A stretch of 56,675 bases of DNA, taken from positions 1-56,675 of the forward strand of contig JACPIU010000023.1 of assembly GCA_016187935.1 (NCBI GenBank), in the 5' to 3' direction. Positions 1 to 56,675 of the stretch are shown here, piece by piece. Made by a program: the position numbers and the translations under genes. This DNA comes from Bdellovibrio sp. Lineage in GTDB: Bacteria > Bdellovibrionota > Bacteriovoracia > Bacteriovoracales > Bacteriovoracaceae. How positions within the stretch are numbered: the first letter of the stretch is position 1; the number at the start of each line of letters is the position of its first letter. The notes below the pieces were generated by a model. That model was not told the DNA's origin and did no database searches. It saw only the letters and a list, made by a program, of their open reading frames with translations.

Positions 1-73
1 AGCGTGTTTTATCTTCAATCCGAAGCTCGCGTAAAAGTTCTTGTTTTTGTATTTCGGTTAAAAAATTTGCCAT
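1..73 (-). CDS. IS630-like transposase, N-terminal fragment cut by window edge
   Basis: An ATG on the minus strand at 73 opens a frame that runs off the left edge after 24 codons. The visible residues (MANFLTEIQKQELLREL then RIEDKTR) resemble the start of IS630-type transposases, where a short helix precedes the helix-turn-helix. Only the N-terminal tip is visible, so the family call rests on weak similarity. It sits next to a complete IS110 element and a broken transporter, which fits a region of repeated insertion. It could equally be the start of another DNA-binding protein. Confidence 0.35.
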   Translation of the reverse strand, partial: MANFLTEIQKQELLRELRIEDKTR

Positions 74-381
74 GCCTAAGGATAGCAAAACAAGAATGGG
101 CTGAGAAGGCCTCACTTGAAATTTATTTTGCGTTCAGTATAGTAGCTGGCACGATGAAGATCAAAGAGTAAGTGAGGATATTTTTGTAAATTAGGCCCGC
201 GAGCTGGGCAGCACCGCGCCCGCTTTCACCAAAAAAGAGTGCCTAATCCTTGAAATCTTAAGCGAGTTTGATTTTTCCACATAAGGCCCCGAGATATTGC
301 AAAGTTCCAGCGCAGATTTCTCCCACCATTCTCCCCTAGTCTGATATTCTAGTCAAAAAAAGAGGTACTAATTGGTCCTCG
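74..381. other. non-coding stretch between two transposase regions
   Basis: No convincing reading frame is visible here on either strand. The stretch lies between the start of the IS630-like gene and the left inverted repeat of the IS110 element. I looked for the missing N-terminal half of the transporter at 1838-2773 and did not find it, so the sequence left of the insertion does not simply match the sequence right of it. Confidence 0.5.
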
Positions 382-394
382 TATAGACGGCCCT
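382..394 (+). repeat. left subterminal inverted repeat of the IS110 element
   Basis: TATAGACGGCCCT, a perfect inverted partner of 1824-1836. On the minus strand a TTGACA hexamer at 402-397 lies just inside and points outward across this repeat. In circular intermediates of this family an outward -35 at one end can meet a -10 supplied by the other end and drive the transposase; that use here is inference. Confidence 0.75.
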
Positions 395-635
395 GGTGTC
401 AAGAGAATCTTCCTGGTTTTTGTTAAAGAGTTTGGCCGTGACCGTGAACTAACATCCTCGTATTCGCGTGCTGATTAACGCATTAAGATTTGTTCGTTTT
501 TGAGTTTACCACAACCTAACCTCAGGGACTTGAATCTAAGGACGAACCGTGGACTTCTCAAATTCTGTCTTCGCCTCTTCTTTAAAACCTATTCTCTTAC
601 CCTATGTTAAAAGTATCTTTCCAATCACAATTTCA
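395..635 (-). ncRNA. candidate bridge RNA (seekRNA) region of the IS110 element
   Basis: This 241-nt non-coding segment lies between the transposase stop codon and the nearest inverted repeat. IS110-family recombinases use a structured guide RNA encoded in the element's non-coding end; in IS1111-type elements it lies downstream of the transposase, as here. I placed it by position and element type only. I did not resolve the target- and donor-binding loops, so the RNA boundaries are unknown. Confidence 0.4.
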
Positions 636-1733
636 CTATGCACTTACGGCATTTAACGATTCCCAGACAAACCCCACCATCTCACGGGCACAAGCAACTT
701 TGATTTTGTTTGGATGTTTCCCCGCATGGTAGAGGCGCCGTCCTTTCTTGGCAATCCTCTCACGGCATCGCTCGGCTATATGGATAAATTTTGGATCAGC
801 TTTTTTTCTGCGAGTCCTAAGCTCTTTGCCGATCATATTTGCGTGGGGTAATTTTTGATTGGCCTCAATAAAGGCCGTTCGCAAATAGCGGTTGCCACTT
901 TTGGTTATTCCAAATCGGTTGTGCTTTCCTCCAGATGAATATTCTCTGATATCCAGTCCCATCCATGACGCGAGCTGGTTGGGATGAGCGAAGCGTTTGA
1001 TGGTGCCGATTTCGGTAATCATCACCATGGCAAAGACATTTTTCACTCCATGATAGCAGGTGAGGGCTTGGGCTTGGGCCTGCGTCTTGTATTGATCGGA
1101 TTCGGCCAACTCATCCGTGGCCTTGTCGTATTCAAATTTTGTGTGCTCCAGCCATTTCATTTGCTGATAGAGAAGTTTTAAATTTATTTTTAATGGCCCA
1201 TCAAGACTTTCAATAGTTCTTTCCAACCAACACTTGTGGTGTGACGCCCAATGGGTTGCCGATGGTGAATCCGACTTGTAATGAATCCCGTTGCGCCGGA
1301 GTAGGGAGTGAATATGTCTTCTCAGCTCATTAAGCTGCAGTAAGATATATTGTCGTGTCCTCATGAGATCCCGGGCCATTTCAATTTCTAGCCCTGGAGC
1401 AGCGACTTCGGTCAATATGCCGGCTGCATAGAATTGTGCCAATTTGCCTGCATCGACACGGTCCGTTTTTACATTATTGCCATGAACTCTTGGAATACTG
1501 CTTGGGGCCACCAGCTCCCTTTGCAAACTGTGGCCAAGATAGCTGGCCTCATAACAGATTTTTAAAGAGTGATCGGAAAATTTCTTTTTAATGCCTTCCA
1601 TCTTGGATATCAGACCCTTAGCAGTGGGTCTGGATTTAGATTCAAGAACCTCGCCTGTTTTTGGAAAGTAAGCGGTGAAATGGAAAGAATTATCATCGAC
1701 ATCAACGCCAACATAGATTAAATTTTTACTCAT
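636..1733 (-). CDS. IS110 family DEDD transposase
   Basis: A 365-residue recombinase that moves the element through a circular intermediate, guided by an RNA from the element. The N-terminal RuvC-like DEDD domain shows GVDVDD near residue 9, an acidic residue in CYEAS and the KTDRVDAGKLA block. The C-terminal transposase_20 domain shows ITEIGTIKRF and LASWMGLDIRE, then SGNRYLRTAF. I start at the ATG at 1733 because GGGGAG lies six bases upstream; an in-frame ATG 16 codons earlier lacks this. The leader contains GCCGTCTAT, a partial copy of the terminal repeat touching the start codon, which could let the transposase act on its own translation or transcription. The gene looks intact. Confidence 0.93.
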   Translation of the reverse strand: MSKNLIYVGVDVDDNSFHFTAYFPKTGEVLESKSRPTAKGLISKMEGIKKKFSDHSLKICYEASYLGHSLQRELVAPSSIPRVHGNNVKTDRVDAGKLAQFYAAGILTEVAAPGLEIEMARDLMRTRQYILLQLNELRRHIHSLLRRNGIHYKSDSPSATHWASHHKCWLERTIESLDGPLKINLKLLYQQMKWLEHTKFEYDKATDELAESDQYKTQAQAQALTCYHGVKNVFAMVMITEIGTIKRFAHPNQLASWMGLDIREYSSGGKHNRFGITKSGNRYLRTAFIEANQKLPHANMIGKELRTRRKKADPKFIHIAERCRERIAKKGRRLYHAGKHPNKIKVACAREMVGFVWESLNAVSA

Positions 1734-1823
1734 AGACGGCTCCCCTTGGTTATGGTTTTGAGCATGTATTTTGCTCTCCATTTGAGGTACCCATCAAGCG
1801 ATGGAAGCCCTCGGTTTATAAGG

Positions 1824-1836
1824 AGGGCCGTCTATA
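1824..1836 (-). repeat. right subterminal inverted repeat of the IS110 element
   Basis: Reverse complement of the 13-mer at 382-394 with no mismatch. A shorter copy of the same core, ATAGACGGC, occurs inside the element at 1732-1740, over the transposase start. MFS-like coding sequence begins immediately to the right of this repeat. Confidence 0.75.
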
Positions 1837-1837
1837 T

Positions 1838-2773
1838 CTTCTACCCTTTTTTGCACTGTACGGTCTTGGTTCGAGTTTTATTTCGGGTGCATTATCGGCC
1901 CTCATGTTCGGTAGTGCCAAAAATGAAGACGGTGAGTCTTTTAATTCTAATAATTACTTTTCCGCCACTGAGAAAGTCGCCGTCGCTAGTTATGTATTGG
2001 CCAGTGCTTCTGTCGGGATTTTAAGCCAATTCTTTGGCCGCTATTCATTTTTATTGGCCGGCTGCTTCTTTCTCGTGGCCTCAACTTTTGTCGCATTGGC
2101 GCTCAATGAACAGAATCGAGAAAGAAAACACCATTCGTTGTTCAAAGAATACTCAGATCGTCTTTCTCTTGGTTTTAAGGCCATAAGAAACTCAGATCAA
2201 CTGAAAGTTCTCTTGCCAATCCGAATGCTACATCAAATTGAAACCATTCTTGGAGTATTGTGGATTCCGTGGGTAATTAAGCTTGGTGGTGGTAATGGCA
2301 TCTGGATGTCGGTCATGGCAACAGGTTCATACACTCTTCGATATTTGGTCAATCATCAGTTTTCTAAGAAAACAGCACCCAAATCCTATATGCCCAGGAT
2401 TGCACTCTCACTCATCGTGATGGCGCTTGGTACACTGATTTGCGTTTTTGCAAGCAATGTTTGGACCGCCCTTTTTGGTATTTGGACAATGGCCAGTGCA
2501 CGAGGCACCTTCTTGCCCGCAGTCCAAGCCATTCAACATTTAGAGTTCAATGAAGAGGTTAGAAGCACAGGGCTTTTAGTTATGAACTTTTCTACTGAAG
2601 TCATGATCGCAATTAGTTATTTTGTTTCAGCCCCAATTATCGACAGAATCACAGTTCCCTATGCCTGGACTATTTCTGTCGTTGCGTTTGGAATGGCCTC
2701 GCTGTTGGCCAGATTTGTGAATCGTAATATCAGGGGGCATGAGGATCTCAAAAAATCCATGTCACAAAATTAG
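1838..2773 (+). pseudogene. MFS transporter truncated at its N-terminus by the IS110 insertion
   Basis: The frame is open across the IS right end and encodes MFS-like sequence from about 1838 (YLLPFFALYGLGSSF, then SGALSALM), before the first ATG at 1904. The first-ATG product has 289 residues with about eight hydrophobic segments. The GSSFISGALSAL stretch corresponds to helix 4 of the family, so about the first three helices are missing. The preceding codons come from the IS terminal repeat. No matching N-terminal part is seen left of the IS, so this is an insertion plus deletion or rearrangement. A shortened product from 1904 could still be made but is unlikely to transport. The substrate cannot be told. 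Confidence 0.75.
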
Positions 2774-2845
2774 TGTGGTTTTCCAAACTTCTATTGCGGC
2801 CAAACATATTTTTGCCAGGATAATTTCCACTTGCGTGGTGAACGG

Positions 2846-3181
2846 TTATTTTGATTTTATTACAAGTGCGTGCATCTTCACACAATTCATACACAAAAAA
2901 CCATTTTGTTCTCCTAATTTTTGTGAAACAACAAGAAGTGAAGCACCTCCCATCTCAGCCGCTTTATTTCTGAGATCATTCACACAAGATTCTATATTTG
3001 TTATTAAGGATTTTTTATTCCATTTTGAGTTACATTCTATTTCGCCTATGATTCTGTACTTGCTGATTATTGCAGAAGTGGTAATAAGATTGATATCTTG
3101 ACCTGCTCTGGTGAGTGAAACAGTAGATCCACATCCAAAAAAGCAAGTTGATAGAATTATTAATACGTAACTGTATTTCAC
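2846..3181 (-). CDS. small lipoprotein, weakly DUF4156-like
   Basis: A 111-residue protein with a lipoprotein signal (a hydrophobic stretch ending FFGC, Cys17). The mature part has a V-L-T-R-A-G-Q-D-I opening, a Cys in GEIECNS, and LRNKAAEMGGASLLVV near residues 70-86; this order resembles small DUF4156-type envelope lipoproteins, a weak family guess. Later cysteines (FLCMNCVKM) may form a disulfide. It follows the 196-residue lipoprotein by about 10 nt and looks co-transcribed with it. The region 2780-3800 is visibly AT-rich compared with its surroundings, which hints at separate acquisition. It may be an accessory or protection factor for the RHS protein upstream, but nothing in the sequence proves it. 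Confidence 0.7.
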   Translation of the reverse strand: MKYSYVLIILSTCFFGCGSTVSLTRAGQDINLITTSAIISKYRIIGEIECNSKWNKKSLITNIESCVNDLRNKAAEMGGASLLVVSQKLGEQNGFLCMNCVKMHALVIKSK

Positions 3182-3191
3182 TAAATTCTCC

Positions 3192-3782
3192 CTAAAAATC
3201 AGTTAAAAAATCCTTGATAGCCATATTGATCAGTCTGCTAGTTCTTGAATAAGCTGGTGGATTATACTTTTTCGAAAAAAATACCGGAGCAAATATTATA
3301 GACTGCCAGTAGATGTATTTTTCAGAATATCTATATTCTCTGCTTGTATTAGACAAATTGTTTTTGATTGTTACGGAAAGCAGTGTTTCTCCTTCTTGAC
3401 GGTATGGTATGATTGCTACACTGAGGAGAGTTGCAATCCGCCAAAGCCTTTCTGCAAAACCTATATTACTATATGGCTTAACAAAATAAAAATTAATGTC
3501 ACATATTAGATTTCCTGTATTGGTAACATATACTTCCTTGAATTTCCCAGTGCTCTGTACTGCGTTGCTTATGAGTTTTTCAATGTCCTCATCGGCATCA
3601 CGTGAAAGACCTGTTTTATTATTTAAAGTTTGAATATTAACACAGGCTGTAGAAAATTTAGTCTCTTTGTTTTGTTTTGGCGGATCATTATTTTTATTGG
3701 CGGATGTATTAAGATGGCCTGCATCGAATGTTGCACATCCAGTGATTAGCAGGATTAACAAATAGTAATAATTATTTCTCAT
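3192..3782 (-). CDS. lipoprotein of unknown function downstream of the RHS gene
   Basis: A 196-residue lipoprotein. I choose the ATG at 3782 because it begins a clean signal (MRNNYYYLLILLITGC) with the lipobox Cys at residue 16; a longer frame upstream overlaps the end of the RHS gene and lacks a signal. The mature part has a low-complexity Asn/Lys-rich linker, a central region with predicted strands (CVNIQTLNNKTGL, LICDINFYFVKPY) and a hydrophobic stretch near residue 133. It starts about 40 nt after the RHS stop on the same strand, where RHS systems often carry partner genes, so an immunity or surface partner role is possible. Family not recognised. Confidence 0.7.
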   Translation of the reverse strand: MRNNYYYLLILLITGCATFDAGHLNTSANKNNDPPKQNKETKFSTACVNIQTLNNKTGLSRDADEDIEKLISNAVQSTGKFKEVYVTNTGNLICDINFYFVKPYSNIGFAERLWRIATLLSVAIIPYRQEGETLLSVTIKNNLSNTSREYRYSEKYIYWQSIIFAPVFFSKKYNPPAYSRTSRLINMAIKDFLTDF

Positions 3783-3822
3783 TTGTGAATTTACCTCATT
3801 CAATGGCTTACACTCCAGTCTA

Positions 3823-6800
3823 TTATGGCATTGGCGGACTAAAATATACAGCAGTACCAATAAAACCTGCAGCGCACCCAAATCCAGCTGCTTTACTGTC
3901 ATATCTTGAGCGACATGCTTCATAAGCGCCTGCTGATGTCGCACTAGCACCAAGTAATGTAAACACTTGTGTTGCTGCGTTTACAGATTCGGCGTCCATT
4001 GCGCTATTGGCAGCTCCAGCTGATAAAAATTTAGCCCCGGCAAAAGAAAGCGCTGCATTTGACGAGAAATTTTGCATAAATTGTTCAGAATTTTGTGATT
4101 CAATCGCTGATACAGCTGTTGCTGTTCCAATAGCTCCCCAATACGCGCCACTGCTGAGTCCAAATACATTTCCAGAACCAAGGACTGCGCCGGCAATTGC
4201 ACCTTTGAGTACCCCATCACCAAAATTCATATTCCCAGTGCTCGCAGCATATGCTCCTCCTGCAGCTGCCCCTATGAGAGCGCCATAGAGAATTGGGGCA
4301 GCTGGCCCCGGCATGGCAATTGCAACTGCGATAACTGCGGTTACTATAACAGCTTGCTTTAGGCTTTGATTACTCATTGAAATTTTTATTGGGCCCACTC
4401 TAAATCCTTTCATTCCCGAAGGATCAGTGTTTACGGTGGGGTTATTATTAACGTATGAAAATTTATTATTGAACGATTCAGGATTAATCAATTTTCCCGA
4501 ATGAGAATCACTCTGTAGAAATCGACCAATGGAAGCATCATATGATCTGGTGCGATAATAATAAAGTCCACTTTCGCTATCAAATTCTCTGTTGGTGTAA
4601 GTAAAATATGGAGTAAGAATTGGCAAATTCGTTTCTGTATTGTTTGCATCGCGAATGGATAACAATTTTCCAAATGCAGAATAAGTGTAGCGTTCTTTGA
4701 TATCCCCTGCTGAATCAGTAATTTCTGTGATCGAGCCGAGTCCATCTTTTAAAAAATAAAGAGATCCAGTGTTTAATGAAACGCCTGCTTGTATTCCGGT
4801 AATAGTGACATCTATTGCAAGTGTGTCGTCGATTCCAAGACCTGAATTTGTATAGGTGGAAAGGACCTGATTATTTGCGTTCATTTCGTGCAATATTTGA
4901 TTATCGTGATACACATACCGACGAGTAAGATTGTTCGCCGCATTTTGATGATCGACAACGACTTTCTCTACCCTTTGTCCGAGAGCATTGTAAAAATAGT
5001 CCGCGGATTTTACGAGTACGTTATTTTCATATTGCTCAAATCTGATCAGTTGATTTTCCGAATTGTAGGTGAAATTTTCAACTTCTGCCCCAAGCGTTTT
5101 GGATTGTTTGGATGTTAAGTTTCCATTGTTATCAAAATAATAATAGTAGCGATAGTCTTCGGTCAGACGCTGCTTGGTCTGGTCATAGAGGAAGTCTCCA
5201 AGTTGATCATCTGTTCTGTTCCCGATCTGATCATAATTAAAAATTTCTGAAGCAAAATCTCCTGTGATTTCGGGGTTTGAAGAAGTTGTAAGTTGATTGT
5301 TGAGATCATACCCGAATAAAAAATCCCCAGAAGGTATTGTCATCTTAGTACGATTTCCGATTTGATCACGTTCGTACAAAACACTTTTGATGATGTCGCT
5401 TCCTTTTTTATGCTGAATACTGGTTAAAAAGTTGGTGTTATCAAAATCAAATTGACTCTTGCCATTTGGTCGAGTGAGTTCACGGAGTCTATTGGCGAGA
5501 TCATAATTGAAGGTAAAATTCTCACCTTTGTGATTGGTAAGAGAGGTCTGGCGGTCCAAGAGATCAAACCCATATGAAAAATTCCCAACAGCGGTTTCCA
5601 TTAAAATTCTGTTACCTGACGAATCAAAGTCAAAATTTAGTTCATATTCTGGATAATCAGACTTAATTCCAAGACCACGACTTTTGGCCGTCGTCACTTG
5701 ATATCCTCGTTCAGTTGCTGCATACTCAAACTCAAGTTCGGTTATATTATTTTTTGCAAGACTCAAATTTCCACGAGAGTCAAAGTCAAATTCGTAGATA
5801 TTATCCGGCAGAATCTTTTTTACAAGACGGTCCAAATTATCATATTGAAATGTTTTTAAATTGCCATTGGGATCAAGCTCAGTTTCCAAATTTCCGTTTT
5901 TGTCGAAGGTGAGTAGTGTTTGATGTCCCAACTGATCGACTTTTTTGAACATCTGATTTAAAGAGTTATAGTAGAAGTGAACCTCCTTACCAAGTGGGTC
6001 TTTAATTTTTGCAAGCTCCCCAGTTTCTTGGTATTGATATTCCGTCCTTTCATCTTTTGCAGAGACCACGGCGGTTAAGCGGTTCCATAAATCATACTCT
6101 CTTTTCACAACCTGATTTTTTGCATTAGTTATTTTTGTGATGTTACCAGCAACATCTCGCTCAAAGCTAGTTGTGGATAGATCAGGTGCTATTTGTGTTT
6201 TTAGATTCCCTGTATTGGGAAAGTATTCAAACGAAATTTTCTGGCCCAGAGAATTAGTCTGATCTTTTAAAAGTCCAAAACTCTCATAGGTCTTTGTGCT
6301 CGATTGGCCGGCATTATTATGAACTTCAGTTTCAAGTCCTGTTATTGGATCATAGACATGGGTGGTGACGAGACCGTGAGCATTGGTTTCACTCACGATT
6401 TGTCCAAAACTATTATAGGTGGAGGACACTGAACCACCTGTAGCAGAGTCGTGGCGAGACAAGAGGTCGCGCGTACCTGGATCATAAATAAAAGTTACTT
6501 CAGATAAATCAGGACGGATAATTTTTGTGGGATCACCATCGAGATTGCGTTCAATTTTGGTTGTTTTCCCCTCACCATCAATTATGGTGTCTATATACCC
6601 ATTAATATCCTTAATAAATTTTGTTTCAATATTTCTTGCATCCTTGATTCCGTCATAAACCTGACCATCGTTTGTGCCAAATGATTTGAGTTGCCCAGTG
6701 TTACCACTTGTAAATCCATTTGCGATTGTTCCACCGATTCCATCAATGAGAACAATCTCACTATCGTCGGGACGAGTGACTTTCGCCAATCTGTTGTGTG

Positions 6801-9675
6801 CGCTGAAGGTATATTTTGTAGAAAACCCGCGCTGATTAATTTCTTCAATGAGAAGGCCATCGGTATAATTAAATGATCGTGTTGTCCCGTCTGAAAAAGA
6901 TACTTGAGTGAGTGAATTGCCATTGTGATGAAGATTCGATGTCCTTCCCGCTGGGTCAGTGATACTTTCTAGCAAACTACCACTATAGGAAAGAGTTGTG
7001 GCCTTTCCCACAGGATCAACAATCGAAATTAGCCGATCTTCCTCATATAAAAAAGACGTCACCCTTCCTACGCGATCCTCAAGAGAAGTTTGGAGGCCTT
7101 GGGCATTAAAATAGGCCTTTGTTCCGTTTCGATACGATCTCGTAAATGATCCGTCAGAATTCCGAACAAGCGAAGAATTGTCTTTATGAAGTGGTGAAAA
7201 GGCCAAGGTCCCTGTCTCGGCAAAATCGAAGATAATTCTACGAATTCGCTTTTGATCTTCGTCGGAGACGAGTAAGTTTCCTCGATCATCAAACCCTAAT
7301 GATATTGGCCGGCAAAGACTTGCATCAAGAGCAGCGCCAGCGTCGCCAATATTACCTTCTGTTACACAAGTTCCGTTGCCTGCAACCGTTTCTGCAAGAT
7401 TATTTACAAGGTCAATTTTGACCACTCGATGAAGCCCGGTATCAGCGACGTATAAAATTCTTCTTTCTTCATCAAGTACCATTCCATGAGGTGATGAAAA
7501 CGCCATCTTATCCGCCGGCGCACTATTGGCAAGAATACCACCTTGGCCAAGTGGCAATCCAGCAACTTTTGTTATGCGCCCACTGGTATCCACTTTTCTT
7601 ATGAAGCCATTTTCGGTTGAAATATAGAGGTTTCCAAACGAATCGTAGAGAACTCCCATAGGATGAATCATGCTGGCCTCAAGCGCCGGCCCACCATCTC
7701 CGAGATCGTATGTTTGCCCATTACCTGCAATAGTGGAAACTGAGTTGGTGCTTGGGTTGATCAAGCGCACACGATTATTGCCATAGTCGGCAACAGCGAT
7801 AGTATCATTTTGGCTTTTGGCCAAACCCATCGGTTGGTTAAACCATGATGCAGTCAGGTCACCATCAAAGAACGCTCTCCGTGGATATTTGCCTGAAGCA
7901 GCAGGTGGGCAGACATCGGGCGGAAAGGGTGTTGAACTGGTTATGACATCTGTATAAATGGTATTGCACGATTCACCTGGAACCAATGGCCAAGGGTACA
8001 GGCATGGTTGGAAATAGGGCAAAGTTGCGTTTTTGGTTGAAGCCCATGACCTTTCTACTCCAGCAAATAATGAAAATGAGTTTGATTCAATTTTAAAAAT
8101 GACGGCCATGTTATCTGCTCCCAGAATAATACCATCAGAGAGGGCCAATATATTGGAAGCTTGCCTGTTAGTTTGGTAGGTTCTTTGAGTTCGACTACAG
8201 GAATATGGTTTTCCTATAGGTTTTGTTTGCCAAACCTGCCACCACATTCCCTCGTAGTTTGGAATCTGTGCCACGGTTGAGATGGAATTTGGAAGGATAC
8301 TTAGATCAGTTCGCTTTACCCCTCTAGCTGGCGTTGAAAAATAGGCCAGAGGCCATGAAGAAATGTCGGCGGCCTGCAACCCTTCGGGGTTGTGGAGAAC
8401 AGTCTCTATCGTATTATTGAGTGTATAGGGTGCAATGGACCCATCTCCTTCCTCAATAGCTAATCGACTGGATTTCGGATTCAAAATCTTCTGGACTCCG
8501 GCGATTTTCCAACCTCTTCCCGCGCTAGAATTGATCTTGTTTTGCACGTGTATTGTGCCAAGAAGATCGCTTGGAAATACTTGCGAGGCAATAGGGCCTG
8601 CACTCTCTTTGCTTATCTGAAGAGTTCGCAGTCCGCCCTTAAACTCAAAACCTTCCCTTGCTGTGGCGGTCATGTTTTTGGTTTGAATGACCATATGATT
8701 GAGTTTGATTTTGAAGCTCGCTAAATAAGGATACACATCCGAATCAAGATTTCCGAGGTCCATGGCATAAGAAACCACTGACCTTTGGGGGATACCCGTG
8801 AACCTCATTGGTTCACTCGCTATTCCTTCTGTGAAAAATTGAGCATCAATCCAAGCGGGTTCAATCCAACTTAAGGCCGTATTCCTATATTCGGCAGTGT
8901 ATTCTCGCTGTTCAATCGTTCCCGAGCTACTTCTAAAAACTTCGTTACGAGGGACATCGAATAAGTTCGCGACCACAACACTTGGTCTGGCCCAGGAACT
9001 TTTGTAGATAAGCCCTGGCGCGATATCTTCACCTAAGGACTTATAACTCGGGAACGAAATAGAAGTAGTCAGTGCCCCGTTAAAAGTGTCCACACCAGGT
9101 CTATCTTGGCCTCCAATTTGTTTTAGTTCAGGACCGAGCGGAACACTCATAATTTCTGAAAAGTGCGTGATTCCCATTCCCTCCTTGGTGCGAATCTCGC
9201 CACCAGTTGAATCTACTTGTGCCACACCATCAATTTCCCATTCGCCCGTCGCAGAATTCTTTGAGAGAATGACTAAATCCATGCCTGGGGGGAAATTATT
9301 TTCGTTAGGAAGGGACAGTTCAACAGGTTCTGAAAATCTTGTACCTGATGGTTCAAGAGCGATAACAGTATCCGGGACAGCGTATTCAGGAATATCAATG
9401 GTGGTTTTATCACTATCTACACGCAACATATTGATGACACCTGAATTCCCACCGTCTGGAAAAGTTGTTGCCCCTGCGGGAATATTGAGTACGACATCTG
9501 GGGCATGGGGACTCGTCACGATGGCCGCTTCATTACCTACAATCTCAGTTTCACTGCCGTCAAACATGAGAGGTGCGAGATAAATAGGCCTTTCAATCAC
9601 GTTACTTTGAACCACACCAATAGAAACTTTCACAACCGTTTTAGAAAATTTTCTATTCGGCCCAGTAACTTCCAA
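3823..9675 (-). CDS. giant secreted ZU5/NHL/RHS repeat protein (main part, frameshifted at its start)
   Basis: A 1950-residue frame. Domains in order: a ZU5-like region at about 40-190 (IPAGATTF, then HFS); a beta-rich segment; NHL propeller repeats at about 480-830 (GNGQTYDLGDGGPALEAS); tandem YD/RHS repeats from about 830 to 1690; the RHS core YTNREFDSESGLYYYRTRSY followed by IGRFLQSD at about 1690-1720; then a variable tail after DPSGMKG. RHS shells wrap a C-terminal cargo in an insecticidal-toxin-like cage. The tail is Gly/Ala-rich and hydrophobic with no toxin fold I recognise. The frame begins at a TTG with no ribosome site, and the sequence just before it continues in the upstream frame, so this is most likely not an independent gene but the rest of 9630-10049. 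Two lipoprotein genes follow directly. Confidence 0.88.
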   Translation of the reverse strand: MEVTGPNRKFSKTVVKVSIGVVQSNVIERPIYLAPLMFDGSETEIVGNEAAIVTSPHAPDVVLNIPAGATTFPDGGNSGVINMLRVDSDKTTIDIPEYAVPDTVIALEPSGTRFSEPVELSLPNENNFPPGMDLVILSKNSATGEWEIDGVAQVDSTGGEIRTKEGMGITHFSEIMSVPLGPELKQIGGQDRPGVDTFNGALTTSISFPSYKSLGEDIAPGLIYKSSWARPSVVVANLFDVPRNEVFRSSSGTIEQREYTAEYRNTALSWIEPAWIDAQFFTEGIASEPMRFTGIPQRSVVSYAMDLGNLDSDVYPYLASFKIKLNHMVIQTKNMTATAREGFEFKGGLRTLQISKESAGPIASQVFPSDLLGTIHVQNKINSSAGRGWKIAGVQKILNPKSSRLAIEEGDGSIAPYTLNNTIETVLHNPEGLQAADISSWPLAYFSTPARGVKRTDLSILPNSISTVAQIPNYEGMWWQVWQTKPIGKPYSCSRTQRTYQTNRQASNILALSDGIILGADNMAVIFKIESNSFSLFAGVERSWASTKNATLPYFQPCLYPWPLVPGESCNTIYTDVITSSTPFPPDVCPPAASGKYPRRAFFDGDLTASWFNQPMGLAKSQNDTIAVADYGNNRVRLINPSTNSVSTIAGNGQTYDLGDGGPALEASMIHPMGVLYDSFGNLYISTENGFIRKVDTSGRITKVAGLPLGQGGILANSAPADKMAFSSPHGMVLDEERRILYVADTGLHRVVKIDLVNNLAETVAGNGTCVTEGNIGDAGAALDASLCRPISLGFDDRGNLLVSDEDQKRIRRIIFDFAETGTLAFSPLHKDNSSLVRNSDGSFTRSYRNGTKAYFNAQGLQTSLEDRVGRVTSFLYEEDRLISIVDPVGKATTLSYSGSLLESITDPAGRTSNLHHNGNSLTQVSFSDGTTRSFNYTDGLLIEEINQRGFSTKYTFSAHNRLAKVTRPDDSEIVLIDGIGGTIANGFTSGNTGQLKSFGTNDGQVYDGIKDARNIETKFIKDINGYIDTIIDGEGKTTKIERNLDGDPTKIIRPDLSEVTFIYDPGTRDLLSRHDSATGGSVSSTYNSFGQIVSETNAHGLVTTHVYDPITGLETEVHNNAGQSSTKTYESFGLLKDQTNSLGQKISFEYFPNTGNLKTQIAPDLSTTSFERDVAGNITKITNAKNQVVKREYDLWNRLTAVVSAKDERTEYQYQETGELAKIKDPLGKEVHFYYNSLNQMFKKVDQLGHQTLLTFDKNGNLETELDPNGNLKTFQYDNLDRLVKKILPDNIYEFDFDSRGNLSLAKNNITELEFEYAATERGYQVTTAKSRGLGIKSDYPEYELNFDFDSSGNRILMETAVGNFSYGFDLLDRQTSLTNHKGENFTFNYDLANRLRELTRPNGKSQFDFDNTNFLTSIQHKKGSDIIKSVLYERDQIGNRTKMTIPSGDFLFGYDLNNQLTTSSNPEITGDFASEIFNYDQIGNRTDDQLGDFLYDQTKQRLTEDYRYYYYFDNNGNLTSKQSKTLGAEVENFTYNSENQLIRFEQYENNVLVKSADYFYNALGQRVEKVVVDHQNAANNLTRRYVYHDNQILHEMNANNQVLSTYTNSGLGIDDTLAIDVTITGIQAGVSLNTGSLYFLKDGLGSITEITDSAGDIKERYTYSAFGKLLSIRDANNTETNLPILTPYFTYTNREFDSESGLYYYRTRSYDASIGRFLQSDSHSGKLINPESFNNKFSYVNNNPTVNTDPSGMKGFRVGPIKISMSNQSLKQAVIVTAVIAVAIAMPGPAAPILYGALIGAAAGGAYAASTGNMNFGDGVLKGAIAGAVLGSGNVFGLSSGAYWGAIGTATAVSAIESQNSEQFMQNFSSNAALSFAGAKFLSAGAANSAMDAESVNAATQVFTLLGASATSAGAYEACRSRYDSKAAGFGCAAGFIGTAVYFSPPMP

Positions 9676-10049
9676 GGGGATGTGAGTGTGTTAACGTCGC
9701 TTGCGCTAATTTGTGGCGTTGTGAGGCCATAATGAAACTCACGTCCGCCTGCTTTTTTAGCAACGTCTATTGCCACTTCATGAAAGGGATCAGGCCAATA
9801 GGCATGGGTTTCAAATTCATTATCTTTAACTTTTCGGCATTTGGGATTTTTATTGATACTTCCCACTACATGCCAGACACAAAATTTTCCTTCAAGAATC
9901 GCCGTCTCTCCTGAGACTTTAGGTGTGGGCAACTTTGGTTCAATATGAAATCCCTTTCTAGGCCCTTCGATATGTGTACCGCCATGAGGAAAAACTTCAC
10001 CAAAAGGTATAGCGAGAGCGAAAAGCAGGGGGAGGATTGGTTTTTTCAT
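9630..10049 (-). CDS. N-terminal part of the RHS protein: signal peptide fragment before a frameshift
   Basis: This frame begins at ATG 10049 with GGGGGAG five bases upstream and a typical Sec signal (MKKPILPLLFALAIPFGEVF). It covers 139 residues and overlaps the RHS frame by 46 nt. In the overlap, the G4 run at 9676-9679 (CCCC in the coding strand) separates NTLTSP in this frame from LEVTGPNRKF in the other. Adding one C would join them into a single secreted protein of about 2075 residues. The leftover C-terminus (WKLLGRIENFLKRL) looks like out-of-frame read-through. This is either a sequencing error, a real inactivating mutation or a slippage switch. The start codon lies one base after the stop of the upstream lipoprotein gene. 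Confidence 0.75.
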   Translation of the reverse strand: MKKPILPLLFALAIPFGEVFPHGGTHIEGPRKGFHIEPKLPTPKVSGETAILEGKFCVWHVVGSINKNPKCRKVKDNEFETHAYWPDPFHEVAIDVAKKAGGREFHYGLTTPQISASDVNTLTSPWKLLGRIENFLKRL

Positions 10050-10050
10050 G

Positions 10051-10374
10051 TTACTCCCCCTCTTGCATGGATGAGAGTGCTGCCATCTCATCTTCGGTTA
10101 AAGTGAGTTCACTCGACACGGCAGATAGCTCTTCGGGTGGAACTGATTGCGCTGCTTGGGAAGTGTCAGTTGAAATTGCTTGGTTGACTTCAACAATATT
10201 GCTTTGGACTTGTGCTTGAACATTTGAAGTGGTTTGAATCGCGGAAGAAGAGACATTGGCACTCTGAGTGTCAGGGCCATTTCCACCCCCACCGCCTCCG
10301 CTATTACAGGCGGAAAAGAGAAGTATGAGAGCGAGATATATAAAGATCTGACGGCATTCAGTGTGGAGATTCAT
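10051..10374 (-). CDS. small Gly/Ser/Gln-rich lipoprotein at head of the RHS operon
   Basis: A 107-residue lipoprotein with lipobox LFSAC (Cys23) followed by six consecutive glycines and a Ser/Thr/Gln/Ala-rich, probably disordered body with several acidic residues near the end. GGGAG seven bases before the ATG at 10374 supports the start. The stop codon is separated from the next ATG by a single base, so translation of the RHS protein is probably coupled to it. It may be a short surface tether or a helper for display of the RHS shell. No family recognised. Confidence 0.7.
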   Translation of the reverse strand: MNLHTECRQIFIYLALILLFSACNSGGGGGGNGPDTQSANVSSSAIQTTSNVQAQVQSNIVEVNQAISTDTSQAAQSVPPEELSAVSSELTLTEDEMAALSSMQEGE

Positions 10375-10802
10375 TTTTTAGCTCCCTCTTTAATTTCACG
10401 CAAAAATAACTTGCTTGTTTCGTGTCATTGTTTGGGACATTTGGCAATTATCCGACCATTTCGGTTCAAGTAAGAAAAATAATTATATGCATTTTAAAAT
10501 AACTGTAATTCTAATGGGTTGTTGGAACAGGAATTTTACAGATGATCAAGGCAACGATCTGATCGAGCTATCGCGATTTCCTGTCAGAATAATCCTTTGA
10601 ATTTGATGAGTTAAAAAGAGACTGGAGATAATCATAACTGCGACTGACAATTTATTTGGGCAGAAAAAAGTGTTTTGGTGAATTTTTTATGATTTGAAAA
10701 AGGCCAAATGAAGGCGCTTACCGGCAGACTCCTTTTTCATGCAACATGGCCCTAACCGCCTACCTTTTTGGGCAGCAAAGTTTGGGCGCTTTTGGACGAT
10801 AA
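10375..10802. other. 428-nt intergenic region between divergent genes
   Basis: The region separates the RHS operon (minus) from the Cys-repeat protein gene (plus), so it must hold both promoters. It is AT-rich around 10420-10520. I found no hairpin terminator and no convincing gene; short frames on the plus strand at 10415-10600 have no ribosome site and no recognisable sequence. Nothing further can be supported. Confidence 0.5.
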
Positions 10803-10808
10803 GTGCAT

Positions 10809-11459
10809 ATGGCAATTTCAATCAAAGTTATCTTTGCAACTCTCTCAGGCATCTTGGCAACGGCCATACTTATGGCCGTCCCATCGGCGATGGCCATCTC
10901 CCTACCTGATTCTGTCTCGAAGGCCGATCTTGGCCTGAATGCCGTTCGCGAGTTCTCACAAAATGGTCCTATTCCCAATCGAAAATGCGCCAGCGTGATG
11001 GAGGAGCATTTTAAGGAATTCCATGGAGTTGATGATATCTGGGGGCATAACAAAAAGAAAAAAAATCCCTTTCGCGATCAGTATTTGCGCATGCGTAATT
11101 ATGCTATTGGCCGCCTGGATTGTCGGGCCTACGTTGAGGGTGAGTCTGAATTATGTGAAAGTTCAGATTGCCGTGCCATCTTAAATCAAGATCAGAGTCA
11201 ATGTGAAAGTAACGATTGTAAGGCGTTACTCTCGCACACACCCGATTTGTGTGAGAACCAGATATGCCATGCTTTTGTCACACGCACCCCATCAGAGTGC
11301 TCTGGCGACTGTGCCGCCTATTTGCGGAATAATCCATCCCTTTGCGAAACTCAGGACTGTCGGGCGTACTTGGAAAGGCGCTCGCTCCATTGCACCAGCA
11401 ATATTTGTTTTGCTCTGGTTCAGAAAGAAACATTTTTTTGTTTCCGCGAAGAAGATTAA
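10809..11459 (+). CDS. secreted protein with six 16-residue cysteine-pair repeats
   Basis: A 216-residue exported protein: a signal peptide up to about residue 30 (ATAILMAVPSAMA), a linker with a basic NKKKKNPF patch near 80, then a C-terminal array in which a C-x4-C unit recurs every 15-16 residues. Unit starts read CESSDCRAIL, CESNDCKALL, CENQICHAFV, CSGDCAAYL, CETQDCRAYL and CTSNICFALV. Evenly spaced Cys pairs in an exported protein suggest a disulfide-stapled solenoid. An in-frame GTG at 10803 with GGA six bases upstream is an alternative start adding two residues. The stop codon shares TTAA with the convergent neighbour. I do not recognise this repeat family. Confidence 0.75.
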   Translation: MAISIKVIFATLSGILATAILMAVPSAMAISLPDSVSKADLGLNAVREFSQNGPIPNRKCASVMEEHFKEFHGVDDIWGHNKKKKNPFRDQYLRMRNYAIGRLDCRAYVEGESELCESSDCRAILNQDQSQCESNDCKALLSHTPDLCENQICHAFVTRTPSECSGDCAAYLRNNPSLCETQDCRAYLERRSLHCTSNICFALVQKETFFCFREED

Positions 11460-12238
11460 CCTTCAATCACACTACAAAGCAGGACATCCATTTTAAGTTC
11501 TAAAATTCTGCGTTGATAATACAGCGCTTGCGACTTGAATGCATACCCTTTTGGAAAAACAAACTCCAACTGATACTCTAAGGTATTTGAGTCCAGTGTG
11601 ATTAAGCGAAACGCAGGAGGCTTGGCATAAGCGAGTCGTGCACGATTATCCAAATAGAATGCTTCACTGGCGGTGGCCGGCATCCCCACTGAGATTTTCG
11701 GCCCTCCGAGAAGTGAAAAGGTAGCTTGCAGTTTCACTCCGGCAGGCGTGTCATAGCGCCTGGATTTAAGTGAGATTCCCAGTTCGGGGACAAGCGAACT
11801 TTTTAAAAAGGCCAATTCCCGCTCCAATTCAATAAACTTCTTATCGCTGGTCTTTGGTCGAATGCTTTTTTGTGTATTTTTCAATTTGTAGGTTAGTAAT
11901 TGGTGAAAGCTCTCCCCTGGGGGCCTGGTCTCAGTCTCAGGCATGTTTGCGATTTGCGAAGCTAACATAAGAATTTTTTGCTTTGATGCCGAAGAAACAG
12001 TGCCAGAAAATTTTCCCGCCTCGCTTGGGCAGGGAAAACCTTTGCTCGCCGTGATCCATGTCATTTGACCGTTTTCATTGATAGTGACTTGCTCGCTGAT
12101 GGCGTGTCCGTGGACATCCCTGCCTTTTATGTTGTGAGAGAAAATCTGGGTATTCTCCTGGGCAAGCGTTGGCCATGAAAAAAAAATGAGAAAGAGGGGC
12201 ATTAGTTTCCGGGTATTTTTTTGGAGTGTTTTACACAT
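11456..12238 (-). CDS. exported protein, paralogue of the 13852-14667 protein
   Basis: A 260-residue protein with an N-terminal signal (MPLFLIFFSWPTLAQ after a basic stretch). It shares with the protein at 13852-14667 the order: GRD near the mature start, a beta region ending T-x-S-K/R-G-F-x-C-P, E-x-G-K-x-x-G, a helical region, an acidic/basic coiled segment (FIELERELAFLKSSL against FEQELWKIKKTL), and a beta-rich C-terminal half ending in a Cys. The two flank the CHP02147 regulator and a small secreted protein. Start choice is uncertain because neither ATG (12238 or 12202) has a good ribosome site. Function unknown; cell-envelope or secreted. Confidence 0.7.
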   Translation of the reverse strand: MCKTLQKNTRKLMPLFLIFFSWPTLAQENTQIFSHNIKGRDVHGHAISEQVTINENGQMTWITASKGFPCPSEAGKFSGTVSSASKQKILMLASQIANMPETETRPPGESFHQLLTYKLKNTQKSIRPKTSDKKFIELERELAFLKSSLVPELGISLKSRRYDTPAGVKLQATFSLLGGPKISVGMPATASEAFYLDNRARLAYAKPPAFRLITLDSNTLEYQLEFVFPKGYAFKSQALYYQRRILELKMDVLLCSVIEG

Positions 12239-12263
12239 AGATTTAGAATATCACAAAATAAAT

Positions 12264-13220
12264 TTAAGACCGGCTCATTTTTTCAAGATCCATGATTTGA
12301 AAATTCACTATTTTGGTGTAGGTTTTATTCTCTTGATCGTTGGCGATGATATTTAAGACATCCTTCTCGAAGAAACTAGCACGCTCAATGATTTTTTCAT
12401 AGGCCTTCTGACTGGTGTTAAATACCTGATACTGAAAGAGACTGTGGAAATCAGGTTCATTGAGCTTTTCCATATACTCAATCGCTCTGGCGGACCAGTA
12501 TCTTTTGGACACCAGGCCGCTTAAAAAATCTCCCCCCGCATCTCTGGTGAGAAAGGGTTCCAAATGAAAATATTTTCCATTTCGCTTAACGATTTTTCCC
12601 GCTTTGAGGAGAAGTTCAATGATCTCACTTTCCTGGTTTTTTGTGATTCCCGTCATTCTGGCAACAAAACCACAAACATGTTTTTCCTGGATACGGTATT
12701 GTTCAAGTCCCAAGCAGGAATAAACACCGCTGGCGACAGGAAAGCGCATCAGCAATTCCTTCATGGCCAGATATTTATCGTATTCCTTTGAAAGCGATGG
12801 CATCAATTTCATATCAACCATATTAGAAATAAAAATAACTCTTTTTGTACTGGTCATGAGAGATAGCATTTCCGCAAGAGTTGGTTCTGCTTTTTTGCTA
12901 AACCATCGTCCCGCCTTGAATCTTGACACTCCGGCCATGGCAGCAATGGTCGATACTTTAGCGCTGCCGGTTAGATGTTTAATGATTGCAAGAGGGTCCT
13001 TGACGTCCCCAAGATATAAAAAAGTCGAATAAAAAACTTTCTGCAAGTTGCAACCGCATGACTTGGCCAGTTTTATAAAATCTTGCCATAGGATACGTTT
13101 TTGGCCTGTTTCCCATCTGGAAACTTGATTGTAATTAAGGCCAAGTTTGCGATTGATCTGATTTTGTGAGCGATGGGCCCTAAGGGCCTTAAGCAGTTCA
13201 TTGTTCAGGATGCTTTTCAT
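12264..13220 (-). CDS. CHP02147 (DUF4423) family transcriptional regulator with N-terminal HTH
   Basis: About 318 residues from ATG 13220. The N-terminal 60 residues form an XRE-like helix-turn-helix (INRKLGLNYNQVSRWETGQ), a second HTH-like stretch follows (VSTIAAMAGVSRFKAGRW), and the C-terminal half resembles the DUF4423 region of TIGR02147/CHP02147 proteins (AMKELLMRFPVASG, LLKAGKIVKRNGKYFHLE, FLSGLVSKRYWSARAIEYM). Such regulators are abundant in Fibrobacter and Bdellovibrio relatives and mostly uncharacterised. I reject the upstream ATG because the extra 23 residues (MCCNYTFYTQ) are not protein-like for this family. It is divergent from the secreted protein at 13357, and the shared intergenic space holds two copies of an 11-bp direct repeat, a likely binding site. 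Confidence 0.8.
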   Translation of the reverse strand: MKSILNNELLKALRAHRSQNQINRKLGLNYNQVSRWETGQKRILWQDFIKLAKSCGCNLQKVFYSTFLYLGDVKDPLAIIKHLTGSAKVSTIAAMAGVSRFKAGRWFSKKAEPTLAEMLSLMTSTKRVIFISNMVDMKLMPSLSKEYDKYLAMKELLMRFPVASGVYSCLGLEQYRIQEKHVCGFVARMTGITKNQESEIIELLLKAGKIVKRNGKYFHLEPFLTRDAGGDFLSGLVSKRYWSARAIEYMEKLNEPDFHSLFQYQVFNTSQKAYEKIIERASFFEKDVLNIIANDQENKTYTKIVNFQIMDLEKMSRS

Positions 13221-13241
13221 TTCTTCATTATACCTAAAAAT

Positions 13242-13294
13242 GCACATAAAATAGCATTTTTGTGTATAAAAAGTGTAATTACAGCACATAAAAT
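13242..13294. promoter_or_regulatory. paired 11-bp direct repeats between divergent genes
   Basis: GCACATAAAAT occurs at 13242-13252 and again at 13284-13294, start-to-start distance 42 bp, which is four turns of B-DNA. Both copies lie between the CHP02147 regulator (minus) and the secreted protein gene (plus). The AGCATTTTTGTGT next to the first copy forms an imperfect inverted half. Same-face spacing suggests cooperative binding, most simply by the regulator itself. Confidence 0.5.
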
Positions 13295-13356
13295 CATTGT
13301 GCCCTAAATCAAACTCGACTATATCAACCCCAAGAACATTTAAAAAAGGAGTTCTT

Positions 13357-13848
13357 ATGAAAACACTAAACCTTATTGCAGTTTCTGCATGTCTCTCATT
13401 AAACGTCTCCCATGCCCTGACAATTTCCGGCCAGGCACCTCAGGCAGCGGAAAAAGTTTGGGTCTATGCTGAGTTCGCCGCAACAAGAAAAATTCCGGTT
13501 AAATGTACTCATTACAATCTTCTCGGTCCTATTTTTAACGGTGGTGAAAGTCATGGATGGCATATTGATCGTACTCATGCTCATGCGGAAGCATTGATTG
13601 ATGAGGCCGGAAATTACACTGTGGAACTGGATTATTCCAAATTGGCAAAATCAATTTGTCGTTTTGAAGTAACATCTCTTTCCATCAGCACGGCCCCAAA
13701 ACTAACATCCCAGGTTTATTTGGTCCCGAGCAAAAACACCTCAGAGACGATCTTCAACTTTGATCTGTCACTGCCTTATAGTTGGGACGATTATTCCGCT
13801 ATGGCCGATATTCGCAATGAAAGTGTCTTTGAAGTGAACTTTAAATAA
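13357..13848 (+). CDS. small secreted beta-rich protein of unknown function
   Basis: A 163-residue protein with signal peptide (MKTLNLIAVSACLSLNVSHA). The ATG at 13357 has GGAG five bases upstream; an earlier in-frame ATG at 13297 has no such site. The mature part looks like a single beta-sandwich (LTISGQAPQAAEKVWVYAEF, GNYTVELDYSKL), with two cysteines (PVKCTHY, KSICRFE) that could pair, and HGWHIDRTHAHAEA, a His-rich stretch that could bind metal. It is divergent from the CHP02147 regulator and probably its target. Family not recognised. Confidence 0.7.
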   Translation: MKTLNLIAVSACLSLNVSHALTISGQAPQAAEKVWVYAEFAATRKIPVKCTHYNLLGPIFNGGESHGWHIDRTHAHAEALIDEAGNYTVELDYSKLAKSICRFEVTSLSISTAPKLTSQVYLVPSKNTSETIFNFDLSLPYSWDDYSAMADIRNESVFEVNFK

Positions 13849-13851
13849 GGC

Positions 13852-14667
13852 CTAATTGATCACACCACACATATTAACTTCTTTGGCACGCAGATTATCA
13901 CCGCCAAGAGTTCTTCCACCGTGGTGAATGGCCGTACTGTTTTGAAAAAGGACTTCACGACTTACTTCATCTTTCGCAGGAAAAGGTTGGAGCTTAAGAT
14001 CAAAGGTTTTTCTTTTGGCATTGAGAATGACCACCAGTTTTGTCGGAATGGTATGGTATTGGAGCGGTCTGCCTTTAGGGGTGGAGAAAGCTTCTTCCGC
14101 CTTATCAGGCAAAACCAACTTAAAGGGCCCTTCGCCTTGGAGGATGAATTTGACCAGCATATAATTCTTTTGTTCTTTGACCTCCATGCTGATGACTGAT
14201 TCAGGCGTCAATGTTTTTTTGATTTTCCATAACTCCTGTTCAAAATTTTTTACTTTTTCAGTAAGAGCATAAATGGAAGTGGAAAGATATTTTCCGTTTC
14301 TTCTTAAAAAAAGATTGGTGTTCATCTCTCTGGAAGACTCAAGTTCTTCTGAATCACCTCTTGCCAGGCCTACTTGCTCTTCATGCACTTCTTCGCCCAG
14401 CTTAGTTAATTTATCCAGGGCCTCCTTGGAAATTCTCCCCTTGTATTTTCCAGACTCTAAAGGACAGAAAAAACCGCGGGAATTTGTATTCCAATTGACG
14501 ATACCCGAAGTTCGAATTTCCATCCGATCGAGGGACAGAATTCCCTCTGCATCCCGACCATTTTTATAGTAGGTAAGACTTTGAATTTTATTTAAGACTT
14601 GATCTTCCGCCTGTACCACGGTTACTGCCATGAAAAAACATAATAGCTTCCAGATTATTTTTCTCAT
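13852..14667 (-). CDS. exported protein translationally coupled to the metallopeptidase
   Basis: A 271-residue exported protein, paralogous to 11456-12238. Signal: MRKIIWKLLCFFMAVTVVQA. The shared T-N-S-R-G-F-F-C-P and E-S-G-K-Y-K-G motif is near residues 60-75, followed by a Lys/Glu-rich helix (KVKNFEQELWKIKKTL) and a beta-rich half. Its ATG at 14667 has AAGGAGGAG upstream and overlaps the stop codon of the metallopeptidase (ATGA), so the two are made together. This suggests a partner, inhibitor or substrate relation to the protease. No known family. Confidence 0.75.
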   Translation of the reverse strand: MRKIIWKLLCFFMAVTVVQAEDQVLNKIQSLTYYKNGRDAEGILSLDRMEIRTSGIVNWNTNSRGFFCPLESGKYKGRISKEALDKLTKLGEEVHEEQVGLARGDSEELESSREMNTNLFLRRNGKYLSTSIYALTEKVKNFEQELWKIKKTLTPESVISMEVKEQKNYMLVKFILQGEGPFKLVLPDKAEEAFSTPKGRPLQYHTIPTKLVVILNAKRKTFDLKLQPFPAKDEVSREVLFQNSTAIHHGGRTLGGDNLRAKEVNMCGVIN

Positions 14668-16781
14668 GACTCTCCTCCTTGGACACATTGAAGTGGTTCT
14701 AGAATGTTATCCAAGTGGCGTGGATATAATCTAGAGCTGCTATTGCTCTTGTTCATCAGCGAATCAGGTTCTCCCAATCGGCTAAACGGTTTGGCGGAAG
14801 AGGAATATTCATCCGCCAGGCCCATCAAATGCACGACTTCATGCCTTATCACACCAGGTGGGCTCCTCAAAGTATAATTGCCGCTATTTGCCCGATCCAA
14901 TCTGTAAGGTTCTGTGGCCAATCTATTATTATAATCGGTCACGCATTGAGCGGCCGGAGGTGTCGGAGTTCTGTCAGCGCAGCGGGCGAGAAAAAGCTCT
15001 CGAACATCATTACAATTGGATCTAACGCCTGTTCCATTGGAGGCGGTGACATCCATATTGTAACACTCATGGATTGAGACAAGTGGTTCTGCGGCATTGG
15101 GGTCTGTCGTGGGGACCATGGTAATGTTGAATTTTAATCCGGGAATTCTCTGCATCCCTTCCCTTGGATTATTATCGCCATCCGAAGGATTGGGGCAGGA
15201 TGTGGGTGTCACACTATCCATGGGAGTAAAATTGGCCACTTGTCCGGTGGAACAGTTGAGAAATCCCTCCGTATCTCTTTTCCATTCTTGAAGTTTGGTG
15301 GCCATGGCATCAGGAATACCATCGCCATTCGCATCCGCTCCTCCAAGGGACGCTCCCACCAGCATGTTAATAGAGAGATTGATTGTATAGGGGGCATCCG
15401 CCGGTGTTTCCGGTCTTGTAATATTAAAATGATTTTCAGAGCCATAGGGCCAGTCATTGACTTTTCTCCTGGAAACCGTCACAGGAGTGGCCCCTGGCAA
15501 CGGGCCTCCACTGATCCCCTGACAATTTTTTTCCCTTTTGACTGAGTTGAGCACATTTGATTCGCACAGGACCGCTTGGGCCAGATAGCGTTCACTGGGT
15601 GTCATATCCAAGAGCGCCTGACGAACCATATTTGGTCTTCTGAAGGCCAAAATTCGAATGGCATTCAAATCATCAGTGGCAGCGGGCGCCTCTCCCGCAT
15701 CAGGACAAGACAGGCCGGAGCAGAGGCAATTGAACTCTGAGCGCATTTGGGCAGCATGGGCGCTTTTAACACGCGCCACTTGCTCAGTGTAAGCTGTATA
15801 GGCCTTCTTTAATAAACTTCCCTCTGGAGCATCAATTCCCGCCTGCACCGCACTTTCAAATTTGGCCTCTAGGTTTGTATAGTTGGAGTCGTCATTTTGT
15901 TGAATGCCATTTTGCAACTCTTGATCACCAAGAACTTTCGCTTGTACCAAAGTCGTGACGGCATCATCCCCTGCTGCTTCATTAGCACCAATCAAAGTTG
16001 AAATATGATCAAACAAGGGATCGGTCTCACTCGAACGAATGGTAAAGCCTCCGGGATTGCGTGATCCGACTTGCTGAGCATTGTGCCGCCAAAGAGCAGG
16101 AAAGGAACTTTTTAAGCGGTACTGAGTATATTGCATTGGAAGACAGCGCTGCCTGTTGGTTTCAGTAACAGTGGCACAATTATAATCGAGGGTATTCTTC
16201 TGCATAAAATGATCAAGTCGCTTGGAGTATAAGAGGGCCTTGGACATATTTTCGCCATCGACAGTGCGATTTACCGCATCTCTTTTCTCCCTGGCCGATG
16301 CATTCAGCATGCGAGAACGAGCGAGAATTCCGTTGCCGGTGAGATTTGTCCAAATTTCCGAGTTCTCAGGAATACAAGCAGGACGCGGCAATCGAGGTGC
16401 CCTGGGCGCAAGCCCGCCTACCGCATTTAATTGATAAGCATAATACTCGGCGGCCTGTTCTCTCAATCTCGTGAGCACCAAATTTTTCATATTAGGCCCC
16501 AGGAAACGCGTCACAGGCGGAGTACCGTCATCATCTGTCCGACGACAAAACTGCTCTAAATAGTATTGCCGATCACTTTCGCGGCATTGAAATTGAAAAG
16601 CATGCGCCCCTTCGGCCTCCGAAGTCGAGAGAAAACCATAACCACCATAACTTCGGCCATAAGTCCCGTTCTCTTCAGAATAGACAGTTTCATTAATATC
16701 GGTGGAATCAGCAGGCGCATGAGCACTCACATTTTGGTTAACCAAAAACAGTGAGAGAACAATCAATTTACAAATTTGCAT
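14664..16781 (-). CDS. secreted HEXXH zinc metallopeptidase, metzincin-like
   Basis: About 705 residues from ATG 16781, which has GAGGGG six bases upstream; the signal is MQICKLIVLSLFLVNQNVSA. Near residue 646 is RHEVVHLMGLADEY, an HEXXHxxGxxD-type zinc site, and downstream the SLMNKSNSSS stretch could be a Met-turn; both are metzincin traits with the third ligand as Asp rather than His. Upstream are a helical region with many Cys (FNCLCSGLSC, QCRESDRQYY) and a calcium-like DANGDGIPDAM loop near residue 480. The catalytic module is at the C-terminus, unusual for a secreted protease, so the long N-terminal part may be a pro-region or targeting domain. The exact peptidase family is not settled. 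Confidence 0.78.
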   Translation of the reverse strand: MQICKLIVLSLFLVNQNVSAHAPADSTDINETVYSEENGTYGRSYGGYGFLSTSEAEGAHAFQFQCRESDRQYYLEQFCRRTDDDGTPPVTRFLGPNMKNLVLTRLREQAAEYYAYQLNAVGGLAPRAPRLPRPACIPENSEIWTNLTGNGILARSRMLNASAREKRDAVNRTVDGENMSKALLYSKRLDHFMQKNTLDYNCATVTETNRQRCLPMQYTQYRLKSSFPALWRHNAQQVGSRNPGGFTIRSSETDPLFDHISTLIGANEAAGDDAVTTLVQAKVLGDQELQNGIQQNDDSNYTNLEAKFESAVQAGIDAPEGSLLKKAYTAYTEQVARVKSAHAAQMRSEFNCLCSGLSCPDAGEAPAATDDLNAIRILAFRRPNMVRQALLDMTPSERYLAQAVLCESNVLNSVKREKNCQGISGGPLPGATPVTVSRRKVNDWPYGSENHFNITRPETPADAPYTINLSINMLVGASLGGADANGDGIPDAMATKLQEWKRDTEGFLNCSTGQVANFTPMDSVTPTSCPNPSDGDNNPREGMQRIPGLKFNITMVPTTDPNAAEPLVSIHECYNMDVTASNGTGVRSNCNDVRELFLARCADRTPTPPAAQCVTDYNNRLATEPYRLDRANSGNYTLRSPPGVIRHEVVHLMGLADEYSSSAKPFSRLGEPDSLMNKSNSSSRLYPRHLDNILEPLQCVQGGES

Positions 16782-16909
16782 TGCAAACCCCTCTGATGTT
16801 ATCGGCGATGGGAGGAAGAGAGATAAATTTTCAAGAGGATAGAATACTAATTTCAAGTACTTAGATAGAAACTTACCACCATTATTGCAGACCGGTTTAT
16901 ACTGAAGCG

Positions 16910-18079
16910 ATGAGATTGCTTAAATCTGCCAGATTATGCTTTTTACTTTTTTATTCTTTTCAGGTGCTGGCAGAATGTTCGCTGCTCAGTGGTTGGGCCG
17001 ATCTTTCTTCGGTTGTCCAACTCGAAACAGATATCCATACCATCATTATGGCAAATAACGAGCATCGAAGTGCCTCATACGAAAGGTGCCAAACCGCCAT
17101 TGCAAAAATTATTATCGCCTATGAAGACATCAAGGCATTGGCCAGGCAGGAATATCCTTCGTATTACGCGCAAAAGTTAAATGCCCATTTCAATGACAAT
17201 CCCTTGCACTCGAAATTCAATTTCATGGCGAAGTATTTGATGACCGGCCAGGTTCAAGCAACCTTGGACAATTTTGTTGAAATGACAAAATCAGGAAATG
17301 CAGGTGCGGCTGAAGTCGGGCGACAATTGATTCAATTTATTTCAAATAAATACCAATTTATTAATAATGATCAAAAGAGCGCACATCCAGATGGCCCGCA
17401 TATTATCCCTCTGACAAAGGTGAACTGTCCGTACCCGGGAAGACCCTATCATTTAGAAAAACTGGTGCATGAGGGAACGGCCATTCCCAGACAAAGATTC
17501 TGCTCTGTGGGAGGAGGATTTTCTGGAAAATATTACCCTTATCAAACCCAAGCTTCGAGTATGGGGTTCGAATTAAGAGGAACAACCGTGCTTGCCCATT
17601 ATTGTGAACAAGACAATCAAAGTTCAATTGTTGAGACAGGTTTTTGGATTTTTAGCAGCTCTCAGAAAAAGATCAATTCAAAAACCACCTGCTATACCTT
17701 TGATTTGATCCAGAAATCATACTTGCAGTCTGCCAAGGAACTTTTTCCGGTTGAACCATCAGGAGTTTATGTCGAGGTGGATTTTCACGATGGTTTTACC
17801 GAACATTATACCAAAAAGCTGGGCCAAAACCCTGATCTCCCGGATAAAATAAAAAGCCGCGATGAATGGTGGGAGGAAAGAACGGCCAATGGTTACGCTC
17901 CTCAATTTGAGAATTTTTTCAAGCAGCACTATCCTGATGATTGTGCCAAAAATCATCCGTTTTTGGGGCCCTTTGCTAGCAACTCGGAGTCCGTACGAAG
18001 TCTCGATACTTCCCCGGCCTTTTGGTATTATGAAAGGGCCGGAATACCACCCCCCCATCCCTTCCTTTTCAGGCATTAA
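16910..18079 (+). CDS. secreted protein of unknown function
   Basis: 389 residues with a clear signal peptide (CFLLFYSFQVLAEC). The mature part starts with an alpha-helical region to about residue 150 (Gln/Ala/Lys-rich), then a Gly- and aromatic-rich beta region with Cys (RFCSVGGGFSGKYYPY, AHYCEQDNQSS) and a C-terminal stretch with many Trp and His (DEWWEERTANGY, KQHYPDDCAKNH). It is divergent from the metallopeptidase, with about 130 nt between them. I do not recognise a family; a secreted enzyme is possible. Confidence 0.7.
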   Translation: MRLLKSARLCFLLFYSFQVLAECSLLSGWADLSSVVQLETDIHTIIMANNEHRSASYERCQTAIAKIIIAYEDIKALARQEYPSYYAQKLNAHFNDNPLHSKFNFMAKYLMTGQVQATLDNFVEMTKSGNAGAAEVGRQLIQFISNKYQFINNDQKSAHPDGPHIIPLTKVNCPYPGRPYHLEKLVHEGTAIPRQRFCSVGGGFSGKYYPYQTQASSMGFELRGTTVLAHYCEQDNQSSIVETGFWIFSSSQKKINSKTTCYTFDLIQKSYLQSAKELFPVEPSGVYVEVDFHDGFTEHYTKKLGQNPDLPDKIKSRDEWWEERTANGYAPQFENFFKQHYPDDCAKNHPFLGPFASNSESVRSLDTSPAFWYYERAGIPPPHPFLFRH

Positions 18080-18118
18080 AAGTATCCGCACCGCTTGATC
18101 TCTCTTTGTGTTCCTTTT

Positions 18119-19252
18119 TCAACCTGACTTGGCTTTAGTGTGATTATTTCGCAGCCGCGCAAACCAAGAAGTTTTTGAAGATGACTGATCTAGATTTACG
18201 GCCCTTAACTCTTCAAACAATTCTTTTTCGCGGGATTTTAGATGTTCCGGAATTTGGATATCAATTGTGACATAAAGATCACCATGTCCTGAGCTATGGG
18301 ATTTAGGTAATCCCTTACCCTTCACCCGCAAAGAAGTTTGGGCCTGTGTTCCGCTTGGGACTTTGACAATGACATCATCGTTTAAGGTGGGAATTTGTAT
18401 TTTTGTTCCAAGAACGGCGTCATAAACAGGAATGGTGGCGGAATAAAAAAGATCCGGTCCGAGACGTTGGAAGTTTGGGTCTTTTTTTGTTTGGATAATG
18501 ACCAACAAATCGCCGGGACCACCGTTCCCTATCGGCCCTTCACGGCCTTGCTTGGCAATTCTCAAAACCGTGCCATCCTCCACCCCGGGAGGGATAAGGA
18601 CTTCGATGCCTTTTTCTCTGTTGATAAAACCCATACCCGAGCATTGAGAACAGGGATTTTCAATAATGCTTCCCTTGCCATGACATTTTGAACAGGGGCG
18701 AATTTGCTGAAATACCATATTGTGAGTTGTATGACTGGCAACGGTTTGTCCGGTTCCTTGACAGAGATCGCAAGTCTTGGGGCCGCTTCCAGCCGCGGCC
18801 CCACTGCCATGGCAAAGATCACAGGATTCTTTTCGCTTTAAATTAATATTTTCTGAACCACCGGTCATAATTTTTGATAATGGCACTTCCACTAGAATTT
18901 CAATATCCTTCCCTCGTCTACGCTGATATCGATAACGGTCAAAGAAATGCTCAAAGAGAGGGCCGCCAAAATCGCCAAAAATTTCATCAAAGTTAATTCC
19001 GCCAAAGAGATCATCAGGTCTAAAATCCGAGAGGCCCTCAAAACCGTGGGCATCATATTGACGCTTTTTATCCGGATCGGACAAAATGGCATACGCTTCG
19101 GCGATTTCTTTAAAGCGCTCTTCGGCACCTGGTTCTTTATTTCGGTCAGGATGATAGCGCATGGCCAAGTCACGAAAAGCATCTTTGATTTGTTTTTCAT
19201 CCGCTTGCTTGGAGATTCCTAGGATTTCGTAATAATCTCTTTTTGCCACCAC
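18119..19252 (-). CDS. dnaJ: DnaJ co-chaperone
   Basis: 377 residues with the full type-I layout: J-domain with HPD at 34-36, a Gly/Phe-rich linker (FGGINFDEIFGDFGGP), four CxxCxGxG zinc modules (CDLCHGSG, CDLCQGTG, CSKCHGKG, CSQCSGMG), then the two beta-sandwich substrate domains and a dimer region. It stimulates DnaK ATPase and delivers substrate. It lies 27 nt after dnaK on the same strand. The start is GTG at 19252, with no ATG available. grpE is not in the block, which suggests this is an extra dnaK-dnaJ copy rather than the main heat-shock locus. Confidence 0.93.
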   Translation of the reverse strand: MVAKRDYYEILGISKQADEKQIKDAFRDLAMRYHPDRNKEPGAEERFKEIAEAYAILSDPDKKRQYDAHGFEGLSDFRPDDLFGGINFDEIFGDFGGPLFEHFFDRYRYQRRRGKDIEILVEVPLSKIMTGGSENINLKRKESCDLCHGSGAAAGSGPKTCDLCQGTGQTVASHTTHNMVFQQIRPCSKCHGKGSIIENPCSQCSGMGFINREKGIEVLIPPGVEDGTVLRIAKQGREGPIGNGGPGDLLVIIQTKKDPNFQRLGPDLFYSATIPVYDAVLGTKIQIPTLNDDVIVKVPSGTQAQTSLRVKGKGLPKSHSSGHGDLYVTIDIQIPEHLKSREKELFEELRAVNLDQSSSKTSWFARLRNNHTKAKSG

Positions 19253-19279
19253 AATTTAATACCTATCTATATATATGTT

Positions 19280-21121
19280 TTAGGCGGAGTGTTCACGACT
19301 TGTTTCCTTATATTCCGCGTCGACAACACGTCGATCTTTCTCTCCTTTAGAAGCATTAGGATCCCTAGTTTTATCTGCACCATGAGCATAAATGACCTTT
19401 CCAATCTCTTGGAGAAGCAGTTTAAGCTCTTCAGATTTTTTATCCGCCAGAATAGCGTCGCGCTTTTCAACTGCCGCTTTTGTTTCTTTAAGCTTATCTT
19501 GAATTTTATTGTTCAAGGTTTGATCAAGTTGACTGCCAAATTCCGCCAGAGTTTTCTCGGCCTCATAACAAATTCCATCGGCCATATTGATTTTGTCCGC
19601 GGCATCTCGGCGTTTTTTATCTTCCTCGGCATATTTCTCAGCATCTTTTATCATACGTTGTTTCTGAAGCTCATCAAGCCGTGTTGAACCAGTTATGCTG
19701 ATTGATTGGGACTTCTGGGTCGCCAGATCTTTTGCCATAACATTGAGAATACCGCTCGAATCAATATCAAATGTTACTTCGATTTTTGGAATACCACGCG
19801 GAGCGGGTGCCAAACCATCCAAATTGAACAGACCTAAACTGGTATTATCACTCACCATGGGTCTTTCACCTTGAAAAACCTGAATCGTTACGGAAGTCTG
19901 CATACTTTCCGCGGTGGTAAATATTTCGCTCTTTTTAATCGGAATGGGGGTATTTCTCGGAATGAGTGGCGTGGCGACACCACCCAAAGTTTCAATCCCC
20001 AAAGTCAGCGGAGTGACATCCACAAGCACAATATTTGAGACCTGTCCGGCCAAAACAGCGGCCTGGATAGCGGCACCACTGGCAACGCACTCCATGGGAT
20101 CAACCCCTGCCTCTGCTTTGCGTTTCAAATAATCTTCAAAAAAATTTCGCACAATAGGCATTCGCGTGGGGCCACCAACAAAGACAATTCTATCAATTTG
20201 GTTTGAAGTGAGTTTTGAATCCTGCAGTGCTTGCTCAAGGGGTTTCCGGCAACGATCGACCACCGAGCGAATCTGTCGTTCAAGTTCAGTGCGGGTTAAA
20301 TCCATTTCCAAATGAAAAGGTGAACCTTTGCTCAATCCAAGGTATGGCAGACTTATGTGGGCAACAGTGCTGGTGGTAAGTTCGATCTTGGCCATTTCAA
20401 CCGCTTCTCTGACTCTGGCCTCAGCTTTTCGGTCGCCTTTAATATAAAATTCATGCTCTCTTTGAACCCGATCGACGAGATAATCAAACAACTTCTGATC
20501 CATATCGACCCCGCCAAGCTGGGTATCACCGCTGGTTGCTTTGACTTGAAAAACCCCTTTGCCAAATTCCATAATTGTTACATCGAGAGTCCCGCCACCT
20601 AAGTCGATGACTGCAATCTTCAAATCTTCCCCTAGTCGATCAAGGCCATAGGCCAACGAAGCCGCCGTTGGTTCATTGACCAATCGTTCAACATTGAGCC
20701 CTGCTATTTTACCGGCATCTTTAGTAGCATTTCGTTGATTATCGTCGAAATAGGCCGGAACTGTTACAACACACTTTTCCACCTTTTCACCCAAAAATGC
20801 TTCAGCATCACGCTTAATCTTTTGCAGCAAAAAAGAAGATAATTGTTCGGGTGAAAATTCTCGGTCTCTAAGCTTAAATGTCTTGCGAACACCCATACTG
20901 CGTTTAAAACCAGTTATCGTGCCTTCAGGATTTGAAGCCGCTTGCCTCTTGGCCGGCTCGCCAACCAAGAGCTGACCTTCAGCGGTCACGGCAACATAAC
21001 TCGGGAAAGCTTTCCCCCCGATACTAATACCCTCAGCACTGGGAATAATGACAGGTCTACCATCCCGGAGAACGGCGGCGGCTGAATTAGAGGTCCCAAG
21101 ATCTATTCCAATGATGGCCAT
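19280..21121 (-). CDS. dnaK: Hsp70 chaperone DnaK
   Basis: 613 residues. The ATPase half shows GIDLGTSNSAAAV at the start, the NEPTAASLAYG block, IAVIDLGGGTLDVTI and FVGGPTRMP; the substrate half begins at DVTPLTLGIET. The C-terminus ends VVDAEYKETSREHSA, similar to but shorter than the common DnaK tail. It folds proteins together with DnaJ. GAGGAATTT lies just upstream of the ATG. The gene follows the CBS protein by about 37 nt and precedes dnaJ, so the three probably form an operon. The GTSNSAAA (rather than GTTNS) variant is typical of secondary DnaKs, an inference from memory. Confidence 0.95.
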   Translation of the reverse strand: MAIIGIDLGTSNSAAAVLRDGRPVIIPSAEGISIGGKAFPSYVAVTAEGQLLVGEPAKRQAASNPEGTITGFKRSMGVRKTFKLRDREFSPEQLSSFLLQKIKRDAEAFLGEKVEKCVVTVPAYFDDNQRNATKDAGKIAGLNVERLVNEPTAASLAYGLDRLGEDLKIAVIDLGGGTLDVTIMEFGKGVFQVKATSGDTQLGGVDMDQKLFDYLVDRVQREHEFYIKGDRKAEARVREAVEMAKIELTTSTVAHISLPYLGLSKGSPFHLEMDLTRTELERQIRSVVDRCRKPLEQALQDSKLTSNQIDRIVFVGGPTRMPIVRNFFEDYLKRKAEAGVDPMECVASGAAIQAAVLAGQVSNIVLVDVTPLTLGIETLGGVATPLIPRNTPIPIKKSEIFTTAESMQTSVTIQVFQGERPMVSDNTSLGLFNLDGLAPAPRGIPKIEVTFDIDSSGILNVMAKDLATQKSQSISITGSTRLDELQKQRMIKDAEKYAEEDKKRRDAADKINMADGICYEAEKTLAEFGSQLDQTLNNKIQDKLKETKAAVEKRDAILADKKSEELKLLLQEIGKVIYAHGADKTRDPNASKGEKDRRVVDAEYKETSREHSA

Positions 21122-21158
21122 ATAAATTCCTCGATTGCAATTGCACTTTAAATTTTTC

Positions 21159-21629
21159 TTAAATTTTAATGCCTTTCTTGGTCGGGAGAGTTATCCCTTT
21201 TTCCTTGTTAATTTGCGTTTCATTAATTTTCGCCAAATTATTCATTTCTTCACTCATCAGCTCCAAAAGATCATCAGCGCAAACGATACCATACAGGGTA
21301 CCATCCTCATTAATGACTGGAATTCGTTTTACCCCGCTTTCACGCATTTTTACGATTGTTTCAAAGATTCCTTCGCTCACTTTAACCGTGATCGGCGCAC
21401 TTTGCATGATATTTTCAACTCGCAATTCCTGAGGCCTTGGCGATGAACCAACCGCTAAAGCGATATCACGATCAGTAATCATCCCTGCCGGAATTTTTTT
21501 ACCATTCATGCCTTCCGTGACGACGACGCTTCCAACATGATTTTTTTGCATAACATTCGACACATTTAAAAGCGTAGATTTTTTGTCGATTGTGACCACA
21601 TTAGTTTTGCAAATAGATTTAATCGCCAT
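21159..21629 (-). CDS. CBS-domain protein
   Basis: 156 residues with two tandem CBS domains (about 6-65 and 73-135): SVVVTEGMNGKKIPAGMITDRDIA, and VKRIPVINEDGTLYGIVCADDLLEL. Such pairs bind adenine nucleotides and act as sensors of energy state or of DNA/RNA ligands. GGGGGAG just before the ATG at 21629 supports the start. It heads the dnaK-dnaJ set and is divergent from the structured RNA and archease-rtcB, so it could sense AMP/ATP for the chaperone block. Partner unknown. Confidence 0.9.
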   Translation of the reverse strand: MAIKSICKTNVVTIDKKSTLLNVSNVMQKNHVGSVVVTEGMNGKKIPAGMITDRDIALAVGSSPRPQELRVENIMQSAPITVKVSEGIFETIVKMRESGVKRIPVINEDGTLYGIVCADDLLELMSEEMNNLAKINETQINKEKGITLPTKKGIKI

Positions 21630-21714
21630 GCTTCTCCCCCTATTCTAATAAAAACCTTGTTATACTTTAAATCCGTTAGTAAGGAAGTATCGCTACCACT
21701 GCTTATCTCATACT

Positions 21715-22532
21715 GTGACAATATCCCTCTCAGTACAGTGACAACACTCAAATTGAATCTTCAATCAAAGAGAGTAAAATTCATCCTGTTTGAAGGTAGC
21801 GAAGCTATCCGATCCTTCGCAGGTGAAAGTCCTGACAGGAAAAGGGTCTTATGGTTTCTGAAACTTCCGCCATGAATTGAAAAGGTGACTTTTTAATTTA
21901 ATGCTGGTGCAAAAAAAGGAATTGAATACTCCTTGAAGTTAACCGATAGGTTGTAGCGCAAGTGAACTTTTTTACTTCAAATTGTCTTGCTCCCATGGAA
22001 GCAAGCAAGAGTTTGCCGAACCTGTTTCAAACAAGGTTAAGGCCCCTGCCATTCACCAAGAGATAAGACAGAGGCAGTGAATGGATTCTCTGAAGTATTA
22101 GGGATGACATATCGGGAAGGATGATCGGAGAAAGCTCGGAACCACTTGTAGGAAGTTGAGGAAGATCACTTTCCTCTTAACGACAAAGGGGAAACTTTTT
22201 GTCGCCAACAAGCGGGACGGTAGAGGCCGTGAAGCATTAAAGTTACAGGCAGCAAAACCTTTAACCAAGCGAGGGCCTCTAGGGTTGAGTTTTTAGGCTT
22301 ATAATCTAAAAACTCCAATAGTGGTTTCGACAGTCAAATGTTGAAACGAAGAACGCAGGTCAAGCTCATCCTGTTGGTGTATGACATGATCGTCTAAAAC
22401 CAATAGTTGAATGCGAATGCAGCGTTTGAAATACTGGCCCTTCGCCGTACTGGGGAAAACCTAACGTGCGGTAAAAAAGGAAAGGTGGCGGACTTTTAGA
22501 GGATTTAGTTCTGAAAAAAGTCTGCCGTCTAT
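21715..22532 (+). ncRNA. large structured RNA, group II intron-like, without ORF
   Basis: About 800 nt without a coding frame but full of base-paired elements. At 22441-22475 is a hairpin with the layout of group II domain V: a lower helix TTCGCCGTA against TGCGGTAAA with a CGC-type triad, a two-base CG bulge on the 3' side, a short upper helix and a GA-rich loop. It is imperfect: one C-A mismatch low in the stem and a five-base loop. A domain VI-like hairpin follows at 22487-22525. Upstream, CAGG-TGAAAGT-CCTG at about 21820-21835 and further helices (TAGAGGCC with GGCCTCTA at 22221-22280, a 10-bp hairpin at 22287-22315) resemble domains I-IV. Candidate 5' end GTGAC at 21715; a second is GTGAC at 21739. 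Neither end is proven. It could be an old, degenerate intron or another large RNA class. Confidence 0.5.
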
Positions 22533-22567
22533 CTCTAATTTATTTTAATTTTAATTTCTGGTAACCT

Positions 22568-22987
22568 ATGACCACTTTGAAATGGGAACATTTTTCACAT
22601 GAAGCAGATGTGGGCATTCGTGGTTTTGGCAGTACCATGGAAGAAGCATTTGCTATGGCCATCATTGCTTTAACCGCAATCGTCGCAAATCCTGATACGG
22701 TAGAACCAAAAATAAAAATTCAAATTACGTGTCACGACGAAGATGTGGAGTTGCTTTTTTATGATTGGATAAATTCTGTCATCTATGAAATGGATACAAA
22801 AAATATGCTTTTTTCAATTGCCAAAGTTCATATTGATAATTCCTATCTGGAAGGTGAGATCTGGGGTGAAATAATTGTACCTGAGAAGCATGATCCTGCT
22901 GTAGCGGTCAAAGGAGCAACCATGACAGAGCTGAAAGTCAGCACGACGGGCAAGCAATGGATCACTCAATGTGTCGTTGATGTTTGA
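22568..22987 (+). CDS. archease, RtcB cofactor
   Basis: 139 residues matching archease over its length: FSHEADVGIRGFGSTMEEAF near the start with the conserved D and G, AMAIIALTAIV, the DEDVELLFYDWINSVIYEMDT helix, and VKGATMTELKV near the end. Archease helps RtcB through guanylation and makes it multi-turnover. It is 21 nt upstream of rtcB on the same strand. It has no strong ribosome site; its ATG lies about 35 nt after the end of the intron-like RNA, so its leader consists mostly of that RNA. Confidence 0.92.
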   Translation: MTTLKWEHFSHEADVGIRGFGSTMEEAFAMAIIALTAIVANPDTVEPKIKIQITCHDEDVELLFYDWINSVIYEMDTKNMLFSIAKVHIDNSYLEGEIWGEIIVPEKHDPAVAVKGATMTELKVSTTGKQWITQCVVDV

Positions 22988-23008
22988 TGAGTCTATAGGA
23001 GGCCGCAC

Positions 23009-24439
23009 ATGAAGCTGAATCTTGTTGAGAAAATTACACCCGAGATATGGGAGATAAGGCCATTTGGAAAAATGAATGTACCCGCCCGCATTTACGCCAG
23101 TGAAGATCTGATTTCAAAGATGGATTTAAAAGTCTATGAGCAACTTTGCAATCTCACAATGTTGCCTGGAATTGTCGATATGGCCTACGCCATGCCGGAT
23201 GCGCATTGGGGATATGGCTTTCCGATTGGCGGAGTTGCGGCCTTTGACCCTGAAAAAGGCGGCATCATTTCTGCCGGAGGAGTGGGGTTTGATATTTCTT
23301 GCGGTGTCCGTTTGCTTCATACCAAAATGAAGGTAGCTGAACTCGCGCCTCACAAGGAAACTCTCGCCAATCTGCTTTACAAACGAATTCCCTCAGGAAC
23401 CGGAAGTCGCGGCAAAATAATTTTAAGTGATCAGGACATGAATGATATGTTGATGGGAGGAGCACGATGGGCAGTGGACAAAGGATATGGATCAGCAGCA
23501 GATTTGGATTTCATTGAAGAACATGGACAAATGGCCGGGGCCAATCCAGAGACAATTTCCAAAAGGGCGAAAGAACGGCAAAAAGAGGAAATGGGAACCC
23601 TCGGTTCAGGAAATCATTATCTTGAGATTCAAGATGTCAATGAGATCTTCCATCCGGAGGCGGCTAAAGTTATGGGACTTGAACTGCATGATGTTGTCAT
23701 CAGCATTCATTGCGGTTCCAGAGGACTGGGGCACCAAATTGGCACTGATTATCTGCGCTCAATGATGACAGCATCCAAGCAATATGGAATCTATCTGCCC
23801 GATCGTGAACTTGCCTGTGCCCCCATCCAATCTGATTTAGGGAAAAGTTATCTCGGGGCCATGCGAGGTGCCATTAACTGCGCGCTGGCAAATCGCCAGA
23901 TTATTACACATTTAGTACGAGAGGTTTTTAATGAGGTAATCCCGAATTTGAAATTACGTCTGGTCTATGATGTTTCCCATAATACTTGCAAAAATGAATG
24001 GCACATGGTGAATGGAAAGAAAGTGAACTTATTTGTCCATCGAAAAGGCGCCACCAGGGCCTATGGCCCTGGCCATGAAGATCTCCCGGAAAATTTTAAA
24101 TCCGTGGGGCAACCAGTATTTATAGGCGGAAGTATGGGGGTCGGGTCATTCGTATTGGTTGGCACAAACGAGTGTGAATCGCTGGCCTTCAGTTCTGCCT
24201 GTCACGGCGCTGGTAGGGCCATGAGTCGCACTGAGGCCAAAAAATTCTGGAACGGACCGCAGATCATCAAAGAATTGCGAGAACAGGGAATTGTAATACG
24301 CAGCGGTTCCTATCGTGGTGTCGCCGAGGAAGCTCCCCTCGCCTATAAAGATCTGAAGTCAGTGGTTGATGCTGCTGAAAATGCTAAACTGGCCCTTAAA
24401 GTCGCCCAACTATCTCCCCATATTTGCGTCAAGGGGTAG
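23009..24439 (+). CDS. rtcB: tRNA-splicing/RNA repair ligase RtcB
   Basis: 476 residues. RtcB joins RNA 2',3'-cyclic phosphate or 3'-phosphate ends to 5'-OH ends with GTP and manganese. The metal-binding Asp and Cys are visible in GGVGFDISCGVR (Cys98), histidines in PDAHWGYG and VISIHCGSRGLGHQIG, and the guanylylated His region in VHRKGATRAYGPGH. AGGAGG is seven bases upstream of the ATG. With archease it forms an RNA repair operon. The gene converges with ppsA, with only about five bases between the stops. Confidence 0.96.
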   Translation: MKLNLVEKITPEIWEIRPFGKMNVPARIYASEDLISKMDLKVYEQLCNLTMLPGIVDMAYAMPDAHWGYGFPIGGVAAFDPEKGGIISAGGVGFDISCGVRLLHTKMKVAELAPHKETLANLLYKRIPSGTGSRGKIILSDQDMNDMLMGGARWAVDKGYGSAADLDFIEEHGQMAGANPETISKRAKERQKEEMGTLGSGNHYLEIQDVNEIFHPEAAKVMGLELHDVVISIHCGSRGLGHQIGTDYLRSMMTASKQYGIYLPDRELACAPIQSDLGKSYLGAMRGAINCALANRQIITHLVREVFNEVIPNLKLRLVYDVSHNTCKNEWHMVNGKKVNLFVHRKGATRAYGPGHEDLPENFKSVGQPVFIGGSMGVGSFVLVGTNECESLAFSSACHGAGRAMSRTEAKKFWNGPQIIKELREQGIVIRSGSYRGVAEEAPLAYKDLKSVVDAAENAKLALKVAQLSPHICVKG

Positions 24440-24444
24440 TGGCC

Positions 24445-26838
24445 TTATTTCATTTGATTTTCTATTTCCAGCACAACTTCAGTTATCTTCAAAACAGCAT
24501 CAGCATTCAGTGAAATACTATCGATTCCCTGCTGAACTAAAAATCGCGCGAATTCAGGATCATCACTTGGCCTTTGACCACACAGACCAATTTTTCGTCC
24601 CTTCCGATGTGCTCCCTTGATCGCCGTTTGTATCATTTTAAGAACGGCAGGATCGTTTTCATTGAAAAGATAGGAGAGAAGATCGCTATCTCGATCAACT
24701 CCTAAAGTTAGCTGAGTCAAATCATTCGATCCGATGGAAAAACCATCAAAAATCTCGCCGAATTCCTCCGCCAGAAGAACATTGCTGGGAATTTCACACA
24801 TGACGTAAACCTCTAATCCATGCTTCCCCTGTTGCAATCCATATTTTTGCATTTCCTGTAACACTTTCTTGCCCTCATCCACCGTGCGACAAAAAGGCAC
24901 CATGACTTTTAAATTAGTGAGTCCCATTTCTTCTCTCACTCTTTGAAGCGCCATACATTCTAAACCAAATGCTGAGGCATAACGTTCATGATAATAGCGT
25001 GAAGCTCCACGAAAACCGATCATAGGGTTTTCCTCTTTCAATTCAAAAGCTTCACCACCAAGCAGATGCTCATATTCATTACTTTTGAAATCGCTTAAAC
25101 GCACGATGACATCTTTGGGATAAAAGGCGGCGGTAATGGTGGCAATACCATAGGCCAGCTGATCAATAAAATATTGTTTCTTGTCTTCGTAGGCGGTTGT
25201 GAGTTGCGCTATTTTCGGTCCAATCTCAGTGCTTGAGATGACATCAAAATGAGTCAAGGCCATGGGATGAATTTTGATTATATTATTAATTATGAATTCC
25301 ATGCGCGCCAACCCCACACCATCATTAGGTATTAATGAAGATTTAAATGCAGTGTGAGGATTAGAAATATTCATCATAATCTTTGTCTTAGGACGAACAA
25401 TTTTGTCTATGGCGACTTGCTTACTTTCAAAGGGAATAAGCCCTTCGTAGACAAAACATTGATCTCCGCTAATACACGATACGGTGACTTCCTGCCCATT
25501 TTTTAATTTGGAAGTCGCATCGCCAGTCCCAACTATCGCAGGTATTCCAAGTTCCCGACTCACGATCGCGGCATGACAAGTTCTGCCTCCCTTATCGGTG
25601 ATAATGGCAGCAGAATTTTTCATATAAGGTTCCCAATCTGGCTCTGTTTTCTCTGCCACCAGGATTTCACCCGGCCTTAAAGACAAAAGGTCTTCATTGG
25701 TATGAATAATGCGAACTCTCCCCTGACCAATTTTCTGTCCCACGCTATCGCCGGTAAGCAGTGTTGCGCCACTACCTTTCAGCGTATACACATCTAACAC
25801 AGCACCGCTCAATTGCGAGTGCACAGTTTCAGGTCTGGCCTGAAGGATAAATAGTTCGCCGCTTATTCCATCCTTGGCCCATTCAATATCCATCGGCATG
25901 TGACCTTTCTTGAGTTGGCCGTAGTGATCCTCGATGGTAAGAGCTTTGCGCGACAACTTCAAAATCTCCTCTTCTGAGAGGCAAAAATTATTTTTTTCTT
26001 TGAAAGATGTAGGCACGTTTCGCACGGCTTTTCCGGCACCTCTTTCATAAATCAGCTTGAATTCCTTAGCGCCAAGTTTTTTATTCAAAATGGGACGACG
26101 CCCCTCACGAAGCATGGGCTTGAAAACAACATATTCATCAGGGTTAACTATACCTTTAACTATATTTTCGCCTAATCCCCATGACGCATTGATGACGATG
26201 GCATCCTTGAAACCCGACTCCGTCTCCAAGGTAAAGATCACACCCGATGATGCCAGATCTGAACGAACCATCATTTGAACACAGACGGAGAGACCGATTT
26301 GCGTTTGTGAAATATGTTTATCTTGACGATAAGAAACGGCACGATCTGTATAGAGTGAAGCAAAACAATAGCGGCATTTTTCCAACAATTCTGATTCGCT
26401 ATAGATGTTGAGATAAGATTCCTGTTGCCCGGCAAAACTAGCATCCGGCAGATCTTCCGCCGTAGCACTGCTTCTCACGGCGACACTGATATTAGCTCCT
26501 TCCTTTTCCTTTAATTGTTGATAGGCCTTAAGAATCTCAGCTTGAATGTTGAGCGGTAATTTCCCATTCATAAGTGCGGTACGGATTTTTTCACTTCTTT
26601 CCGCCAATACATTCTTATTTAACTGCTTCGACGAACCCAGGACATCAATGATCAAACTCTCCAACTTGTTTGCCCGGATATAGTCGTGATAGGCCGGCGT
26701 CGTGATGGCGAACCCGTTCGGAATTTTAATTTCCTTTTGTTTTAACTGTTGGTACATTTCTCCCAGCGAGGCAATTTTTCCACCGACCAGCGGAAGATCT
26801 TTCATGGATATTTCTTCAAACCATTTTATATATTTCAT
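24445..26838 (-). CDS. ppsA: phosphoenolpyruvate synthase
   Basis: 797 residues, standard length. N-terminal ATP-binding domain (LPLVGGKIASLGEMY, VAVRSSATAEDLPDASFAGQ), central swivelling domain with the phospho-His in TDKGGRTCHAAIVSRELGIP (near residue 420), and C-terminal PEP/pyruvate barrel (FCRTVDEGKKVL, FSIGSNDLTQLTLG, GLCGQRPSDDPEFA). It makes PEP from pyruvate, ATP and water. Its ATG overlaps the stop of the upstream ACP gene by one base. As the last gene of the acs-E1-E2-ACP operon it could balance pyruvate use between acetyl-CoA and gluconeogenesis; this is inference. Confidence 0.95.
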   Translation of the reverse strand: MKYIKWFEEISMKDLPLVGGKIASLGEMYQQLKQKEIKIPNGFAITTPAYHDYIRANKLESLIIDVLGSSKQLNKNVLAERSEKIRTALMNGKLPLNIQAEILKAYQQLKEKEGANISVAVRSSATAEDLPDASFAGQQESYLNIYSESELLEKCRYCFASLYTDRAVSYRQDKHISQTQIGLSVCVQMMVRSDLASSGVIFTLETESGFKDAIVINASWGLGENIVKGIVNPDEYVVFKPMLREGRRPILNKKLGAKEFKLIYERGAGKAVRNVPTSFKEKNNFCLSEEEILKLSRKALTIEDHYGQLKKGHMPMDIEWAKDGISGELFILQARPETVHSQLSGAVLDVYTLKGSGATLLTGDSVGQKIGQGRVRIIHTNEDLLSLRPGEILVAEKTEPDWEPYMKNSAAIITDKGGRTCHAAIVSRELGIPAIVGTGDATSKLKNGQEVTVSCISGDQCFVYEGLIPFESKQVAIDKIVRPKTKIMMNISNPHTAFKSSLIPNDGVGLARMEFIINNIIKIHPMALTHFDVISSTEIGPKIAQLTTAYEDKKQYFIDQLAYGIATITAAFYPKDVIVRLSDFKSNEYEHLLGGEAFELKEENPMIGFRGASRYYHERYASAFGLECMALQRVREEMGLTNLKVMVPFCRTVDEGKKVLQEMQKYGLQQGKHGLEVYVMCEIPSNVLLAEEFGEIFDGFSIGSNDLTQLTLGVDRDSDLLSYLFNENDPAVLKMIQTAIKGAHRKGRKIGLCGQRPSDDPEFARFLVQQGIDSISLNADAVLKITEVVLEIENQMK

Positions 26839-27089
26839 TAGGTCTCCTTACCTTTCGCCATGATGAAATCAATCAGCTGTTTTAGATTTTTAAGTTCGGC
26901 CAGTGTTGAATCTGGAATCACAATATTGATGTTTTTCTGGAGCAAGACAATGATATTGTAAAAATCAAAGGAGTCGATATCAACTTGGTCTCTAAGGGGC
27001 AGATTCTTATCTAAGTTGTCAAAGTTGATTTCAGGTGTAATTTGCCGAAAGACATTTTTTAAAATCTCATGAACTTTTTCCTTTTCCAT
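26838..27089 (-). CDS. acyl carrier protein-like protein
   Basis: 83 residues with the four-helix ACP pattern. Ser40 in DIDSFDFYNI is the expected phosphopantetheine site, with F in place of the more usual L after the Ser. The protein is more basic than typical fatty-acid ACPs (KNINIV, NLKQLIDFIMAKGKET). It lies between the E2 gene and ppsA. A free-standing ACP in a pyruvate-dehydrogenase-like operon is unusual; it may carry the acyl group loaded by the acyl-CoA synthetase or released from the E2 lipoyl arm. Confidence 0.85.
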   Translation of the reverse strand: MEKEKVHEILKNVFRQITPEINFDNLDKNLPLRDQVDIDSFDFYNIIVLLQKNINIVIPDSTLAELKNLKQLIDFIMAKGKET

Positions 27090-27104
27090 TATGGCCTCGT
27101 TTTT

Positions 27105-28085
27105 TCATAGAGTTGATGGATTATTTAATTTTCTGTCGATCTCATTTAAAAATTTTGCGCCCAACAATCCATCGCTCACCCGATGATCCGCTGAAAGAGT
27201 CAGATCAATCACGAATCCCGCTCTCATTTGCCCGTCAACAATGATCGCCTCTTTCCTGATACGCCCGAGCCCCACCATGGCAACTTGTGGTGGAAAAATT
27301 ATTCCGTAAACTTCATCACTTCCCAGATCACCGATATTGGTGACGGTAAGCGTTCCATCTGTCAATTCAGAATTTTTCAAACCTCCTTCTCGAGTGCGCA
27401 CCACTAAATCCTGATAGGCGTGATTAAATTCAGCTAACGTCATTTTCTGGGCCTGTAAAACCGCAGGAACCATCACCGCTCCATCTTTGAGAGCAATGGC
27501 CGTTCCCACATTGACATCGCTGGAAGGGACAAATTTCCCATCGCGATAGTGACCATTCATCTCAGGATGCTTCTCAAGCGCCAGGCAGATTGCTCTATGC
27601 AATACAGCAGGGATTAATAATCGATTCTCGACCGGAAGAAGACTATTTTTCTCATCCAGCCAATTCATGAAATTATCTAATAATACCCGACGCTTCAAAT
27701 AATAATGGGGAATTTCCTGTTTTGATTTTGTCATGGCCTTGCTTATGGCCTCACGCAAATTAATTCCTGTAAAGCTTGCAGGAATTTTTTCGCTTTCTAC
27801 CAAAGGACGATCAACTTTCAAACCGGCCGTGAGGATTTCCTGACTTTCATCGATCTCGAAAATCGCAAGAGGATGATTAACGGCGACGACGTCACCTTCC
27901 TTGGCCAAAAGCTCGAGAACAGTTCCGGTGCGAAAGCTTTCAATATCGACAACAGACTTGGTCGTTTCAATCTGAGCTACCACTTGACCTCTTTTAACTT
28001 GGTCACCGACTTTGATTTTCCACTTCATAAGTTTTCCTTCATTCATGTCAGCACCAAGTGAAGGCATCGTGAAGTTGTATTTCAT
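27105..28085 (-). CDS. dihydrolipoamide acyltransferase (E2), lacking the subunit-binding domain
   Basis: 326 residues. A lipoyl domain at about 1-78 carries the lipoyl Lys in ETTKSVV (Lys43). The catalytic domain runs from about 105 to the end and contains the HRxxDG-type active site DHRVSDG and the GTLTVTNIGDLGSD block. Normal E2 proteins have a 35-residue peripheral subunit-binding domain between these; here a short linker joins them, so docking of E1 and E3 is not by the usual route. It overlaps E1 beta by four bases. No E3 gene is visible, so E3 must come from elsewhere. Confidence 0.9.
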   Translation of the reverse strand: MKYNFTMPSLGADMNEGKLMKWKIKVGDQVKRGQVVAQIETTKSVVDIESFRTGTVLELLAKEGDVVAVNHPLAIFEIDESQEILTAGLKVDRPLVESEKIPASFTGINLREAISKAMTKSKQEIPHYYLKRRVLLDNFMNWLDEKNSLLPVENRLLIPAVLHRAICLALEKHPEMNGHYRDGKFVPSSDVNVGTAIALKDGAVMVPAVLQAQKMTLAEFNHAYQDLVVRTREGGLKNSELTDGTLTVTNIGDLGSDEVYGIIFPPQVAMVGLGRIRKEAIIVDGQMRAGFVIDLTLSADHRVSDGLLGAKFLNEIDRKLNNPSTL

Positions 28086-29074
28086 ACAAGCATCTCCTGC
28101 ATTTTATGGATGATATCTTTGATTTGGGGAATCGAGGCGTCTTCCATGTGCTTTGCATAGGCCATGGGGACCTCCCGTCTGCATAATCTTTGAACAGGAT
28201 AATCCAATCCTGAAAAACAATTTTCCATGATCCGCGCCGAAATTTCGGCAGATAGGCCGCCTGATTTCCAATCTTCATCCACAATCAAGACCCGACGAGT
28301 TTTTGAAATTGACTTAAAAATAGTTTTTTCATCCAAGGGGCGCAGACATCTTAAATCGATGACTTCGACATCGAGTCCGGATTTAAGCAATTCTTCAGAG
28401 GCCTGCAAACATCTGCTAAGCATTCCGCCATAAGAAATGACCGTTAGCGACTTTCCTGTCTTTCGCAATTTTGCTTGGTATGGATAAAAATTTTCGGGCC
28501 TGTCATCACACTCTTCTTTTAAACCAAACAGCATGGCGTGTTCGAAAATGAGCACCGGATTGGGATCATTGATGGCAAATCCTAACATGTATCGGGCATC
28601 TTCCACTGTTGCAGGCGCCAAAATTTTTAAACCCGGGATATGAGCTAGCCAACCCTCGAAAGAATTAGAATGCTGTGCCCCAAGTTGTCTTCCTCCTCCT
28701 GTCGTCAGACGAATGACCAGGGGAAGTGTGAGTTGCCCACCCGACATATAGCGCATAAAGGCCGCCGAATTGATAATCTGGTCTAATGCCAAAAGACTAA
28801 AATTAACAGTCATAATTTCCACTATTGGTTTTAAACCACCAAGAGCGGCACCAATCGCCAAGCCAGTAAAACCTGCTTCAGAAAGGGGCGCATCCATGAT
28901 TTTCTCAGGACCTAACTCCTGCAAAAAGTCCATGGTAACGGCATAAGTCCCACCATAGGCCCCGATATCTTCGCCGATTAAAAAAGTTTTTTCATCTTTC
29001 AACAGGACTTCTTTTAGGCCCTCTCTCAAAGCTTCCCTATAGCTCAGATTCTTCTTTGAAAAGTTGCGATTCAT
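28082..29074 (-). CDS. 2-oxoacid dehydrogenase E1 component, beta subunit
   Basis: 330 residues with the transketolase pyrimidine-binding fold (FLIGEDIGAYGGTYAVTMDFLQELGP, DAPLSEAGFTGLAIGAALGGLKPIVE) and a C-terminal transketolase domain (SYGGMLSRCLQASEELL, RVLIVDEDWKSGG). It pairs with the alpha subunit to decarboxylate a 2-oxoacid with thiamine diphosphate. It overlaps E1 alpha (ATGA) and E2 (ATGA). The pair resembles the two-subunit E1 of pyruvate or acetoin dehydrogenases; substrate choice cannot be read from the sequence. Confidence 0.93.
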   Translation of the reverse strand: MNRNFSKKNLSYREALREGLKEVLLKDEKTFLIGEDIGAYGGTYAVTMDFLQELGPEKIMDAPLSEAGFTGLAIGAALGGLKPIVEIMTVNFSLLALDQIINSAAFMRYMSGGQLTLPLVIRLTTGGGRQLGAQHSNSFEGWLAHIPGLKILAPATVEDARYMLGFAINDPNPVLIFEHAMLFGLKEECDDRPENFYPYQAKLRKTGKSLTVISYGGMLSRCLQASEELLKSGLDVEVIDLRCLRPLDEKTIFKSISKTRRVLIVDEDWKSGGLSAEISARIMENCFSGLDYPVQRLCRREVPMAYAKHMEDASIPQIKDIIHKMQEMLV

Positions 29075-30045
29075 AATTGTTCCGTGATAGGGGTAAAAAC
29101 ATCTTTTTCCAGATCACCAATTTCCTCCGGGGGACTTGAGTCGGCAAATAAGACAGCATCCCTCATTTCCTGCTCGATCTGCTTGTCCAGATTCTTCAAC
29201 TGTTCATCCGAAAGAATCTTTTGCTCCTGCATTTTTTTAACCAAAAACTCTATGGGGCATCGTTCTTTCCATTTTTCCACCTCTGCCTTATCCCGATACT
29301 TCTCCGGATCATACATAGAATGAGGTCGGAAACGGTATGTTTGAAATTCCAGGAAAAAAGGTTTCGATTCCCTATCGATATAATCTAAGGCCATTTTGGT
29401 CTTTTCCACGACATCAAAAATATTCATGCCATCCGCACGGGCAGCTTCCATGACATAAACTTTGGCCCTCATCACCAAGTCGGTTTGTGATTGAGAGCGA
29501 TCGAGCGCCGTTCCCATGGCATAAAAATTATTCTCGCAACAAAAAAGAACGGGGATATGCCAAAGGCTCGCCATATTCATGCTTTCATGAAAAATACCTT
29601 CTGCCATTGCACCTTCACCAAAAAAACAAATGGTGCGACGATTTTCATTCAATCTCTTCGAGGCCAGGGCAAGACCGAGTGATTGAGGGACACCTGACGC
29701 AACAATAGCACCGCCTCCGAAAAAACGATTTTCTACGGAATAGAGATGCATAGATCCTCCCCTTCCTTTACAGCAGCCACCAACTCTTCCAAAAAGTTCG
29801 GCCAGAATCGCTTTGCTGCTGATACCTTTTAACAACGCGTGTGCATGTTCACGATAAGTTCCAATGACATTATCTTTGGGGGAAAGCAGATTGATAACTC
29901 CCGTTGCCACAGCTTCCTGGCCAATATATAGATGCAAGAATCCTCTTATCATTTCTTTGGTGTAAAGTTCGGCACATACTTCTTCCATTCTTCGCACTCG
30001 GCGCATATCTGTGAGTAGTTTTAATTGCATATTTGCATCCATCAA
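29071..30045 (-). CDS. 2-oxoacid dehydrogenase E1 component, alpha subunit
   Basis: 324 residues. The thiamine diphosphate motif runs from GEGAMAEGIF to ENNFYAM, near residues 142-170, and the GRVGGCCKGRGGSMHLYS region precedes it; RFRPHSMYDP follows. This is the alpha subunit of pyruvate/acetoin-type E1. It starts at the ATG overlapping the end of the acyl-CoA synthetase gene by four bases. Gene order acs, E1 alpha, E1 beta, E2, ACP, ppsA on one strand shows a single transcription unit. Confidence 0.93.
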   Translation of the reverse strand: MMDANMQLKLLTDMRRVRRMEEVCAELYTKEMIRGFLHLYIGQEAVATGVINLLSPKDNVIGTYREHAHALLKGISSKAILAELFGRVGGCCKGRGGSMHLYSVENRFFGGGAIVASGVPQSLGLALASKRLNENRRTICFFGEGAMAEGIFHESMNMASLWHIPVLFCCENNFYAMGTALDRSQSQTDLVMRAKVYVMEAARADGMNIFDVVEKTKMALDYIDRESKPFFLEFQTYRFRPHSMYDPEKYRDKAEVEKWKERCPIEFLVKKMQEQKILSDEQLKNLDKQIEQEMRDAVLFADSSPPEEIGDLEKDVFTPITEQL

Positions 30046-31805
30046 GTCGTCTCCATGGTTGAGAGATCACCTTCGTCCAATCCCAATTCTCTGGCCTTTA
30101 ACAAACGTCTCATAATCTTCCCGCTTTTAGTCTTGGGTAGTGTATCAAGGAATGATATTTCTCTGGGTGCGATGGCAACCCCAAGACGCTGTCTGGCAAA
30201 TGCCATAATCTCAAGCTTCAATTCTTCAGTGGCCGGAATGTTTTTCTTAAGCACAACGAATGCCTTGACCTTCTCACCGATGATTGGTTCGGGAAGACCG
30301 ATCACGGCCGATTCCAGCACATGTGCATGTTCCATTAAGGCATTTTCAATCTCAACAGGCCCAATTAGATGTCCTGCGCTTTTAATCACATCATCATTTC
30401 TTCCAACAAACCAATAATATCCATCTTTATCTTTACGGGCCAAGTCACCGGATAAATACCAGTCATCAATAAAGCATTTGGCATATCTCTCATCATCTCC
30501 GAGATAACCACGAAACATACTCGGCCAGCCCTTTTTTACTGCAATTTCCCCCGCAATCTCACTATCTTTGACTTCTTCAATTTTGTTTTGTTTCACATTA
30601 ATCAGTGCCACCTCAATTCCAGGAATGGGTTTTCCCATAGAGCCAGGTTTCACATCCATGCCGGCATAATTTGAAATTATGATTCCTCCGGTCTCTGTTT
30701 GCCACCAATTGTCATGGAGAATAATGTTAAGATTCTTTTTTGCCCACAAAACCACTTCAGGATTCAAGGCCTCACCGACACTTGCAGCATAACGGACCGA
30801 TGAAAAATCATATTTTGATGGCAAGTCTTCACCTGCTTTCATCAGCATTCGCATACCTGTTGGAGCTGTATACCAGACAGAGACTTTAAACGTTTGCAAA
30901 ATTTCATACCAGCGCGTGGCATTGAAATCCGCTTCATCAATTAAAAGCGTTACTCCGTTGCACAACGGTGAGATAATTCCATAGGAAGTTCCAGTTACCC
31001 AACCAGGATCGGCAGTACACCAAAAAACATCATCCTGCTTGAAGTCAAAGGCCCATTTACGTGATAATTTGTGATAGATAACCGCACCATGAACATGCAT
31101 AGCACCCTTCGGACGCCCCGTTGTACCGCTGGTAAAATGTAACAAGGCCAAATCTTCGGAGTGCGTTTTTTCTAACAAAACCGCCTCATCTGAATCGGCA
31201 AGTAATTTTTCAAAATCATAATAGTTGGGAATATTTTTAGCGCTGCCATCATCATCTAAAATAATAAGACTTTCGAGTGAAATAAGCTGGCCTCGGATAG
31301 GAGCGATCTTCTTATGGTAAAGAGAAGCTAAAGTAAACAGAACTTTGCCATTGCCCTTGGACATTCTCGCCAAAATCGGCTCAGGTCCAAAAACTGAAAA
31401 CAATGGTGCAAAGACTAAACCTGCCCCCATGGTCCCCAATGCCGTGATATAGGTTTGAGGCAAGCGCGGGCCTAGAGAGAAGAGTACATCGCCTTTCTTA
31501 TGTCCTATTCTTTTTAAAGAATGCGCGAATCGTCGCACCTGCCGTAAAAGTTCAAGATAAGTTATTTCCTTGAAATCATTTTTATCCTGAGGCCAAGATT
31601 TTCCAATAAAGCGGAGAGCGACTTTATTTTCGTTACCTTGCCTGCTATGGGCCCCAACGGCCAGATCGGCGATATTGACAAAACCTGAGTTTCCCGCCAA
31701 AAGAATTTCACTTTCCTTTTGCCATGAAAAGTCACTTGCCAACTGTGACTCATTTAAATTGGCCTTTCGTTTCTGTTGCTCGTTCTTTTTAAATATATTA
31801 TCCAT
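30042..31805 (-). CDS. AMP-forming acyl-CoA synthetase, acetyl-CoA synthetase-like
   Basis: 587 residues of the ANL superfamily. The AMP-binding loop is LHFTSGTTGRPKGAMHVHGA; the WWQTETGG motif marks acetyl/propionyl-type synthetases; the catalytic Lys is in KTKSGKIMRRLLKA near the C-terminus. It activates a short fatty acid to the CoA thioester. It is the first gene of the operon, with about 150 nt to the palindrome before dps. No strong ribosome site is seen at 31805. It is shorter than the usual 650-residue AcsA, mainly at the N-terminus. Confidence 0.93.
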   Translation of the reverse strand: MDNIFKKNEQQKRKANLNESQLASDFSWQKESEILLAGNSGFVNIADLAVGAHSRQGNENKVALRFIGKSWPQDKNDFKEITYLELLRQVRRFAHSLKRIGHKKGDVLFSLGPRLPQTYITALGTMGAGLVFAPLFSVFGPEPILARMSKGNGKVLFTLASLYHKKIAPIRGQLISLESLIILDDDGSAKNIPNYYDFEKLLADSDEAVLLEKTHSEDLALLHFTSGTTGRPKGAMHVHGAVIYHKLSRKWAFDFKQDDVFWCTADPGWVTGTSYGIISPLCNGVTLLIDEADFNATRWYEILQTFKVSVWYTAPTGMRMLMKAGEDLPSKYDFSSVRYAASVGEALNPEVVLWAKKNLNIILHDNWWQTETGGIIISNYAGMDVKPGSMGKPIPGIEVALINVKQNKIEEVKDSEIAGEIAVKKGWPSMFRGYLGDDERYAKCFIDDWYLSGDLARKDKDGYYWFVGRNDDVIKSAGHLIGPVEIENALMEHAHVLESAVIGLPEPIIGEKVKAFVVLKKNIPATEELKLEIMAFARQRLGVAIAPREISFLDTLPKTKSGKIMRRLLKARELGLDEGDLSTMETT

Positions 31806-31957
31806 AATTACTGATTATCCTGATTAGGCACAATTGTTCCCTGATAAATTATATAACTTCCCTTTTTCTTGGAAATGACTTCTTACCATCATGCCTGAAA
31901 TTTCAAACCAACAAATTTATCAATCTGTTCGATAATAATCCGCATCTTTTTCTCCGA

Positions 31958-31978
31958 ATATGTATCAATTATACATAT
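31958..31978. promoter_or_regulatory. perfect palindromic operator between dps and the acs operon
   Basis: ATATGTAT at 31958-31965, spacer CAATT, and ATACATAT at 31971-31978: perfect 8-bp arms. It lies about 55 bp upstream of the dps ATG and about 150 bp from the divergent acs start, where a dimeric repressor or activator could control both. It does not match the PerR, Fur or OxyR consensus sequences I know. An AT-rich TTTATAA stretch near 32013 could serve as a -10 for dps. Confidence 0.6.
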
Positions 31979-32031
31979 CCATTTTTTTGATTAAAAATTG
32001 CTTTATAAAAGCAAAAAGTCTGGAGGCCATT

Positions 32032-32499
32032 ATGAAAAAGTTAAATACAGGAATCGAAGAGATGGATAGACGAACTATTGCTGATGGATTGTCACGATTA
32101 CTGGCAGATACTTACATGGTCTATCTTCAAACTCATAACTTTCATTGGAATGTGACCGGCCCGCTATTTGGTTCACTTCATCCCATGCTTGAAAAGCAAT
32201 ATAAGGAATTGGCGGAAGCCACTGATTTGATTGCCGAGCGTATCCGAGCATTAGGATTCCCGGCCCCGGCCACGCTGATGGAATTTGCCGAGCTAACATC
32301 GATCAAAGAGGGACGAGGAGTTCCAAAGGCCGAAGATATGATTGAAATTCTGGTCGATGGACATGAGGCCATTGTTCGACGTACACGAGATATTGTGCCC
32401 ATGATCACTGAATACTACGATGAATCCACTCTCACACTTCTGGCCGATCGTCGATTGGCGCACGAAAAAACGGCATGGATGCTTCGTAGCATTTTATAG
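32032..32499 (+). CDS. Dps-family ferritin-like DNA protection protein
   Basis: 155 residues from ATG 32032, which has GGAGG five bases upstream; an earlier in-frame start adds 24 residues with no ribosome site. The Dps core is visible: LQTHNFHWNVTGPLF with the ferroxidase His, then ATDLIAERIRALG with the D-x3-E ligands at the dimer interface, and a final helix with HEKTAW. It forms a 12-subunit shell that stores iron and removes peroxide. It has no basic N-terminal tail. Its placement beside chaperones and the RNA repair operon fits a stress island. Confidence 0.93.
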   Translation: MKKLNTGIEEMDRRTIADGLSRLLADTYMVYLQTHNFHWNVTGPLFGSLHPMLEKQYKELAEATDLIAERIRALGFPAPATLMEFAELTSIKEGRGVPKAEDMIEILVDGHEAIVRRTRDIVPMITEYYDESTLTLLADRRLAHEKTAWMLRSIL

Positions 32500-32510
32500 T
32501 TCATTATATA

Positions 32511-33167
32511 CTAAATTATCCTGCCGTCACTCATGTGGATTTGGCGTGAGGCCAAAGAAGCGAAGGTCGGGTCATGAGTTACATAGATGATAGTCGTTTT
32601 CTGTTCCTGATTAAAACGCTTAAACAGCCCCATGACGATATCCCCATTGGTTGAGTCGAGATTTCCAGTAGGCTCGTCGGCAAAAATATATTTAGGCCCC
32701 ATGACCAAGGCTCGTGCAATGGCAACTCGCTGCTGCTCTCCACCTGAGAGTTGGCCGGGAAGGCGATTAATCTTATCACTTAGCCCGAATTCATTGATAA
32801 GTTTAAGGGCATTATCGCGTTTTTGTTGCGCGAGGTTGCGTTTAAGTGCCGGCATAAGCACATTTTCAATGACACTAAGTTCGGGGAGAAGATGGTGAAA
32901 TTGGAAAACAAAACCCATTTGCATGTTTCGAAATGAATGGACCTCGCCAATATCCATATTTTCAACCAGTCTTCCATCAATTTCCACGCTGCCAGAACTA
33001 GGTTGATCAAGGGTACTTAGGATATACAGTAAGGTACTTTTCCCGCAGCCTGAACGTCCAACGATGGCCACAAATTCACCATCATTAACAGTCACGTTGA
33101 TTCCTTTGAGCACAGATGTTGGCGGTAATCCGAAGGACTTATGGATATCTTCTAAGTTGATGCCCAT
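32511..33167 (-). CDS. ABC transporter ATP-binding protein, LolD/MacB type
   Basis: 218 residues from ATG 33167, one base after the permease stop. Walker [10 protein letters not shown], signature LSGGEQQR, Walker [13 protein letters not shown] and the H-loop in YVTHDPTF are all present. The family extrudes lipoproteins, peptides or drugs from the inner membrane with an FtsX-type permease. It is the last gene of a four-gene set: DUF2231-like membrane protein, periplasmic adaptor, permease, ATPase. Confidence 0.95.
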
Positions 33168-33168
33168 A

Positions 33169-34419
33169 TTAACCTGACTCACTTCTAATGATATCAATGG
33201 GTGTAAGTTTGCCAGCAGCGCGAGCGGGCAAAAAACCAGACAAGGCCGAGGCCAAGAATGCCAGCAGAAAACCTTTTAGATAGATTGACGGGAGAAAAGA
33301 AATCATCATGTGCTCTCCACCTAATCCTCTTTCGGCCGAGACACGAATCGAGGCCATCACATGGCTCACGCCAAATCCTAAGATGGCACCTAAGAAACCA
33401 CCCGCTATTCCCAGCACCAAACCTTGGAGGAGAAAAAGCGTTGTAATGTCCCTGGGAAGATAACCCATCGAACGGAGAATAGCGATTTCCCGGCGCTTTT
33501 GTGTCACCGCCATTCCTAAAATATTATAAATCCCAAAACCGGCCACGATGAGAATGGATAACGTCATGGCGTTTCGAACAATATCTTGCGTGGTAAAAAC
33601 TGACATAATACCTTCGTGCGCCTGATCCCAACTCTGGACTTTTTCATCCCCCAACATGTTCCAAGTGGACGCAACATCTGCCGCAAGCTCGACCTTATAT
33701 AACCGTACTGCAATGTCAGAAATTCTTCCAGGCGTGCCACCAAGTAACTGGACATCGGCAAGTGCTCCGAAAATGTTGGATTCATCCAAGGCCTTAACTC
33801 CCAGATGAAACGTTCCGACAATTTTAAATGGTCGCATTTCACCAAATCCAACAGAAAGATAGATGGTCTCAAGCACCGTGGCCCCCAGCTTCTTGAGAAG
33901 AAGGTCCCCGATTACAATTCGATTTCCGCCTGTTCCAATATCTTTAAAATTTCCTACCGTCATATATTTTTGGATATTGGTAACTTGCGACTGTTGAGTT
34001 GGCTCAACTCCGATCAAATTTGCAGCCGCTTTGAATTTTCCTCTGGTGATAATGACTTGTGACACAAGCTGTTCGGCAAACGCAGCGACATAGGGTTCTT
34101 TGGCCAATCGCGCTGTCCATGCTCCCGGGAACAGAATGTACGCATTGTCCCTCCGCCCGGAAGGAGGTGCTGCCCAGGAAACCAAAACTGAAGGCCCAAA
34201 AAAATCCTTATCCATGGAATGGGCGGTGATAAAATCTTCGCGCGCCGAAATACGTACATGCGAATCATTATTGACCAGTTGATCGATAATAAAACTCTGA
34301 AAACCCAGCATCATGCCTGAAATGGCAACATAGGCGGCAGTACCTAAAATTATTCCCATCAAAGTCAATAGTGTCTGTCGCTTACGACTGAATAGGTGTC
34401 TTATCGCCAGAAACCACAT
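33169..34419 (-). CDS. ABC transporter permease, MacB/FtsX type
   Basis: 416 residues. An N-terminal membrane helix (LLTLMGIILGTAAYVAISGMM), a large extracytoplasmic MacB_PCD-like domain to about residue 290, then three membrane helices with the FtsX signature (KRREIAILRSMGYLPRDI, FLPARAAGKLTPIDIIRSE). It acts as the mechanotransmission permease of the pump. It starts directly after the adaptor stop. Confidence 0.92.
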   Translation of the reverse strand: MWFLAIRHLFSRKRQTLLTLMGIILGTAAYVAISGMMLGFQSFIIDQLVNNDSHVRISAREDFITAHSMDKDFFGPSVLVSWAAPPSGRRDNAYILFPGAWTARLAKEPYVAAFAEQLVSQVIITRGKFKAAANLIGVEPTQQSQVTNIQKYMTVGNFKDIGTGGNRIVIGDLLLKKLGATVLETIYLSVGFGEMRPFKIVGTFHLGVKALDESNIFGALADVQLLGGTPGRISDIAVRLYKVELAADVASTWNMLGDEKVQSWDQAHEGIMSVFTTQDIVRNAMTLSILIVAGFGIYNILGMAVTQKRREIAILRSMGYLPRDITTLFLLQGLVLGIAGGFLGAILGFGVSHVMASIRVSAERGLGGEHMMISFLPSIYLKGFLLAFLASALSGFLPARAAGKLTPIDIIRSESG

Positions 34420-35211
34420 CTACTTCTCCCTAATTAAAAGGTGGTCATCAATTGTAACGTTTCCTGAAGTTATTTCGGCCCACTCACCATCCACAACTCC
34501 AATAGTCACTGGAATTTTTTTTGTTTTCCCACTCTTTTTAACTGTCACATATCCGGCAAACAATGCCCGGATTGGAACCATTAAGGTGCTATCTTTCCGA
34601 CCCGTTTGAATGGCAACATCAGCGGTCATACCGGGCAGAACCCCTTCCGGAAATTTGTTCAATTCGACCCTTACAATAAATTGGTTGTCGCGAGGAAACA
34701 CCGAATGCACACGGCCTTCTAAACGCTCTTGACGAAGGCTCTCAAAACTAATCACGGCCTTTTGTCCTGGGCGTACACGTAACACCAATTGCTGTTCGAG
34801 AGCAATTTCCAAATAAAGGCCTTGCAGATTGATGACGGTAAGGACTGGAGAGAGAGGCGTCACTAATTCTCCTTCTTTGTATGGCGCAGATGTCACCGTT
34901 CCGGCAAAGGGCGCACGCATTAAAACAGAATCATCAAATTGTACTAAAGGATCATTGGCCCTAACCTGATCACCTTCTTTTACGTACAAACGCCTCACGT
35001 TGCTATTAATTCCAATTTTGACACGATAAGTTCGAGGTGCCACCACTGTACCGAGACCGTAAACAGCTTCAACGATAGGCCCGATACGTGGAGTGAGATA
35101 TTCAGAGGAAGATCGCATCATAAAGAAATATGCTGTTCCACCAATGCTCACAATCGCCAGTGCAAGAATAAATATTTTTATTAAGGGACTTAGTTTCAGT
35201 TGATCAATCAT
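34420..35211 (-). CDS. HlyD/RND-type periplasmic adaptor protein
   Basis: 263 residues, one N-terminal membrane anchor (IKIFILALAIVSIGGTAYFFMM), a barrel-sandwich (lipoyl-like) domain (VRRLYVKEGDQVRANDPLVQFDDS with RAPFAGTVTSAPYKEGELVT), and a beta-barrel region (VELNKFPEGVLPGMTADVAI). It lacks the long coiled-coil hairpin that reaches outer-membrane TolC, so it may serve a two-membrane bridge of a shorter kind or act without TolC. GGAG four bases before ATG 35211 decides the start. It overlaps the end of the upstream membrane protein gene. Confidence 0.88.
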   Translation of the reverse strand: MIDQLKLSPLIKIFILALAIVSIGGTAYFFMMRSSSEYLTPRIGPIVEAVYGLGTVVAPRTYRVKIGINSNVRRLYVKEGDQVRANDPLVQFDDSVLMRAPFAGTVTSAPYKEGELVTPLSPVLTVINLQGLYLEIALEQQLVLRVRPGQKAVISFESLRQERLEGRVHSVFPRDNQFIVRVELNKFPEGVLPGMTADVAIQTGRKDSTLMVPIRALFAGYVTVKKSGKTKKIPVTIGVVDGEWAEITSGNVTIDDHLLIREK

Positions 35212-35707
35212 GGTCTCCTTTGACATGCTCCTTTTTTTTCGCTGTATCTCTGCTCAGATTTTTCTCGTTATCCGTTCTTAACTCCGAGTGACTAATCTTG
35301 CCTCCCAAGTTGGCGGTCCTAAAAATTATCCCGGACCCTACGATTGCCACCAAGGCGGTGGCCAAGATTAGTTTATGGACCATTTCCTTATTTTTTCTAA
35401 ATACTAAGACCAACATTGCAAGTGTTCCCGTCAAAAGAATTATGGGAAAGGCCACGTCTGTCGCCTCTTCGTGCTCTTCAATCATTTGAGCGCTGACATC
35501 ATGTTTGTTCTCCACTATTTTTTTCGCTCGCTCTCCCATTAGAAAAACTGGAATAGCAAAAAGTGAACCACAAATGATAATGATTAATCCTACATTTTTT
35601 ATCGATTGATCCTGTTTCTGTAATCCCCAGGCCAAAATGATAAAACCCAGAGGAATAAAAAGAACAGGAATATGGGAAAATATCAGATGGATATAGGCCG
35701 ACCACAT
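35204..35707 (-). CDS. four-helix membrane protein, DUF2231-like
   Basis: 167 residues with four predicted membrane helices at about 5-27, 38-55, 87-103 and 110-130, and a short cytoplasmic or periplasmic tail rich in Lys/Glu/Asp ending KGDHD. His residues in the first helix (YIHLIFSHIPVLFI) and in ISHSEL might bind heme or metal, as in DUF2231-type proteins. It heads the ABC exporter set and could be its accessory subunit. The family call is tentative. Confidence 0.7.
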   Translation of the reverse strand: MWSAYIHLIFSHIPVLFIPLGFIILAWGLQKQDQSIKNVGLIIIICGSLFAIPVFLMGERAKKIVENKHDVSAQMIEEHEEATDVAFPIILLTGTLAMLVLVFRKNKEMVHKLILATALVAIVGSGIIFRTANLGGKISHSELRTDNEKNLSRDTAKKKEHVKGDHD

Positions 35708-35825
35708 AGACTCTCCTCCATCGAGCTACTTCATCACATCGTTGAAAAGGTTGAAAATATATCTTCGTTTCTTTTCTTTGACTTTTATCAATCACTGAGA
35801 TCATGATAAAAAGCATGGAGGTCTC

Positions 35826-36761
35826 ATGAAAATTCCTAATTTTTGGATCAAGGTCAAGCACAAAGGGCAATTTGCTGATGGCAAAATGTTTGAGATCCTG
35901 AAATATGGATATTCCGATGATTCATTAGACCGTGCGCGTGAGGATGCCGAACGACGAGCGGCCCAAACAATAGAACGATTGAGCAATAGCGATAGCAATA
36001 GTCGCAGAGATGAACATCGTGATTATTCTCTGGCCCAGCCGATTCGCGAGGAAATTCTCCACAAATATTCCATCAACGAAGTCAATATTGTGATTACGCG
36101 CAATTCGTATGGTGCAAAAGTCTTGAACACCGACCGAATTATGTTCGTGGATGTAGATTTAACCCACCATTTTGGCGGTTTTAGCTTTTTTGGACTCCTC
36201 TCCGATATTTATAAAAAAATAATGCTGGATGATGCTGCCAAGGCCCGTGCCCAACGGGGACAGCGCACTAAATCATTGGCGATTACCACAAACTCAGAGA
36301 AAGAGCGTAAAATCGTTTTATATCTTGAATCCTACCATAAAAAAAATCCCGACTTTGGTGCGAGGATTTATCGTACTAAGGCCGGCCTTCGTCTTTTGAT
36401 TACCCATACCTATTTTATTCCGGAAGCCGCAGATACCCAGAAACTTATGCGCTTGTTAGGAGTAGACCCCCTCTATGCACAACTCTGCCAGACTCAGCAA
36501 TGTTTTCGCGCTCGTCTGACACCTAAACCCTGGCGCTGCGGCCTCAAGCGTCCAAAGCTGCGGTATCCCTTTGAAAAACATGAAGAAGCACTTTTCAATA
36601 AATGGCTAGCTGATTATGAAAATAAGCAGGCCAATTTTCACACGTGTGAATATTTAGGCAGCATTGGAAATATCAATATGACTTCTGAAATTTCCACATG
36701 TGTCCGAGTCCATGACGAAGAGACAGGTGCACTAGGCCCGAAGAGCATCAAATTGGCCTGA
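35826..36761 (+). CDS. conserved protein of unknown function with DxD and Thr/His motifs
   Basis: 311 residues, soluble, no signal peptide. Notable: FVDVDL near residue 106, a charged stretch (AKARAQRGQRTKS), RIYRTKAGLRLLITHT near 180, and a strikingly conserved-looking block LMRLLGVDPLYAQLCQTQQCF followed by RARLTPKPWRCG near 205-235, with three Cys. The DxD and later Thr-His are loosely like primase/polymerase active sites, but order and spacing are not convincing. Two Cys in LCQTQQC and one in WRCG could bind a metal. I do not assign a function. Confidence 0.7.
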   Translation: MKIPNFWIKVKHKGQFADGKMFEILKYGYSDDSLDRAREDAERRAAQTIERLSNSDSNSRRDEHRDYSLAQPIREEILHKYSINEVNIVITRNSYGAKVLNTDRIMFVDVDLTHHFGGFSFFGLLSDIYKKIMLDDAAKARAQRGQRTKSLAITTNSEKERKIVLYLESYHKKNPDFGARIYRTKAGLRLLITHTYFIPEAADTQKLMRLLGVDPLYAQLCQTQQCFRARLTPKPWRCGLKRPKLRYPFEKHEEALFNKWLADYENKQANFHTCEYLGSIGNINMTSEISTCVRVHDEETGALGPKSIKLA

Positions 36762-36871
36762 CAGTTCTCAAAAATAAACATCAACAACGTCATCCGATAA
36801 CGTTTGTCTAACTTTACTTGGCAAGCTTCAATGGCAAATTGACTTTTTGGCAAGCAAAATCAGGTTCAATC

Positions 36872-37954
36872 ATGCGAAAAACAATATTATTTTTATTACC
36901 AATTATCTTAAGCATTATGGCAGTCATCTTCTGGCGCAAAGTGGGCGATCTTCGTCCCGCAATCTTGCCTGCAAAAAAAGATATAACAAATATTCGCTTG
37001 AGTCAGTCTGACTTTAGACTAGAAATTTATGCTTCAGACATTACCAATGCTAGAGATCTCGAATTCACAACTGATGGGACACTCTTAGTTTCTTCTCCAC
37101 AAACTGGCAATGTGTATACCTTGCCTGATAGGAAAATTATCCTTTCCAATTTAAATCGCCCACATGGTCTGAGTTTTCATGATGGACAATTATTTGTTGC
37201 GGAAGAAACAAAAGTGATTCGGTATAATTGGGATGAAAAAAATAAAACCGCAACCATTGACAAGAAAATCTTGGATTTGCCGTCAGGAGGAAGGCATTTC
37301 ACTCGCTCGATGGATTTCGACAGCAACGGCAGGCTTTTTATTTCTCTTGGATCAACTTGTGATGTTTGCTTTGAAACACATCCATGGATTGGGACCGTCA
37401 TCGTAACAAATAAACGAGGAGAAAATCCGCGAGTTTGGTCGCGCGGACTCAGAAATGCTGTGTTTATTAAGGTGGATGAAAATACCAATGAACTATGGGG
37501 AACAGAAATGGGAAGAGATTTTTTAGGCGATGATCTCCCGCCGGATGAAATAAATATTTTAAAAGAAGGCCATGATTATGGTTGGCCGGTCTGTTATGGT
37601 AACCGGGTCTATGATTCCAAATTTGGCAAAAAAACTAGTTCCTATTGTCAAAATACAACTCCTCCGAGCTATGAAATCCCTGCACACTCAGCTCCACTTG
37701 GTTTGGTCTTTTATCATGGGGATTTGTTAGTCGCTTATCACGGTTCTTGGAACAGTTCGGTCCCTGTTGGCTATAAAATCGTAAGATTAAAACGTAAAAA
37801 TGATAGGATTGTGGCAAGCGAAGATTTTATTTCGGGTTTTGTAGATGGCAGCCGTGTTGTGGGAAGACCCGTTGATATCGAACTTGGTAGAGACGGCAGC
37901 TTGTACATTTCCGATGACAAAAGAGACGTAGTTTACAAAATAAAAGGTCAATAG
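36872..37954 (+). CDS. PQQ-dependent sugar dehydrogenase-like / sorbosone dehydrogenase-type beta-propeller
   Basis: 360 residues, with a membrane anchor or signal (KTILFLLPIILSIMAVIFW) and a six-blade propeller: ARDLEFTTDGTLLVSS, LNRPHGLSFHDGQLFVAE, TRSMDFDSNGRLFISLGS, SRGLRNAVFIKVDENTNELWGTE, INILKEGHDYGWPVCYG, HSAPLGLVFYHGDLLVAYHGS, GRPVDIELGRDGSLYISDD. The HDYGWPxCYG and APLGLVFY motifs are family hallmarks. Such proteins oxidise sugars in the periplasm with PQQ, though many relatives have uncertain substrates. I start at ATG 36872, which begins the hydrophobic segment. Confidence 0.88.
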   Translation: MRKTILFLLPIILSIMAVIFWRKVGDLRPAILPAKKDITNIRLSQSDFRLEIYASDITNARDLEFTTDGTLLVSSPQTGNVYTLPDRKIILSNLNRPHGLSFHDGQLFVAEETKVIRYNWDEKNKTATIDKKILDLPSGGRHFTRSMDFDSNGRLFISLGSTCDVCFETHPWIGTVIVTNKRGENPRVWSRGLRNAVFIKVDENTNELWGTEMGRDFLGDDLPPDEINILKEGHDYGWPVCYGNRVYDSKFGKKTSSYCQNTTPPSYEIPAHSAPLGLVFYHGDLLVAYHGSWNSSVPVGYKIVRLKRKNDRIVASEDFISGFVDGSRVVGRPVDIELGRDGSLYISDDKRDVVYKIKGQ

Positions 37955-37965
37955 CTTTCCGGAAT

Positions 37966-37998
37966 TTAAGTCAAGCCGGGAGTACCGGCCTGACTTAA
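37966..37998. terminator. bidirectional hairpin between convergent genes
   Basis: TTAAGTCAAGCCGG and CCGGCCTGACTTAA pair over 14 positions with one mismatch around a five-base loop. It sits 12 nt after the sugar dehydrogenase stop and 17 nt before the end of the convergent AhpD-like gene. A U-run directly after it is weak in both directions, so termination may be partial. Confidence 0.6.
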
Positions 37999-38014
37999 CA
38001 TGGTTTTAAATAAA

Positions 38015-38971
38015 TTAGACTCCCTTCTTCTTTTTCTGATGATTCGATTTCAACCCGACATCCTTGGCATGCTTCATCTTGATATATCTGACCATTTGAT
38101 CAATTTCGCCCCGAAACTTTCTTTCGTCAATCATATTGCCATGAAGGACTGTGCTCCATTGACGTGTGAGTGAAGCAACCGTGATTGCCTCATGGATTTC
38201 CCGATCGGTCGAACCGTTTAGTTTTGCCGCCTCGGTATGGAAATGAATGCAATACTGACAAGGAATCTGGGCCGATACTGCCACACCAATAAGCTCTTTC
38301 TCTTTAGGTGACAATGAAGTATCAGGATTCATTTGGTAGGTCTTCATCATTTTCCAGGCACCGGCAACGGAAGCTTCTGGTAGCTGCCGGAAAAACTGAG
38401 GAACCGAACCCAAAGTTCGTTTAATATCCTGATAGGCCGTTTGGGCATCGGTCACCTCAATAGTTTTTTCTTCCGGCATATCAGCTTTTCCAGCAGCAGT
38501 TGAGCCGGACTTCTTTAGAAAGGAAACGATATTGCTCGTCTCTTTTGCGAATTCTGCCTCGTTATATTGAATCCCATTGAGATGAGTGCTCCAATGACGT
38601 GTGGCCGCGGCCATGGCCACAGCATCCCTGATATCCGCTTCACTGGCCCCATCCATTCTCGCAAACTGTATTCCCATATAGCTGCATTCGTTGGAGGGTA
38701 TCTGTCCGGCAAGGCCAACAACAATGAGCTGTTTTAGTTTTCCTGAAAGCGCGGTATTAGGATTAATAAATACGCTTTTATATTCTTCCCACGCGCCAGG
38801 TAATCCTTCTTCAGGATACATCTTCATGAAGCTTGGCAGGGAGCCAAGAGTATTTTGAATATCCACTTGTGTTGTTCGCAGATCGGACTTAGGAGACATC
38901 ATTCCTTTCTCCGCCGCATAACTGACTAGGGTAATACATAAACTCAACAATAGAACAAAAAATTTCATCAT
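38015..38971 (-). CDS. exported protein with two carboxymuconolactone decarboxylase/AhpD-like domains
   Basis: About 318 residues from ATG 38971 (GGAG upstream), signal MMKFFVLLLSLCITLVSYAA. Two homologous helical domains at about 15-160 and 175-300. The second has the redox-type IPCQYCIHFHTEAAKLNG motif; in the first the matching place reads IPSNECSYMGIQFARMDG, so the CxxC is lost and one Cys remains. A Lys-rich tail ends KKKKKG. AhpD-like proteins are thiol peroxidases or decarboxylases; export of a duplicated form suggests periplasmic peroxide or disulfide work. Near-tandem sequence shows internal duplication. Confidence 0.88.
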   Translation of the reverse strand: MMKFFVLLLSLCITLVSYAAEKGMMSPKSDLRTTQVDIQNTLGSLPSFMKMYPEEGLPGAWEEYKSVFINPNTALSGKLKQLIVVGLAGQIPSNECSYMGIQFARMDGASEADIRDAVAMAAATRHWSTHLNGIQYNEAEFAKETSNIVSFLKKSGSTAAGKADMPEEKTIEVTDAQTAYQDIKRTLGSVPQFFRQLPEASVAGAWKMMKTYQMNPDTSLSPKEKELIGVAVSAQIPCQYCIHFHTEAAKLNGSTDREIHEAITVASLTRQWSTVLHGNMIDERKFRGEIDQMVRYIKMKHAKDVGLKSNHQKKKKGV

Positions 38972-39167
38972 ATAACTCCTTTGCTTGTTAAACATTTAGA
39001 AAGAATAATGATCTGTCTCTGTGGCTGCAAATCGAAAAGTGTTAATTTCCCTGAATTTTATTTTATTCATTAACTTCGATAGAAAAAAATATCACTTGGT
39101 ATGCTTCAGATCATTGAAGCTTAATCTTAAGTATCAAAACTTTGTCCTAAACTACGACCCATGTATT

Positions 39168-40229
39168 TTACTTTGTTGGCAACCGGACGCTGAACGGTTT
39201 CTTGACAGCATCAATAGATTCACCTTTGACGATGATATTGGATAAATTAATCGATCTGCTTTTGGCCAGCTCATGCAAATGAAGAACTGAATCAGGTTTT
39301 ATCACCATCACCTGCGCCGCCACACTATCAAGGGCGATCGGTTCCCGACTGGCAAAGATTAATCGCATATTCATCTTATCATTCTCGGATGATGGCAGTG
39401 GGCCATTCTGTAGACCTTGGAGTCCATCCATGATAGCAAAGTCTGCTGGTCGGCATAAGTAAAAATCATGAATCCAATAATCCAGTCGTGGGTGCTCATG
39501 ATCAATGGCACTCCCGTGATAGGCACTGCCCTCCTGTTCCGCATACATGCTAGGGGGAGCGGCACCAATCGCCAGATTTTTAATCGCTCCCGTGACAATT
39601 GCATCCCAATGGGTTTTCAACACAGGAACGCTAATGACGACATCCGCTTCTTTATAGCGACGATTCAAATAATATTCTTTGCGCAGAAGTCCGTTCAGCA
39701 AAGGAACGCGGACCAACTCCGGGGATTGCGTATTTCGCCACGTCCCGCTACTGTTCTCAAGGCCAATAAATTCATCGACGGCGGGCATCGCCTGAGGTGT
39801 GAAGTTGTAATATCTCATTGTTTCTTCTGTTGAATTCTGAGCACTCCCCTCCATTACAAGAATTTTTCCTTTCGGATTAATTTCTCTAATCAGCTCGGAG
39901 AGAACTTTTACAATGCGCCAATCTGTCGTGACACCATTAACCTCTTTTGCGAGTGGCCTTTCGTTCGAATCACGAGTCGCTACAAGATTCGGTTTAATAA
40001 CAACTGTATGGCCGTCTTTAATAATCGAGCGCAATCCTCCGGCCATCTCAATGGCATTTTGAACCATGGTTCGAATCTCTTTCTGCTTCAGATGCGCTGC
40101 CTTGGGAACGCGCGAAGCTACGATAGAAACCACCGGGGATGTCGATGCAAAAGCCATTGGATCAAACATTCCCACTATCACAACTATGAAAAAAAAAGAA
40201 AACGCAATTTTATAGTTTCTTATGTCCAT
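39168..40229 (-). CDS. DUF362 domain protein, exported
   Basis: 353 residues, with signal (IAFSFFFIVVIVGMFDPMAFA) and GGGAG seven bases before the ATG. Family features: VVIKPNLVATRDS near residue 75, KILVMEGSAQNSTEETM, DVVISVPVLKTHWDAIVTGAIKNLAIGAAPP, then FAIMDGLQGLQNG and ASREPIALDSVAAQVM. DUF362 proteins often carry Fe-S domains and occur next to redox or modification genes; here no ferredoxin domain is seen. Function unknown. Confidence 0.88.
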   Translation of the reverse strand: MDIRNYKIAFSFFFIVVIVGMFDPMAFASTSPVVSIVASRVPKAAHLKQKEIRTMVQNAIEMAGGLRSIIKDGHTVVIKPNLVATRDSNERPLAKEVNGVTTDWRIVKVLSELIREINPKGKILVMEGSAQNSTEETMRYYNFTPQAMPAVDEFIGLENSSGTWRNTQSPELVRVPLLNGLLRKEYYLNRRYKEADVVISVPVLKTHWDAIVTGAIKNLAIGAAPPSMYAEQEGSAYHGSAIDHEHPRLDYWIHDFYLCRPADFAIMDGLQGLQNGPLPSSENDKMNMRLIFASREPIALDSVAAQVMVIKPDSVLHLHELAKSRSINLSNIIVKGESIDAVKKPFSVRLPTK

Positions 40230-40328
40230 TTAATCACTCCCTCGGTTGGAATGGAGGCATGAGCATACACAATAACCACGCTCGCTAAGGATGACCGCCA
40301 TCAAGTGGCCAGATGTTCTACGACAGTA

Positions 40329-41213
40329 TTACAACAAGAAGGGAAGAATATAGATGATGAAGAAGATGATACTTTCAGCAATTTCATTTGCCTTACGAAC
40401 CGAAATTGGCCGATCGGGAAATTTGGCCTTATCCCAGGCCACCCATTTTTTAAAATCTTCAAATGGCAATTTCCCCATACACTCGGCAAGTTCCGGCGAA
40501 ATGGTGATATCATCGGTACCATGGTATTGGGCCAGGTATTCCAAGTCACGCGAAAGTCTGGCCTCTTTGCTATTGGGATCAATGCTCTCAATTTGCACGA
40601 TTCGATTGATCGCTCCCCTAATGGCCGGGCCGTAGATGTCTTGTCTGACTCCCACATTCTTTAGTGCCGTATAGCGACCACGATCGAAGTAGTTCACGGT
40701 AGAGTTGAAGTAAATCTTTCGGCCCCAAATGTGCTGTTCATAGAGTTCCATATCATCTCCACCTACATGAGTGGAAATAAAACATTCACTTTTCAATCTA
40801 TCGGGGCGTTCTGAGTCACCTTTACAGACAAGACTCAAATCATGAATGTTTTTCTTCTGGGCAATTTTGCACAATTCCCAGAGCTTCATTCTCTCTTGAG
40901 GAAAAGAATAGTGATGGGATGGAATATCGCGGCCCCATGCCGGGTGTTGTTGGTGATGAGCGGGTGTTAGGACGCCCCCAAACATCTCAGGATATCCAGA
41001 AAGCCGAATCTCGCGATGAAACGAATTTCTAACGGTAATGTCAGGATAAAGTTCAGGGGTTTCAAGTCCAAAAGCACCCTGGGATTCCATGGCCTCAACA
41101 TTATGAAACCGCACCGTTTGGCAGGGATTTTCTTCAGCACCAGCAAAACTCTGCAGCAAGAGATAAGAGAGAACAAATTGAGCAATGATAATCTTAATAT
41201 TCTGCCACATCAT
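40329..41213 (-). CDS. secreted or membrane-anchored protein of unknown function
   Basis: 294 residues with a signal peptide ending at about AGA (IIIAQFVLSYLLLQSFAGAEE). The body is rich in His, Glu and aromatic residues, with Cys in CQTVRF, ELCKIAQ, LVCKG, SECFIS and AECMGK, suitable for disulfides. A hydrophobic C-terminal segment (IIFFIIYILPFLL) may anchor it to a membrane. About 100 nt separates it from DUF362. Family not recognised. Confidence 0.65.
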   Translation of the reverse strand: MMWQNIKIIIAQFVLSYLLLQSFAGAEENPCQTVRFHNVEAMESQGAFGLETPELYPDITVRNSFHREIRLSGYPEMFGGVLTPAHHQQHPAWGRDIPSHHYSFPQERMKLWELCKIAQKKNIHDLSLVCKGDSERPDRLKSECFISTHVGGDDMELYEQHIWGRKIYFNSTVNYFDRGRYTALKNVGVRQDIYGPAIRGAINRIVQIESIDPNSKEARLSRDLEYLAQYHGTDDITISPELAECMGKLPFEDFKKWVAWDKAKFPDRPISVRKANEIAESIIFFIIYILPFLL

Positions 41214-41398
41214 GACTTTTTAAAAGCAAACATAGTGCCAATAAAATACTCCTAAATTCAATGTGTTAATCAGGCAAAAAGGATTAAAAAATAGACACTT
41301 TTGAAAAAATGTATAGTTATTAAGCACAAACAAATATCGTGTAAATTTTAGCAGTAACCCTATTCCTTCTTTTTTTATCCCACCCCATTATATATATA

Positions 41399-41410
41399 GT
41401 TTGGCCAAAC
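41399..41410. promoter_or_regulatory. 12-bp palindrome before the clostripain-like gene
   Basis: GTTTGGCCAAAC reads the same on both strands and lies about 50 bp upstream of the gene start, right after an alternating TATATATATA stretch that could open easily. Position and symmetry fit an operator. No regulator of this site is known to me. Confidence 0.35.
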
Positions 41411-41462
41411 GAGATAAGATCTCCAAAGATTGGGCGTCATTCCTTGGAAGAGACATTTAAAA

Positions 41463-42968
41463 ATGATAAAAAAAAATCTGCTCCTATTGATTGTTACTCT
41501 TTGTTTTCCTCTACAGGTCTTCTGTTCACAATCTCCCAAATGGAGTTTGGTTATCTACGCCGGGACAGATGAGGAAGACCTCTCCCATCATTCCGAACCT
41601 CTCCTTCAAACGCTCATCGATCAACTGGTCATTCCTGAAGGTGTCGAGCTTCTTATGGAACAGGATTCTTTCGGACTCCGACCAGTCAGTCGGATTATTA
41701 AGAAAGGCAATGCCGTTTCTGTGTCATACATTCCCGAAGCAGACTCCGCTGCCCCCGAAGTCTTCAGTTCTTTTTTGGATTGGGCGAAAAAAAACAAACG
41801 AGGAACTCACACGCTCTTCGTTATTGTCGGCCATTCTTGGGGATGGAAAGGTATCATCCAAGACTTCAGCATTCCCGGCCTTTCCGACACGGACACCATG
41901 ATGCCAGTACGAATTTTCGCCAAAACCCTCCAAGATTCCGCCCTTTTTCCGGATGTGGCCTTATTCGACAGTTGCATCACTGGCAATGCCGAATTTATAG
42001 ATGAATTCCGAAGCCGTGTTCCTTACTTGGTGGCATCTCAGCGGGAAACACCTTATGGTGGAATGCCATTTCGTCCGCTTCTTGAGTTGCTCTCTTCCCG
42101 GCCTTCTCCGCGCGTTCTTGCCAAAGCACTTCCGAAAATGTACGTGCGCGCCTACGCCCGAGAGGGTGAGATGAGTCCTGAAGAGGGTGAATATGATGTG
42201 GTCACGACGGTAAGCATTGATATGGGCAAATGGGAATATTTCGTTACTGCTTTCAAAGACCTGGTCACCAATCTGCAATCCGATAATTTTCGTGAAAGAC
42301 TCCGAACAAATCCGACTGAGTTTTCCGCTTTTACAGATATGGATTCTAATATTGACCTGATAGAATTTTTAAAAAGAATTTCGGCGAAAACACTTCTCAA
42401 AAAGTTGACCTATGACCACATTGAACGGCCGGATGATATCGTGACCTTCTCAAAAGGAATTTTTCATCTTTTGATTCAGTCCGACGAAATTCTGGCCCAA
42501 GATACGGACGATGAAAAACTACTGGAACATTCCAAAACGCGATTTTTGGAGATCAATAAGGATTTTCTCTCATCCCCTGACGACCTTGTCTTTAAGTTGG
42601 TATCGCGCCATGATAGGCCCTTTATTCAAGTTACGGGAACGGCAACAAGGACCGTCCATCTCAGACCATGGTTACCGGGAAGTCGGGAAATCGTTGTGAT
42701 ACAGAAAGGAAAAGAGCATTCGCTTAAGCGCTCGCATGATTATATTTCTACCACCGATTTTCCCAAGACGAGCTTCATTTTGGCCACCGCCACAACTCAG
42801 GGAGCACCTTTTGTTCATGGTATAGGTCTCAATTTGAATCCCCTCATGGATGAAGAGGAGGAGCGTGGCGAAGACCCCCTGACTGGATTACGAGGCCCAT
42901 ATAATTATGCGACGACATCATGGAATAAGCGCGTCGGCTGGGGGGACCTCATCCATTTGCATCGTTAA
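41463..42968 (+). CDS. clostripain-like (C11 family) cysteine peptidase
   Basis: 501 residues from ATG 41463, signal KKNLLLLIVTLCFPLQVFCS. C11 features: WSLVIYAGTDEEDL near the mature start, the catalytic His in VGHSWGWKG near residue 122, and the catalytic Cys in LFDSCITGNAEFIDE near residue 171. C11 enzymes are caspase-like secreted proteases that cut after basic residues. No obvious pro-segment or autocleavage site was identified. A 12-bp palindrome lies in its leader. It is alone, with no partner gene. Confidence 0.85.
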   Translation: MIKKNLLLLIVTLCFPLQVFCSQSPKWSLVIYAGTDEEDLSHHSEPLLQTLIDQLVIPEGVELLMEQDSFGLRPVSRIIKKGNAVSVSYIPEADSAAPEVFSSFLDWAKKNKRGTHTLFVIVGHSWGWKGIIQDFSIPGLSDTDTMMPVRIFAKTLQDSALFPDVALFDSCITGNAEFIDEFRSRVPYLVASQRETPYGGMPFRPLLELLSSRPSPRVLAKALPKMYVRAYAREGEMSPEEGEYDVVTTVSIDMGKWEYFVTAFKDLVTNLQSDNFRERLRTNPTEFSAFTDMDSNIDLIEFLKRISAKTLLKKLTYDHIERPDDIVTFSKGIFHLLIQSDEILAQDTDDEKLLEHSKTRFLEINKDFLSSPDDLVFKLVSRHDRPFIQVTGTATRTVHLRPWLPGSREIVVIQKGKEHSLKRSHDYISTTDFPKTSFILATATTQGAPFVHGIGLNLNPLMDEEEERGEDPLTGLRGPYNYATTSWNKRVGWGDLIHLHR

Positions 42969-43106
42969 GAATGCGTTCGTTCAATCCAACACCATGTCCG
43001 AAATTCAAGACATTTCATAGGTCATTTCACTTTATAACCGGCTAAAAATGCTAGGATTCAATTTGGTATTCACCTTGCATTCTCCTACTATAACTGGGGA
43101 GGTCAT

Positions 43107-44672
43107 ATGGTTAATACCACTTTGCGAGGCTTCTGTATTGTCGCTTTCTTGTTATTCTTTTTTGGCTGCGAAAGCAAAACGGGTAAAAGTGAAGTGAAAA
43201 ATATCTGTCCGGTGGGTTACCGCTGTCAGCAACTCAAAATTGAAGAGGCCAGACGGGCGGATCTTCAACCAGCTCAAGCAAAAATTATCGTAAGAACTTT
43301 TATTAAGATTCACCTTCCGACAATTCCCAACAATGAGAAAATTGAAAATCAGAAGTTTTTCTTAACTAGCGATGGAGCTTCGATCGCTTTTGACCAGGAA
43401 GGTATTAATCTGCAAAATACGACCTTTCAAAATAAACTAGCATTAAATGCCGAACTTTTAAGGGCAGAGAAAATCAACATTTTGCTCAGCGCTCCCCAAC
43501 CTACCAGCGCGCTGGTTTCGCTCACCCGTTCTAACAATGGCCAAGAAGAAACATTAGGGACGGGAATGGTGCAACTTAACGGACTCTTGGGAGATGGGAT
43601 TATTCATCTCAATGATGCCACGTCATTTGTTATGAGACTTGCTATGGAAAAACTTCCAACTCAAGATGAACTTCATTGTATCATTGAACCCTATCACCGC
43701 TTACTGGATTTTTTTCAACGGAAACTGGGCAATACTTTCTTCAATATGTCCTTGGCAGAGTTGAATGACATTCGAAAAAATGATGCTGAAGTTAATAGTC
43801 ACATCAATCAAATCCTGACAGCGTGTCACTGTCCACCACTCCCGAAAGAACATCGACGGCAATTTTCAAATATAACCCTCTCTCTTAATTTAAAGAATCT
43901 GCAATCGTCACACGACAAGAACTTCACGGTACGAATCAAGAGAGAAGACGGAGCATACTTGCCGATCAAAAATAACGGAGCAAGTAATCTTGAATTTGCT
44001 TTCAAGGTCCCCCAAGTTGATAAAGATTTTCTCATCAAATTTGAGACCCTAAATCTTGCTGGTCCCCCTTTGGGAACGATTGAAATCATAAATAATGAGA
44101 ATATTGTTTTGAATACATTGGTTAATTTACAAAATGCATTCAGCGGTGAAACAGTTATTCTCAATTCAAGCGCGGCGTTAGTTCGGGAACAATCAGAACT
44201 GCCAAGGACAGTTAAATTTGCCATCTCCCCCAAAGGTGCTAAAGCAGTTGATCATTATCTACTGCAACGTCACGACCAACTCTTCATTCCCCTTAGCGTA
44301 GATTCGCAAACTGGTGAAATTGAGTTCCATGCTCAAAGCGGTCACGGATGGGCCAAAATCATGTCCATCAACAACCAGAAGGTTCAGCATGAGGCACTCA
44401 TAAATCTAGAAGGTGTGGTTAGCAGAAACCAAGGTGTCTCAGTGTCACTCTTGGGAAATACGGTCATGGGATTATTGACTGAATTTCAACCTCTCTCCAA
44501 TTTTGAGGGTGAATGTCTCCATCATCATTATAATGAGCTGATGCGAAACCTTTCTCGACAAAATCAAGGCCATGAAACTGATGCAAGCTTACGAATCGAT
44601 CGCGAAATGCAAAATCATTTAAACCGTCTGAAGCAAGACAAAGTATGCCGGAAAAGGCCACGTCAGAAGTAA
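43107..44672 (+). CDS. lipoprotein, paralogue of the kinase ectodomain
   Basis: 521 residues. Lipobox FFFGC (Cys21) and GGGGAGG before the ATG. From about residue 60 to the end it matches the extracytoplasmic half of the kinase at 46069-48810: shared blocks are LVSLTR, LNDATSF, LHCIIEPY against SFRCIIDPY, ITLSLNL, FTVRIKREDGAYLPIK against LKLKIMREDSFYLPLK, LFIPLSVD, and ECLHHHYNELM against ECLNFQFNELM. So it is a free membrane-anchored version of the sensor. It could bind the same ligand, compete with the kinase or form a pair with it. The FHA-sigma54 gene begins about 90 nt downstream and the kinase follows it. Confidence 0.8.
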   Translation: MVNTTLRGFCIVAFLLFFFGCESKTGKSEVKNICPVGYRCQQLKIEEARRADLQPAQAKIIVRTFIKIHLPTIPNNEKIENQKFFLTSDGASIAFDQEGINLQNTTFQNKLALNAELLRAEKINILLSAPQPTSALVSLTRSNNGQEETLGTGMVQLNGLLGDGIIHLNDATSFVMRLAMEKLPTQDELHCIIEPYHRLLDFFQRKLGNTFFNMSLAELNDIRKNDAEVNSHINQILTACHCPPLPKEHRRQFSNITLSLNLKNLQSSHDKNFTVRIKREDGAYLPIKNNGASNLEFAFKVPQVDKDFLIKFETLNLAGPPLGTIEIINNENIVLNTLVNLQNAFSGETVILNSSAALVREQSELPRTVKFAISPKGAKAVDHYLLQRHDQLFIPLSVDSQTGEIEFHAQSGHGWAKIMSINNQKVQHEALINLEGVVSRNQGVSVSLLGNTVMGLLTEFQPLSNFEGECLHHHYNELMRNLSRQNQGHETDASLRIDREMQNHLNRLKQDKVCRKRPRQK

Positions 44673-44761
44673 TTACCCGAGCGCGACAGTCCACCAAGAG
44701 GCAAACCTTTTCTCCTCTAAGAAATTGTGGCAATTTCATGCCATAATCATTGTATAAAACT

Positions 44762-46069
44762 ATGATCGGATTATTTGTTTCCAAAGGCAGTAACGAAGGA
44801 ACCTGCTTTCTCTTGAAAAGTAGCGAAGGCAGGTATGTTCTCGGCAGCGACAAATCGCTGTCGCTCCATTTGCCTGATCCCGGCATTTCGTCTCACCATG
44901 CCGAGGTCTATTTTGAAAATGATAAGTGGTGGATTAAGGATTTGGACAGCACTAATGGAACATTTGTGGGCGGTCTTCCCATTAGTCGTCCCACTGAAAT
45001 TATTCCCCGGGATAAAATCGTCATCGGCAAAGTGGAAATGCAAGTAGTCGAGAGGAAAGACGGCAATGAGGTCCCGCGAAAGAAAAAAAATTCTGAAACC
45101 TTAACTGTTCCATTCGATCCTCACGCCAGTATCTTGGGGACTTCCAAGACGACTGAAGGGATGATTGAATTTATCAATAAAGTCGCCCCCCTTGATTGCA
45201 CCATTTTATTGGAAGGAGAGACCGGCACGGGGAAGGAAATTGTGGCCCGTGCTATTCATACCCTAAGCCCACGATGCAGCAAGCGATTTGTTCCCATCAA
45301 TTGTGGTGCCATTCCCGATAATCTCATCGAAAGTGAGCTTTTTGGTCATGAAAAAGGTGCTTTCACCGGTGCCGATAAAAGACACATCGGCCACTTCGAA
45401 GATGCCAATGGCGGGACTCTTTTCCTTGATGAAATTGGCGATTTACCTTTATCCGCGCAGACTAAATTACTACGCGTGCTGGAATCCAAACAGATTCGAA
45501 GACTCGGCGGTGAACATGAACTGAGTGTCAATGTTCGTGTCTTGGCAGCTTCTCATAAAAGTCTGTCTGATCTGGCCGAGAGCGGTGATTTTAGAAAAGA
45601 TCTCCTGCATCGTCTCAAGGTCATTCACTTCAAAATACCATCGCTGAAAGAACGGAAACAGGATATTCCCGTATTAGCTAAACATTTTATAAATGTCCTT
45701 TCCATTGATATGGGAAAAAAACCTTATACCATTTCTCCCGAGGCCCTGGATTGTTTAAGTCAATATGCTTGGCCAGGAAATATCCGCGAATTAAAAAATG
45801 TCATCGAAGCCGCAATCGTAAATGCTCCCTCCTCAATAATCCAAGTCGCGGATCTGCAATTAACAGAAAAACATGTCGATTCTCCAACCGGCCGACAAAG
45901 TGGGAACGATTCTTTCCTCTCCATCGAAGAGTTTGAAAAAGAAAAAATCTCCGCCCATATCCGCCAGGCCATTGCCAAAGCCGGAGGGAATAAGAAAAAG
46001 GCCGCCGAACTTCTTGGCATAAGCCGTGCCGCCTTTTATGAGAAAATAAAAAAATACGGTATAGAGTAA
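44762..46069 (+). CDS. FHA-domain sigma-54-dependent transcriptional activator
   Basis: 435 residues. The N-terminal FHA domain (GSDKSL, SSHHAEVYF, DSTNGTFVGG) binds phosphothreonine. The AAA+ domain has Walker A GETGTGKE near residue 152, the sigma54-contact loop GAFTGA near 199, and Walker B LFLDEIGDL. The C-terminal Fis-type HTH is GGNKKKAAELLGISRAAFYEKI. I prefer ATG 44762 over a TTG 12 bases upstream. It has no receiver domain, so phosphorylation by the kinase, whose gene starts in its stop codon, is the natural input. Confidence 0.93.
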   Translation: MIGLFVSKGSNEGTCFLLKSSEGRYVLGSDKSLSLHLPDPGISSHHAEVYFENDKWWIKDLDSTNGTFVGGLPISRPTEIIPRDKIVIGKVEMQVVERKDGNEVPRKKKNSETLTVPFDPHASILGTSKTTEGMIEFINKVAPLDCTILLEGETGTGKEIVARAIHTLSPRCSKRFVPINCGAIPDNLIESELFGHEKGAFTGADKRHIGHFEDANGGTLFLDEIGDLPLSAQTKLLRVLESKQIRRLGGEHELSVNVRVLAASHKSLSDLAESGDFRKDLLHRLKVIHFKIPSLKERKQDIPVLAKHFINVLSIDMGKKPYTISPEALDCLSQYAWPGNIRELKNVIEAAIVNAPSSIIQVADLQLTEKHVDSPTGRQSGNDSFLSIEEFEKEKISAHIRQAIAKAGGNKKKAAELLGISRAAFYEKIKKYGIE

Positions 46070-48810
46070 TGCGTATCTGTCCGAATTGCCTGAAGGAAAC
46101 AGATCAGGAAATTTGCCCTATTGACGGCTTCCAAACTACCGAGCGAAAAAATCTCAAAATGAAAGTTGCTGATCCTTTCGTCGGTCAAGTCTTTTTAAAT
46201 CGCTATAAAATTGAAAAAATCATTGGCGAAGGTGGGATGGGGAAAGTGTATCTGGCAAGGCAGATCTCGGTCAATCGCGATGTCGCCATTAAAATCTTAT
46301 CCCCCAATAACCCTGACAGTGAAAAGGATATTATCCGCTTTCAACGCGAGGCCGTGACCGTTGGTCAGCTTCAGCACCCTAACACAGTTAAACTTTATGA
46401 TTATGGTGAGACAGAATTCGGCGGTCTCTTCATGGCCATGGAATATATCCAGGGGAAGACCATTCGAGACTGTATCAAGGCGGGCAGAAAGTTTTCTGTT
46501 GATGATGTTTGCAGCATCACAAAACAAATTCTCAAATCACTGCGTGAGGCGCATGATCATGGCATTATTCATAGAGATTTAAAATCAAGCAACATCATGC
46601 TGACAGAGAACTTTGGCGAAAGAGATTTCGTCAAAGTTTTAGATTTCGGGATTGCAAAAAATATTTACCATAGCAAGGAAGATTCCAGTCTTACCGCCAC
46701 AGGTTTTGTGGTAGGAACACCCACCTACATGTCCCCAGAACAAATTCTAGGTCTCAATGTCGATGGAAGATCGGACCTCTATTCACTTGGCCTTATCATG
46801 TACGAAATGCTTACCCATCGCAAACCACCAAAGGCCAAAAACCGTAGCGAACTGCTCGATACCAGACCCAATCCTGATTTCCTGCGATTTGATGATCTTC
46901 CCCAAACTGACAAGAGTAAAACTTTATATTCACTTGTTTCGAAGTCACTTGAAAAAATTGCAGCGAAACGCCCAGAGTCTGCCGCAACCTTTTTAAGCAT
47001 GATCGAGAAAATGGATCAAACAGGTCCGGCAATAGTTTTACCGGAACCTAAAAAAGAAATGGCACCACCGCCACGAATGAAGCCGCCCCAAAAAACAAAA
47101 AAGAAATTGGGCGCCTTCTTCCCGCTCATCATCATCTGCGCACTCCTTGCTGTTATTGCAATGAGATACGTCAAACGTCACGTCCAAACAAAAAATGAAA
47201 TTAATGCAGAACTTATTTCGCCGGTGTCAGAAAATTCTCAGATTGTCATGCATACCGGGACTCCTGCTCCAATTGTTATCCCGACGCTTATCCCGACCTT
47301 TACTCCTATTCCCACTCGTGTTCCAACTCTTGCTTCTACTCCCCTGCCCCCAAAAGATGAGTTCCTGACCGTGCAAACTGACATAAATCTCGACTTTGCG
47401 AAAAATCTTCAAAATCTATCTCTTAAGATTGATGGGCCTTTGGACTTCTTCGTTGAAATTTCCGAAGTTAATTCTCCCGCATTTGGAACGCAGATCGAGA
47501 TCAATCCCAACTCTAAAAACGCCCACATTCCCATCTTGATTCGGGCCAAACAACCTTGTGGCTTTATGCTAAGCTTGATTCAAACCAATGCGACAGGGAA
47601 TTTGGTCCTGGCCAAAGGCATGGGCCATATGGGTATTCTGGCCAGTGATGGTCGCGTCCCAATCAATAGTGCGACGACCTTCCTCACTAATTATGCTCTC
47701 AAGCAAAACAAATTGGAAAATCTAAGCTTCCGCTGCATTATCGATCCGTATACGTATTTATTTGAAACTTTGCGACAAAAATATGAAGCCAATCTTTGGT
47801 TACTCCCCCAAAAAATTCTGGAGGAAGAAGTCACCGCCAAAGCACATATTTTTTCCACCGCCCCATCATGCCAGACCATGCCCCACGAAAAAGGGACAAA
47901 ACTGATTCCCGTAACTCTCTCGATTGAAATCGATCCGCTCAAGCTTCAGACAGGTTCGACGCTCAAACTCAAAATCATGAGAGAAGATAGTTTTTACCTT
48001 CCCCTCAAACACCTAAACTCCAAAGCTGCCAATCTTGATTTGACTCCAGAACTTGATTTTACCATCAAAAGCAATGACAAGTTTTACACCTTGCGATTTT
48101 TCACAGTTTTGCCCGAGGGGCCCGAGTTCGGGAATGTAGAAATCCACCACAACGGCCAGAACATCTTAAGCGGTATAATCAATCTGCGGCGTTCTGAGCA
48201 AGGCCTACAAACAGAGATAAATTCAAAGACTACACTTTTTACCCGCTCTTTAGAACTAAATGACTATGAGCTGGCGTGTCTCATGCACCATTTTGAGAAA
48301 TTTGGCCCAGTGATTCCAGGTGAAGGCGGGTGCAAAAGACCATATGCAAACCAAAAGCGCGATACCACTAAATTCCGTGTTTCATCCAATACGCTCTCAA
48401 AAAATAGCTTACTTCAACGCGAAGATTTGTTATTCATTCCAATCAAAATTGATTCAACTAACCATGAGATTGAATTTAACAATCACTTTGGTCCTGCATG
48501 GACGCGTCTAATCATACCTGAAAACTCTCAAGCACCCTTGTCTACCATATTCAACATTCGCGATGTCATGATAAAAGATGACGGCGTTCTAATTTCTCCT
48601 CTTGGTAATCTAATTATCACAAAGATCTTGGAGAATGATTCACTTAATCAATATGATCTGGAATGTTTAAATTTTCAATTCAATGAACTCATGATCGTTG
48701 CGACATCGACTTTTCGGCTTTCACCGGAAACTTCTACCAATATTCTAATTCCCGAATGGCAAGAACATTTTAAAATGTTGAAGCAGAACATGCCTTGCAA
48801 AAAACGATAA
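46069..48810 (+). CDS. transmembrane Ser/Thr protein kinase with zinc-ribbon and large sensor ectodomain
   Basis: 913 residues. A short zinc ribbon (CPNC at 4-7, CPIDG near 16) opens the protein. The Hanks kinase domain is at about 45-315: GEGGMGKVY, catalytic Lys75 in VAIK, HRDLKSSN near 168, DFG in VLDFGIAKN, SPEQILG. A Pro/Lys-rich linker leads to one membrane helix at about 345-367. The 545-residue outside half matches the lipoprotein at 43107-44672 along its length. It contains Cys-bearing segments repeating the SATTF...RCIIDPY pattern. It overlaps the FHA activator by one base (TAATG). Outside binding is likely read through the helix to the kinase, then the activator. Confidence 0.9.
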   Translation: MRICPNCLKETDQEICPIDGFQTTERKNLKMKVADPFVGQVFLNRYKIEKIIGEGGMGKVYLARQISVNRDVAIKILSPNNPDSEKDIIRFQREAVTVGQLQHPNTVKLYDYGETEFGGLFMAMEYIQGKTIRDCIKAGRKFSVDDVCSITKQILKSLREAHDHGIIHRDLKSSNIMLTENFGERDFVKVLDFGIAKNIYHSKEDSSLTATGFVVGTPTYMSPEQILGLNVDGRSDLYSLGLIMYEMLTHRKPPKAKNRSELLDTRPNPDFLRFDDLPQTDKSKTLYSLVSKSLEKIAAKRPESAATFLSMIEKMDQTGPAIVLPEPKKEMAPPPRMKPPQKTKKKLGAFFPLIIICALLAVIAMRYVKRHVQTKNEINAELISPVSENSQIVMHTGTPAPIVIPTLIPTFTPIPTRVPTLASTPLPPKDEFLTVQTDINLDFAKNLQNLSLKIDGPLDFFVEISEVNSPAFGTQIEINPNSKNAHIPILIRAKQPCGFMLSLIQTNATGNLVLAKGMGHMGILASDGRVPINSATTFLTNYALKQNKLENLSFRCIIDPYTYLFETLRQKYEANLWLLPQKILEEEVTAKAHIFSTAPSCQTMPHEKGTKLIPVTLSIEIDPLKLQTGSTLKLKIMREDSFYLPLKHLNSKAANLDLTPELDFTIKSNDKFYTLRFFTVLPEGPEFGNVEIHHNGQNILSGIINLRRSEQGLQTEINSKTTLFTRSLELNDYELACLMHHFEKFGPVIPGEGGCKRPYANQKRDTTKFRVSSNTLSKNSLLQREDLLFIPIKIDSTNHEIEFNNHFGPAWTRLIIPENSQAPLSTIFNIRDVMIKDDGVLISPLGNLIITKILENDSLNQYDLECLNFQFNELMIVATSTFRLSPETSTNILIPEWQEHFKMLKQNMPCKKR

Positions 48811-48815
48811 TTTTT

Positions 48816-50390
48816 CTAAAAGTACGTCATACGCATATTCATATCGATACAGGACAAGGTTAAAGCAAGAACCGAGAGAATCATTGACATGATAAGCATA
48901 GGGAAAGCGGCAAGCCTTGCTTTCTTTTTATCGGAGTACAAACCGGTCACAACTCGATGAGTAAGGATGATGGAAAGAGCGTGCCCCAGAATGATGATTG
49001 CCACTTGCAAAACCCAAAGAGTACTCCCACTCAACATCCCTACTCCCAGAAAATCTTTGGTTCCCAAATAATCCGCCCCTCTTCCCAGTGGATCGCTCAT
49101 AATAGCAAGGAAGGTGAAACCTTCCATCACTATATGTCCAAGATTATGCGCGATATGATAGGCCACGGTTGTTGGGAGAAGCGGAAAAGACAGCTGTATA
49201 AAAAGTGCCCGAAATCCATCCTTCTCTTGAAAACCATCGGGCACGCCGGCCAATTTTTTCGCCCACATGCTACTTAAGCTGTAAAGCAGAGCCAGCAGTC
49301 CGCAAAAACAGACAATCCCGAATGTAGAATTCAGCATGCGATTGTCGGATAAATGCACCGCCAAGAAACGCATAATGCTCATCTCGCCGGGTGCAAAGTT
49401 TTCCCACACCGTGGTCATACCAAGTCCGTGGAACAGGGTTAGGGCAAGCATCGTAATCATCATCCATGCTTCATCGATTCTGCCAACAACCAACTTCCCG
49501 TTTTCCATTTTTGCTTTGATATCGCTCCCAGGCAGGCGCAGATTAAATCCTACATTCTCATAAGGGCATCCTTTAATACATTCCGTGCATTGAATGCAAA
49601 AAGTCGCCTCACTGACCGACTTGAGCGAAAGTCCCGTAGGACAAGGATAACTTTTCTTGCTTCCGTTTAAGCACTCTTCAGAACGGCAAGAGGCACATAC
49701 TTCTGGTTTTTTGGATCTGATTTCCACCGGCGCCAAATTAGAATAAAGCCCACTGATTCTGCCAACCAGACAGATATATTTGCAAAAAACCTTTTTGGGG
49801 AAAAGCAGGACGAAGATTAAGGCGCCCATCGCCATAGCAATTCCCATATAGGCGGTAACTTTGGGGTTTTTGGTTGCACCATAAATGAGTTCAAGCCAAG
49901 TAAAGATGATGAAAAGGAAGATGGCCGGAAAAAGATTTTTTAGATATTTTGGAACATTGTTGTTGAGAGAAATCTCGGTCACTTTTCGATAGAGTGGAAA
50001 ACGCGTGAGAAGGTTGGTGAGACCATCCCAGGGGCACAAAAAACACGGAACGGGGCCGAACAGCGTCACCGTAATCGCTAGCCATGCCCACCACACTGTC
50101 CATACCAAAGAGGTTGCAAAATTGACCTGCTCATCGCCAAACAGTCCGGCAAAGATGGTAAAACAAAAGAGTGCCACCGTGGCCAATTGTGGTATGGCCT
50201 GAAATCCACGCCACTTAATTAAACGATAGATCTTTTTATTTCCAATCAGATTGATCTTTTTGGACCAATTAATCTTTTTAACAAATTTATCTGTAACAAA
50301 AAACGTGACACTTAAAACGAGCAGGGCACCTAAGAGAAAAAACCATAACGGTGCGCCGTCCATAACATGCGACATTGTTCCCTTCATCAT
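48816..50390 (-). CDS. membrane-bound 4Fe-4S protein, NapH/NosR-like
   Basis: 524 residues with about eleven membrane helices. Cys motifs: PCFLCPWDG, FCKYICLVGR, then the ferredoxin-type clusters CASCRSEECLNGSKKSYPCP and CIQCTECIKGCPYENVG, enough for about two 4Fe-4S centres. NapH, NosR and CcoG relatives pass electrons from quinol to periplasmic enzymes or assembly sites. It starts at or near an ATG that overlaps the stop of the YtkA-like gene; a later ATG at 50375 has AAGGGA upstream. It converges with the kinase gene. Confidence 0.85.
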   Translation of the reverse strand: MMKGTMSHVMDGAPLWFFLLGALLVLSVTFFVTDKFVKKINWSKKINLIGNKKIYRLIKWRGFQAIPQLATVALFCFTIFAGLFGDEQVNFATSLVWTVWWAWLAITVTLFGPVPCFLCPWDGLTNLLTRFPLYRKVTEISLNNNVPKYLKNLFPAIFLFIIFTWLELIYGATKNPKVTAYMGIAMAMGALIFVLLFPKKVFCKYICLVGRISGLYSNLAPVEIRSKKPEVCASCRSEECLNGSKKSYPCPTGLSLKSVSEATFCIQCTECIKGCPYENVGFNLRLPGSDIKAKMENGKLVVGRIDEAWMMITMLALTLFHGLGMTTVWENFAPGEMSIMRFLAVHLSDNRMLNSTFGIVCFCGLLALLYSLSSMWAKKLAGVPDGFQEKDGFRALFIQLSFPLLPTTVAYHIAHNLGHIVMEGFTFLAIMSDPLGRGADYLGTKDFLGVGMLSGSTLWVLQVAIIILGHALSIILTHRVVTGLYSDKKKARLAAFPMLIMSMILSVLALTLSCIDMNMRMTYF

Positions 50391-50917
50391 ACTACTACCC
50401 TCCGCTTAACAAACCTGATGAGTGTTCCCATGACAATAAAAATGATGCCTAAGAAATACACATGGAATGGATTCTTGGCGTTTTTTTCCAAAGCTACCTG
50501 AAAAGGGAGAGTGATGACGTGGGTTCTCCCTTCTATAATTACCGTGACTTTAAGCTGATGTTGAAGGCCGTTTGATAATCTTTTACTCATTTCATATACT
50601 GAAGATTGAGTTGCTGTGTTAAAAGATGTTTCCTGATCATCTATGCTGACTCTTAGCGGGCCATCATAGGATGAATCTTTTTTTAAGTCGTAGAGATAGA
50701 CATAAAAATCTTTTTGATTTGGTTCACTTTTATCTTTCGACGGATACATGGACATGCCCATTTCAAAGCGATCTTGGACAAGAATCCACGGAATTGCCGG
50801 TGTCTCTTGACGTTTGACGTAGTGAAGGAGTACCACGTGATCGGCATATGCCGGGATGATTATGCAAAATGCCAGAAGTTGAATCATTCCCCTTATTATG
50901 TTCTTTATTTTTCTCAT
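50387..50917 (-). CDS. exported YtkA/FixH-like protein
   Basis: 176 residues from ATG 50917 (GGGGGAC upstream). Signal/anchor (IIRGMIQLLAFCIIIPAYADH) and a C-terminal membrane helix (FHVYFLGIIFIVMGTLIRFV) frame an outside domain of about 100 residues with beta strands (FYVYLYDLKK, LRVSIDDQETS, LKVTVIIEGRTHVITLPFQ). The strand pattern resembles YtkA-like copper or electron-transfer accessory proteins. It is followed by the 4Fe-4S protein with a four-base overlap, so the pair likely acts together in a membrane electron path. Confidence 0.72.
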   Translation of the reverse strand: MRKIKNIIRGMIQLLAFCIIIPAYADHVVLLHYVKRQETPAIPWILVQDRFEMGMSMYPSKDKSEPNQKDFYVYLYDLKKDSSYDGPLRVSIDDQETSFNTATQSSVYEMSKRLSNGLQHQLKVTVIIEGRTHVITLPFQVALEKNAKNPFHVYFLGIIFIVMGTLIRFVKRRVVV

Positions 50918-50965
50918 GGCCGTCCCCCACAAAAAGAGGGGCCTGTTACGGCCCCCCAAACACAT

Positions 50966-51778
50966 TTAATCCAAGCTCTCTGGTTGCAAAAGGCATTTAT
51001 ATTCTTGATTGAGAAATTCAAAATATTTTTGCAGATCAACATCCGGTTGGTAAATCGAACTATCAATTGTCAGCAGAGCTTCTTCCAAATTACCGTCAAC
51101 TAATTCTGGATTTTCCAATTGATACTGCCTATATTTTTCGGCGATTTCATCCCGCATTTTTGTGTAGGGATTCATGAGGCAACCAAGATCATAATGTTGC
51201 TGAAACTCGGTATTGAAATAGAGCTGATAGACAAATGTACTTGAAGCATTAATCTTGATTGCCGTCGGTTGGTCAAGATCGGCCAAGATTTCGCTTACCA
51301 AAATCGGAAATTCTTCTTCGCTCGCCTCCATCAAACGCAATTTAACAACGGGTACTTCTGGAGCCTCAAAAATTTCAACTGCGATTTCCTGTCCGACTTC
51401 TTGTGCTGAGATCGGAATTGTTTTGTAAAATTCATGACATTTGAAGATAAGTTTATTTGGATCTCCAAGCAGGTCTTTCTCCTTACAGATCTCCGGCAAT
51501 TCGTGAGAACGATTGACAAAGAGCAATTTGCCATCGGCCGCAGCAAACTCTAAAAAATACTTTTTCGCTTCATCTAATCCAACAATACTCGGTCTAACCT
51601 TTATCGTGCGAATGGGAAGTGGCGCCTCTTCTTGTTTTTCGTGGAATTCAAGCGCTCCTTCCTTGATGACTTTTCCGTCTTCCTCACTTTTGATACTGAC
51701 ATTGCAGGCCGACAAATTAATGGTTGCAATCAGACCAACGATTTTGATTAAACTGTTTCTCCCTATTGCCTTTTTCAT
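50966..51778 (-). CDS. lipoprotein with the same Cys motif as the kinase ectodomain
   Basis: 270 residues from ATG 51778, with GGAG six bases upstream; lipobox INLSAC (Cys25). Residues 180-215 read KINASSTFVYQLYF followed by HYDLGCLMNPYTKM, which matches the kinase (INSATTF, FRCIIDPYTYL) and lipoprotein (LNDATSF, LHCIIEPY) units. The rest is acidic and beta-rich. It is the first gene of the minus-strand set leading to the YtkA-like and 4Fe-4S proteins. It may be the ligand or a redox partner of the sensor, or just share a common carrier fold. Confidence 0.72.
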   Translation of the reverse strand: MKKAIGRNSLIKIVGLIATINLSACNVSIKSEEDGKVIKEGALEFHEKQEEAPLPIRTIKVRPSIVGLDEAKKYFLEFAAADGKLLFVNRSHELPEICKEKDLLGDPNKLIFKCHEFYKTIPISAQEVGQEIAVEIFEAPEVPVVKLRLMEASEEEFPILVSEILADLDQPTAIKINASSTFVYQLYFNTEFQQHYDLGCLMNPYTKMRDEIAEKYRQYQLENPELVDGNLEEALLTIDSSIYQPDVDLQKYFEFLNQEYKCLLQPESLD

Positions 51779-51962
51779 TTGCGTCTCCTTTCTAAAACGT
51801 ACTGAAGTTAACCTGATCACCGTATTCGCTAACGTACCGCTGGTTACTCAAGTTTTAGGCTTATTAAAGCAGGCCGGGTGCCATGTTTAACTTTGTCCAA
51901 CTACCTAAAAACAGGTTTTTTATAGGCACTTTTCAACCGGATATGTCTTGAAACAAAGACAC

Positions 51963-52000
51963 AAAAAAAGGCCCAGGCATTACCTGGGCCTTAAAAAAAA
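51963..52000 (-). terminator. rho-independent terminator after the BNR protein gene
   Basis: AAGGCCCAGG pairs with CCTGGGCCTT around a five-base loop, with A-runs before and T-runs after on the minus strand. It lies a few bases after the minus-strand stop at 52012 and can also act toward the other strand. The pairing is perfect. Confidence 0.9.
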
Positions 52001-52011
52001 TGTCGCTCAAG

Positions 52012-55000
52012 CTATTCTTTCAAACCTAAATTGTATTGATAGGTTTGGAGGACATTGTCTGAGGTCACGGAGGTATTTAGCATTATTTCCATAAACTCAT
52101 AAAGCGGTATGACCTCTGCGGTGGCATACGCTATCGACGTACTTTGGAAATCTGCTGAGGTCAGGCGGTTTTTGAAAATACTTCTTCCGCAAGTTGCCGA
52201 CAGAAGATAGCTTCCGTCGGGACTCATGCTTAAGCGATAAGGATATACGTGAGCAAGAGTGGGCATCAATCCTTCATTGGCATATCTCCAATTTTTGCCA
52301 CCATCTTCAGTTACCACGACACCCGGATCATGAAGGGCCACAAAAACCCTGTTGGGATTTTTTGGGTCTAATGCAATGGCATCGACACCCCCTCCGAAAC
52401 CAATCATGTAATAATCTTTGTATTGCAAAGTTTTCGGAGTCGCTGAAGGATTGTTATTACTCTTGAGGACGGGTATCCAGGTTACTCCTTGATCATAGGT
52501 GACATAGAGAGTATTTTCCAAGCCATTCGTGATCTTCGCGTAGTGCGATGACACTCCGGCATAGAAGATCTTGTCACTGGTGGGATGAACGGCGAGCGTC
52601 CAAACCATTTTTCCTTTTGATACGCCATTATCCAGGGTGTCTTGGATTCCTTGGGTTGAAGTTCCATTGATGGACTTAAAAGTTTTACCAACATCGGCGC
52701 TCAAGTAAACTCCTCCGCCTTGGGTTGAGACCACAACTACGTTGGTATTGGAAGGAGAAACCTTAATGTCAGTCACCATGCGGTTGGGAACACTTGATAT
52801 TTTGCTAAATGATTTTCCCGCGTTGGTTGAAACCCAAAGACCTGTCGACCAGCATTTCATGTCTTTATCACTGGTATAAGTTCCGTTGGCCATGGACCAT
52901 TCTATATGAATCGATTTAGTGGGACCTGCATCGCATCTTCCTTGTGGGCCGGCGGCGGCACCAGCAAAGACCAAGTTACTATCTTTCGGATGCACCAGGA
53001 TAGAACCAATCGGATAGGCCATATTTTGCACATCTAATTCGTCCCAACTAAAACCGCCATCATGGGAACGATACATATACCAGTTGTCGGCCCCCCAATT
53101 TCCACCGCCAACATAGACCACATCATCATTTTGCGGATCGACCGCCACACTATGAAACATACCCGTCAAAGTTGTAGGTGACCAAGACTCCCCACCATCC
53201 ACTGAACGGAAGATTCCGTTATCTGATGCTGCGTAAACTCTTTTTGTATCGTTGGTTGCAATGCTGATGGACCGAATAGGGTGAATTTTGAGACCCTTAT
53301 TGCTGACACTAAATGTTTTTCCACCGTCAAAGGAATGCATCATTCCCACAGTGCCTTCATTAGCATAAACGCGGGATGGATCACTGGGGGCCACGGCGGC
53401 GGAAATAATTCCGATCACTGCCGAATGCTGAGACCACTTTTCTCGTCCATAATTGGCCGAGATCAAAATACCTCGATGACCATACACCGCAACCTCGGAA
53501 GGAGCATTGCTTTGGGGAAAAAACAAAATGCCTCGTAACCAATTACCTAAAAGCTCGCTTCCAAGCTGCCAGCTTGTCATCTGAGTGTTCAAGTAATTTC
53601 GCCAATAAAAACGACCGCTACTCTCCGTGGTTAGATAGATGAGTCCAGGAATCTGCGGATGAAATTTTATCTCACGCACCATCTCGGGAGAGCCGTTGTA
53701 GGTGAGACCGTCGGAATAGGCCGACCAAGTTTTACCACCATCGAGAGATGATAACAAGGCCTTACTTCCCGATTTCCAAACATGATACCCTCCGGGGACA
53801 AAATATGTTCCCGCCAATAGGTGGAGCTTATTATGCGGATTGATGGCCAAAGCGCCAATCAGCCCGCCACCATCGGACATTTGCTGAGTGACCGCTCCCG
53901 TCACGGGATCTTTGGCGATCGCAATATTTGCACTGTAAGTTTCTTGGCAACCAATTCCCGAACCACTCCCGTAAGTTAGACGTGTTAGGTTAACCCCGCC
54001 GTCAGTTGAGGAATAAACGCCGTCGATTCGCTTTCCTTGCTTGTTGCATTTGTCCGAGAGGCCAATGAAAAGGCGTTTGGGATCATCAGGATCAAGGGCG
54101 ATTGCGTAGGTTTCCCCATCCATATCAAGATTGCCAGCTCCGGTCCAAAACCAACTATCACCTCCATTCTCACTACGCCAAAATGATGAGAGGTGCTTGG
54201 CGGCCGTACCCACATAGATATAGTTTGGATTTTTTGGATGCACTTCCACATTTCTAATTCTCACTTTCGGCATTCTGTTGGGCAATCCTATTTCTTTCCA
54301 ATTAATGCCACCATCCTTAGAACGATAAAGGCCGCCATCAAATCCGCCCACGTAAACAGTGTTGGGATCGTTGGGACTGATGGCGATATCGGCAGCAAGA
54401 CCGCCTTCAGGCCCCATGGTTTGATGCCATGTTTGAGAACCATGCACACTCCCAGTAACACTGATATTGTCCAAAGAGAGCTTGGAATAGGCCCCATCAG
54501 TTCCAAATGAAATGCCACCAAAGGCCACTGGCCCGTATTGAACTGAAGTTCCATTTTCTATATAAGTTGAGAAGAGACTATCTAGATGGGAAATAATAAG
54601 TTGTGTATTTAAATACACATTAATCTGGGCCGCGGGATATCCTGAAACAGTGGTAGAGTCCACCTTCATTTCCAAAGTATTCCATCCTGTCGTCACAGGG
54701 CGACTTTTATAAGTCAGCAACTTTCTAAACTTGGCGCCATCGGCGACATAAGGATGCTTGTCTTGGCGATAGAGGATAAGTTGCGTGCCGGTATCTTCAA
54801 TCCAATAGCCATGGCGAAATTGTGGTTTTTCATTATAGCGAAGAGAAAAAAAAGAACTTCCTGCGCCTTCCTTCTTGTAATCCACTCGCACGCTATAATT
54901 TTCCCATGTTAGAAAATTCCAAGTCGCCCAACGCGGAACAAGAAGCGATGTGCCCTCAATACGAGCGATCATCCCTCGGCCTGATTCGTAGTTCATACTG

Positions 55001-55281
55001 GCATTTCCACTCACTCCAGAACCGTAGACCTTTCCGCCTATCCAAAAAGGCGTGCCCGACGTTGGTTTGAGAAATTCGAAATATTGGGAGACACCTTGAT
55101 CGAAGTTATCTGTGATCAAGGTGATGTTTTCGGTGGGAGTCGCCAAGACCAAATTAGATGTATTAATCATTGTGTAGGAACTCTGATTTAGACTTATCAT
55201 TTCTAATGACCATACGATCTGCGACCAAAGAAACCCCATTAATAAAATGCACCACTTAAAAAAACGTTCTGCTGTTTTCAT
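52012..55281 (-). CDS. secreted BNR/Asp-box (sortilin-like) propeller protein
   Basis: 1089 residues from ATG 55281, with GGAGGG upstream; signal FKWCILLMGFLWSQIVWS. Residues about 30-270 form a jelly-roll-like domain with SFFSLRYNEKPQFRHGYWIED. From about 290 many VPS10/BNR units repeat, with the Asp-box (SxDGGxTW type): LYRSKDGGINW, LLSSLDGGKTW, GGESW, VTEDGGKNW, alternating with PxNxxxVYVG. This is a multi-blade propeller that could bind glycans or act as a glycosidase; no catalytic set is identified. A strong terminator follows. Confidence 0.88.
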   Translation of the reverse strand: MKTAERFFKWCILLMGFLWSQIVWSLEMISLNQSSYTMINTSNLVLATPTENITLITDNFDQGVSQYFEFLKPTSGTPFWIGGKVYGSGVSGNASMNYESGRGMIARIEGTSLLVPRWATWNFLTWENYSVRVDYKKEGAGSSFFSLRYNEKPQFRHGYWIEDTGTQLILYRQDKHPYVADGAKFRKLLTYKSRPVTTGWNTLEMKVDSTTVSGYPAAQINVYLNTQLIISHLDSLFSTYIENGTSVQYGPVAFGGISFGTDGAYSKLSLDNISVTGSVHGSQTWHQTMGPEGGLAADIAISPNDPNTVYVGGFDGGLYRSKDGGINWKEIGLPNRMPKVRIRNVEVHPKNPNYIYVGTAAKHLSSFWRSENGGDSWFWTGAGNLDMDGETYAIALDPDDPKRLFIGLSDKCNKQGKRIDGVYSSTDGGVNLTRLTYGSGSGIGCQETYSANIAIAKDPVTGAVTQQMSDGGGLIGALAINPHNKLHLLAGTYFVPGGYHVWKSGSKALLSSLDGGKTWSAYSDGLTYNGSPEMVREIKFHPQIPGLIYLTTESSGRFYWRNYLNTQMTSWQLGSELLGNWLRGILFFPQSNAPSEVAVYGHRGILISANYGREKWSQHSAVIGIISAAVAPSDPSRVYANEGTVGMMHSFDGGKTFSVSNKGLKIHPIRSISIATNDTKRVYAASDNGIFRSVDGGESWSPTTLTGMFHSVAVDPQNDDVVYVGGGNWGADNWYMYRSHDGGFSWDELDVQNMAYPIGSILVHPKDSNLVFAGAAAGPQGRCDAGPTKSIHIEWSMANGTYTSDKDMKCWSTGLWVSTNAGKSFSKISSVPNRMVTDIKVSPSNTNVVVVSTQGGGVYLSADVGKTFKSINGTSTQGIQDTLDNGVSKGKMVWTLAVHPTSDKIFYAGVSSHYAKITNGLENTLYVTYDQGVTWIPVLKSNNNPSATPKTLQYKDYYMIGFGGGVDAIALDPKNPNRVFVALHDPGVVVTEDGGKNWRYANEGLMPTLAHVYPYRLSMSPDGSYLLSATCGRSIFKNRLTSADFQSTSIAYATAEVIPLYEFMEIMLNTSVTSDNVLQTYQYNLGLKE

Positions 55282-55389
55282 AAATCCCTCCATGCACAAC
55301 TAAAAGCAATTGAGATGCCAGCACAAGGGCACGTAAATTCAACCCATTTCAAGAAACATGTCTGGGATTACAGACAGTCGTTGCGGCGA

Positions 55390-55950
55390 TTAAAGGGATT
55401 TATCTAAATATGTAAAAATTTTGTGAGGAGTGGCCAGAGAGCTACTTCCACTAACAAGACCATTGCAAAGGGCCTTGGCCTCATTGAGTACGCGAACTTT
55501 TTCTTTAAGCACATTTAAGGTTAAGTCTGGATGCTTGGGCCTCAATTGTTCTAACAATTTTTCCATAGGTAATTTTACTTCGACACTGGCCTCCAAATAG
55601 CTTTGATTGATCAAGAAGAGTGCTTCACCCAGTTTATTGAGTCGGGCCTTCCTAATTTTATTGCTGATATAAAAAGGAACCCCCACGACAGAACCGAGGA
55701 CAGCAAACTGTGCACCAATTAAAATTCCCCATGGGCCAACCAGCATGATTCCCATAAATCCCCAAAAAACTCCCATACCTCCGGCAGCACTTCCGGTAAT
55801 AATTCGTCCTATTTTCTTTGCCTTTGCTAATTTTTCGATCTTAGTTTGGATTTCCGCCTGGTAACGAGGGCGGCAATCGGCAAAACTTTGTCCCAGCAGG
55901 GCAAAACATAAAAAGGTCATCAAGAGCGTTCTGATAAGGACTGTTTTCAT
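55390..55950 (-). CDS. exported membrane protein of unknown function
   Basis: 186 residues. Signal IRTLLMTFLCFALLGQSFA, then a helical stretch (KIEKLAKAKKIGR), two adjacent hydrophobic Gly-rich segments at about 52-95 (GSAAGGMGVFWGFMGIML, GILIGAQFAVLGSVVGV), then a basic/acidic helical C-terminus. The design is similar to the plus-strand gene at 56214. Family not recognised. Confidence 0.65.
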   Translation of the reverse strand: MKTVLIRTLLMTFLCFALLGQSFADCRPRYQAEIQTKIEKLAKAKKIGRIITGSAAGGMGVFWGFMGIMLVGPWGILIGAQFAVLGSVVGVPFYISNKIRKARLNKLGEALFLINQSYLEASVEVKLPMEKLLEQLRPKHPDLTLNVLKEKVRVLNEAKALCNGLVSGSSSLATPHKIFTYLDKSL

Positions 55951-56061
55951 ACAAATTTTCCAATATTTAAGTATTTACAGGCACATATCACCATAAATCT
56001 AAGGCGACAAGCGGCCACAAATTTTTTTCACTCTGCCTTGCCATAACTGCTCATTTTTACC

Positions 56062-56186
56062 TATACCCTTCGCAGTTTGGTTTTCAAGTAGGCGGACAAG
56101 GCGCGACGCTGAGGCGTGCTTCCAGCACGTCGCAGGCGTCGAGTCCGCAGGCCAACGCCCTGGAAAATCAAAATCCGAAGGGTATA
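56062..56186. repeat. 125-bp palindromic MITE-like element
   Basis: The ends are inverted: TATACCCTTCG at 56062-56072 and CGAAGGGTATA at 56176-56186, with about 25 bp of arm (TTTG, TTTTC) matching with a few differences. Inside are nested stems GCGGAC/GTCCGC, CGACGC/GCGTCG and CGTGCT/AGCACG, giving a long GC-rich hairpin in an AT-rich stretch. It has no ORF. Size, TATA-like ends and full palindrome fit a mobile miniature element or REP-type repeat. It lies between two exported-protein genes and may act as a terminator or promoter element. Confidence 0.75.
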
Positions 56187-56213
56187 TAAGGATTTTTTTG
56201 TATGAGAGGTTTT

Positions 56214-56675
56214 ATGTATAAATCATTTGTCATGATCATCATTACCTGTTTACTCAGCAGCGCTTTTGCGGCGACACAAGATAGAGTGCAGGCCCGCTTT
56301 TGGAAAAAAGTAGAAAAAGATTTGAATAAACAGACCAAGAGTATCACTAAAAATTTGGGTAAAATGAAAATCGGTGAGCTTGAGGTGGAATATCAAAGTT
56401 TTTTGTTAAAAAATAAATTGGGTGTGAAGTACAATGTACCGGAGACTCTGGTGGAAACGAATGGAGATATCCGAGTCAGCTATGCCTATTTTGCCAGCTC
56501 CGAATACACTTCTCATTTTAAATTGGCGATAAATAATAAAATCGGGTCGTACCCTTCTTTTGCAGATTATCTTGAAACCACAGGTGAAGGCCATAAGGCA
56601 CGGGCCTGTCGTCTTAAAAGAATGGCTTTGCTTAGCGGTGGGATCACACTTGTATCTTTGGCCGTTGCCGGCGGA
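56214..56675 (+). CDS. exported protein of unknown function, cut by right edge
   Basis: A frame from ATG 56214 continues to the window end (154 codons). AGAGG lies four bases upstream. The signal is MYKSFVMIIITCLLSSAFAA; then a Lys-rich helix (FWKKVEKDLNKQTKSITK) and a beta region (IGELEVEYQSFLL) follow; near the end RMALLSGGITLVSLAVAGG starts a hydrophobic segment. Layout resembles the neighbour at 55390-55950, both with a signal, a Lys-rich helix and Gly-rich membrane segments. Complete length unknown. Confidence 0.7.
   Translation, partial: MYKSFVMIIITCLLSSAFAATQDRVQARFWKKVEKDLNKQTKSITKNLGKMKIGELEVEYQSFLLKNKLGVKYNVPETLVETNGDIRVSYAYFASSEYTSHFKLAINNKIGSYPSFADYLETTGEGHKARACRLKRMALLSGGITLVSLAVAGG

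Follow-up and report, generated by a model that had tools for sequence, protein, structure and literature searches.

What occupies the gap between a divergent CBS-domain gene and the archease gene of this Bdellovibrio contig (positions 21630–22567 of the window, that is, of the whole 56,675-nucleotide stretch analysed)? A first, sequence-only reading proposed that the gap has no protein-coding gene and holds a group II intron-like RNA in the leader of the archease–rtcB operon. We found no plausible open reading frame (ORF) in it. On one side lies the CBS-domain gene (21159–21629, minus strand), followed in the divergent operon by the genes for DnaK (19280–21121) and DnaJ (18119–19252). On the other side are archease (22568–22987, plus strand; PF01951, 1.5e-36), which is the first gene 3' of the RNA, and the RNA ligase gene rtcB (23009–24439, plus strand; PF01139, 1.3e-163). 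The order of the divergent operon and the position of archease are both conserved in a related species (genome G040). Elsewhere, the window carries an IS110/IS116-family transposase gene (636–1781) and a very long ORF of 1950 amino acids with YD/Rhs-type repeats (3823–9675).

Extent, fold and distribution of the RNA

In all copies of the RNA, shared homology begins at the G at position 21788 (GTTTGAAGG) and ends at position 22534 (plus strand), with copies and orthologues aligning across the entire interval. The 3' end is therefore located 33 nt upstream of archease, close to the 35 nt estimated initially, whereas the 5' end initially placed at a GTGAC (21715) is not borne out. The sequence upstream of G21788 is predicted promoter.

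In a permissive Rfam scan of the gap, positions 21817–21961 matched RF02003 (group-II-D1D4-4) with 46.4 bits (E-value = 6e-9), just below the gathering threshold of 49. No Rfam family reached its gathering threshold in the window, RF00029 (domains V and VI; D5/D6) gave no match there, and an HLE match in the permissive scan was discarded as chance (E-value = 1.3). The RNA was missed before for two reasons, the score of the window copy slightly below the RF02003 threshold and the failure of its D5 to match RF00029. The G040 orthologue scores 51.1 bits against RF02003, above the gathering threshold, which is also reached by L029, L031, L037 and L039 and, in other families or genera, by 13 loci (best score 73.4).

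A consensus fold of 10 copies (RNAalifold) has D1–D6 in canonical order, with compensatory changes in 105 of its 198 pairs. A second set of eight copies, drawn from families f3, f4 and f10 and not overlapping with the first, gave the same six domains (122 of 243 pairs compensated). Both alignments fold far better than column-shuffled controls (z about −28), and the window sequence itself folds much more stably than its shuffled versions (z = −6.2). Specifically, domain I spans positions 21800–22138, domain II 22139–22218, domain III 22222–22280 and domain IV, in which an ORF scan found no maturase, 22281–22441. The domain V hairpin (22444–22472) has a 2-nt bulge and a CGC triad at 22443–22445, and the domain VI hairpin (22483–22530) is followed by a U-rich stretch (22534–22557) and has no bulged branch A. 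The hairpins of the sequence-only reading (22441–22475 and 22487–22525) correspond to these two domains, and its observation that no maturase is encoded holds as well. The shape and 2-nt bulge of D5 are kept in the window and its relatives, as expected of a group II D5 (about 34 nt, with triad and bulge). According to the consensus fold, the 5' and 3' ends of the RNA may pair in a closing helix; support for a pseudoknot between the 5' end and D1 (extended epsilon–epsilon') is marginal (0.942 versus a permuted maximum of 0.937). Judged by its sequence and base-pair covariation, the interval 21788–22534 encodes a genuine RNA of the group II fold.

The same genome, which is of Bacteriovoracia type, has further copies with 70–80 per cent identity on contigs C45, C43 (at both ends), C22 and C21, and related species (Bdellovibrionales and Bacteriovoracaceae metagenome-assembled genomes) carry orthologues, of which the one in G040 is likewise situated right before archease. 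We searched 369 Bdellovibrionota genomes with a covariance model built on the 123 nt at the 5' end of the RNA and then with a rebuilt model, and recovered the RNA in 36 and 39 genomes, respectively, with E-values (R1, R2) that are rough and with the window copy within the training set. The RNA occurs in 22 of 182 genera and in at least seven families, with several paralogues per genome. In some genera of family f1, our D5 pattern did not locate D5 in the copies, and their upstream motif differs. On the 12.4-kb contig C43, near-identical inverted copies (L003, L004) are located at both flanks, and their 5' flanks are supplied by C45 (L002) and C22 (L006).

Promoter, exit and downstream genes

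The region upstream of G21788 is a predicted promoter, of sigma70-like type with Crp/FNR-like boxes in the window's group and of sigma54 type in most other families. In the window, the sigma70-type promoter (21753–21780, plus strand) consists of a −35 element TTGAAT (21753–21758), a 16-nt spacer and a −10 element TAAAAT (21775–21780), 7 nt from G21788. This layout (TTGnnT-16-TAnnnT-7-G) is constant in nearly all same-family copies. A Crp/FNR-like box, GTGACAACACTCAA (21738–21751, plus strand), is centred 43.5 nt before the first base of the RNA. Across 13 core copies, the boxes at −43.5 and −65.5 have mean matches of 5.85 and 6.08 of 10, compared to 4.54 for the best of 500 shuffles; in the window copy itself, no box stands out at −65.5. 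In copies from other families or genera, a sigma54 −24/−12 element (TGGCAY-N5-nTGC) lies upstream in 23 of 35 (18 of these elements fall between −30 and −32), compared with 5 per cent of control windows, all these assignments being motif matches that related copies share by descent. The rpoN gene was found in all 38 RNA-holding genomes tested, and Crp/FNR-type genes are present in three RNA neighbourhoods. Additionally, the recent duplicates on C45 and C22 share about 50 nt of extra sequence 5' of the RNA, so the duplicated unit includes sequence before the RNA, i.e. the putative promoter. Six copies from other f1 genera (L056, L060, L062, L069, L071, L072) have an AT-rich upstream motif near CTAATTTTTATATTGG and a GATACT-like −10 element, not a sigma54 element. 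One copy (L092) is directly followed by a gene for an NtrC-type sigma54 response regulator (5949–7436), and the window itself encodes an FHA-domain sigma54 activator and then a Ser/Thr kinase (44750–48810), a candidate for the control of sigma54 promoters.

At the 3' end, many copies have a T-run after the D6 hairpin, which by sequence makes D6 a predicted intrinsic terminator in these copies; in the window, there is no clean T-run but only the U-rich stretch. In 32 of 39 copies, the RNA and the gene that follows it share a strand (P-value = 4e-5), and the start codon of that gene is often 20–70 nt past D6, which leaves little space for a second promoter. Archease starts 12–33 nt past the end of the RNA in the window and G040. 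The downstream gene often encodes Hsp20, a CBS-domain protein or another stress protein; FtsH-like genes and archease–rtcB are also found. About a dozen copies, not all, combine promoter, structured RNA, terminator and a close same-strand gene. Because only two of about 50 copies, those of the window and G040, precede archease–rtcB, the link to rtcB is not special: the operon is one of several neighbours, and a substrate link between the ribozyme and the RNA ligase is not supported.

Given the promoter, the group II fold, the terminator-like D6 and the close same-strand stress gene, a leader or attenuator is the best single reading of these loci. We consider it probable that a group II intron RNA has been domesticated in Bdellovibrionota as a promoter-driven RNA of approximately 750 nt that serves stress genes as a leader or attenuator. 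Transcription would start at G21788 or a few bases upstream of it. The promoter would be of a stress type, in the window's group a sigma70 promoter with Crp/FNR sites and in most of the other families a sigma54 promoter. The transcript would fold as D1–D6, with D6 at the exit as an intrinsic terminator in many lineages, and the fold would most likely determine how much transcription, or in the case of the window how much translation, gets through to the downstream stress gene: archease–rtcB in the window, and Hsp20, CBS-domain or FtsH-like genes elsewhere. We infer attenuation by D6 from this arrangement; in the window, read-through or translational control is likely, because D6 is followed by a U-rich stretch only and archease lies 33 nt on. 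Of the initial proposal of a group II intron-like leader, the ORF-less group II-like RNA and the regulatory leader are thus retained, whereas the spliced intron is not. A bolder version, which we offer tentatively, holds that the RNA is a giant riboregulator exapted within one phylum under sigma54 or Crp/FNR control, whose group II tertiary fold senses stress and opens or closes the D6 terminator before chaperone, CBS, protease and RNA-repair genes.

The main rival is suggested by those copies that lack a downstream gene on the strand of the RNA. The RNA could be a free-standing, trans-acting non-coding RNA with a group II fold, made under stress in a structural or scaffold role, with the genes behind it merely sharing its promoter or neighbourhood. 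Its own promoter and terminator, its discrete ends, which may pair in the closing helix, and the several paralogues per genome all agree with such an RNA. In some copies the next gene is far off or on the other strand (the latter in L038, L083, L086, L091 and L106), an arrangement that a pure cis-leader does not predict. However, the excess of same-strand genes, often so close to D6, and the short distance to archease in both species argue against independence from the downstream gene, and we regard the trans-acting RNA as rather unlikely.

Splicing, mobility and catalysis

The RNA resembles bacterial ORF-less group II introns in its RF02003 match, its canonical six domains, its D5 hairpin and its D4 without an ORF. 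It differs from them in having a promoter in place of a 5' exon, no EBS1–IBS1 pairing and no branch A, in a D6 that is often a terminator, and in its intergenic position before stress genes, in mostly maturase-free holders. An ORF-less mobile intron that both splices and spreads by means of a trans-acting maturase and favours promoter regions would account for the complete D1–D6, the conserved D5, the several copies per genome with one recent duplication, and the one group II maturase-type reverse transcriptase of the genome (contig C15). Nevertheless, the signatures of splicing do not appear. Across copies, pairing between any RNA column and the upstream bases does not exceed that seen with permuted exons (0.69 versus 0.70), and no copy has a 5' exon signature. 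The GUGYG 5' splice start is absent, as copies begin with GUUUG, GCUUG, GUUCG or similar, and neither alignment has a conserved unpaired branch A in the 3' strand of D6, which some known group II introns also lack. The EBS1–IBS1 pair suggested at the outset, AGTAT (22094–22098) with ATACT (21710–21714), does exist, but one such 5-mer in 820 nt is at chance level, and the AGTAT is not conserved; the pair was rejected. An alternative EBS1, AGGATGA, pairing with TCATCCT just upstream of 21788, was rejected too: AGGATGA is constant whatever lies upstream and belongs to the basal helix of D1, as its 3' strand.

None of the RNA copies encodes a maturase ORF, the GIIM domain is missing from 33 of the 39 holder genomes (the overlap of 6 versus 3.6 expected is at chance level), and in none of the 39 does a GIIM domain adjoin the RNA. 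The C15 maturase (G000, 40265–41432; L009) belongs to an ordinary group II intron with a different, RF00029-type D5/D6 and no similarity to the RNA, and was rejected as its partner. Additionally, the C45/C22 duplicate took its promoter along, which a retrohoming RNA would not do. The mobile-intron reading is, on these sequence comparisons, mostly refuted already and in our judgement very improbable; as far as sequence can tell, the RNA is not a spliced intron in a leader. The D5 pattern was not found in IMG/VR, and a viral origin was rejected. One genome (G060) has eight GIIM-domain fragments, with a weak match to the RNA model 11 kb from one of them, and may be an ordinary intron-rich genome. 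Three loci (L041, L042, L043, in G057, G041 and G040, respectively) have non-intron reverse transcriptases that are candidates for defence-type enzymes.

Least probable of all, and very unlikely, is a leader ribozyme whose group II active site still cuts the RNA from the mRNA by hydrolysis at the D6 end: although the D5 shape is kept nearly everywhere and the window keeps the bulge and, in the triad, G·U and C–G, there is no 5' exon to serve as nucleophile, the triad varies among lineages (AGC, CGC, TGC or AAC, with its G lost in L095), and no conserved cleavage-site sequence follows D6. The RNA has presumably lost catalysis, but given the triad and D5 of the window some residual activity may persist.

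Relation to known RNAs

Group II introns are thought to be ancestral to the spliceosomal RNAs, and to our knowledge those of bacteria are known essentially as selfish introns. If correct, the reading as a domesticated leader would make this family, which keeps its compensated base pairs across a phylum, a clear example of how a group II ribozyme became a host RNA, and would provide a bacterial system for asking what the group II fold does after splicing is lost. Our literature search found no paper that describes a group II RNA with its own promoter in Bdellovibrionota, and a published list of Bdellovibrio non-coding RNAs contains none that is intron-like (PMC3627812).

The RNA shares with circularly permuted group II RNAs its group II origin and its occurrence away from the usual intron setting; in those RNAs, D5–D6 precede D1 and RNA circles are made (PMC8637638), whereas here the order is D1–D6 and no linker or exon was seen. 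OLE, GOLLD and ROOL, compared here by description, are likewise long, strongly structured bacterial non-coding RNAs. OLE is linked to stress adaptation; the present RNA matches a group II Rfam model. Leaders of the riboswitch or thermometer type in front of Hsp20 genes also combine a promoter, a structured leader, a terminator and a stress gene; compared to them, the present RNA is 5–10 times longer and has a complete group II fold.
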